A stretch of DNA of 39,920 nt from an uncultured Bacteroidota bacterium. Lineage in GTDB: Bacteria; Bacteroidota; Bacteroidia; UKL13-3. The notes beneath the pieces are model-generated. The model did no database searches. It saw only the letters and a list, made by a program, of their open reading frames with translations, and was not told where the DNA came from. Every line of letters begins with the position of its first letter. The stretch's first letter is position 1. Where the stretch lies: positions 1-39,920 of the forward strand of contig CAIUQQ010000370.1 of NCBI GenBank assembly GCA_903901345.1. The letters run 5' to 3'. Position numbers and translations under genes: made by a program. This document shows positions 1 to 39,920 of this stretch, piece by piece.

Positions 1-1098
1 ATGACGAGAACTCAATAAAAAATTTGAATCATTGTCTATTTCAATTGCATTTGAATGCACATAATCAATATTGCTAGCAAGTAAATCAACTCCTTTAGCC
101 GCTGTTACTGGCAAATAATCCAATGTTTTCCATTCAAAAATCACGTTATTATCTTTATCTATTTCTTGAATAATATTACCTAAAACAATTGCGTTTGTTA
201 AACCACCAACCACACTGTCTAGCATATTAATTGTTGCAAACTCGTAGGCCATAACAACATAATTTTGTGTGTTTTTGTTATATTGAATATCATGATTATC
301 TGTTATGTAACCATTCCCAGCTTCAATTTTTTTAATAAAATTAAAGTTTGAATCCAATAGAACATAACTTTTTGAATTAGTATTAAAATAACTAAAAGTT
401 GTTTCGTTTAATTTTTTAAAATCCAATACACTTCCATTTGTTAATTTTTCAAAAACAATTTCACCGTTACCATTTAATATTAATAACCTGTTTTGGTCAC
501 TAGGATTAACAGTAATGGTTGAAATAAAATAATACCCAGTAGCTTTTCCATTATTTGCAATAATATTTACTGCGTTCTGGTTTTTAAAAATATTAATTAA
601 GTTTTTTGTAGTATCTAAACTTGTGACAGATTTTTTATTATCAGTATTTATATATTCAGGAAATTCATCAGAAAACTTTATTGTTTTAATTCCATTGTTA
701 TCACTAATGGTGTAAAACCAAAAACTGAAACCACTTATAGATGAAGAGTTAGTATATTTTAAATTACTATCAACATCTACTTTTACTTTCACATTGTTTG
801 TAAATGGATTTATTGGATTTAAAATTATTGTTTTTAAATCGGCAGGAAAAATAATGCTGTAAGGAACGGGTATATTATTGTCTAATATTATAATATTTGA
901 TTTTATTGCTAAAGTATCTTTACTAATTGTATCATTAAATTTTAGTAATATATTAGTATTGGTACTATTATAAAAACTATTATGTTTAGGTATTGAATAA
1001 ACTACATCATTACTAAATACAGTTTGAGCGTAAATACCTTTGCATATTGTAATGATAAATAATAAGGGTATTATTTTCAAAAAAAATTCAGATTTCAT
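1..1098 (-). CDS. Arylsulfotransferase (ASST)-family secreted protein, partial (runs off the left edge)
   Basis: Manual minus-strand translation is open from ATG at 1098 to base 1: MKSEFFLKIIPLLFIITICKGIYAQTVFSNDVVYSIPKHN... (signal peptide), then ...TDNHDIQYNKNTQNYVVMAYE...VIFEWKTLDYLP...DYVHSNAIEIDNDSNFLLSSRH, an ASST-like pattern. Missing from the ORF track because it has no stop in the window. Confidence 0.7.
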   Translation of the reverse strand, partial: MKSEFFLKIIPLLFIITICKGIYAQTVFSNDVVYSIPKHNSFYNSTNTNILLKFNDTISKDTLAIKSNIIILDNNIPVPYSIIFPADLKTIILNPINPFTNNVKVKVDVDSNLKYTNSSSISGFSFWFYTISDNNGIKTIKFSDEFPEYINTDNKKSVTSLDTTKNLINIFKNQNAVNIIANNGKATGYYFISTITVNPSDQNRLLILNGNGEIVFEKLTNGSVLDFKKLNETTFSYFNTNSKSYVLLDSNFNFIKKIEAGNGYITDNHDIQYNKNTQNYVVMAYEFATINMLDSVVGGLTNAIVLGNIIQEIDKDNNVIFEWKTLDYLPVTAAKGVDLLASNIDYVHSNAIEIDNDSNFLLSSRH

Positions 1099-1336
1099 AA
1101 TTATAATTTCTTCGAATTTCAACTTATAAAAACTTATTTTCTTCTTAATTAAAGTAATTCTAATTATTTGGCAAAACATAAAATTCTATCTGTTTGTTTT
1201 ATAGCACAATAGACAACAAATGAATAAAATCATTGCTAAATATTTTACAAATCTAACACAGAAAACATACCGTTTTCGTGATTTAGTAATTTTACAAACC
1301 ACATTTTTGAATAATTATTTAATCGTTTTATGGTTT

Positions 1337-1699
1337 CTAACTCTCCAATCTTTTCACCAACATATACATATTGCCTTCTAAAGGTAGATAGCCATATTCG
1401 TAACAAAACACATAGATAGCACCTGCTTTGGTGGTGTAAGTGTGGGTTTGGTAACTAAAATTATATCCTTTTTCTTGTAGTTTTTTTAAAGTAACTTTTG
1501 TTTTCCCCTCTTCTACTGGAATCAAACTTTCTAGTATTCTTCGGTTTTTGCGCAGCACGTTATTGATGGTTTTCATCAAAGCACTAGTATCGCTATTGAG
1601 TCTATTATTATAGTTACTCCGGCAGGCATCGTCACAAAACTTTTTGTCGATTCTGCCTTTTATTATTTCGCCACAACTGGCACATGTTTTAGTTTCCAT
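1337..1699 (-). CDS. Small zinc-ribbon protein (CxxCG...CddaCR)
   Basis: ORF METKTCASCGEIIKGRIDKKFCDDACRSNYNN; four-Cys zinc-ribbon pattern. Confidence 0.7.
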   Translation of the reverse strand: METKTCASCGEIIKGRIDKKFCDDACRSNYNNRLNSDTSALMKTINNVLRKNRRILESLIPVEEGKTKVTLKKLQEKGYNFSYQTHTYTTKAGAIYVFCYEYGYLPLEGNMYMLVKRLES

Positions 1700-1795
1700 A
1701 ATAATAATTAATCATTTTGAATTTTTAATTTAGCTTCTAATTCCTTATTTATATTTTTAAGTTTTTTAATTATCCAACTTTTATAAATGGTATCA

Positions 1796-1912
1796 AAAAA
1801 AAAAGCCTAGCAATAATAATTGGTTGGCATAAGGAAAATGCATAATTTTTAAAATGGCTCCTGTTATTATTACTAGGGCGCATAATGTTGAAATAAGATT
1901 CTCGTTTTTCAT
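1796..1912 (-). pseudogene. GldL-like short membrane protein, frame broken at an A10/T10 tract
   Basis: Minus strand from ATG 1912: MKNENLISTLCALVIITGAILKIMHFPYANQLLLLGFFF then stop within the T10 tract. Removing one T reads on as DTIYKSWIIKKLKNINKELEAKLKIQND to a stop at 1708-1710. GAxxKIMHxPxAN resembles the GldL N-terminal TM motif. Confidence 0.5.
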
Positions 1913-2166
1913 GTTTTAAAGTTATAGCTTGAGTGTATAATTATTTGGTTGTATTCTTTACTAAATCAATTATTTACTTCCGCAATATAAAAAATATTTA
2001 CCGATTGCAAACGGGTAAATACGGTTATTATCGGAACTAAATGGATAATATACGAATCGGGTTATGAAGCCGCCACATCTTTGCAGTGTTGAATTACAAA
2101 AACAATTGAAATGTAATGCCAACAAAAAGATTTATTTATATTATTTAAAAACAAAAAACAACACGT

Positions 2167-2508
2167 ATGAACAATTTAAAAAACAGCATTCGCCTAATTG
2201 GAAACTTAGGCCAAAATCCAGAAGTAAAAGAAACTACTAACGGAAAAAAATTAGCAAAATTCAGTGTAGCTACTAATGAAAGTTACCGCGATGAGAGTGG
2301 TAAAGAAGTAAAAGAAACCATGTGGCATAACCTTATAGTTTGGGGCAAGCAAGCTGAAAATGTAGAAAAATATTTAAAAAAAGGAAGTGAAGTGGCCGTT
2401 GAAGGCAAACTGAGTAACCGCAATTACACTGATAAAGAAGGCGTAAAACGTTATGTAACTGAAATAGTTGTAAACGAATTCATGTTACTTGGAGGAAAAG
2501 CTGACTAG
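2167..2508 (+). CDS. ssb: Single-stranded DNA-binding protein
   Basis: OB-fold SSB motifs: IRLIGNLGQNPEVKETTNGKKLAKFSVATNESYRDESGKEV...WHNLIVWGKQAENVEKYLKKGSEVAVEGKLSNRNYTDKEG. Confidence 0.95.
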   Translation: MNNLKNSIRLIGNLGQNPEVKETTNGKKLAKFSVATNESYRDESGKEVKETMWHNLIVWGKQAENVEKYLKKGSEVAVEGKLSNRNYTDKEGVKRYVTEIVVNEFMLLGGKAD

Positions 2509-2686
2509 TTTTTTAAAACCATTTTTGATTATCAAAAGGCCATTTTTGTTGCTATTGCAATGGAAGTGGCTTTTTTATTTATTAGAAAATTAATTTACAA
2601 TAACATAAAACATGTTTCAAAATCATGATTCAATTAATTCAATTTTTATTTTATAATTGCATGAATAAATTAAAATCAAAAAAAAT

Positions 2687-3697
2687 ATGAAAATAATAGT
2701 TCCAATGGCTGGCATGGGAAAGAGAATGAGACCTCATACATTAACCACACCAAAACCTTTAGTACCTGTAGCTGGCAAACCTATTGTTCAAAAATTAATA
2801 GAAGACTTAGAAAAAGTTTGTGGTAAAGGAATAGAAGAAGTAGCTTTTATTATAGGACCAAGTTTTGGAAAAGCTGTGGAAAAAGATTTGATAGCAATAG
2901 CCGAAAAATTAGGTACAAAAGGCAGCATTTATTACCAACATGAAGCTTTAGGAACTGCGCATGCTATAATGTGTGCAAAGGAAAGTTTGGATGGAAATGT
3001 ATTAGTAGTTTTTGCCGATACTTTATTTAAAGCTGATTTTGTATTAGACAGAAGCAAAGAAGGAATTATTTGGGTTCAAAAAGTAGAAGATCCTCGCCCG
3101 TTTGGTGTGGTAAAAGTAAATGCTGATAATGTAATTACTGATTTTGTTGAAAAGCCCGAAAAATTTGTGTCGGACTTAGCCATTATTGGTATTTATTACT
3201 TTAAAGATGGTGCTTACTTGCGTTCGGAATTACAGTATTTGTTAGATAATAATATTACTGAAAAAGGCGAATTCCAATTAACAAATGCTTTGGAAAACAT
3301 GAAAGCTAAAGGTACGCAATTTGAACCAGGAAAAGTTACTGAGTGGTTAGATTGTGGTAACAAAAACTCTACTGTTTTTACCAATGGTCGCATACTTTCA
3401 TACATGCATAACGACAATGAAAACATGGTTCACGAATCGATTCAAATGGATGGTTCAGTAATAATTCAACCAAGTTATATTGGTAAAAATGTAAAACTAA
3501 ATCGCAGTGTAGTTGGTCCATTTGCTAGTATTGGCGATGGTTGTAATATTCAAAACTCAGTAGTCAGTAATTGTATAATTCAAACTAATACTAAGTTGGT
3601 AAATGCTGTAATTGATAATGCTATGATTGGGAATAGTGTAGAATACCATGGCGAAGCTAAAGATTTAAGCATTGGCGATTTTACAACTGTATTATAG
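2687..3697 (+). CDS. Sugar-phosphate nucleotidyltransferase (NTP_transferase plus left-handed beta-helix C-terminus)
   Basis: MKIIVPMAGMGKRMRPHTLTTPKPLVPVAGKPI signature and hexapeptide-like C-terminus (IGKNVKLNRSVVGPFASIGDGCNIQNSVVSNCII). Confidence 0.9.
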   Translation: MKIIVPMAGMGKRMRPHTLTTPKPLVPVAGKPIVQKLIEDLEKVCGKGIEEVAFIIGPSFGKAVEKDLIAIAEKLGTKGSIYYQHEALGTAHAIMCAKESLDGNVLVVFADTLFKADFVLDRSKEGIIWVQKVEDPRPFGVVKVNADNVITDFVEKPEKFVSDLAIIGIYYFKDGAYLRSELQYLLDNNITEKGEFQLTNALENMKAKGTQFEPGKVTEWLDCGNKNSTVFTNGRILSYMHNDNENMVHESIQMDGSVIIQPSYIGKNVKLNRSVVGPFASIGDGCNIQNSVVSNCIIQTNTKLVNAVIDNAMIGNSVEYHGEAKDLSIGDFTTVL

Positions 3698-3722
3698 TTG
3701 TAGGTTGTTATAAAATATTTTT

Positions 3723-3756
3723 AAAAAGCTGCTCTTCTCAGAGCAGCTTTTTTTTT
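3723..3756 (+). terminator. Rho-independent terminator hairpin
   Basis: AAAAAGCTGCTCT-TCTC-AGAGCAGCTTTTTTTTT directly downstream of the nucleotidyltransferase. Confidence 0.9.
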
Positions 3757-4059
3757 ATTCATTTATTGCTCAGTAATAATGCAGAAACATATAATTGAAA
3801 TTTTATTTATACAAAATATACTTTTGGGAGTTGTAATTACTGTTTTCTAACTTATTTATTTTACAAAAAAATATTTTTAAATGATACTTACCTATAAATA
3901 AAAAAATCATTTATTCATTAGCATTTATATAATAAAAAAATAGTGGAATGTGTAATTAAAAAGCAGTGTTTTTAAATAATTAAATCCTTTAAAAAAAAAT
4001 TTAACAATAACTAAATCCAATTGTTTTAAAAATGATTTAATTCTTTTTAGCTTAAAATA

Positions 4060-4091
4060 TTGTATTAAAGCTTTAAAAAAAATTATATTTG
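4060..4091 (+). promoter_or_regulatory. Candidate Bacteroidota promoter (TTG-N21-TATATTTG)
   Basis: TTG at 4060-4062 and TAnnTTTG match at 4084-4091, 22 bp upstream of the ATG at 4113. Confidence 0.5.
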
Positions 4092-4112
4092 TTTTTAATA
4101 TAAAACATTGCT

Positions 4113-4826
4113 ATGATATTCCAATTTTTAGAAAACCCCTTCGTTTTAAGGCGACTTAACAACCAAAAATTCAATTCATTTGCTAATCAACATTTGAGTA
4201 ATTTACATGCTAATAATATTGATGGGAGTTTAACTACATTAATTGATTTATTAATTAGAACTATTTCAGTTTATGAACCTTGGTTAAATAAGCAGGATAA
4301 TGGAGAATCTAATCAAAAATCAAATTCTGAGAGTTTGGATGATATTGTTCGAAGTTTTGAGATGTTTATGCAAGAAATGTGGGTGGAGATAAGTTACAAA
4401 TTTGCTAAAAATAGCCCAGATGTATATGCCCTTTGTTTCCCAAAAGGCAAATCTGAATATTCCAATATAAATAGTGCAAATGCCATTATTTTGCTAAATA
4501 GAGTTGCCGATTTTTGTATAATATATAAAACATCATTACCACGAGGCATGAGTATGGAAGCAAGTGATTATTTGTTAAAATATATTACCGAACTTGGAAA
4601 AAAAAGTGAAATAAAAGACAATGTAAATGATGATAGTATTGAAGGTAAAGTATTAAGAATTGCGGTGTCTAAAGTAATGAAAATTGTTTTTCTGTACCTA
4701 ATAATTAAACACCAAGATAATGAAGAAGAAGTGTTAAAATATTACGATGCTGAAATTATAGATTATTATAAGCAAATGTATGAAAATGGGCATTTAGCTA
4801 CTCCATCAATTATTCCAATAATATAA
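4113..4826 (+). CDS. Hypothetical protein (237 aa)
   Basis: Long ORF with candidate promoter and downstream terminator; no family recognised. Confidence 0.75.
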   Translation: MIFQFLENPFVLRRLNNQKFNSFANQHLSNLHANNIDGSLTTLIDLLIRTISVYEPWLNKQDNGESNQKSNSESLDDIVRSFEMFMQEMWVEISYKFAKNSPDVYALCFPKGKSEYSNINSANAIILLNRVADFCIIYKTSLPRGMSMEASDYLLKYITELGKKSEIKDNVNDDSIEGKVLRIAVSKVMKIVFLYLIIKHQDNEEEVLKYYDAEIIDYYKQMYENGHLATPSIIPII

Positions 4827-4834
4827 TAAATTTA

Positions 4835-4871
4835 AAAGATAAGCTGCACTGAGAAGAGCAGCTTATTTTTT
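4835..4871. terminator. Bidirectional terminator-like hairpin between convergent genes
   Basis: AAGATAAGCTGCACT-GAGA-AGAGCAGCTTATTTTTT. Confidence 0.8.
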
Positions 4872-4891
4872 ATGAAATCATTGCCAATACC

Positions 4892-7651
4892 CTAAAATTC
4901 AATTGGCCAAGAGAAAAAGAATTTTGCACCCAACCCAATTTCCGATTCAATCCAAACTTGACCACCATTGTCTTCCACTATTTTTTTTACAATGGCTAAA
5001 CCCACACCAGTGCTTTCGTAGGTATCTCGGCTTTGTAAAGTTTGAAATATTACAAACACTTTATCATGAAATTGCTTCTCAATTCCGTTACCATTATCGG
5101 CAACACAAAACTCATACATTCCATTATTAATTTTAAAGCTTACTATTATAGTTGGCTCAGGATTCTTGTTATATTTTAAACCATTGCTTATATAATTAGT
5201 AAATATTTGTTCAAATGAAATACGTTCAGCAGTTAACGTTGGTAAATTAGCAGGAATTATAATTTTAAACTTTTCATCGGGGCCTAATGCCTCAACCAAT
5301 TCGTCTAACATTGGTTTCAAATCAAAGATTTCTACTGCTTGTTTAATCCTACCAGCGCGCGAATATTCTAAAATTCCATTTATAAGTAATTCCATTCGTT
5401 TTATCCTGCCTCGCATCATATCGAAACTGTCTTTTATTTCACCTTTAATTAAATCACCAAGGTCTTCTTCTATCCATAGTGAAAGGTTATTTATACCACG
5501 TAAAGGAGCTTTTAAATCGTGAGAAACAATGTAAGCAAATTGATCTAATTCTTTGTTTTTCATTTCAAGAACTTCAGAATACTCTTTTAATTGTCTTTCG
5601 GCTTCCTTCTCTTTGGTTATATCTTGAAATATGCCTCTTAAGCCTATTACTTTATTGTTATCAATAACGGGAACACCTTTAGTTCTTATTTCTACTAAAT
5701 TTCCTTTGGCAGTTTTAATTTTTGCTTCTAATTCAAATTCTTCCATATTATTTATGGCAACTTTAAATTTTTCTACCACTAAACTTCTGGTCTCATCTGT
5801 ATAAAAATCGTAAGAAGTAGCAATGGTAGGTTCATAGTTAAACGGCAATTCATGTATAACAAACATTTCGTTGGTCCAAGTAATACTTCTTGTTTCTCTA
5901 TCTATTTCCCAACCACCAACTTTGGCTATATGCTGTGCTTCTTCAAGTTCACCCTGAGCTTTAAGTATTTTTATTTCAGCTAGTTTTCTATCAGTAATGT
6001 CAAGTCCAAAACCAATGATATTTTCCACTTCATTATTTTTATTTAAAACAGGAAACATTCGTCTTAGCATCCATATTTTTTCTCCTTTTTCATTGGTAAC
6101 CGACTCTTCAAACTCGTATTGAACTTTGGCCTCAAAAACATCATTAAAAAGTTTTCTTCTTTGATCGGCTAATGCTTTTGGTCTATTTCTATATTCACAG
6201 TAATCATAATCATCTTTTCCAATTAACCATGCCCTTAACTCATCGTTTTTTATACTTAGCGGATTAATGAAAAGATATTTGTGTTGCTTATCAAAAACCA
6301 CAATATCAGCAGGAATTTTATTTAATACCTTTTCATAAAATATTTTTAATTTTTCTACTTCTTCTTGAGCTTTTTTTCGTTCAGTAATATCGCGAGAGTT
6401 TATTACTATTCCATTTATTCCCTTAATATCTAATAAATTATTTCCAATGGATTCAATATAAACCCAGTTTCCATTTTGATGTTTAAATCTAAATTCTATT
6501 GCTTCAGTTACGCCACCTACAGACAAGGTATTTCCAAATACTTTACTTACTAATTCAAAATCATTAGGGTGTATAAAATCAAAAAAGTTTTTACCAATTA
6601 GGTCATTTTCCTTATATCCAAAAATGCGGAAGAATGAAGGGCTTCCATATACTGTAGTGTAGTCGGGTTTTAAAATAGTAATAATATCACTTGAGTTTTG
6701 AGCTAACGACCTAAACCTAGTTTCACTTTCTTGTAATTTTGTTTCTGCTAATTTTTTATCTGTTATATCTACTAAGAACTTAATAATATGTTTAACCTTT
6801 TGATTTTCGTCTAAAACAGGATTATAGTTGCCAATAATCCAAATATAATCACCATTTTTCTTAACTCTTTTATATTCTCCACTAATAATTTTTCCTTTTC
6901 CTATTTCCGCCCAAAAATCATTATAATTCTCCTCTCCTTCTTCAATAAATATTGAATGTTTTTTACCAATAATTTCTTCTTTTTTATACCCAACTAAATC
7001 TAAAAAAAGTTGATTTGCCTCAGTAATTACACCTTCAGGAGTAAATTCAATACTTGCTGTAGTTCTGTTAATTGCAGCTAATATCTCTGCTAAATTTTTT
7101 TCGCTTTGAATTAACTTTTCTTCAGCTATTTTTTTTTCAGAAATATCAAACCTAATAGCAACAAATTGATAAGCAATTCCATAATAATTAATTAATGGTA
7201 TTATGTTTGTATTTGTCCAATAAAAACTTCCATCCTTTTTTTTGTTTTTAATTTGTCCTTGCCAAACTTTACCACTTTTTATTGTATTCCACATTTTCTC
7301 ATAAAAACTTTGAGAATGATGACCAGAACTTACAATATTATGATTTGAACCTACTAATTCAGCTAAAGAATAGCCCGATATATTACTAAAATTTTGATTT
7401 GCCCTTATTATTGTTCCATTTGTATCTGTAACTGAAACAATGGCCGCGGTATCAACAGCCGATTGAAAATCAGAAAGTTCTTTAAACGATTCTTTAGAAC
7501 TTAATTCAAGAGTTCTCTCCAGTTGATTAAAATCGTTTTGAAATGATTGATAAGAGGAATCTATTAACTCAATAAAAGATAGTACATCATCCGAAAACTT
7601 CGGATGATCTCCAAATAATTTATTAATCTGTCGTTTTAGTAATCTATGCAT
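4892..7651 (-). CDS. Multi-PAS sensor histidine kinase (about five PAS domains, HisKA, HATPase_c)
   Basis: Repeated PAS/PAC motifs (GSNHNIVSSGHHSQSFYEKMW; AIRFDISEKK; VDITDKK; INSRDITERK; FGLDITDRK; FQDITKEKE), H-box QFAYIVSHDLKAPLRG, DNGNGIE, STGVGLAIVKKIVEDNGG. Confidence 0.95.
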   Translation of the reverse strand: MHRLLKRQINKLFGDHPKFSDDVLSFIELIDSSYQSFQNDFNQLERTLELSSKESFKELSDFQSAVDTAAIVSVTDTNGTIIRANQNFSNISGYSLAELVGSNHNIVSSGHHSQSFYEKMWNTIKSGKVWQGQIKNKKKDGSFYWTNTNIIPLINYYGIAYQFVAIRFDISEKKIAEEKLIQSEKNLAEILAAINRTTASIEFTPEGVITEANQLFLDLVGYKKEEIIGKKHSIFIEEGEENYNDFWAEIGKGKIISGEYKRVKKNGDYIWIIGNYNPVLDENQKVKHIIKFLVDITDKKLAETKLQESETRFRSLAQNSSDIITILKPDYTTVYGSPSFFRIFGYKENDLIGKNFFDFIHPNDFELVSKVFGNTLSVGGVTEAIEFRFKHQNGNWVYIESIGNNLLDIKGINGIVINSRDITERKKAQEEVEKLKIFYEKVLNKIPADIVVFDKQHKYLFINPLSIKNDELRAWLIGKDDYDYCEYRNRPKALADQRRKLFNDVFEAKVQYEFEESVTNEKGEKIWMLRRMFPVLNKNNEVENIIGFGLDITDRKLAEIKILKAQGELEEAQHIAKVGGWEIDRETRSITWTNEMFVIHELPFNYEPTIATSYDFYTDETRSLVVEKFKVAINNMEEFELEAKIKTAKGNLVEIRTKGVPVIDNNKVIGLRGIFQDITKEKEAERQLKEYSEVLEMKNKELDQFAYIVSHDLKAPLRGINNLSLWIEEDLGDLIKGEIKDSFDMMRGRIKRMELLINGILEYSRAGRIKQAVEIFDLKPMLDELVEALGPDEKFKIIIPANLPTLTAERISFEQIFTNYISNGLKYNKNPEPTIIVSFKINNGMYEFCVADNGNGIEKQFHDKVFVIFQTLQSRDTYESTGVGLAIVKKIVEDNGGQVWIESEIGLGAKFFFSWPIEF

Positions 7652-7730
7652 AACTTATTTAGATTTTTTTTAGTTTTGAGGATATTTGAATATCAATTTA
7701 CAAAGTAAAAAACATTTTTAATATTAAACT

Positions 7731-8870
7731 TTACATTTCCTTAAAAGTGGTAATAGACATGGTTTGATTATGAAGTTCACATATAGAATTTTTTAAAAAA
7801 GGTGAAATTTCACCATATGAATAAAAGCCACAAAGTATAGTATTATTACCTAAAACATCTCTTACACCTTCTATTTCTTCTTCAATTAATTGTTTTAAAA
7901 CTAATTTTCTGCCAACACAACTAATTAAAATAGCTAATTCAGGATTTTTATTACTTTGAATTGTGAAATTAGCCGCACCTACAGCTCCGTCAATTAATCT
8001 ATCAGCATTTGCTTTCATTAAACGCACATAAGAACCTTCGGGAATGTCGCCTGCAAATGTTAGTGACTGTGCTTCATTATTAATTGCCAAAATAGTTCTA
8101 ACTACAGGAATATCTTCTTGTTTTACTCTTAAGTTTAATGGAAATAATAGACCAGAAGCTGGTAAATCTTTTGCGTATTCTTCACCTAAAAACGATTTGT
8201 ATAAATCTAAAGCAGGTTTACCATCTAATTCAAATAGAACATTGTTTTTTGATTTGGTAACTAATCGTTCAATGCCAAAACTATCCCAACCACCAAGGGA
8301 ACCATAACCTATATTTATGTTATTTCCATAAAATCCAATTGCAGCTACTATTTTACTTTTGAAATTTGCATTTTCGGTTACAATAAATGTCTCTTTAAAA
8401 TTTGCTCCGTCACCAGCTAAGCCACCGGTAACACTAATTTGTTCAGGTAAACTAGCACGTAAACCTTTAACTAATTCCGAACCATTTACATTTAAACCAT
8501 CAGATAAGACAAAAACGTGTTTTAGTTCTTCTTTAGGCAATAAATTCATCAGTGATTCTCCAGCTTTAAAGCTATCGTTAGGGCTTAAAATCTCAATGCT
8601 TTTGTAAATTATTTTTGTTTTTTCAAATAATATTGCTGTTGCAACAATGGAATCATCGTAAACATTTGTACTAAGTATTTCCCCTGAAGTAGAGCTTCCA
8701 ATAAAAATAGCTTTGCTAAATTTATTTTTTAAATGGCTTAAATTAGCATTATTTTTAATGTTTAAAGTGGACCCAAATACTAATACTAAATTTGCATTTT
8801 CTAGCAGTTCTTCACCATTGATTAAGCTCCAACCTAATGTTTCTGTAAACTTGTATTGCGCTATTTTCAT
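7731..8870 (-). CDS. FIST N/C domain signal-transduction protein
   Basis: VLVFGSTLN...AIFIGSSTSGEI...HVFVLSDGLNVNGSELVKGLRASLPEQISVTGGLAGDGANFKETFI and C-terminal GRKLVLKQLIEEEIEGVRDVLGNNTILCGFYSYGEISP, typical of FIST proteins. Confidence 0.9.
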   Translation of the reverse strand: MKIAQYKFTETLGWSLINGEELLENANLVLVFGSTLNIKNNANLSHLKNKFSKAIFIGSSTSGEILSTNVYDDSIVATAILFEKTKIIYKSIEILSPNDSFKAGESLMNLLPKEELKHVFVLSDGLNVNGSELVKGLRASLPEQISVTGGLAGDGANFKETFIVTENANFKSKIVAAIGFYGNNINIGYGSLGGWDSFGIERLVTKSKNNVLFELDGKPALDLYKSFLGEEYAKDLPASGLLFPLNLRVKQEDIPVVRTILAINNEAQSLTFAGDIPEGSYVRLMKANADRLIDGAVGAANFTIQSNKNPELAILISCVGRKLVLKQLIEEEIEGVRDVLGNNTILCGFYSYGEISPFLKNSICELHNQTMSITTFKEM

Positions 8871-8931
8871 TAGTTTTAATATTTATTTCAAATGTATATT
8901 ATTTAAAATAAATATTAAACCTAATTTTGTT

Positions 8932-9678
8932 TTATTTTTTAAAATACAAATCGCCCAAAGTATAGGCTAGGGAATCATCTGCAGATAATTGAAAAAGTTC
9001 GTTGTTTTTTAAACCGAACGCACTATAACCCAACGGTTCTAATAATTCATATATAATTTTACGGTTTTCAGCAGTACTAATTTCTATTTGAATAAGTGGG
9101 TTAAATTTTTTAATTGTATTTACCAAATGAGGAAATAAGTAAATTTCATAGCCTTCTACATCGCATTTAATAAAATCAAGTTGAGTAATATTGGCAAACA
9201 ATTCATCAGGAATTTGCATTTCTGCTTCAAAAGTTTCTAATGCAGAATTGTCGTTTTCGGCACTTAACACATGTGTTAATCCATGTCTGAAAACACCATC
9301 AATAACTGGCGTTCCCATTTCTATTTTTTTGTTTTCAGCACCTAAAGCAGTTTGGTGAAGCGTAATGTTTTTCAAGGCAAATTTATGTGCATTGCGTTTA
9401 AAAACATTGGCAAAAAGAGGAACTGGTTCAATGGCTAAAACCTTACCTGTAGCACCACTTAATTTTGAAATATTGGTACTATAATAACCAACGTTAGCAC
9501 CTATATCAATACTTACAAAACCTGGCTTTATTATTTTTTTTAAAAAAAATAATTCGGGATATTGATTCTTTAAAAAACCAAGATTTGTAATGCGTAAATA
9601 AGCATCACTCACAATGGCTAAATATCCTTCTAAGCCAAACGATTTTAATAAAATACTGCGTACTGTTTTTTCAATCAT
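8932..9678 (-). CDS. FkbM family methyltransferase
   Basis: KPGFVSIDIGANVGYYSTNISKLSG...VLAIEPVPLFANVFKRN...LDFIKCDVEGYEIYLF. Confidence 0.9.
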   Translation of the reverse strand: MIEKTVRSILLKSFGLEGYLAIVSDAYLRITNLGFLKNQYPELFFLKKIIKPGFVSIDIGANVGYYSTNISKLSGATGKVLAIEPVPLFANVFKRNAHKFALKNITLHQTALGAENKKIEMGTPVIDGVFRHGLTHVLSAENDNSALETFEAEMQIPDELFANITQLDFIKCDVEGYEIYLFPHLVNTIKKFNPLIQIEISTAENRKIIYELLEPLGYSAFGLKNNELFQLSADDSLAYTLGDLYFKK

Positions 9679-9681
9679 GGT

Positions 9682-9906
9682 TTATTTTATCTCTTCAAAA
9701 TCAACATATTCGCCTATGTTGGAATTTGTTTTTTGGTTATCATTGCTTGATGAAGCTTTTTTAGGTTTAACTTTTATTTCTTCTTCATCAAATGAATTGG
9801 GTGAATTATTGGGAATGTTATTACCTTTTTTGTAACCAAGTAAAGTGCCAAAAAGAAAGCGCGATGCAGTGTAAAACAAAAATAAATATATTAAGAATTT
9901 GAACAT
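9682..9906 (-). CDS. DUF4834 family small membrane protein
   Basis: MFKFLIYLFLFYTASRFLFGTLLGYKKG N-terminal TM followed by a charged tail. Confidence 0.7.
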   Translation of the reverse strand: MFKFLIYLFLFYTASRFLFGTLLGYKKGNNIPNNSPNSFDEEEIKVKPKKASSSNDNQKTNSNIGEYVDFEEIK

Positions 9907-10037
9907 GATTTAATTGCTGATTTTATGAATAAATACTGATATGCAAAAATGATACTATTATTTATATTTTGTATCAAATTATTGTAAATAGTATTTAATT
10001 TATATTGCAAAGCATTGATATTTTGATACTAATATAG

Positions 10038-10083
10038 TTTTAGAATTGCTGCTATTTTGTCAATAATGGCAGCTATTCTAAAA
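10038..10083. terminator. Imperfect intergenic hairpin
   Basis: TTTTAGAATtGCTGCtATT...AATggCAGCtATTCTAAAA in the intergenic gap. Confidence 0.5.
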
Positions 10084-10092
10084 TTTTTATGC

Positions 10093-11037
10093 TTATTTCT
10101 TATCAATTAATTTATACAACTCGTCTAACTTTGGCGTTAAAATAATTTCAGTTCTACGGTTTTTAGCTCTTCCCTCAGGTGAATCATTACTCACTTTTGG
10201 CATGTATTCACTGCGGCCAGCAGCAGTTAAACGCTTAGGATTTACTTTACTTACATCGCTTAAAATTCTAACAATATTTGTTGCACGACCTGTACTTAAT
10301 TCCCAATTATCTTTAAAATTTATAGAGCTACGCAATGGAACATTATCAGTATGACCTTCAATTAAAACATCAATGTCAGGATTTTTATTTAACACATCAG
10401 CTAATTTTTTAATTGCTTCTTGGCCTTTTTCTTCAATATCTGCACTTCCTGATTTGAATAATAGTTTATCGCTTAACGAAACATAAACTTTACCATTTTT
10501 CATTTCTACCGTTAATTCTTCACTATTAAAACTTAGCAAAGCACGTTTTACTATTTCATTTAAAGCATTGGTAATTGAATCTTGTCTGCGAATTATACTT
10601 TCTAATTCTATTAATCGTTTTTCTCTTGCAAAAAGCATGTCTTCTTTTTGTTTCAATGCCAAGTTTAATTGCTCCGTTTTACTTAATGACGATTTCAATA
10701 AATCAGTATAATGCTGATTCATTTCTGTGTAATCAGTTTGCAAAGCTTTATGTTTTCTATTTAACTCATTATATTTTGCTAATAAATCGCGATAAGTTGA
10801 ATCCAAAGCTCTGAAATCAATTCCACGTTGGGTAGTATCTTGGTTAAATACAACATTGATAGTATGTAAAGTATCTCGCTGACCAGTTGCAGTTTTAAAG
10901 CGTTTACTCATAAAAAAATTATGCGATTTTTCTTTAAATCCCTTTGGATTTTTAATTACACCTTTAGGATTTTCTACTTGAGCAAATACTGTTAAAGTGC
11001 TTATAAATAATAGTGCAAATGCAATGCAGTTTTTCAT
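10093..11037 (-). CDS. OmpA/MotB-like outer-membrane protein with signal peptide and coiled coil
   Basis: KLLFKSGSADIEEKGQEAIKKLADVLNKNPDIDVLIEGHTDNVP...NWELSTGRATNIVRIL...RLTAAGRSEYMP...NRRTEIILTP. Confidence 0.95.
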   Translation of the reverse strand: MKNCIAFALLFISTLTVFAQVENPKGVIKNPKGFKEKSHNFFMSKRFKTATGQRDTLHTINVVFNQDTTQRGIDFRALDSTYRDLLAKYNELNRKHKALQTDYTEMNQHYTDLLKSSLSKTEQLNLALKQKEDMLFAREKRLIELESIIRRQDSITNALNEIVKRALLSFNSEELTVEMKNGKVYVSLSDKLLFKSGSADIEEKGQEAIKKLADVLNKNPDIDVLIEGHTDNVPLRSSINFKDNWELSTGRATNIVRILSDVSKVNPKRLTAAGRSEYMPKVSNDSPEGRAKNRRTEIILTPKLDELYKLIDKK

Positions 11038-11304
11038 ATTGATTTTGGTAAATATTTAAAAAAACAAATTTTAGGTTTGATTTCCGTATTTACTATGAAT
11101 CTAAACACCAATTTATCAAGATAATTGGTTATTTGAAATATATTATAGACAATTATTAAAGGGCAATTGGCAAAAAGCAATTTGAAAGATTCAAATGCAA
11201 CTCAATTAAATTCATTAACAAATCAACTTTATTAACCAAATAACTAAGGAATTTAAACAGTAAAATATGCAAAATATTTCTGTATCAAATTTGGTTAAAA
11301 TTTT

Positions 11305-11312
11305 TACATTTG
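11305..11312 (+). promoter_or_regulatory. Candidate -7 element TACATTTG upstream of sod
   Basis: TAnnTTTG match about 70 bp upstream of the sod ATG; no convincing -33 element at standard spacing. Confidence 0.35.
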
Positions 11313-11379
11313 CAGTGCAAAATTGAATTGTTCAATTTTATAAATCAAGTATTTTAAACTTTAAAAAACCATAAATATT

Positions 11380-11985
11380 ATGTCATTCGAATTACCAAAA
11401 CTTACTTACGAATACACAGCGCTAGAGCCAAATATTGATGCTCGCACTATGGAAATTCACCACACAAAACATCATCAAGCTTATGTTACCAATTTAAACA
11501 ATGCATTAGCTGGAACCGATGCTGAAAATTTAAGCATTGAAGATATTTGTAAAAATATTTCAAAATATCCAATGCCAGTTCGCAACAATGGTGGCGGGCA
11601 TTTTAACCATAGTTTCTTTTGGAAAATTATTGGTCCAAATGCTGGTGGAAGTCCAAGTGGAAAATTATTAGATGCCATTAATGCAGACTTAGGTGGAATG
11701 GACAAATTCAAAGAAGAATTTACAAAAGCAGCAACTACCCGTTTTGGTTCTGGTTGGGCTTGGTTATGTTTGAAAGAAGGCAAATTATGTGTTTGCTCTA
11801 CTCCAAACCAAGACAATCCTTTAATGGACATTGCAGAATGCAAAGGAACTCCAGTTTTAGGTTTAGATGTTTGGGAACATGCTTATTATTTGCATTACCA
11901 AAACCGCAGACCTGATTATATTTCAGCGTTTTGGAATGTAGTAAATTGGGTAGAAGTAGAAAAAAATTATGCTGCAGCTTTGTAG
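11380..11985 (+). CDS. sod: Superoxide dismutase (Fe/Mn)
   Basis: [34 protein letters not shown]...[19 protein letters not shown] metal-binding signature. Confidence 0.97.
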
Positions 11986-12007
11986 TATTTTGTTTATTTC
12001 ATAATTT

Positions 12008-12045
12008 AAAAAGCCGACTATCTTTAGCCTGAAAGTCGGCTTTTT
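12008..12045. terminator. Bidirectional terminator hairpin between sod and GH81
   Basis: AAAAAGCCGACT...AGTCGGCTTTTT. Confidence 0.9.
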
Positions 12046-12066
12046 GTTTTAAAAACCTAATTAATT

Positions 12067-14382
12067 TTATTCTTCTTTATAAACTTTTCTAAATATTTTA
12101 TTATCTCCATCTTGAACAGCAAGTATAAAAAATCCATTTTTCAGGCTTTCCAAATCTATCAAATTTGAATTTATTTTTCCTGATAATAATAACCTTCCAT
12201 CCATTGAAAAAACTTTCCATTCCGCCAAATTTGATGCTCCAATTACTGAAATAGTTTTTGAAAATGGATTTGGAAATATATTCAAATCTTTAGCATTTAT
12301 TTCATTGTTTCTAGTTGCCTTTACCAATGAAAAAGTAAGTTTTCCTAAATTAAATCCTGCCTCATCAAACCTAATTTTTAAAATTTGTTTTCCAGCAGGA
12401 AGTGTAATATTATTTACTGTTTTGGTAGCAAATATTTTCCAATTATTAGAAGTACTATTCACCTTAATATTTGAAGCTATAACAGTTGTATCAATTAAAA
12501 TACTAAATGGTCCTCCACCAGCAGCAATGCCAGAACTATATCTGAAATTTAAGTCGTAAATTCCAGGTTTTTCTACAAAAACAGAATAACTTAACCACTC
12601 CCCTTTTTCAATATGTTCTACTATATAACCTTCACTTGCATACAAACCTGCATCTACATATTCTGGCACTCTAAATGTTCCAACTTCATTGGTAGTTGAG
12701 TTGTCGAAATAGGAAACACCTTGCCCAATTCCACCTTCATAATAATCGTACAAACCAGGCTCAATGCTTTGATTTGGAATAGAAACAATTTTGTTTAAAT
12801 AAGGAAGTTGTGAACCAACTATTACTTCTTCCACATTACTTATTTGATAGTCATTATTAATAAATGCTTTTACAAAAAACGGGTGAATTCCAATATTTAA
12901 AGGAGGAGTAATTATTTGAAAGGGTGCTTTATTTACTGTTCTCAAAAGCGTTAATCCGTCATAAAATTCAACTTTATTTACAGCTCCTTCCAAAATATTT
13001 ACATTTAAAAAAGCATTGCCTTGCGCATTTATTTTTTTTTGCTGTGCAACCAAATTTGCTTGAATATTTACATCTCGATTGGTAACTAATTTACCAGGTA
13101 AAACATTAAGCGAAAAACCATCGGAAAACAAAACGACAATGGCACTTTTACCTAAGTTTTGGGCTACATAAGTTTTAACACCATCTTTATTAAACACAGC
13201 TGAAATTGGGTAATTTGCAGTAACATTGGCATCGGGAAAACCTAAACTATTAAAAGTATGCAACCAATGGTAAGTTTGCGCATCGCTACAGCCTCCTTTT
13301 GGTTTATAACTGGTGTAATTATTATATAATTTAATGGCTTCATTTGGGTCAATCATGGCCAAATAGCTCCAATATATTTCAAACCACAAATTATCGTTTG
13401 GAGTATTTGTACTAATTCCCGTTTTGGCTTTCATGTCGTTCCATAAAGTGCGAACATAAGCGGTATCGTGGGCTAAATAAAGTGACGAACCAGTAAGCGG
13501 AAATATTTCAATTCCATACATTGCTGCAATATCATTGGTCCAAAAAGTACCTCTATCATAACCATCGTTCCAAACACGTGAACACATAATTTGCGAATAA
13601 TTTGATGAAAAATTTCTTTTACTTTTATTGAAATAATATTCGTCAATGGCAGTTTGTTCGGTGGTATAAAGATAAACACCCAAATCTCTCATGGCCATAT
13701 TTCCTGTAATTTGACCCCATTGAATCAGCGATGCATTAAAATTCATGGCCTCCGATGATGATTCTTGGTTATTTCCGTGTGGTTCATTGTTTAATAATCC
13801 CGATGCAAAACTATGGCCAGCATACGGACTAAAGTTTCGCAAATAAGGGAACAAACTATCTGTTCTTTCCCAGTTTGCAGCATCTTTAACCATTAAGTTT
13901 ATCATAGCACCCCACTGTGCCGACCAGCCCGGTTCAAACTCTTCAATAGCAGCGGCAGTTTGAATAAAATATCCATAATGAAAATGATGGTCATTGATAT
14001 TAGCATCTGAGGAATATCCAGATGGAAAACCAATGAGTGTAGTCCAAGAAGGGTTATAATAAAATAAAAAAGCATTTTCACCACTTTCGGCTTTTAGCCA
14101 ATCTTCCATTCGTTCTTTTACGGTTGCTAAAATTTTGTTTTTAGTTTCTAAATTACCTGTTTGCGCAGCAATTCTAGCTACTTGCATTAATTTATTCATG
14201 GCCAAACCTTCGTTGTACGAATCTGTCCAAGTATCTAAAGAAGCATTTTTCAATAAATTAATTTTTGTTTGCAATGCACTTGCATCAAAACCAAGGCTGT
14301 ATTTAGCCAAATTAGGTAAAGTAGGTAAAATGCCTTTGAATTTATTTTCTACTATAAAAATATTTCCCGCTAACATTTTCAT
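12067..14382 (-). CDS. GH81 endo-beta-1,3-glucanase, C-terminal part with CBM-like region and T9SS type A sorting domain (downstream half of a frameshifted gene)
   Basis: NDHHFHYGYFIQTAAAI...WERTDSLFPYLRNFSPYAGHSFASGL...NNQESSSEAMNFNASLIQWG (GH81 core); C-terminal LNIFPNPFSKTISVIG...LKNGFFILAVQ T9SS tail. Coding continues upstream of the annotated Met to the frameshift. Confidence 0.88.
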   Translation of the reverse strand: MKMLAGNIFIVENKFKGILPTLPNLAKYSLGFDASALQTKINLLKNASLDTWTDSYNEGLAMNKLMQVARIAAQTGNLETKNKILATVKERMEDWLKAESGENAFLFYYNPSWTTLIGFPSGYSSDANINDHHFHYGYFIQTAAAIEEFEPGWSAQWGAMINLMVKDAANWERTDSLFPYLRNFSPYAGHSFASGLLNNEPHGNNQESSSEAMNFNASLIQWGQITGNMAMRDLGVYLYTTEQTAIDEYYFNKSKRNFSSNYSQIMCSRVWNDGYDRGTFWTNDIAAMYGIEIFPLTGSSLYLAHDTAYVRTLWNDMKAKTGISTNTPNDNLWFEIYWSYLAMIDPNEAIKLYNNYTSYKPKGGCSDAQTYHWLHTFNSLGFPDANVTANYPISAVFNKDGVKTYVAQNLGKSAIVVLFSDGFSLNVLPGKLVTNRDVNIQANLVAQQKKINAQGNAFLNVNILEGAVNKVEFYDGLTLLRTVNKAPFQIITPPLNIGIHPFFVKAFINNDYQISNVEEVIVGSQLPYLNKIVSIPNQSIEPGLYDYYEGGIGQGVSYFDNSTTNEVGTFRVPEYVDAGLYASEGYIVEHIEKGEWLSYSVFVEKPGIYDLNFRYSSGIAAGGGPFSILIDTTVIASNIKVNSTSNNWKIFATKTVNNITLPAGKQILKIRFDEAGFNLGKLTFSLVKATRNNEINAKDLNIFPNPFSKTISVIGASNLAEWKVFSMDGRLLLSGKINSNLIDLESLKNGFFILAVQDGDNKIFRKVYKEE

Positions 14383-14435
14383 GGTTCCTCTTGATGTTTG
14401 ATAGCTTATAGTTCCTGGCTTTAATGAATTGTTAC

Positions 14436-15353
14436 TTAAATGCGCCCATTGATGTGGTAATAAACCCTATTCGGCCCTTCTTTTATTTCGGTAGTAAGTG
14501 TAAAAGTAGTTTGAACCAAAGCGGTAGCAGGAGTATAATTATAGTTTACAATACTTTGAGTAGGAAAAACATAAGCATATTGTTTAAAATCGTTGGCTGT
14601 ACTTTGGACATTTGCACCTTGGGGTAACATAACAGCCGAAAAATAATTTTTACCTGCAAGACTTGAAGTATAAATATTTCCATTTTTTATCCAAATAGAA
14701 CCAACTGGAGCATAAACCGCAAAATTAGAACTACTTAAAGAATTGGTAATTAAAAGCATTTCATTTTGAATATTTACAGTTCCAATAGAAACATTGATAC
14801 TGGCCGAATCGGAATTACTTTTTGTAAAATAAACAAATGGCATGCCATTACCAATGGTAGCTTTTAATTGGCGCGAACCATTGTTCCAACTGGTTTCTAC
14901 CAACCAATCGGAATGATTAGAAACAGTAGGATATGTAACCGAAAGTCCAGTTAAACCAACAATAATTGGTTGTTCAGGACCCATTGGTTGCCTTGAATCA
15001 ATAGCACCTAAACCCAAAAAAGTATAACTCATTACCAAACCTGAACTGGTTGCCCTCATTGATAAAGGATAATTATACAAATTAGCATTTGTAAAACTTA
15101 ATAAACCAGTCCACCAATCGTTGGTGGGAATGGCTTTATTGGCTGCAAAGCCTGAAACACGAGGCGTACCTGCAGGTTTATTGTTTCTTCCTGCGGCATC
15201 AGCTGGAGGTAATTGAGTGGTGTAACTACCAGAACCAATTGGAATAATTTGGGCTGATAAATGAAAGAAAATTCCAAATAAAAGGAGAGAAAGTAAACAA
15301 AGCTTTTTTAAATTAATAATTAGGTTCATATATTTTGATTTATCAAATTCCAA
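14436..15353 (-). CDS. GH81 endo-beta-1,3-glucanase, N-terminal part (upstream half of a frameshifted gene; likely true start ATG 15329)
   Basis: Signal peptide MNLIINLKKLCLLSLLLFGIFFHLSAQ; PTNDWWTGLLSF...NYPLSMRATSSGLVMSY typical of the GH81 N-terminus; terminates at the frameshift near 14462. Confidence 0.85.
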   Translation of the reverse strand: MEFDKSKYMNLIINLKKLCLLSLLLFGIFFHLSAQIIPIGSGSYTTQLPPADAAGRNNKPAGTPRVSGFAANKAIPTNDWWTGLLSFTNANLYNYPLSMRATSSGLVMSYTFLGLGAIDSRQPMGPEQPIIVGLTGLSVTYPTVSNHSDWLVETSWNNGSRQLKATIGNGMPFVYFTKSNSDSASINVSIGTVNIQNEMLLITNSLSSSNFAVYAPVGSIWIKNGNIYTSSLAGKNYFSAVMLPQGANVQSTANDFKQYAYVFPTQSIVNYNYTPATALVQTTFTLTTEIKEGPNRVYYHINGRI

Positions 15354-15613
15354 AATTAAAATTTATTCTTTCCTTGTACTTTTAAATAGTACTTGTTGTA
15401 GCTTTGATGTAGTAATGAATTTAATAAAATATAACATTACCAAATGTTTAGAAAACAATGAAAAGGTTTGAGATAGTATATTTAAAATAATTATTCTGAA
15501 TTATCACAGTTAGACTTTTAAAATAATAGTTCCCTTCATCTATTTGACTACGAAGTTTAACAATCAACAAATCAAACAAATATAAGCTAAATATTAATTC
15601 AGTGTAACTATTT

Positions 15614-15621
15614 TAGTTTTG
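15614..15621 (+). promoter_or_regulatory. Candidate -7 element TAGTTTTG
   Basis: TAnnTTTG match 32 bp upstream of the 44-aa ORF. Confidence 0.35.
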
Positions 15622-15653
15622 TGAACGTTAAATAGACTACAACATAAAAAACC

Positions 15654-15788
15654 ATGAAAACAACGTTGATTATATTATTATTTGGTGGCTTAACATTAGG
15701 AACATTTACCAAAGGTTGTGGTAAAGCTAATAAAACCGAAAAACCAGTAAGCGAACAACAAGAAGAAAATTCAAATAAAAAATTATAA
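15654..15788 (+). CDS. Small Cys-containing exported peptide (44 aa)
   Basis: Manual translation: MKTTLIILLFGGLTLGTFTKGCGKANKTEKPVSEQQEENSNKKL; N-terminal hydrophobic segment then GCGK lipobox-like site; candidate promoter upstream, terminator downstream. Below the ORF-track size limit. Confidence 0.55.
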   Translation: MKTTLIILLFGGLTLGTFTKGCGKANKTEKPVSEQQEENSNKKL

Positions 15789-15842
15789 TAAGTACGAGCG
15801 TAAGCTTATATAATATCTCTTCATAAGATTTAAATTACCTAC

Positions 15843-15880
15843 AAAAGCCGACTTTCAAGCAATTGATTAGTCGGTTTTTT
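15843..15880. terminator. Terminator hairpin
   Basis: AAAAGCCGACT-TTCAAGCAATTGATT-AGTCGGTTTTTT. Confidence 0.85.
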
Positions 15881-15950
15881 GTTGTTTAAAAACAGTTTGT
15901 TTCCATGTAAATGAAATATATGTTTGCAATGCAATTTAAAAGGGTTTTTT

Positions 15951-17273
15951 ATGAAAAAAATATTGGTAATAGGCGCAGGTCTTTCGTCTTCATACTTAAT
16001 AAAATGTTTGTTGGCAAACGCCAAAAAGGAAAATTGGCAAGTTACCATTGCTGATCAAAGCATTGATTTAGCCAAGCAAAAAATAGGAAGTAGTAAACAA
16101 GGAATTGCTTTAGCATTTAATATTAATAACCAAAACGAACGCGAAGAAGCTATCAAAAATACAGATTTAGTGGTTTCACTTTTACCTCCAACTTTACACA
16201 TTATTGCAGCGCATGACTGTATTAAATTTAAAAAGAATTTGGTAACTGCCAGTTATGTAACGCCTCCAATGCAAAGTTTAAACGAAGCAGCTTTGAAAGC
16301 AAATGTTTTGTTTTTAAACGAAATAGGTTTAGATCCAGGCATTGACCATTTGTCGGCCATGGAAATGATTCACAAAATACAAAAAGATGGGGGAAATATT
16401 ACCTCATTCAAATCGTTTTGTGGTGGTTTGGTAGCTCCTGAATTTGATACCAATCCGTGGAACTATAAATTTACTTGGAATCCTAGAAACGTTATTTTAG
16501 CTGGACAAGCTACCGCTCAATATTTAGAAAATGGTTTAATAAAATTTATACCACCAAACAGAATTTTTGAACAAACAGCAAGCGTAAATATTTCCAATTA
16601 TGGTGTTTTTGAAATGTATGCCAACCGCGATAGTTTAAGTTATATTGAACCCTATGGTTTACAAAAAGCCACTTCTGTAATTAGAGGAACTTTGCGCAAA
16701 AAAGGATTTAGCCAAAGCTGGAATTTATTAGTGAAATTAGGCTTAACAGACGATAGTTTTTGCATACATAATAGTAACGTTTTAACCTATCGCGATTGGG
16801 TAGCATCGTTTTTAAGTGGTGCTAATCATGGCAATGTAGAAGAAGTATTTTGTGCATTTTTTAACATTACAAAAGCTAGCAAAGACTTTAAAAGAGTAAA
16901 ATGGTTGGGATTATTTACCAATGAAATTATTGGGCTTGAAAACGCCACTCCAGCCCAAATACTTCAACATATATTACAACAAAAATGGTTGTTAGAAAAA
17001 ACCGATTTAGACATGATTGTAATGAAACATGAAATAGCATTTGAGTTAAATAATAAAAAGCAAAAAATTAATAGCACATTGGTAGTAAAAGGCGAAGACA
17101 AAACTTATACTGCCATGGCTAAAACAGTGGGATTGCCAATGGCAATAGCATGCAAGTTAATATTGCAAAATAAAATAAAAGCCAAAGGTGTTCAAATTCC
17201 AATTACTGCTGAGTTTTACAAACCTATTTTAGCTGAATTAGCAAAAAATGGAATTGCGTTTATTGAAGAATAA
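15951..17273 (+). CDS. Saccharopine dehydrogenase family protein
   Basis: MKKILVIGAGLSSSYLIKCLL Rossmann motif; VVSLLPPTLHIIAAHDCIKFKKNLVTASYVTPPM...FLNEIGLDPGIDHLSAMEMIHKI. ORF track opens at 15924; ATG 15951 is the likelier start. Confidence 0.92.
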   Translation: MKKILVIGAGLSSSYLIKCLLANAKKENWQVTIADQSIDLAKQKIGSSKQGIALAFNINNQNEREEAIKNTDLVVSLLPPTLHIIAAHDCIKFKKNLVTASYVTPPMQSLNEAALKANVLFLNEIGLDPGIDHLSAMEMIHKIQKDGGNITSFKSFCGGLVAPEFDTNPWNYKFTWNPRNVILAGQATAQYLENGLIKFIPPNRIFEQTASVNISNYGVFEMYANRDSLSYIEPYGLQKATSVIRGTLRKKGFSQSWNLLVKLGLTDDSFCIHNSNVLTYRDWVASFLSGANHGNVEEVFCAFFNITKASKDFKRVKWLGLFTNEIIGLENATPAQILQHILQQKWLLEKTDLDMIVMKHEIAFELNNKKQKINSTLVVKGEDKTYTAMAKTVGLPMAIACKLILQNKIKAKGVQIPITAEFYKPILAELAKNGIAFIEE

Positions 17274-17289
17274 AGTAAAAATAAAAAAT

Positions 17290-17322
17290 ATTAGGAGTGA
17301 AAAAGCTTCACTCCTATTTATA
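17290..17322. terminator. Bidirectional terminator hairpin between convergent genes
   Basis: TAGGAGTGAA-AAAGC-TTCACTCCTA. Confidence 0.85.
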
Positions 17323-17324
17323 TT

Positions 17325-17810
17325 TTATTCAAAAATAATATTGTTTGAGGTAATAGAAATTGTTCCTGCAGTAATCCAACCACAGTTATTAGATATTTCA
17401 CTTAAATCAAGAACTTTGTTAGGCTCTATAGTTGAATAATTTTGATATTGCCAAGTATTTGCTCCACATATATAAGTGATTGTATAATCAAAAAGCATTC
17501 TTTTAGCAGTAGTATTTTGAATGTTTAAGGAAATGTTACAATTGGGTTTAAGTGTTTTACATTCTGCTGCTTCATAAGATTCCAACTCTTGCATAAACTT
17601 AAAAATTGCTACTACAGGTTGATTTCCTGCTGAAGAGTGTATATCGTTAAGAGCAATACTTTTCATTAAACTTGGTAGTTTAGTTGCTGTACATTTTGTG
17701 CTTGTTGAAGTTGAAGCTATATTTTCCTTTGAGCAACTGTAAATAATACAGTTAAAAGTAAAAATTGGCACTAAAGCTTTTAAAATAAATTTGTTTTTCA
17801 TTCTTTTCAT
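17325..17810 (-). CDS. Hypothetical lipoprotein
   Basis: N-terminus MKRMKNKFILKALVPIFTFNCIIYSCSKE with lipobox YSC. Confidence 0.7.
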   Translation of the reverse strand: MKRMKNKFILKALVPIFTFNCIIYSCSKENIASTSTSTKCTATKLPSLMKSIALNDIHSSAGNQPVVAIFKFMQELESYEAAECKTLKPNCNISLNIQNTTAKRMLFDYTITYICGANTWQYQNYSTIEPNKVLDLSEISNNCGWITAGTISITSNNIIFE

Positions 17811-18301
17811 TGTTTTTGTTCATCACAAATTTAAGTATTCAACAAAAAAATATTCTATTCATTTATCTATTTAAATGGAAGAAATGAATGATATAACAAT
17901 TCGAAATTTACAAATTGTATTTTACATGGATTTTTAGGAGACTAAAATAGATTTTTGTTTTTCAACATGGTTGGTAGATTAGTCTTTTTTTGTGGAATTT
18001 TATCAAAAAGTAATTAGAAGTATTGATGTTTTAAATTAAAATTAAAATATATTTCAAATAACTCAATTATTATTGAACTATATTGAGATTGAAACTAGAA
18101 AATAAGTCAATTACAGATACAAAACAATTGATTAGCTTACGTATTAAATATTTTATTTGTTGTTATTTAGTGATTTATTGCTTTTACTGATAAAATATTC
18201 AAATACAAATTTGTTTTTATTGTTCAATTATTTTCACTTTAAATTTATAAATAAAATCAATTCTTTTTATATTAATTGCAATCCAATTCAATAAATATTT
18301 T

Positions 18302-19420
18302 ATGATTAAATCAAGCGTATTAAGACTCATTTATTTTTCAGTTTTGTTTTGGGTAAATGGTCAGTTATTTGCGCAAGTTGATAACAGTTATTTAAACCAA
18401 CACATTTCAGTAAATGAAGCTGATAGCGGTAAGTTTGGCTTTTCGGTAACGGTGTTTAATTATATGCGCAATACCGAATATTTTAACAATATAGAATTAG
18501 GAAGAACCTTGTTTGGATATCAAGTAAGTCCATCATTTTCTTATCAACCAACAGGCAACATAAAAATTCAAGGAGGTGTATTTGTACGCAATGATTTTGG
18601 CGGAGAAACAACTGTTATTCCAACATTTACTGTTAAAACTAAATACCGCAATTTGGAAATGCTTCTGGGTACTTTAGAGGGCGCCACTAGCCACCAAATC
18701 ATTGAACCTATGTTCGACATTGCTAGAAACATAGAACATAGATTAGAAAATGGTTTTCAATTAAAATATCAAAAGCCAAAAACGTTTTTGGATGTTTGGA
18801 TTAATTGGGAAAAATTCATTGAGCGCGGCTCACCATATAAGGAGCAATTTACAGCTGGTTTAAATTATACGCAATTATTAAATAACCCAACACACCAATT
18901 TAAAGTTTATACGGTTTTACAAGGCATGTTAAGCCATGCTGGCGGACAAATAGATGCTGATATGGTAAATAAATTAACCATGAGAGCCAATTATACTGTA
19001 GGTTTGAAAACTAGTTATGAAATTTCTAAAAAACAAAAAGTAATTTTTGATGCTTATATATTGGGCTATAAAGATACTGGTGATACACTGGTGTTTAAAT
19101 TTCAAGATAATGGTTCTGCGGTATTCAGCAATATTTCATACCAATACAGCAACCTGCAATTTATGTTAAGTTATTTTGAAAGTAGATATTTTATATCGCC
19201 TCGAGGAACAGCTATTTACCAATGTCAAAGCATTGATGATCCAACATATAAAACATATAGTAGAAGGTTAATAATTCCAAGAATTATTTACAACAAAACG
19301 CTATTCAATCAAATTCAAATGAGTGCTAGGTTTGAACCTGTTATTGATACAATATCTCATATTTTTGATTACTCGTATTCGTTTTACTTGAAATATTATT
19401 TTGAAAAAACATTTCGTTAA
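18302..19420 (+). CDS. Hypothetical secreted/outer-membrane protein
   Basis: Signal peptide (...FSVLFWVNGQLFAQ) and alternating beta-strand-like pattern with an aromatic C-terminus (YYFEKTFR). Confidence 0.65.
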   Translation: MIKSSVLRLIYFSVLFWVNGQLFAQVDNSYLNQHISVNEADSGKFGFSVTVFNYMRNTEYFNNIELGRTLFGYQVSPSFSYQPTGNIKIQGGVFVRNDFGGETTVIPTFTVKTKYRNLEMLLGTLEGATSHQIIEPMFDIARNIEHRLENGFQLKYQKPKTFLDVWINWEKFIERGSPYKEQFTAGLNYTQLLNNPTHQFKVYTVLQGMLSHAGGQIDADMVNKLTMRANYTVGLKTSYEISKKQKVIFDAYILGYKDTGDTLVFKFQDNGSAVFSNISYQYSNLQFMLSYFESRYFISPRGTAIYQCQSIDDPTYKTYSRRLIIPRIIYNKTLFNQIQMSARFEPVIDTISHIFDYSYSFYLKYYFEKTFR

Positions 19421-19471
19421 ATTTTAGATTTTAGTTTACTTTGAACTTTCAATTTTTACCATACAAATAAC

Positions 19472-19918
19472 ATGAAGAAAATAGTAATTTTTAGTTTTTT
19501 AGTTTTAGCTGGTTTTAGCCAATTATTTGCTCAAGATAAAAAAGAAGGATCAAAAGCAGAAATTGCTTTTGAAAAAACGACACATGATTTTGGCACCATT
19601 TGGGATGGCGCTCCAGCAGAATATAGTTTTGAATTTACCAATAAAGGTCAAGCACCATTAATATTAAGTAATGTTCAACCAAGTTGCGGTTGTACCGCTC
19701 CTAGTTGGCCTCGCGAGCCAATTATGCCTGGCCAAAAAGCAAAAATAATAGTTGTTTATAGTGCGGGTTCTTTAAGAAGTGCATTTACAAAAACCATTAC
19801 AGTTGCTAGTAATGCAAGTACTAATAGTGTGGTTCTAACTATAAAAGGTGTGGTAAAAGACAAGCCACGTGAACCAGTTTCACCGGTTAAAACACAACCC
19901 GCTGAAGGAGGATTTTAA
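19472..19918 (+). CDS. DUF1573 domain protein
   Basis: Signal peptide; THDFGTIWDGAPAEYSFEFTNKGQAPLILSNVQPSCGCTAPSWPREPIMPGQKAKIIVVYSA. Confidence 0.92.
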   Translation: MKKIVIFSFLVLAGFSQLFAQDKKEGSKAEIAFEKTTHDFGTIWDGAPAEYSFEFTNKGQAPLILSNVQPSCGCTAPSWPREPIMPGQKAKIIVVYSAGSLRSAFTKTITVASNASTNSVVLTIKGVVKDKPREPVSPVKTQPAEGGF

Positions 19919-19939
19919 TATTTTATCTGAAATTCAACT

Positions 19940-20965
19940 ATGATATCGTTTTTAGCAGGGCTAAGGTTTATTGTAAATACTTCATTGCTGAAAAATTATA
20001 GTAAAGGGAAGGAATGTGAATTATTACTTTCAAGTGGTAAAACTCCTTTACTTTTATATACACCTTCTGGGAAAGAAAAAGGAATTATCATTTCACTTAC
20101 TGGTTTTTCTATGAGCGGATATCAAGATAAACGCATTGCAGTGGTGAACAATGCTTTTGTAAAAATGGGCTACCGTGTTATAACTCCCAAAATTAATACC
20201 ATTGATGCCTTATTGATTCATCCTTCGGGTATTGATGAAATTAAGGACGTTATTAATCGAATTTCAGCAGATCAGTTTTTGAACCCACACAAATTTTGTC
20301 CAGCTGTTTTTGCACCTTCTTTCACTGCTGGTATTGCCGCTTTGGCAATTGCTGAGATGCCTGTAAACAGTGTATCTTCCTTGTGCTTGATAGGAAGTTT
20401 TTGTGATTTTGAAACAACCATACAATTTGCTTTGACCAATGATAAAAATGTAGATGATTATGGAATGCACATTCTCATGAAAAATTTTTTGAAATATGAC
20501 GTTAATAATAATCCTAGATTAGAAGAGTTGGTTCAAACCGCGCTAGAAGATAATGGCTTAAAAAGAAAAGTTCCATTATTGCCAAGCCTACTTGCACAAA
20601 CAGATTTACCTACTGTTGATTTGTATAAAAAGCTTAGATTCAATACAGAATTCAGAAGAGATTTAATTATGCGAGCTTGGACTAAAATTCCCGATTTTGC
20701 TTTTTGGAAAAACCGACTTGATTTGTCGAAACAAGCTCATAAAATTACTTGTCCGCTTACTATCATTCACGGGAAAGAGGACAATGTAATTCCTTCCTAT
20801 GAGTCTATATTGCTTTATTCTTTGCTTAAAGATAATAATAAAAGAATCCATTTAGAAGTATCTAATTTGTTAGACCATGGAGACATGAAAGTAGGATTTA
20901 ATATTTTTAGTGAAATTGTCAACTTGGCCAAGGCCTTCAACTATTTTATTGTCAATGTCAAGTAA
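19940..20965 (+). CDS. Alpha/beta-hydrolase fold protein
   Basis: KGIIISLTGFSMSGYQDKRIAVVN...CPLTIIHGKEDNVIPSYES...LLDHGDM. Confidence 0.7.
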   Translation: MISFLAGLRFIVNTSLLKNYSKGKECELLLSSGKTPLLLYTPSGKEKGIIISLTGFSMSGYQDKRIAVVNNAFVKMGYRVITPKINTIDALLIHPSGIDEIKDVINRISADQFLNPHKFCPAVFAPSFTAGIAALAIAEMPVNSVSSLCLIGSFCDFETTIQFALTNDKNVDDYGMHILMKNFLKYDVNNNPRLEELVQTALEDNGLKRKVPLLPSLLAQTDLPTVDLYKKLRFNTEFRRDLIMRAWTKIPDFAFWKNRLDLSKQAHKITCPLTIIHGKEDNVIPSYESILLYSLLKDNNKRIHLEVSNLLDHGDMKVGFNIFSEIVNLAKAFNYFIVNVK

Positions 20966-21045
20966 AATTAGCTGTTCAATAGATTGTTAAACTTATCGAA
21001 ACAATGCCACAGATTTTACTGATAAACGCTGATATTTAACTCTTT

Positions 21046-21612
21046 TTATTTTCTACTTGTTCTAACTTTAAAATGAAAAGTGCCTGTAATTGGCTTAATA
21101 TTAGTATCGTTTCCAACTTCTTTGGCTAGCATTATATATTTGCACTTTACATTAAACAAGCAATATGTGGGTTCAAAACCTACATAATTAATTTCAGTAA
21201 CTTGGTTATAACTATAACTAGAAAGGCTATCAATGCTTACTAATCGCAAACTGCTGCCGCTATTTAATGGTAATTTTTGAGAAAACTGAAATGGTGCATT
21301 ATTTTCAAAGTAGTTTTTAATGGCATACTTTTTCAAATTGGTTGTTTTGGACATTTGTGAACTATCGGCAGGCAATGAAAAACAAAAAGTTTCAGATGTA
21401 GATGCAGAAGTTCCTGAAACATAATTTGTGCTGTCATTTAAAATATCAGGAAATAAATTTAATTTTTCGCAATTAATTGTTCTATTCCAATCAGGAGTTG
21501 CAAAACTTAAATGCAACTCATTACTAATTCCATTTGAGTCAATTGAATTATCAGTTGATTTTGAACAAGAAATTATTGTTAAAAGCAATAAAATTGAAAG
21601 TGTTTTTCTCAT
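21046..21612 (-). CDS. Hypothetical lipoprotein
   Basis: MRKTLSILLLLTIISCSKS lipobox. Confidence 0.7.
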   Translation of the reverse strand: MRKTLSILLLLTIISCSKSTDNSIDSNGISNELHLSFATPDWNRTINCEKLNLFPDILNDSTNYVSGTSASTSETFCFSLPADSSQMSKTTNLKKYAIKNYFENNAPFQFSQKLPLNSGSSLRLVSIDSLSSYSYNQVTEINYVGFEPTYCLFNVKCKYIMLAKEVGNDTNIKPITGTFHFKVRTSRK

Positions 21613-21627
21613 AGTAATCTTTTGTTG

Positions 21628-22518
21628 TTATTTTGTAATCGTTATCACTAAATTTGATTCATAATGATTTCCATTCCAGTTATAAAGCATAACCCACCAA
21701 GTTCCGGGTTGTGGATTATTAAATTGGCAGAAATCTTGTTGTCTATTTACATTTTTACTAGCACAATCAGCAGTATAACTAGTAGTGTTATCATTAGTAA
21801 TTGGTTTACTTCCTTTTCTTACAAAAAGATCTGCATTGTTGTATTCATTTGGGGGAGTTTCCTTAGTTCTAACATCCATAAATTTTACATTTGCGGGAAC
21901 TACAAATTCAACATATTTTCTCTCCTGAATTTGACCTGTAATACCTGTATTTACTAGTTCTGTTGTACCTGCATTATTACATTGATTTTGACAATCGGAA
22001 AGTGTTGGGTATTGAGCATTTGAATTTACTGATACGCAATTACCACTTACACAATTATATCCTGCATTGCCACCTACATTTGTTTGATAAGTTGATTTGT
22101 TTGAGGTTGATATGATAGATTTATCAACAAAATGAAAATATTGAGTTCCCTCAAGTGATTCAAGAACGGGTTTCAAATCCACGTCAATATATTTATTTTC
22201 GCCATTTTTCCCAGAGGTACCATTATTAGGATTTATAGCATCAAAATCGCGCCCACAGCTGTAACTTGAAATGTTTGAACCAATATAATCTACTACATAG
22301 TTAAAGCTACTAATTGACTTAATTTCAATATAATCACCATTTATTATTGGATTTTTATTGTCACCATCAGGATTAATACGTATTTTGTCTTCTACATATT
22401 TAAATGTATTGTCGTTTATAAACCTTAAAAAAAGTCTTCCTTTTTCACCAATTTTAGTACAACTATTGAATAAGAAAAAACAAAGAAATGTTAATAAGAG
22501 TATTTTAGTTTTTTTCAT
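21628..22518 (-). CDS. Lipoprotein with pre-peptidase C-terminal-like beta domain
   Basis: MKKTKILLLTFLCFFLFNSCTK lipobox; GYNCVSGNCVSVNSNAQYPTLSDCQNQC motif; C-terminal FNNPQPGTWWVMLYNWNGNHYESNLVI resembles PPC domains. Confidence 0.75.
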   Translation of the reverse strand: MKKTKILLLTFLCFFLFNSCTKIGEKGRLFLRFINDNTFKYVEDKIRINPDGDNKNPIINGDYIEIKSISSFNYVVDYIGSNISSYSCGRDFDAINPNNGTSGKNGENKYIDVDLKPVLESLEGTQYFHFVDKSIISTSNKSTYQTNVGGNAGYNCVSGNCVSVNSNAQYPTLSDCQNQCNNAGTTELVNTGITGQIQERKYVEFVVPANVKFMDVRTKETPPNEYNNADLFVRKGSKPITNDNTTSYTADCASKNVNRQQDFCQFNNPQPGTWWVMLYNWNGNHYESNLVITITK

Positions 22519-22540
22519 AGTTTATTTATTTTCAATAAAG

Positions 22541-23716
22541 TTATAAAACCCTGGTGTGTGTAGCTGAACCTGAACCACCAAATGGGCTTGTAGCAGTAAT
22601 TGTTATAGAGCTTCCACTGGTATTCATTGTAATAGTCCCATCAGTTGACCAAGCAACACTTTCGGGTTTTCCATTAACAATGTGTAAGAATAAGACTTCA
22701 CAGTTCCATGTAGTTGCATTTACCTGTGAGATATTTCTAACCTTTGTACTACCAACACTCACAGTACCATTGTTTACATAAAGTTGCCAATTGCTACTAA
22801 AAGAATAAAATGTAGCTTTTGTTCCTGAAAACAATATTCCAGTGCCATCAGGAGCAAGCCATTTCCCACTTAATGAATGGTTGCATTCAGGACCGTCATT
22901 TGAAATACATATTGGCAATTGACCACCACCATCAGGAGAAGTGAAGGAGCCGGTAGTTGTTTGTCCGTTTTCCCACATTACTTTATAGTTATAAGGGGTG
23001 TTTTTAATTAAATAAAAAGCAGCAGTATTACAATCTGTAAAAGAAACAGTTTGTCCATTTAGCCCTTTTAGTTTTACATCATGACAAAAAACTCTTGATT
23101 GTTGGTTATCATGATTAAAACGCATGGTGTTGTATAGAGCATAAGTGGGACTGCACAAACCACCTGTTTCATAATGATTATTTAAACCATTCAATGTAAT
23201 TCCATTTATTGTAATTGATGCTTTGCAGCTTTCGTTATGGGTAAAAAATATCGCTGTCTTGTTAAGTATTTCCCATCCGCCTGTACTTAGAACCTTAGGT
23301 GTTGTGCCACCAAGTGTTATTGGGGAACCATCAGGACCATCTCCGCTTAGATACAAGATTCTGCTAGAGATTTCGATAGTACCCGTAATTTTGGTTACGT
23401 CTTGAAATAAACCAGTTGACTGTGTAATCAAGATATTATAATTAGTAGTAGTCTTCGAAGCAGTACCTTTCATTCTGCCCGACAAAAGATCCAATGTAAT
23501 TAAACCTTCGGAATCTATGGTTACATATCCTTCAATAGGGGAACTTGAACCACTAGAAGTAAGAGTGCCTCTAAAGATTCCGGAATATTCAAAAGAATCG
23601 AACCCCTTTGGATTAGTAGTTACAGGTTCTTGTGTTGAGCTAGTTTTATTACACGCAATCACAAATAAAAGACTTGAAATTGTAGTTAAAATTAATTTTT
23701 GTAGTTTGTTTTTCAT
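22541..23716 (-). CDS. Hypothetical lipoprotein
   Basis: MKNKLQKLILTTISSLLFVIACNKTSS lipobox; beta-rich sequence. Confidence 0.75.
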   Translation of the reverse strand: MKNKLQKLILTTISSLLFVIACNKTSSTQEPVTTNPKGFDSFEYSGIFRGTLTSSGSSSPIEGYVTIDSEGLITLDLLSGRMKGTASKTTTNYNILITQSTGLFQDVTKITGTIEISSRILYLSGDGPDGSPITLGGTTPKVLSTGGWEILNKTAIFFTHNESCKASITINGITLNGLNNHYETGGLCSPTYALYNTMRFNHDNQQSRVFCHDVKLKGLNGQTVSFTDCNTAAFYLIKNTPYNYKVMWENGQTTTGSFTSPDGGGQLPICISNDGPECNHSLSGKWLAPDGTGILFSGTKATFYSFSSNWQLYVNNGTVSVGSTKVRNISQVNATTWNCEVLFLHIVNGKPESVAWSTDGTITMNTSGSSITITATSPFGGSGSATHTRVL

Positions 23717-23804
23717 TTTAGTGTTAATTAACTTTTATTTTCTATTTTACCCATCAGACTCTTAATTGTGCAATAGGCCAACTAAACATCTTACTGTTTT
23801 TAAT

Positions 23805-26800
23805 TTATTTACTGATTACTAATTTACTTTTACTTATTCCACCAAACTTATTTTGCGCATTTATAAAATAAATGCCATTGCTTAAAGCAGATAAATTAAC
23901 TTCCAAATTGGTTTGATGGTTATTGGTTTGTTGGTTATAAACTAACTTTCCCGTTACATCAAAAACTTCAATATTTGCAATAGTTTGGCTTGATGAAATG
24001 GTGACTATTCCAGAAGTTGGGTTGGGGTAAATGGTAATATGATTTGATGTTGTATTTAATTCATTAATTCCCACCGTTGCATCTTGAATAATGGTTACTG
24101 TTTTTATGTTAGAACCAGCAGTAAATGTGGCTGTGGCTGTTCTTTGAATACTAGTTGGATTTTCAGTTACATTAACATTTAGCATGTCATTTCCATTGCC
24201 AGAAGTTTTGTTAAAAGTTACCCATGGTTGGCTGGCATTTACTAACCAAGTTCTATTGCAGTTTATAGTTACTTGTTTGCTACTAGCTACCGAAGAATAA
24301 CTTAAATTCTGAGGTGTTATGTTCAAGCTATCATTTAATCCATTTCCTGAAAAGTTAAAAGGCAACGACCATTGAACTAAAGACAAAGCATCACCATTGA
24401 ACAATTTGAACCCTCCAGCCATTACCATATATAACTTAAAATCACCACTTTTCGCATTGTTTTTATAATCAAAAACAAAATCATATTCAGGAGTGGTGTT
24501 AGTTGAAAGTGAATTAATTGTTTGTGGCTTTGCAAATGAGTAATTCCACCAAGTGGCGTCAAAAACTCTTGTATTTACACCTTGTGTATCGTTCCAAATT
24601 TTTATAAAACTGTGGTTGTCTAAATTCTCAAATCTTCCTCTTACATATTCAGCATTTAATGCCGTTATATTATCTAACCAAGGGTAAAATTCAATGGTTT
24701 CATTAGGGTCACAAATATCGTTGTCATTGCCTTTACTATCGGGGTTGTTATCGTCATCAATAGTAGCAGAAGTGGTGGTTGAATATACTAATGGGGTAAC
24801 AGGAATTGAAATACATGTAGTAGCATAATCCTGACCGTTTTCTTGCACCACAAAATCAATATAAACACTCTGCCCAGGAGGAGTTTTGGGGTCTATATCT
24901 ATTTCAAATTCATCGGCCGACCAAGCTTTGTTACTCCAACCAATATTATTTAATGCTGATGAACTGTCTGTAATTTTTATATAAGGACTGTTACTTCTTA
25001 CTTTACAAATTCCACTTACTATTGATTGTCCGTTTGCTTTTTGATTGGTACATTCTACTTTAAATCTTGCCTTTTTTCCTGCATCTACAAAGTTTCGAGG
25101 ATTAGATGGATTTGCATTGATGGTAGTTGGTAAATTATAACTATAAAAAGATGCAAAAGCTGGTGATAATTTTGCTTGATCAATGGCAGCTAAGTTGGTT
25201 AAATAAATATTGGAGTTAGGATTGGAAAAAGTTTTGCTATTAATATTATTTTGGGTTTTGCATCCTTTAATGTCTGTTACAGTTACAGAGTTGCCTTGAC
25301 ATAAAAATGAAGCAGTATTGCTTGTTTGACCATTTGACCATAGATAAGAATATGGAGCTGTTCCATTTGTTACAATTACACTTGCTGTTCCACTGCAAGG
25401 TCCACTACATTTTGTGATATCAGAAGCAGTAATAGTTAATGTAGGAATTGGGTTTACAATAATAGTTTTGGATGCCGTATTCTTACAACCTGTTGTAGTG
25501 TTTGTTCCTGTAACCGTATAAGTAGTGGTTCCTGTTGGTGGCACAAATGCAACTCCATCAGTTACTGCGCGTGACCAAGAGTAGGTATTAGCATTACCAC
25601 CTGCTGTTAAAGTTATGCTTTCACCTGAACAAACAGCTATTGCTGTAGCACTGGCTGTAACAGTTGGCAATGGAATTACTGTAATTGTTTTTGTGGCAGT
25701 GTTCTGACATCCTGTAGCTGTAACTGTTCCTGTAACTGTATAAGTGGTGGTTCCTGTTGGAGGAACAAATGCAACTCCATCAGTTACTCCGCCTGACCAA
25801 GTGTAGGTATCGGCACCGCCTCCTGTTAACGTTATGGTATTACCTGCACAAACTGTTGTTGCTGTAGTATTGGCGGAAATGGTTGGAAGAGTAGTAATTA
25901 CCGTAATAGTTGTCGTGGCTGTGTTCTGACATCCTGGTATAGTATCAGTTCCTGTAACAGTGTAAGTGGTGGTTCCTGTAGGAGGAACAAATGCAACTCC
26001 ATTCGTTACTCCGCCTGTCCAAGTATATGTAATTGCTCCTCCTCCTGATAAAGTTATGCTTACGCCTGCACAAACTGTGGTTGCGGTTGCATTGGCAGTA
26101 ATAGTTGGCAATGGATTAACCGTAATAGTTATTGTTGCCGTGTTCTGACAACCTGTGGCTGTAACTGTTCCTGTAACAGTGTAAGTGGTGGTTCCAATAG
26201 GAGGAACAAATGCAACTCCATTAGTTACTCCACCTGTCCAAACGTAAGTATTGGCTCCTCCTCCTGTAAGCGTTATGCTTGCGCCTGTGCAAACTGTTGT
26301 TGCCGTTGCGTTAGCAGTAACAGCTGGACCTACATATATTGTATTCCTTAATACCGAAACCTTGCTGTAACCACCATCAGTAACAGCAAGGTCCAACTTG
26401 CCGTCTCCATCCAAATCACCTGTTGAAACGCTCAAAGGTGTTCCTGTTGAAAAATCTACTTTCGTGGCAAATGAAATTGTTCCACTGCTGCCCGTATTTT
26501 TGAATACTGAGACAGAGTTGGAACCATTGTTCGCAACAGCAAGGTCTAGCTTGCCGTCCCCATCCAAATCGCCTGTTGAAACGCTACTAGGTTGTGTTCC
26601 AGTTGAAAAATCCACTTTTGCTGCAAAGGAAATTGTTCCACTACTGCCTGTGTTGCGGAATACCGAAACATAGTTGGAACCATAGTTCGTAACAGCAAGA
26701 TCCAGCTTGCCATCTCCATCCAAATCACCTATTGAAACGCTCCTAGGATTTGAACCCGTTGCAAAACCCACGTTTGTAGCAAAGGAAATTATTCCACGTC

Positions 26801-29183
26801 TGCCAGTGTTACGTAAAACCGAAACAGAGTTGGAACCATAGTTCGTAACAGCAAGGTCAGTCTTGCCATCTCCATCCAAATCGCCTTTTGAAATGTTGCT
26901 AAGAGCATATGATCCACCCGATGTAAAATCCACTTTCGTAGCAAAGGAAATTGTTCCGCTACTGCCTGTGTTGCGGAATACCGAAACATAGCCAGAAGTA
27001 ATCCCTACAGCGAGGTCAGTCTTGCCGTCCCCATCAAAATCATCTGTTGAAACGCTATAAGGATATGCTCCTGTTGGATAGTCCACTTTCGTGGCAAAAG
27101 AAATTGTGCCACTGCTGCCCGTGTTTCGGAATACGGAAACAGTATAGGAAGAATAATTTGCGACAGCAAAGTCAGTCTTGCCATCTCCATCAAAATCGCC
27201 TGTTGAAACGCTAATAGGTTGTGTTCCAGTTGAAAAATCCACTTTAGCGGCAAAGGAAATTGTGCCACTGCTGCCTGTGTTTCTGAATACTGAAACATTG
27301 TTGAAACTATTATTCGCAACAGCAAGGTCTAGCTTGCCGTCTCCATCAAAATCACCTGTTGAAACGCTATAAGGATTTACTCCTGTTGGATAGTCCACTT
27401 TCGTGGCAAAAGAAGATGAATTGATTGTACCGCCACAGGCAAAGGTGGTAATAAATGGTTGAGAAGAGTAAACAGTTAAGCCATTGGCAATATTAGTTAC
27501 AGAAATAGGCTGGTAACTGGCGCCAATTGGCACAGTAACAGTAAGCGAGGTGGCACTGCCAGTAGATACCGTGGCTTTGGTTGCGCCAAATAACACGATG
27601 TTGTTGGCAGGTGTAGTGTTAAAATTAGTTCCAGTTATATTTACTGTTGTTCCAACAGAACCAGAGGTTGGGGTAAAAGAAGTGATGGTTGGCGGACATA
27701 TTCCTTCAAGATTACGGAATACTGAAACAGTGTTGGAACCAGAATTTGCAACAGCAAGATCCAACTTGCCATCTCCATCCAAATCGCCTATTGAAACGCT
27801 CCTAGGATATGTTCCTGTTGTAAAATCTACTTGAGAGGCAAAGGAAATTGTTCCGCTGCTGCCTGTGTTGCGTAATACAGAAACAGCGTTATAGTAATTT
27901 GCAACGACAACAACAACAGCAAGATCCAGCTTGCCGTCTCCATCCAAATCACCTATTGAAAAGCCAAAAGGTGGATTTCCTCCAGTTGAAAAATCCACTT
28001 TTGCTGCAAAGGAAATTGTTCCGCTACTGCCCGTGTTGCGTAATACGGAGACATTATTGGAATTAACATTCGCAACAGCAATGTCCAGCTTGCCATCTCC
28101 ATCCAAATCGCCTGTTGAAACGCTATTAGGTGATGTTCCTGTTGTAAAATCAACTTTAGCGGCAAAGGAAATTGTTCCACTACTGCCTGTGTTGCGGAAT
28201 ACTGAAACAGAGTTGGAATTAAAATTCACTACAGCAAGGTCCAACTTGCCATCTCCATCCAAATCGCCTGTTGAAACGCTATAAGTTTGTGTTCCTGTTG
28301 TAAAATCTACTTTCGTAGCAAAGGAAATTGTCCCACTACTGCCCGTGTTGCGGAATACCGAAACATAGCTAGAGGTCTCATTCACTACAGCAAGGTCCAA
28401 CTTGCCATCTCCATCCAAATCGCCTACTGAAATGCTTTGAGGATATGTTCCGGTTGTAAAATCCACTTTAGCGGCAAAGGAAATTGTTCCGATACTGCCT
28501 GTGTTACGAAAAACGGAAACAGTGTTGGAAGCATTGTTCGCAACAGCAAGGTCTAGTTTTCCATCTCCATCAAAATCGCCTGTTGAAACGCTATTAGGTT
28601 GTGTTCCTGCACCTGCAGTAAAGTCAACTTTCGCAGCAAAAGAAATTATTCCACCGCTGCCTGTGTTACGGAATACCGAAATAGTGTTGGAACCATAGTT
28701 CGCAACAACAAGGTCAGTCTTGCCATCTCCATCAAAATCGCCTTTTGAAACGCTATAAGGATTTGATCCTGTTGTAAAATCCACTTTGGGGGCAAAGGAA
28801 GAAGAAGTGATTGAACCACAAGGAAAGGTGGTTATGAATGGTTTTGAGGAGTAAGCTGTTAAGCCATTGGTAATATTAGTTACAGAAATAGGTTGGTAAC
28901 TTGCTCCAGTGGGAACTGTAACGGTCAAAGAAGTGGAACTTCCAGCAGTAACTGTTGCTCTAGTTGCGCCAAAGAAAACAATGTTATTGGCAAGTGTAGT
29001 GTTAAAATTAGTTCCAGTTATAATTACCGTTGTTCCAATAGCACCAGATGTAGGCGCAAAAGAAGTAATTGTTGGTACCTGTGCAAAACTGGAATAGCCA
29101 AGGAAAAGAAGGAAGAATGTAGAAGCAATATAACGAAAGTTCAATGCTTTTTTGTTTGCAATTATTGTTGTGTATGTTTTCAT
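23805..29183 (-). CDS. Large secreted T9SS cargo: two IPT/TIG + 7x FG-GAP/VCBS modules, four Ig-like repeats, SprB-like repeat, T9SS type A sorting domain
   Basis: Signal peptide; TITSFAPTSGAIGTTVIITGTNF (IPT); repeated KVDFxTGxxPxSVSTGDLDGDGKLDLAVANxxSNxVSVFRNTGSSGTIS; repeated TVCAGxSITLTGGGANTYxWTGGVTNGVAFVPPTGTTTYTVTGT; SGTASVIVTNGTAPYSYLWSNGQT; C-terminal ITIYPNPTSGIVTISSSQTIANIEVFDVTGKLV. Confidence 0.93.
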   Translation of the reverse strand: MKTYTTIIANKKALNFRYIASTFFLLFLGYSSFAQVPTITSFAPTSGAIGTTVIITGTNFNTTLANNIVFFGATRATVTAGSSTSLTVTVPTGASYQPISVTNITNGLTAYSSKPFITTFPCGSITSSSFAPKVDFTTGSNPYSVSKGDFDGDGKTDLVVANYGSNTISVFRNTGSGGIISFAAKVDFTAGAGTQPNSVSTGDFDGDGKLDLAVANNASNTVSVFRNTGSIGTISFAAKVDFTTGTYPQSISVGDLDGDGKLDLAVVNETSSYVSVFRNTGSSGTISFATKVDFTTGTQTYSVSTGDLDGDGKLDLAVVNFNSNSVSVFRNTGSSGTISFAAKVDFTTGTSPNSVSTGDLDGDGKLDIAVANVNSNNVSVLRNTGSSGTISFAAKVDFSTGGNPPFGFSIGDLDGDGKLDLAVVVVVANYYNAVSVLRNTGSSGTISFASQVDFTTGTYPRSVSIGDLDGDGKLDLAVANSGSNTVSVFRNLEGICPPTITSFTPTSGSVGTTVNITGTNFNTTPANNIVLFGATKATVSTGSATSLTVTVPIGASYQPISVTNIANGLTVYSSQPFITTFACGGTINSSSFATKVDYPTGVNPYSVSTGDFDGDGKLDLAVANNSFNNVSVFRNTGSSGTISFAAKVDFSTGTQPISVSTGDFDGDGKTDFAVANYSSYTVSVFRNTGSSGTISFATKVDYPTGAYPYSVSTDDFDGDGKTDLAVGITSGYVSVFRNTGSSGTISFATKVDFTSGGSYALSNISKGDLDGDGKTDLAVTNYGSNSVSVLRNTGRRGIISFATNVGFATGSNPRSVSIGDLDGDGKLDLAVTNYGSNYVSVFRNTGSSGTISFAAKVDFSTGTQPSSVSTGDLDGDGKLDLAVANNGSNSVSVFKNTGSSGTISFATKVDFSTGTPLSVSTGDLDGDGKLDLAVTDGGYSKVSVLRNTIYVGPAVTANATATTVCTGASITLTGGGANTYVWTGGVTNGVAFVPPIGTTTYTVTGTVTATGCQNTATITITVNPLPTITANATATTVCAGVSITLSGGGAITYTWTGGVTNGVAFVPPTGTTTYTVTGTDTIPGCQNTATTTITVITTLPTISANTTATTVCAGNTITLTGGGADTYTWSGGVTDGVAFVPPTGTTTYTVTGTVTATGCQNTATKTITVIPLPTVTASATAIAVCSGESITLTAGGNANTYSWSRAVTDGVAFVPPTGTTTYTVTGTNTTTGCKNTASKTIIVNPIPTLTITASDITKCSGPCSGTASVIVTNGTAPYSYLWSNGQTSNTASFLCQGNSVTVTDIKGCKTQNNINSKTFSNPNSNIYLTNLAAIDQAKLSPAFASFYSYNLPTTINANPSNPRNFVDAGKKARFKVECTNQKANGQSIVSGICKVRSNSPYIKITDSSSALNNIGWSNKAWSADEFEIDIDPKTPPGQSVYIDFVVQENGQDYATTCISIPVTPLVYSTTTSATIDDDNNPDSKGNDNDICDPNETIEFYPWLDNITALNAEYVRGRFENLDNHSFIKIWNDTQGVNTRVFDATWWNYSFAKPQTINSLSTNTTPEYDFVFDYKNNAKSGDFKLYMVMAGGFKLFNGDALSLVQWSLPFNFSGNGLNDSLNITPQNLSYSSVASSKQVTINCNRTWLVNASQPWVTFNKTSGNGNDMLNVNVTENPTSIQRTATATFTAGSNIKTVTIIQDATVGINELNTTSNHITIYPNPTSGIVTISSSQTIANIEVFDVTGKLVYNQQTNNHQTNLEVNLSALSNGIYFINAQNKFGGISKSKLVISK
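25440..26335 (-). repeat. Four tandem Ig-like coding repeats (about 72 aa each)
   Basis: Recurring TxxCxGxxITLTGGGAxTYxWTGGVTNGVAFVPPTGTTTYTVTGTxTxxGCQNTATxTITV in the 1792-aa ORF. Confidence 0.85.
26335..27422 (-). repeat. FG-GAP/VCBS coding repeat array, second module (7 units)
   Basis: Seven units of about 51-56 aa with DxDGDGKxDxAV, counted in the ORF translation. Confidence 0.9.
27700..28803 (-). repeat. FG-GAP/VCBS coding repeat array, first module (7 units)
   Basis: Seven units counted in the ORF translation, same consensus as the second module. Confidence 0.9.
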
Positions 29184-29253
29184 ATTTGTCTACTTTGTTT
29201 TTAGCATGATTAAAGTTACTTCGACAAGCTCACCAACCATTAATCCTACTGAT

Positions 29254-29525
29254 TTTTATTTACTGATTACTAATTTACTTTTACTTACTACTCCATTTTC
29301 AGTTTGTACATTTATAAAATAAATGCCATTGCTTAAAGCAGATAAATTAATTTCCAAATTGGCTTGATGGCTATTGTTTTGTTGGGTATAAACTGACTTT
29401 ACTGTTACATCAAAAACTTCAATATTTGCAATAGTTTGGCTTGATGAAATGGTGACTATTGAATAAGAAAAAACAAAGAAATGTTAATAAGAGTATTTTA
29501 GTTTATTTCATAGTTTATTTATTTA
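29254..29525 (-). pseudogene. Chimeric remnant: lipoprotein 5' end fused out of frame to a T9SS sorting-domain 3' end
   Basis: 29254-29460 closely matches 23803-24009 (3' end of the 1792-aa gene); 29455-29525 closely matches 22462-22532 (5' end of the 296-aa lipoprotein gene). Junction at shared ACTATT; start region reads ATG AAA TAA. Confidence 0.85.
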
Positions 29526-29536
29526 TCAAAAATACA

Positions 29537-29592
29537 AGTATTTATTTTTCATAAAATACCTAGAAATAGGTATTTTATGAAAAATAAATACT
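29537..29592. repeat. Perfect 26-bp inverted repeat with GAAA loop
   Basis: AGTATTTATTTTTCATAAAATACCTA-GAAA-TAGGTATTTTATGAAAAATAAATACT. Confidence 0.95.
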
Positions 29593-29620
29593 CTTTTCAC
29601 TAAGAAACAAAATATATTGA

Positions 29621-29839
29621 TTATTGACCCAATAAGAAAATTAATGAAATTACAGACAACCCTAAATAAATTAAGGCTACTTTACCTGCTGTTGATTTTT
29701 TCTTCTGATGCACTTCTGTCTTAATTTCCGATTTCCCAGCATCTACTTTTCTTTGGTTATTAATTGATGGGTAAATAATGATCTCCGCATGTTGAGCTGA
29801 GTCTAAAATGTTATATTTATTATAATTTAATACATTCAT
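29621..29839 (-). CDS. Small protein with C-terminal TM helix (72 aa)
   Basis: ORF ending HQKKKSTAGKVALIYLGLSVISLIFLLGQ. Confidence 0.55.
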   Translation of the reverse strand: MNVLNYNKYNILDSAQHAEIIIYPSINNQRKVDAGKSEIKTEVHQKKKSTAGKVALIYLGLSVISLIFLLGQ

Positions 29840-29946
29840 AGCTAAAGCATTTTTTTTTCAAGCGAATTAGATAAAGGTAAAATGAATCAAGTTTTTGAGG
29901 GGATTAATTTAAAAAATAAATTTTCATATATATTTTTTTTTAACTA

Positions 29947-29974
29947 AAAAATACCCATTTATAGGTATTTTTTT
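29947..29974. promoter_or_regulatory. Inverted-repeat element upstream of the T6SS operon
   Basis: AAAATACC-CATTTATA-GGTATTTT, about 36 bp upstream of ATG 30012; same AATACC-N8-GGTATT layout as the core of 29537-29592. Confidence 0.5.
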
Positions 29975-30011
29975 TGTGATTGAAAAAAAAGATATTTGCT
30001 TAATTATTATT

Positions 30012-30941
30012 ATGAACCAAGAAAATAAAGATAACGAAGTATTTGACAATTTAGATCTGACAGCTGAATTCTTGGTTTCTATTAGTAAAAGCAACGTAAA
30101 CTTTGATTATTATTATTCAACTGTAGGTAATAAAAAACGCTCATATAGAAAAGATGTAAATTTTTTCAAGATTACTAAAGGTGAGCGAACAGAAAAATTA
30201 GAAATAGAAGTAAATAGACAAGGTATATATGATTATTTACCAGAAGGCTTGTTTCATCAGACATTTTCACCTAAAAAAGGTGGTGATTCTGAAAAACAAA
30301 TTATTGAGGAAATAAAAAGACAAAGAGAAAATGAAAAACTGGCTAGAATGTTTTTTTTGCCTATTGAAAATGAAATTTTTCTTCACAGATTAGACTTAAC
30401 AAAACTTGAAAATGATTTATTTCTAAACAATTCAGAAAGTAGAAATAAATATATTGATCTAATTAAACATTGGCGACTTTCAAATATATTTTCTAGTACT
30501 CAAATTGTTGAAATTATTAGATTTTTCCCTTATTTACACTTGTTTAGAAATAAAACAAAATACATAGAGTCGTGTATTTCAAAAATGATAAATTATGATG
30601 TGCAAATTACCAAAGTGCAAAATTATCTTGTTAAATTAACTGAAGAAAGTTTAAGTTGGAGTCTTGGTAAAAAAGATTTGGGTCTTGAAACAATTTTAAG
30701 TTCTGAAGTCAATTTATACAAAACAAAATATTTTTTAAATATTGGCGAAATCAAGAGAAATGATTTTAAAAAACTACTTCCACATACCGAAAACATAAAA
30801 ATAATAAAAAATTTAATGAATTTATTTTTCAGTGCTGATTCATTACAAGAAATAAATATATTTTCATCAAAAGAAGAAAACAAACTAATCTTATCTAAAG
30901 AAGAAAACGAATCTTTTTTGGGTTTTAATTCATTCATATAA
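30012..30941 (+). CDS. tssG: Bacteroidota T6SS baseplate TssG-like protein
   Basis: MNQENKDNEVFDNLDLTAEFLVS...KITKGERTEKLEIEVNRQGIYDYLPEGLFHQTF...ARMFFLPIENEIFLHRLDL; motif resembles Bacteroidota TssG and the gene sits next to tssN/tssK/tssO. ORF track begins at GTG 29976; ATG 30012 preferred. Confidence 0.65.
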   Translation: MNQENKDNEVFDNLDLTAEFLVSISKSNVNFDYYYSTVGNKKRSYRKDVNFFKITKGERTEKLEIEVNRQGIYDYLPEGLFHQTFSPKKGGDSEKQIIEEIKRQRENEKLARMFFLPIENEIFLHRLDLTKLENDLFLNNSESRNKYIDLIKHWRLSNIFSSTQIVEIIRFFPYLHLFRNKTKYIESCISKMINYDVQITKVQNYLVKLTEESLSWSLGKKDLGLETILSSEVNLYKTKYFLNIGEIKRNDFKKLLPHTENIKIIKNLMNLFFSADSLQEINIFSSKEENKLILSKEENESFLGFNSFI

Positions 30942-30943
30942 CA

Positions 30944-31774
30944 ATGCTATATTATTTAATTACTTATTCAATTTTTACCATTATTACAATGGTATTTATA
31001 ATTATTTTCAACTTTAATTACCTTAAGTTGATAAGAAAATTTTTACCAACAATTGTATTAATTGCTGCCATTATTGGTTGTTTACCGTTACTCATTTATT
31101 TTTTGAATGAAGATTTCTACATTACAAATTTTATTATAGATTCTATTTTCATTATACTTACAGGCATTCTATACGTATTTTTATCTCGAAAAATGCTCTC
31201 TCAACTTCCAGACAAGCCAATTGAAACATTTTTCAGTTTTGCAGTACTTTTTACATGTGTAATAGCACTCGTAAATTTGATTTTTCTTCATTATGTTTTC
31301 AATACTGATTTAGCAGGATTCCTGTCTTTGACAGCATTTTTCTTTTTGTTACCATCTTTAGTTGTGTATAGTTTTGGATTATATATTCAAATTCCAAAAC
31401 TTAAATATGAAGAATGGATGTTACCTGACTATGAAAACGAGCCTGATTATGATAGCATGGATTTAACTAAAATAAATATTGTTGATTTAGAGTTTCAAAA
31501 AAATAATAATGACGATACTTATACCAAATTCACATTAAAAGCACCTCTTGAAATTAACTTTGGTCAATGGTTTTATGGATTTGTGAAAGACTATAACATC
31601 AAATTTATTGAAAGTCCGATACAAAGCAAAAACAGCATGAATCAAGCTTCTAGTTGGTTGTTCTATGTTAAACCTAATTTTTGGAGTGATAAAAAATATA
31701 TTGACCCAAAGAAGACAATTAATGATAATGATATCAAAGATAAAACTTGGATTATAGCAAAAAGAGTAAACTAA
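30944..31774 (+). CDS. tssN: T6SSiii membrane protein TssN
   Basis: Multiple N-terminal TM helices, then soluble tail MDLTKINIVDLEFQKNNNDDTYTKFTLKAPLEINFGQWFYGFVKDYN...SSWLFYVKPNFWSDKKYIDPKKTI...WIIAKRVN, typical of TssN. Confidence 0.85.
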   Translation: MLYYLITYSIFTIITMVFIIIFNFNYLKLIRKFLPTIVLIAAIIGCLPLLIYFLNEDFYITNFIIDSIFIILTGILYVFLSRKMLSQLPDKPIETFFSFAVLFTCVIALVNLIFLHYVFNTDLAGFLSLTAFFFLLPSLVVYSFGLYIQIPKLKYEEWMLPDYENEPDYDSMDLTKINIVDLEFQKNNNDDTYTKFTLKAPLEINFGQWFYGFVKDYNIKFIESPIQSKNSMNQASSWLFYVKPNFWSDKKYIDPKKTINDNDIKDKTWIIAKRVN

Positions 31775-31775
31775 A

Positions 31776-32930
31776 ATGATAAAAGAAATACAACACTTAC
31801 ATGTAAATTGGATTGATGGAATGAAAATTTCCAAAAATCACTTTATTGAATTAGAAAATGCCTTTAAAGATGAAATTAGAGACAGTTTTGCTAATTCAAT
31901 AAATATATTTAATTATGGAGTAATTCCAACCGAAACCAATGATGGTAAAGGATTAGATTTGGAAGTTTTGAATATACAAGGTGGAAACATTAAACTTAGA
32001 CTTAACTATTGTAGAGCAATTACTCCAGCTGGTAATAGAGTAGAAATTGTAAATACTTTAAAAATTAAGGATGTAAATTTCACTATTGAAAGTGAAACAA
32101 TCAATAAAAATTCTGGTAACCTTATTTATGATATTATTTTAAAAGTAGAGCCTTTTAATAAAAAAGCAGTTGGCCAGCCAAACCCAAATGAAAATCCACC
32201 AAGAAACCCATATTCTATTGCCGAATACACTGTTTCCGTTGTACCTACTGAACAGGTAAACATTGACAATTTAAGTATTAATTATTTAAAAATTGGTAGA
32301 TTAATTGGTAAGGGAGATGATATTAATATTGACTCATCCTTTATCCCTGCATGTACTTCTATTTTGAGCAATCAAATACTTATACAGGCTTTTAAGGTAC
32401 TTTCTGAAGACGTTAGGAATATTAATAATAATTGCTTAAGAATTATTCAAAAAATTTATGTAAAAAATCAAAAATCTAGTTTAGCTGAAAACGTTAAATA
32501 CATGTCGCTAAATTTATCCAAACATATTACTACAAATTATTTTACATTTAAAAATTTTGCTCCTCATCAAGCTCCAATTTTTATGTTTAGCGAAATAATC
32601 AAAATTGCTAACATCATTTTTTATTGTTTAGAAACAATTCCCGAAAAAGACAAAGAAGAATTAATTAATTATTATACTGAATGGGGTGATTTGAATCAAG
32701 GCGCCCTTGAAAGCATGATAAACGATGTTTGTTTTTTAGAATACGACCACAACGATATTAGAACATCATTAGTTAAAATAGAAAAGTTTTTGTTAAATAT
32801 CAATAATTTATTCAACAAATTAAATTCACTTGATTTGATAGGTAAAAAGAAAGATAGAGATTTTATAGTAAAAGAAGAACAAACATCCACCCAAACTAAA
32901 TCAAAAAAAGGTTGGTCGTTTTTAGATTAA
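31776..32930 (+). CDS. tssK: T6SS baseplate protein TssK
   Basis: N-terminal HLHVNWIDGMKISKNHFIELENAF resembles the TssK W-x-x-G-M-x-x-x-x-x-H-F motif; position next to TssN/TssO. Confidence 0.8.
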   Translation: MIKEIQHLHVNWIDGMKISKNHFIELENAFKDEIRDSFANSINIFNYGVIPTETNDGKGLDLEVLNIQGGNIKLRLNYCRAITPAGNRVEIVNTLKIKDVNFTIESETINKNSGNLIYDIILKVEPFNKKAVGQPNPNENPPRNPYSIAEYTVSVVPTEQVNIDNLSINYLKIGRLIGKGDDINIDSSFIPACTSILSNQILIQAFKVLSEDVRNINNNCLRIIQKIYVKNQKSSLAENVKYMSLNLSKHITTNYFTFKNFAPHQAPIFMFSEIIKIANIIFYCLETIPEKDKEELINYYTEWGDLNQGALESMINDVCFLEYDHNDIRTSLVKIEKFLLNINNLFNKLNSLDLIGKKKDRDFIVKEEQTSTQTKSKKGWSFLD

Positions 32931-32939
32931 TTATAACAT

Positions 32940-33458
32940 ATGGAACCATTAAATAAAAAAGAAAGAGAAAAAGCAGTATTTGATTTTTCAATACTATTCG
33001 TAATTACTGTTGCCATTTTGGTAGCATTATTAGTTTTAGCTTTTAAACTACCAGCTAAAATTAATAAAGATACATACAAACAAAATAAAAAATTGGAAGA
33101 AGATAGAAAAGAATTGAAAAAGCTTTCTAGTAATGTAGATAGTTTAATTAGTTTAATAAATACATCAAAGAATTCTTCTAATATTAATAATGCTGTTAAC
33201 AATAATAATATAGCAGTTATATTAGCTGAATTTGATAAAAAGGGAAAAGATACTACAACTAACAATAGTAAATTTTACATGCAGTTTTCTAGTATTTTAA
33301 AGGAATTAAAGGATCAAGTTGCTGATAACAAAAATTTAAGTGGGGACGATTGCAGTAAGAAATTAGAAGAAACCAAAAGAGAGCTAAAAGAGGCTAAAGA
33401 TGAAAGTGAAAAATATAAGGACAAATATGATCAATTAATTATCCAAATGAAAAATTAA
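32940..33458 (+). CDS. tssO: T6SSiii membrane protein TssO
   Basis: MEPLNKKEREKAVFDFSILFVITVAILVALLVLAFKLP: N-terminal TM followed by a coiled coil; size and position fit TssO. Confidence 0.78.
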   Translation: MEPLNKKEREKAVFDFSILFVITVAILVALLVLAFKLPAKINKDTYKQNKKLEEDRKELKKLSSNVDSLISLINTSKNSSNINNAVNNNNIAVILAEFDKKGKDTTTNNSKFYMQFSSILKELKDQVADNKNLSGDDCSKKLEETKRELKEAKDESEKYKDKYDQLIIQMKN

Positions 33459-33466
33459 TAAATAAG

Positions 33467-33991
33467 ATGAAAAGAAAAATTTTAAACTTTAGCCTAATAA
33501 TACTTTTAGGCTCATGTGCTACCATGTCGAAAGTAGCACCACCATTTACCAATGTTGAAAAAATTTCGAAATTAAAAATGGGAACCACTCTAAGTGTAGT
33601 AAATAGTACATTAGACATTCCACCATACAATATTTTAAGTATGCAGGAAGATGGTAGTGGCATATATGCCTATAATTACAGATTATTAGTTAGAAAAGCA
33701 ACTGTTCCTGAAGGCACTGATGGCGATAATTTATTACATAGTGAGCAGTACAATACAGCTGGAGAACCGAAGTATAAAGACGAAATAAAAACTGTTATTG
33801 CGGTATTTAAAGAAGGTAAATTATCTGCAATACATACCACTGAAGGTTGGGATAAAGCAGAATATTTAATGGTAGTGAACAATAATTTAAAATTATTGAC
33901 TAAACAAGATTTAGAGAAGTTAGATATTTTAAAAATAGGTGCTGATTATTTAGCAAAAAAAGGTCAAGTAATAAAACTAATTAAAAACTAA
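33467..33991 (+). CDS. T6SS-associated lipoprotein A
   Basis: MKRKILNFSLIILLGSCATMSK lipobox; paralogous to the next ORF. Confidence 0.75.
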   Translation: MKRKILNFSLIILLGSCATMSKVAPPFTNVEKISKLKMGTTLSVVNSTLDIPPYNILSMQEDGSGIYAYNYRLLVRKATVPEGTDGDNLLHSEQYNTAGEPKYKDEIKTVIAVFKEGKLSAIHTTEGWDKAEYLMVVNNNLKLLTKQDLEKLDILKIGADYLAKKGQVIKLIKN

Positions 33992-33995
33992 AAAC

Positions 33996-34667
33996 ATGAA
34001 AAAGTTTATTCAATATATATTATTAGCTTCAGTCGTATTATCATTTACTTCATGTGCTACCAAAATGATGTTTGACTCTAAAGTTCCATATTATACTTCA
34101 GTAGAAAATTTATTGAAACTTAAACCTGGAATGACCTTTAACTCAGTAAAAACTACACTTGGTATAGACCCTTATGATGTTTTAACCATTCAAAACGATA
34201 ACGGTGCAACAATTTATACATATCATTATAGACTAAAAGATAGAAAGTTGACAAGACCTTTAAATGATTTTATTAAAAGAGACTATGAACATACTGAATT
34301 ATTTCAAAAAGAAGGTGAACCTTGGTATAATCTTGAAGAAAAAATAGCATACTTATATTTTAAGGAAGGAAAGTATACATCGTTTATATCTGAAGAAGGT
34401 TTAAATTTGGCTGAATATGTGATGCTAATTGATAATAATTTAAGAATTATTTCGAGTGAAGATTTAAAAAAATTACAAGTAACTAAAATTGGCAATAATT
34501 ATATAACTAGCGATAGCACATACATTATTAAAATGGATAAAGAAACCAAAAAGAACTTGAATAATTTAACCCCTGCAAAGAAAAAAGGAAGTACTAAAGT
34601 TATTGTTGCAACAGTATTAATTTATCTTTTAGTAATTCCATCATTAGTATTTTTAATAGTGAACTAA
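33996..34667 (+). CDS. T6SS-associated lipoprotein B with C-terminal TM helix
   Basis: MKKFIQYILLASVVLSFTSCATK lipobox; C-terminal KKKGSTKVIVATVLIYLLVIPSLVFLIVN. Confidence 0.75.
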   Translation: MKKFIQYILLASVVLSFTSCATKMMFDSKVPYYTSVENLLKLKPGMTFNSVKTTLGIDPYDVLTIQNDNGATIYTYHYRLKDRKLTRPLNDFIKRDYEHTELFQKEGEPWYNLEEKIAYLYFKEGKYTSFISEEGLNLAEYVMLIDNNLRIISSEDLKKLQVTKIGNNYITSDSTYIIKMDKETKKNLNNLTPAKKKGSTKVIVATVLIYLLVIPSLVFLIVN

Positions 34668-34672
34668 CAAAT

Positions 34673-34709
34673 AAAAAAGCTCATCAAACAAAATTTGAGG
34701 AGCTTTTTT
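34673..34709 (+). terminator. Terminator of the T6SS operon
   Basis: AAAAAAGCTC...GAGCTTTTTT immediately after lipoprotein B. Confidence 0.85.
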
Positions 34710-34726
34710 ATTATAATTTATACTAA

Positions 34727-35467
34727 ATGAATACTGATATATTAAATGCCTACCAAGAATGTGGAAGAATTGTATTTGCATACAAAAACAATTTCGCATG
34801 CGATTCTCTTCAATTAAACTCAAGTGCTAAATTAAATGGTTTAGATAAAATTGAATTGATTCAAGCCATACTTTCAAACAATAGCAATATAGTTTTTAAA
34901 TCTTCTAAAAATGAATACCTGAAAACTGCAAACCAACTATTGGAAATTGCTTGCGCTGCAACATGTTCAAGGGTATTTTTTGAAAATGAAGGTAATATAA
35001 ATGTAGATATTGAAATTGATATTCCTGCTAACGATTTAAAACAAATAGAAACTATTGAAAAGTTTTTGAAAACTTACGATGAGAACTATTCCAATAATTT
35101 ACTGAATAATACTTTTGTTAATGTGTTTAGTCAACTTAAAAAAGATGAGCTTTGGAAAACTATTGAAAACTTGGTTTTATATGTAATAAATGCCGAAGAA
35201 TTAGTTATAAACAGATTTGAAATTGAAGACACACTAATGAAAGCTGGTTTTTCTATATCAAGTAAAAAAGTAAATAGAGGATTTGATTTAAATTTAAGTG
35301 AAGCAGAAACAACTGAAAAAGAAAATTTACCTCATACTTTAACCGAAAAAAACCAATTAGATGAATCTTTGAAAAAGTTTCTGTTTACTGTAAAAAATGA
35401 TTGGCAAGAACAAGAAATAATAGTTGCAATTACCTACTTGAAAAAGCTGTTTTCAAAATTTGGATAA
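34727..35467 (+). CDS. Hypothetical protein (246 aa) at the T6SS locus
   Basis: ORF MNTDILNAYQECGRIVFAYKNNFACDSLQLNSS...; no family recognised. Confidence 0.7.
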   Translation: MNTDILNAYQECGRIVFAYKNNFACDSLQLNSSAKLNGLDKIELIQAILSNNSNIVFKSSKNEYLKTANQLLEIACAATCSRVFFENEGNINVDIEIDIPANDLKQIETIEKFLKTYDENYSNNLLNNTFVNVFSQLKKDELWKTIENLVLYVINAEELVINRFEIEDTLMKAGFSISSKKVNRGFDLNLSEAETTEKENLPHTLTEKNQLDESLKKFLFTVKNDWQEQEIIVAITYLKKLFSKFG

Positions 35468-35468
35468 T

Positions 35469-36152
35469 TTATTTTTTAAACAACATGTCAAATAAACCTC
35501 CTGATTTGTTTGGTTTGTCTACAGGTTTTTCTTCAGTTGGTTTTTTTTCAAAGATGTTTTCATTGTTTTTTTTTTCAGAAGAAACTTCTTCTTCATCTAA
35601 AAAAAAACGACCAGTTGCTGTTTTCGTTTCTTCCTTTTCTTCTTGGTTTAAAAAACCTTCAATAAATGCTGCTGAAGGTATTTGTTGAGTTTGTAGTTCA
35701 GAGCTTTTGCTAAGTTCAAATACCAATACAAATGCTGGGTCTTCGTCTTCGCAATAAAAACTTTGTACAGGACCAAAAAACTCTTTCAATTGCGCAGTAT
35801 CGCAAGTAGGAAGGAATATACGCAATACCCTAGGATCATAAAAGCGAAAATAAAGTTCTTCGCCATCTTCGGTTTTTACTAATAAAAATTTTCTGAAATG
35901 GGTGTGAATAGTAGAAAAAGGCTCGTTGGTTTTGAGCATAACACCCCACGAATTGCCCCAACCTTCTTCAGTAAAAAAAGTTTTGAATTCCTTAAAATGG
36001 TTTGATTGAAACAAATAAGGACCCACATCCGCTAAATAGGCATCCCCTTTTTCGCGGTATAAGGACTCATGCTTAGGGTTTAAGTCCTTTGCTTGAGTTA
36101 TGGCTGCTTCCATTCGCGCAGCATCTAATAAAAGGTAATTTACGTGGTTCAA
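35469..36152 (-). CDS. DUF4123 domain T6SS effector adaptor/chaperone
   Basis: NYLLLDAARMEAAI...ESLYREKGDAYLADVGPYLFQ...EEGWGNSWGVMLKTNEPFSTIHTHFRKFLLVKTEDGEELYFRFYDPRVLRIFLPTCDTAQLKEFFGPV, a classic DUF4123 pattern. Confidence 0.95.
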   Translation of the reverse strand: MNHVNYLLLDAARMEAAITQAKDLNPKHESLYREKGDAYLADVGPYLFQSNHFKEFKTFFTEEGWGNSWGVMLKTNEPFSTIHTHFRKFLLVKTEDGEELYFRFYDPRVLRIFLPTCDTAQLKEFFGPVQSFYCEDEDPAFVLVFELSKSSELQTQQIPSAAFIEGFLNQEEKEETKTATGRFFLDEEEVSSEKKNNENIFEKKPTEEKPVDKPNKSGGLFDMLFKK

Positions 36153-36181
36153 AACAATTTCAAATATAAATATTTGGGGGT

Positions 36182-36427
36182 TTAAGGATACACCTTACAT
36201 TTTTTTCTTAACAAAATCCATTCTTCTTCATCCAATTCTTTTTGGTCTGAAACTTCTGTTTGTTCAAAGTTTTTATTAAACAAATTTTCTTCACAACGAT
36301 AGTAAATAGTTCCGTCTTCGGTTTTCAAATGAAAGTAAACCACACCACTTTTTATAGCTAGTACTTTTCCAATTGCATCTACCAATTTTAACTTTCGGTT
36401 GAATGAGGTGTTGAGGGCTGATAGCAT
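36182..36427 (-). CDS. Hypothetical small protein (81 aa) upstream of DUF4123
   Basis: ORF on the same strand just upstream of the DUF4123 gene. Confidence 0.6.
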   Translation of the reverse strand: MLSALNTSFNRKLKLVDAIGKVLAIKSGVVYFHLKTEDGTIYYRCEENLFNKNFEQTEVSDQKELDEEEWILLRKKCKVYP

Positions 36428-36639
36428 ATGTTCTTTACGGTTATTTTTAATTTACATTTTCGATTATTTATTCATTTGGGTAATCATTTATAAAACCACT
36501 TTCAAAAAAAGTAATTTAGTATTTTAAAACCACTTTTGAATTCCACAGTCTATTATATGTAAAGCTCATCATTAGTAAGTAAATTATTAAGATCCACCAA
36601 AAGTAACAACTTAACCAACCTTAATGCCATTTTCTTTTC

Positions 36640-36753
36640 TTAGCCTTCAATTTCTTTTTGTCTATAAACTATAGAAACTGCATAATATTTTATCAAACCG
36701 CCACCTTTTACACCTGGTTGTGTTTTTTGTACTGTTTTAAATTTAATAACCAT
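36640..36753 (-). pseudogene. Possible HU/HIG-like DNA-binding protein fragment
   Basis: Manual translation MVIKFKTVQKTQPGVKGGGLIKYYAVSIVYRQKEIEG* resembles the N-terminus of Bacteroidota HU-like proteins (M-x-[LI]-K-[FY]-x-x-V-x-[RK]-x-x-P...K[FY]YA); stops after 37 codons. Confidence 0.35.
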
Positions 36754-36772
36754 TTGTTTTATTTTTATTTGG

Positions 36773-37738
36773 TTATGGAATGGGGGTTTGTGTTTTTGTT
36801 ATAGGTGTTGGATCGCATAAAGATTTATTATTTAACACTTCCTTTATTTTTGAAGTTCTTCTAATTCTATCAGTTTGTTTTTTTAAATGTTCATATTTCT
36901 CCTCTGATTTTGTTTTAGCTTTTTTATCAATTTTATCATCAATTTTATTATTTTTTTTATCTTCTATGTATTTATTTTTTCCTTCAATTTTTGCTCTATT
37001 TTTAGCATTAATTTTTGCTTGTTGTTTTAATCTCTTTAATTGTTTTCTAGATAAATCTTCTTCATTTAAACCATTAATTAGTTTATTTTTTTCTTCAGTT
37101 TCATAGTCCGTTAAATTTTCCTTTTCAATTTTCGAAATATATTCTTTTTCAGCTGTTTTGTCATACATACGGTTTTTATATCCTTCGCTTTTACCGGTAC
37201 TATTCATCTCATAAAACTCCTCTTGTGTTGCGTCAAATCCATTAACTTTTTTTGATGCTTGGAAAACTGAAGATTCATCATATGATTGCAATTTATCAAG
37301 ATTATTCTTCTTCCAAAACCAAGCTGCGGATTGTGTTGGATATTTAGAAGATATTAGAGAAGGGTCATTCATTATTTCTGGATCATTAATTGAATCAGCA
37401 AACTTTTGATAATTATCTCTGCCTGTTACTTGAATGTATCCCCTCCCTTTGAATTTTTTCCCATCTCCTTCTTCTGTATTGCCTAAGTCAGCTCTACCTT
37501 CATATTTCTCTCCGCTAGCAATTTCTTCCGTGTAATGTAAATCGTCCGATTCATGGGCTAACTGACCTAAAAAAAGAGTTTGGTTATCTAATGTATTTAT
37601 TTCTGTTTTTTCCATAGAATTTATGACCTCATCAAATTGTTCATCCGATTTTTTAGGAAATATTTTTTTGAGTTGGTTTTTACAAACAGAATTAGCAGGG
37701 GCTTTCTTTTCAAGTGGACATGGCTGTTTAGCTTCCAT
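36773..37738 (-). CDS. GH19 chitinase/lysozyme-like T6SS effector candidate with charged C-terminal extension
   Basis: TLFLGQLAHESDDLHYTEEIASGEKYEGRADLGNTEEGDGKKFKGRGYIQVTGRDNYQKFAD...YPTQSAAWFWKKNNL, the GH19/lysozyme-like core; adjacent to PAAR and DUF4123. Confidence 0.85.
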   Translation of the reverse strand: MEAKQPCPLEKKAPANSVCKNQLKKIFPKKSDEQFDEVINSMEKTEINTLDNQTLFLGQLAHESDDLHYTEEIASGEKYEGRADLGNTEEGDGKKFKGRGYIQVTGRDNYQKFADSINDPEIMNDPSLISSKYPTQSAAWFWKKNNLDKLQSYDESSVFQASKKVNGFDATQEEFYEMNSTGKSEGYKNRMYDKTAEKEYISKIEKENLTDYETEEKNKLINGLNEEDLSRKQLKRLKQQAKINAKNRAKIEGKNKYIEDKKNNKIDDKIDKKAKTKSEEKYEHLKKQTDRIRRTSKIKEVLNNKSLCDPTPITKTQTPIP

Positions 37739-38102
37739 TATTTTCTTCTATTATTTTATAAATTTTTTCATTAATTAATTCTTCTGTAAAAATTTCAGCT
37801 AAAGTATCTCTTTCTTTATTCATTTTAAATAAGCTCCATTCAAATTCAAAGTTTTCTAAAGTATAAAATTCAATACCAAAAATATAAGAAAGACAAATAA
37901 AAATTGACTTATCTCCAACAGAATTAATGCCTAACTCTTTAAACCTTAGTTTACTTGCAGTAACAATATTATTAAACAATTTTAAATTCAAGATGAAGTC
38001 CATTGAGACAAGTTTATCTATAGACATTTTAAAGATTATTTTATCTACTTTTTCTGTATATAAAAAACTAATTTTATTATATTGTTCTGTATTAATTTTC
38101 AT
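37728..38102 (-). CDS. Hypothetical protein (124 aa) overlapping the GH19 gene start; immunity or chaperone candidate
   Basis: Overlaps the GH19 ORF start by 11 nt, same strand; no signal peptide or TM helix obvious. Confidence 0.65.
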   Translation of the reverse strand: MKINTEQYNKISFLYTEKVDKIIFKMSIDKLVSMDFILNLKLFNNIVTASKLRFKELGINSVGDKSIFICLSYIFGIEFYTLENFEFEWSLFKMNKERDTLAEIFTEELINEKIYKIIEENNGS

Positions 38103-38111
38103 AAAACTAAT

Positions 38112-38588
38112 TTATCCTTTCAACTTTGCTTGTGCGCATTTCTCACAAAAAGGTGTTCCATTTTTTGCACCTTGTTTCATACTTATTACTTGTGCCAATT
38201 TCGTTTGCATACTTGCAGGCATTCCCTTCATTACACTCATCAAAACAGGTGTCGGCATAGCTGCCATGCCTGCACTTCCTCCTCCAGCTTCACCAATTAA
38301 AACCGTTGGACAACCAACTGTAATAGCTCCACCATGGGCACATTGGTCGCCCATGCGGGCAGCAGGTTTGCCTCCAAAAAACACACCAGCGCTACCTAAT
38401 ACAATGGTATCAGGTGGGCCTGTACAAACACACATATCACCCATTACAGCAGCAGGCATTCCACCAATTAACACAGTTGGGCAACCTGGCCCAGAAATTG
38501 GCCCACCCACATGCGGTATAGGTGGCACACCTGGTGTTACCATCGGGCATACATGCATATCTCCAATTCTTGCTGCTGGTTTGCTCAT
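38112..38588 (-). CDS. PAAR-domain protein (double PAAR-like)
   Basis: MSKPAARIGDMHVCP...PHVGGPISGPGCPTVLIGGMPAAVMGDMCVCTGPPDTIVLGSAGVFFGGKPAARMGDQCAHGGAITVGCPTVLIG. Confidence 0.95.
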   Translation of the reverse strand: MSKPAARIGDMHVCPMVTPGVPPIPHVGGPISGPGCPTVLIGGMPAAVMGDMCVCTGPPDTIVLGSAGVFFGGKPAARMGDQCAHGGAITVGCPTVLIGEAGGGSAGMAAMPTPVLMSVMKGMPASMQTKLAQVISMKQGAKNGTPFCEKCAQAKLKG

Positions 38589-38600
38589 TGTTATAAATAG

Positions 38601-38936
38601 TTAATCATTTGCGTTATTATCCCTTTTCAACTCCTGTTGAAATTTATCCAATGCTAAGCTTACTGTATCTAAACCTATTCCATAAATACGAAATCCAACC
38701 CCAGCAATACAACCAACTGCTGCACCTGCAGGTGCTCCAAAACCTGCTGTTGGTATGGCACTTGCGGCAGCCCCAACTAAAGCACCACCAGTACATGCTT
38801 TACCATATTCTTTGGCAATTCTTCTTAATTCGGAAGTATCATAACTATGGCCATCCACCCCTGGAATTTTGTTTAACTCTCTTGCATTATTTCTATCTAT
38901 TTGCAAAACAGGATTTTCATTATTTTCGTTTCCCAT
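38601..38936 (-). CDS. Small protein with Gly/Ala-zipper membrane-like segment
   Basis: ACTGGALVGAAASAIPTAGFGAPAGAAVGCIAGVGFRIYGIGLD; directly upstream of PAAR. Confidence 0.65.
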   Translation of the reverse strand: MGNENNENPVLQIDRNNARELNKIPGVDGHSYDTSELRRIAKEYGKACTGGALVGAAASAIPTAGFGAPAGAAVGCIAGVGFRIYGIGLDTVSLALDKFQQELKRDNNAND

Positions 38937-38986
38937 AATTTATTTCAGTTTATTATTTTACTTTTTTATTTGAACCAAAGTAATAT

Positions 38987-39526
38987 TTACAACCAATTTT
39001 CAATTGTTTTTTCAATTTCTTTAATTAGATTTATTGGATCAACTTGGGGAGTATGCATTTTGCAAACTAGTGTTCCATTATTCAAATTAAATACTGATAT
39101 ATGATTGTCTAGTATACGTCTTACTAAATTATCTAAAAAATTACTCTCTGGTTCATAATTGAACTTCATAAAATATGGTTTTTGAATTTTATCCTTAAAT
39201 TTTGTTGAAATAAAAAATCTAATAAATAAAGATTTTCCAATAGCTACTTCAAACTTATTATTCAATCCAGAAACAATTATTTCAAAACAAGCATAATCAA
39301 TCGCATCAACTGGAATAACAACTCCATTTTGTGTACTTTGATCCTTGTGGATCTTTATTTGATACATCAAATTGTTTTTTTTAAAATTAGTAATCATTTC
39401 ATAGCCATAAGCATTGCAAAAACCAGCACAATCAAGTTCCATTGTTTTGAGTTTAAGCTCAACATTTTCACAATAGTTTTTGTTGGCCTCAAAAAATGGT
39501 GAAGGATCTGTTTCGTACTGTATCAT
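38987..39526 (-). CDS. Hypothetical protein (179 aa) in the PAAR cluster
   Basis: ORF MIQYETDPSPFFEANKNYCENVELKLKTMELDCAGFCNAYGYEM... Confidence 0.65.
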   Translation of the reverse strand: MIQYETDPSPFFEANKNYCENVELKLKTMELDCAGFCNAYGYEMITNFKKNNLMYQIKIHKDQSTQNGVVIPVDAIDYACFEIIVSGLNNKFEVAIGKSLFIRFFISTKFKDKIQKPYFMKFNYEPESNFLDNLVRRILDNHISVFNLNNGTLVCKMHTPQVDPINLIKEIEKTIENWL

Positions 39527-39642
39527 ATTTTATGTAATGAATTATTTTTAAGATTAGCAACAAGAGAAAAGTTAACATTAAGTGTATTATCACAAATTTT
39601 GTTTGATGATTCTATTCTAATTTTTACTGTTGGTTTGCTCAT
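39523..39642 (-). CDS. Short ORF (39 aa) overlapping the next gene by ATGA
   Basis: Manual translation MSKPTVKIRIESSNKICDNTLNVNFSLVANLKNNSLHKI*; stop TGA (39525-39523) overlaps ATG 39526. Confidence 0.4.
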   Translation of the reverse strand: MSKPTVKIRIESSNKICDNTLNVNFSLVANLKNNSLHKI

Positions 39643-39655
39643 TCATTTATTTAAT

Positions 39656-39901
39656 TTATACATCTGTTTGCAAATACTCCTTAGCACTTAATTCATTAAA
39701 CTCTACATATTGAGTGCCATAAGCCGAAACATAAAATTCAACTTTTAACCTTCCGCTTTCAAATCCATTAGATTTCACATACCCTCTGGTACCTTCATTA
39801 ACTAGATATTTGTTTCCAAATATTTTGTCAGTCGGCAGCATTTTAGTTAGGGAAACTGTTTTTCCTTTAACAACATATTCTGGTAATACTTTTCTGAACA
39901 T
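39656..39901 (-). CDS. Hypothetical small protein (81 aa)
   Basis: ORF MFRKVLPEYVVKGKTVSLTKMLPTDKIFGNKYLVNEG..., same strand as the PAAR cluster. Confidence 0.55.
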   Translation of the reverse strand: MFRKVLPEYVVKGKTVSLTKMLPTDKIFGNKYLVNEGTRGYVKSNGFESGRLKVEFYVSAYGTQYVEFNELSAKEYLQTDV

Positions 39902-39920
39902 AATTTATAATATTAGTAAA

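Follow-up and report, generated by a model that had tools for sequence, protein, structure and literature searches.

In T6SSiii of the Bacteroides fragilis type, which has TssNQOPR, tssN lies between tssG and tssK, and tssO is found together with tssQ, tssP and tssR (Bongiovanni et al. 2024, PMC10781749). Split T6SSiii loci have already been described as common, and the origin of the membrane anchor has been hard to identify, no T6SS-independent locus with that gene set having been found (PMC10781749). The system described here resembles those of PMC10781749 in that TssN is encoded between TssG and TssK and that TssO, TssP, TssR, sheath, Hcp, VgrG, ClpV, TssE and TssF are present. It differs from them in that tssO accompanies tssG-N-K rather than tssQ-P-R, that two BamE-like lipoproteins are encoded in the same operon, that no tssQ was found (by a profile that also missed known tssO), and that tssP and tssR lie with genes for a T9SS-tagged PKD/Ig protein, barrels, a protein X and an ABC transporter. 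Loci from a related genus of freshwater Bacteroidetes MAGs in the same family (g3; L050-L053, e.g. CAIUDH010000100.1) are closer, sharing the G-N-K-O and Ig-barrel-P-X-R orders, PAAR and DUF4123 genes after tssF, and one T6SS per genome. Unlike the present system, they contain a second TssO/Q-like gene, no lipoprotein genes and two to three copies of Hcp; their ClpV gene does not adjoin tssB, G-N-K-O and P-X-R are contiguous, and there is no shared palindrome. Our TssN is only about 33% identical to that of g3; as a query against named genomes it gave nothing in a first scan and only four freshwater MAGs in an alignment scan.

The window, the whole stretch of 39,920 nucleotides analysed here, is one entire contig (C370) of a 414-contig draft genome. 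Its relevant features are as follows.

29541..29588, no strand: long perfect palindrome, core (TACCTAG-AA-ATAGGTA) similar to that of the next; -30.9 kcal/mol, z = -13.5
29946..29974, no strand: candidate operator, a palindrome (AAAAAATACCCAT-TT-ATAGGTATTTTTT) between tssG and the divergent gene upstream
30012..30941, plus: tssG (baseplate); Pfam PF06996 1.1e-8, above cut-off; 29-31% identity to tssG of g3
30944..31774, plus: tssN (membrane complex, baseplate connector; T6SSiii hallmark); Pfam PF17555 5e-57, above cut-off; sole copy in the genome
31776..32930, plus: tssK (baseplate); NCBIfam TIGR03353 2.2e-9, below cut-off; 36-37% identity (E about 1e-90) to tssK of g3; G-N-K order
32940..33458, plus: tssO (membrane complex); Pfam PF17561 2.9e-10, above cut-off
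33467..33991, plus: BamE-like lipoprotein 1 (lip1); 41% identity to adjoining lip2
33996..34667, plus: BamE-like lipoprotein 2 (lip2), hydrophobic stretch at the C-terminus; Pfam BamE 0.0065, below cut-off
34674..34709, plus: intrinsic terminator of the tssG operon; -17.8 kcal/mol, z = -6.9
34727..35467, plus: 246-aa protein, no family match; convergent with the cargo module
35469..36152, minus: DUF4123 effector-loading chaperone/adaptor; Pfam 3e-31; NCBIfam Tla1 1.4e-10, below cut-off
36182..36427, minus: 81-aa protein in the cargo module
36773..37738, minus: GH19 endolysin-like domain protein, likely a peptidoglycan-cutting effector; Pfam GH19 1.2e-5, at cut-off; PWe2 endolysin (9ms7) 3e-26
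37728..38102, minus: 124-aa protein directly after PAAR, positioned as the small gene of g3 loci
38112..38588, minus: PAAR spike-tip protein; Pfam 6e-24; no second PAAR match found in the genome
38601..38936, minus: 111-aa protein with a glycine-rich hydrophobic stretch
38987..39526, minus: 179-aa protein

Four T6SS-family genes, tssG, tssN, tssK and tssO, thus occupy 30012-33458 on one strand. The family matches and the paralogy of lip1 and lip2, which follow tssO, bear out the preliminary description of 30012-34667 as tssG-N-K-O plus two lipoprotein genes; the strong terminator that it placed at the end of the operon was likewise found. TssK was also below the cut-off in a Pfam profile search (0.0083), and is 28-37% identical to TssK of eight other T6SSiii loci. 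The start of tssG is more likely ATG at 30012 than GTG at 29976, because the palindrome fills 29946-29974.

Sheath, Hcp, ClpV, VgrG, TssE and TssF genes are absent from the window, as had been described. The same description had held that lack of sheath, Hcp and ClpV genes anywhere in the genome would refute T6SSiii, and the genome proved to carry them: contig C384 has tssH-B-C-D-I-E-F, and contig C86 has tssP and tssR. On C384, TssC matched PF17541 (6.6e-225), whereas TssB, encoded beside it and 64-65% identical to g3 TssB, was below the Pfam cut-off; TssD (Hcp), the OB domain of VgrG (TssI), TssE and TssF gave matches of 6.6e-46, 7.8e-24, 3.6e-12 and 4.9e-7, respectively. ClpV (TssH), a ClpB-type AAA+ protein of 826 aa encoded directly before tssB, strongly matches ClpV of classical loci. 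On C86, TssP has PKD domains, and tssP of classical loci is matched by a profile made from this protein together with its g3 relatives; TssR is recognised by its N-terminal (5.4e-23) and middle (1.4e-11) domains, the remainder being cut off at the contig end. Single copies of TssC, TssN, TssR, Hcp and PAAR were found in the genome, and no TssJ, TssL or TssM was seen on the T6SS contigs. With TssN and TssO above cut-off, and with the sheath (TssB/TssC), Hcp, VgrG, PAAR, TssE/F/G/K, ClpV and TssP/TssR all encoded, the assignment to T6SSiii holds. By gene content the system is a near-complete T6SSiii.

For the core machine, the suggested reduction is refuted: all its genes except tssQ and the 3′ part of tssR are present, and a reduced or remnant core is rejected accordingly. 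A decaying, non-functional remnant would fit the patchy occurrence in the genus (tssN was found in 1 of 11 genomes, this one), the lack of a match to a tssQ-like second gene with the profile that missed known tssO, and the truncation of tssR at 333 aa, its C-terminal part not being found in the assembly in a search without a positive control. However, tssR is cut exactly at the contig end and not by a stop codon, the other core genes are all intact open frames, and the effector has kept its endolysin core. We regard decay as improbable.

That the system is split across the chromosome, the other suggestion made earlier, is not established, as the window comprises one complete contig whose end falls within the cargo module, and synteny points to neighbouring contigs. 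The partner contigs end inside tssR (C86) and after tssF (C384). At the start of C384, before ClpV, lies the C-terminal end of an ABC permease (last residues KSPGDLIYNR); the matches of this fragment in five other genomes (37-47% identity) are all ABC genes directly after tssR, and in classical loci R directly precedes H-B-C, which together place C86 beside C384. In g3, genes for PAAR, an effector and DUF4123 come after tssF, and the PAAR of that locus (locus B) has higher identity to the window PAAR (55-59%) than the one after tssR has (51-53%); C384 therefore probably lies beside the window. Direct joining by end overlap was rejected, since no overlap between contig ends was found; contiguity is thus an inference from synteny. 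It is most likely, judging from these gene orders, that the window modules, C86 and C384 form one near-complete T6SSiii cluster broken by assembly. The order would be [PKD/Ig protein-barrel-barrel-P-X-R]-[ABC-H-B-C-D-I-E-F]-[PAAR-GH19-DUF4123], convergent with [lip2-lip1-O-K-N-G]. Against this explanation we count the scores of TssK and TssB, which do not reach the curated cut-offs.

A genuinely dispersed T6SSiii, in which the three contigs would be distant chromosomal loci building one machine, is possible, given that g3 has its system as two loci: in its genomes G021, G022 and G024, G-N-K-O-Q-Ig-barrel-P-X-R-PAAR lies on one contig and B-C-D-I-E-F-PAAR-DUF4123 on another. Dispersed loci are also reported for Chryseobacterium, T6SSiii is often split into several loci (PMC10781749), and about 29 kb of non-T6SS sequence lies left of tssG within the contig. 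Yet the mutually facing ends of all three contigs fall at or within T6SS genes, and the ABC-permease/ClpV and PAAR/DUF4123 synteny predicts adjacency, so that we consider dispersal unlikely.

A near-identical copy of the palindrome at 29946-29974 stands before the tssP/tssR operon on C86 (L006:9520-9546). The pattern AATACC-N8-GGTATT was absent from 570 kb of other sequence of the same genome (G000), and a common repeat is therefore rejected. The palindrome is a candidate operator common to the tssG and tssP/tssR operons, and would allow a single regulator to switch on both. An ordinary terminator is disfavoured, because the tssG copy is located between divergent genes, but it keeps some probability: the palindrome folds into a weak stem accompanied by a U-run. 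The longer palindrome at 29541-29588 is interpreted as a hairpin or bidirectional terminator, perhaps related to the operator. The sharing of so rare an element by the window and C86 also bears on whether the contig came from another organism and was binned into this genome. Such an origin would agree with the reported bin contamination (3.31%), the absence of T6SS genes from genus mates and the GC content of the tssG-lip2 region (26%, versus 32% for the left 29 kb). Besides the palindrome, the GC contents of C370, C384 and C86 (28-31%, near the 31.7% of the sampled genome) and the complementarity of single-copy T6SS genes across the contigs argue against it, and we think it very improbable.

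Convergent with the tssG operon is a T6SS cargo module (35469-39526) encoding a DUF4123 chaperone, a GH19 endolysin-like effector and PAAR; the preliminary description had overlooked these minus-strand genes at 35469-38588. The DUF4123 protein is 47-52% identical to those encoded in g3 locus B. The match of the 124-aa gene to a g3 gene came through a profile containing both and was not counted as evidence. The GH19 protein resembles the PWe2 phage endolysin (PDB 9ms7) in the GH19 core, with the HES, YE-R and GDGKKF-GRG-IQ-TGR stretches. Unlike GH19 phage endolysins, it has a basic C-terminal extension, and a PAAR/DUF4123 module encodes it instead of a lysis cassette. It is predicted to be, and likely is, a peptidoglycan-cutting effector. 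We recognised no secreted protein that would give immunity to GH19.

Against Pfam PF04355, lip2 scored 16.7 bits, short of the curated cut-off of 23.2 for a BamE domain, and lip1 and lip2 can be described only as BamE-like. Relatives occur in 35 of 388 genomes of the class, and at all 19 relative loci inspected, the flanking 1.5 kb or so contained no T6SS gene. A T6SS-specific lipoprotein family is thus rejected, and the link to T6SS is local. The earlier view of the two lipoproteins as parts of the system keeps the operon position as its one support, and receives none from these relatives. The lipoprotein structure model (pLDDT 55) was too weak for a fold search. The 246-aa protein (34727-35467) matched no family in Pfam or NCBIfam and nothing in the PDB, and its single-sequence model was poor (pLDDT 37).

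The operon on C86 encodes a T9SS-tagged PKD/Ig protein, outer-membrane barrel proteins, TssP, protein X and TssR, followed by an ABC transporter. This order differs from the usual O-Q-P-R-H one and is shared with other families; f1, f21 and f61 conserve it, and f63 has it as R-ABC. In the stretches read from f21, f61 and f63, the module has no core T6SS gene beside it. The gene X profile had no match in the PDB, and for that of the barrel protein the one similarity was of calcium repeats (TSP3-like) to an OmpA-family protein. From these gene neighbourhoods we tentatively raise the possibility, which we hold to be doubtful, that tssP and tssR came originally from a separate envelope system existing without T6SS in other Bacteroidota families, from which T6SSiii recruited its outer anchor. 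The components of the proposed system are the T9SS-tagged PKD/Ig surface protein, the outer-membrane barrel, TssP, protein X, TssR and a MacB/FtsX-like ABC transporter.

In outline the system is a T6SSiii of the ordinary kind, apart from its variant anchor operon. The window likely holds two parts of one predicted machine, the tssG operon as baseplate and membrane connector and the convergent module as cargo. By analogy with established T6SSiii biology, TssN would anchor the TssK/G/F/E baseplate to the N-O-P-R envelope complex; contraction of the TssB/C sheath, later recycled by ClpV, would push the Hcp tube, together with VgrG and PAAR, into an adjacent bacterial cell, where the GH19 hydrolase, loaded by DUF4123, would cut the target's cell wall. 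The tssP-X-tssR operons with surface protein, barrel and ABC transporter provide concrete loci for testing the origin of the anchor; if recruitment is true, the R-ABC-ClpV-TssB-TssC arrangement of this genome would be a transitional one that has been kept. Should the surface protein and the barrel prove to be components of the machine, planktonic freshwater Bacteroidota may use a contact or adhesion step when they kill by T6SS.

The preliminary description recognised a partial T6SSiii operon, tssG-N-K-O with two lipoprotein genes, closed by a strong terminator, and both elements proved to be real. It overlooked a cargo module near the window's right end. The relevant features are as follows.

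23805-29183, minus strand: surface-type protein of 1,792 aa carrying FG-GAP-like and Ig/PKD-like repeats; its gene lies upstream of tssG and points away from it
29946-29974: palindrome AAAAATACCCAT-TT-ATAGGTATTTTT, just upstream of tssG
30012-34667, one strand: tssG, tssN, tssK, tssO and two paralogous lipoprotein genes
34674-34709: strong hairpin terminator at the end of the tssG operon
34727-35467: protein of 246 aa, encoded after the T6SS operon and before the cargo module
35469-39526, strand opposite to the tssG operon: cargo module of PAAR, GH19 protein and DUF4123 effector-loading protein, with small genes between

TssN (5e-57), TssO (2.9e-10) and TssG (1.1e-8) all matched above the Pfam cut-offs. 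TssK fell below cut-off (Pfam, 0.0083; NCBIfam, 2.2e-9), and its assignment is supported by 28–37% identity to the tssK products of eight other T6SSiii loci and by its position in the conserved G-N-K order. The operon has a GC content of 26%, and the contig's left 29 kb one of 32%; this AT-richness is compatible with acquisition. The divergent 1,792-aa protein has a C-terminal tail that, as read from the sequence, is similar to a T9SS sorting signal, and a second such stretch lies at about 29250-29480. The two lipoproteins are 41% identical, with weak similarity to BamE, and have relatives in 35 of the 388 sampled genomes of the class; none of the 19 loci inspected had T6SS genes within about 1.5 kb of these relatives. 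Their link to the T6SS is a local association, and their operon position makes a T6SS role, in outer-membrane or peptidoglycan contact, possible.

In the cargo module, PAAR (6e-24) and the DUF4123 protein (3e-31) accompany the GH19 protein; among solved structures, the best relative of the latter is the PWe2 endolysin (3e-26). With this module, the window contains both a baseplate/anchor operon and the likely weapon, a predicted peptidoglycan hydrolase. No obvious candidate for a periplasmic immunity protein was recognised, and the 246-aa protein had no detectable relatives in the searched libraries.

The window is one entire contig (C370, 39,920 bp) of a 3.8-Mb draft genome in 414 contigs. 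The missing tssB/C/D/E/F/H/I lie on a second contig, and further genes on a third.

C384 (9.7 kb): tssH-B-C-D-I-E-F
C86 (9.6 kb): tssP, the gene of a 208-aa protein labelled X, and tssR, the last cut by the contig end
C86 stretch L006, 1002-9382: PKD/Ig protein, two barrel-type proteins, tssP-X-tssR
L006, 9520-9546: palindrome AAAAATACCCAT-AA-ATAGGTATTTTT, upstream of this operon

TssN, TssC, Hcp and TssR, like PAAR, each had one match in the genome; weak searches of the genome revealed neither tssQ nor the tssR C-terminus. The core machine is near-complete across C370, C384 and C86, the outcome that the check proposed in the preliminary description demanded of a real system; the reduced system suggested there is refuted for the core machine. 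The T6SSiii is real and near-complete, viewed through a fragmented draft, and its presence is in itself ordinary.

Synteny suggests neighbouring contigs rather than the split across the chromosome that the preliminary description gave as one option. The first gene on C384 is the 72-aa C-terminal end of an ABC permease, and ClpV follows. Within the surveyed stretches, every match of this permease end (genomes G322, G423, G126, G257 and G371; 37–47% identity, E 2.7e-15 to 2e-5) was an ABC gene immediately behind tssR, the position that H-B-C occupies in classical single-locus systems. Since MacB/FtsX-type permeases are widespread, this synteny is strong but short of proof. As a second line, genus g3 of the same family has genes for PAAR, an effector and DUF4123 behind tssF, a module of the kind found in the window's rightmost part, and the window PAAR is 55–59% identical to these post-tssF PAARs versus 51–53% to PAARs after tssR. 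Together they suggest that C86, C384 and C370 are neighbours in the genome, in a probable single-cluster order. A genuine split into separate loci is possible because no overlap was found between contig ends; genus g3 has two loci, and split T6SSiii loci have been documented before (PMC10781749). In locus B of g3 (B-C-D-I-E-F; L026, L027, L028), tssB lacks an adjoining ClpV gene, and two to three Hcp genes are present.

The palindromes upstream of the two T6SS operons are near-identical, and a third copy of their outer sequence lies inside a long hairpin (29541-29588). The motif AATACC-N8-GGTATT has a chance expectation of 0.01 in the window and did not occur in 570 kb of sequence from elsewhere in the genome. 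In form the palindrome probably resembles the inverted repeats, spaced 7-2-7, to which NarL/FixJ-type regulators bind. It is best read as a putative common operator for the two operons; alternatively, it is a weak terminator. It was not present upstream of the g3 operons.

Ahead of tssP-X-tssR on C86 stand a PKD-repeat protein of 1,284 aa (PKD_5, 1.4e-64), tagged with a T9SS sorting tail (Por_Secre_tail, 2.4e-9), and a pair of related barrel-type proteins. The order PKD/Ig protein, barrel, P, X, R is common to g3 and families f21 and f61 (L013/L014, L091, L092, L093); G300 has a large protein in the PKD/Ig position, but without a profile match. X, the barrel and the Ig protein were absent from all nine classical loci surveyed, which have the order O-Q-P-R. 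The TssP and TssR trees set the classical loci apart from the rest (100/99 and 100/100). In the TssR tree, which has several long branches and in which the variant loci do not form one clade, the genome groups with f21, f61, f63 and G322 (98/98).

PMC10781749 states that no locus independent of a T6SS carries the gene set for the membrane complex. In the stretches read from f21, f61 and f63, no sheath, Hcp, TssN or TssK genes were present near the tssR-ABC loci; as a lead only, such loci may call that statement into question. In f63 (L101, L102 [tssR-ABC], L104, L107, L108), full-length TssR-like proteins are followed by an ABC transporter, and the stretches read lack core T6SS genes. A PAAR gene occurs on an R-ABC contig of this family, ThiF-like and small ubiquitin-like genes also occur in the stretches read, and in G257 the R-ABC contig also bears an eCIS-like contractile cluster.

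The system is patchy in the family and genus, since tssN scored above cut-off in 5 of 65 and 1 of 11 genomes, respectively; T6SSiii is patchy elsewhere in the phylum too. The named relatives are uncultured Bacteroidetes MAGs, whose isolate names suggest a freshwater origin. To an ordinary core claim the analysis adds a cargo module, a palindrome shared by two operons, a probable order as one cluster and a variant anchor operon. Of these, it is the variant anchor operon that deserves to be followed up.
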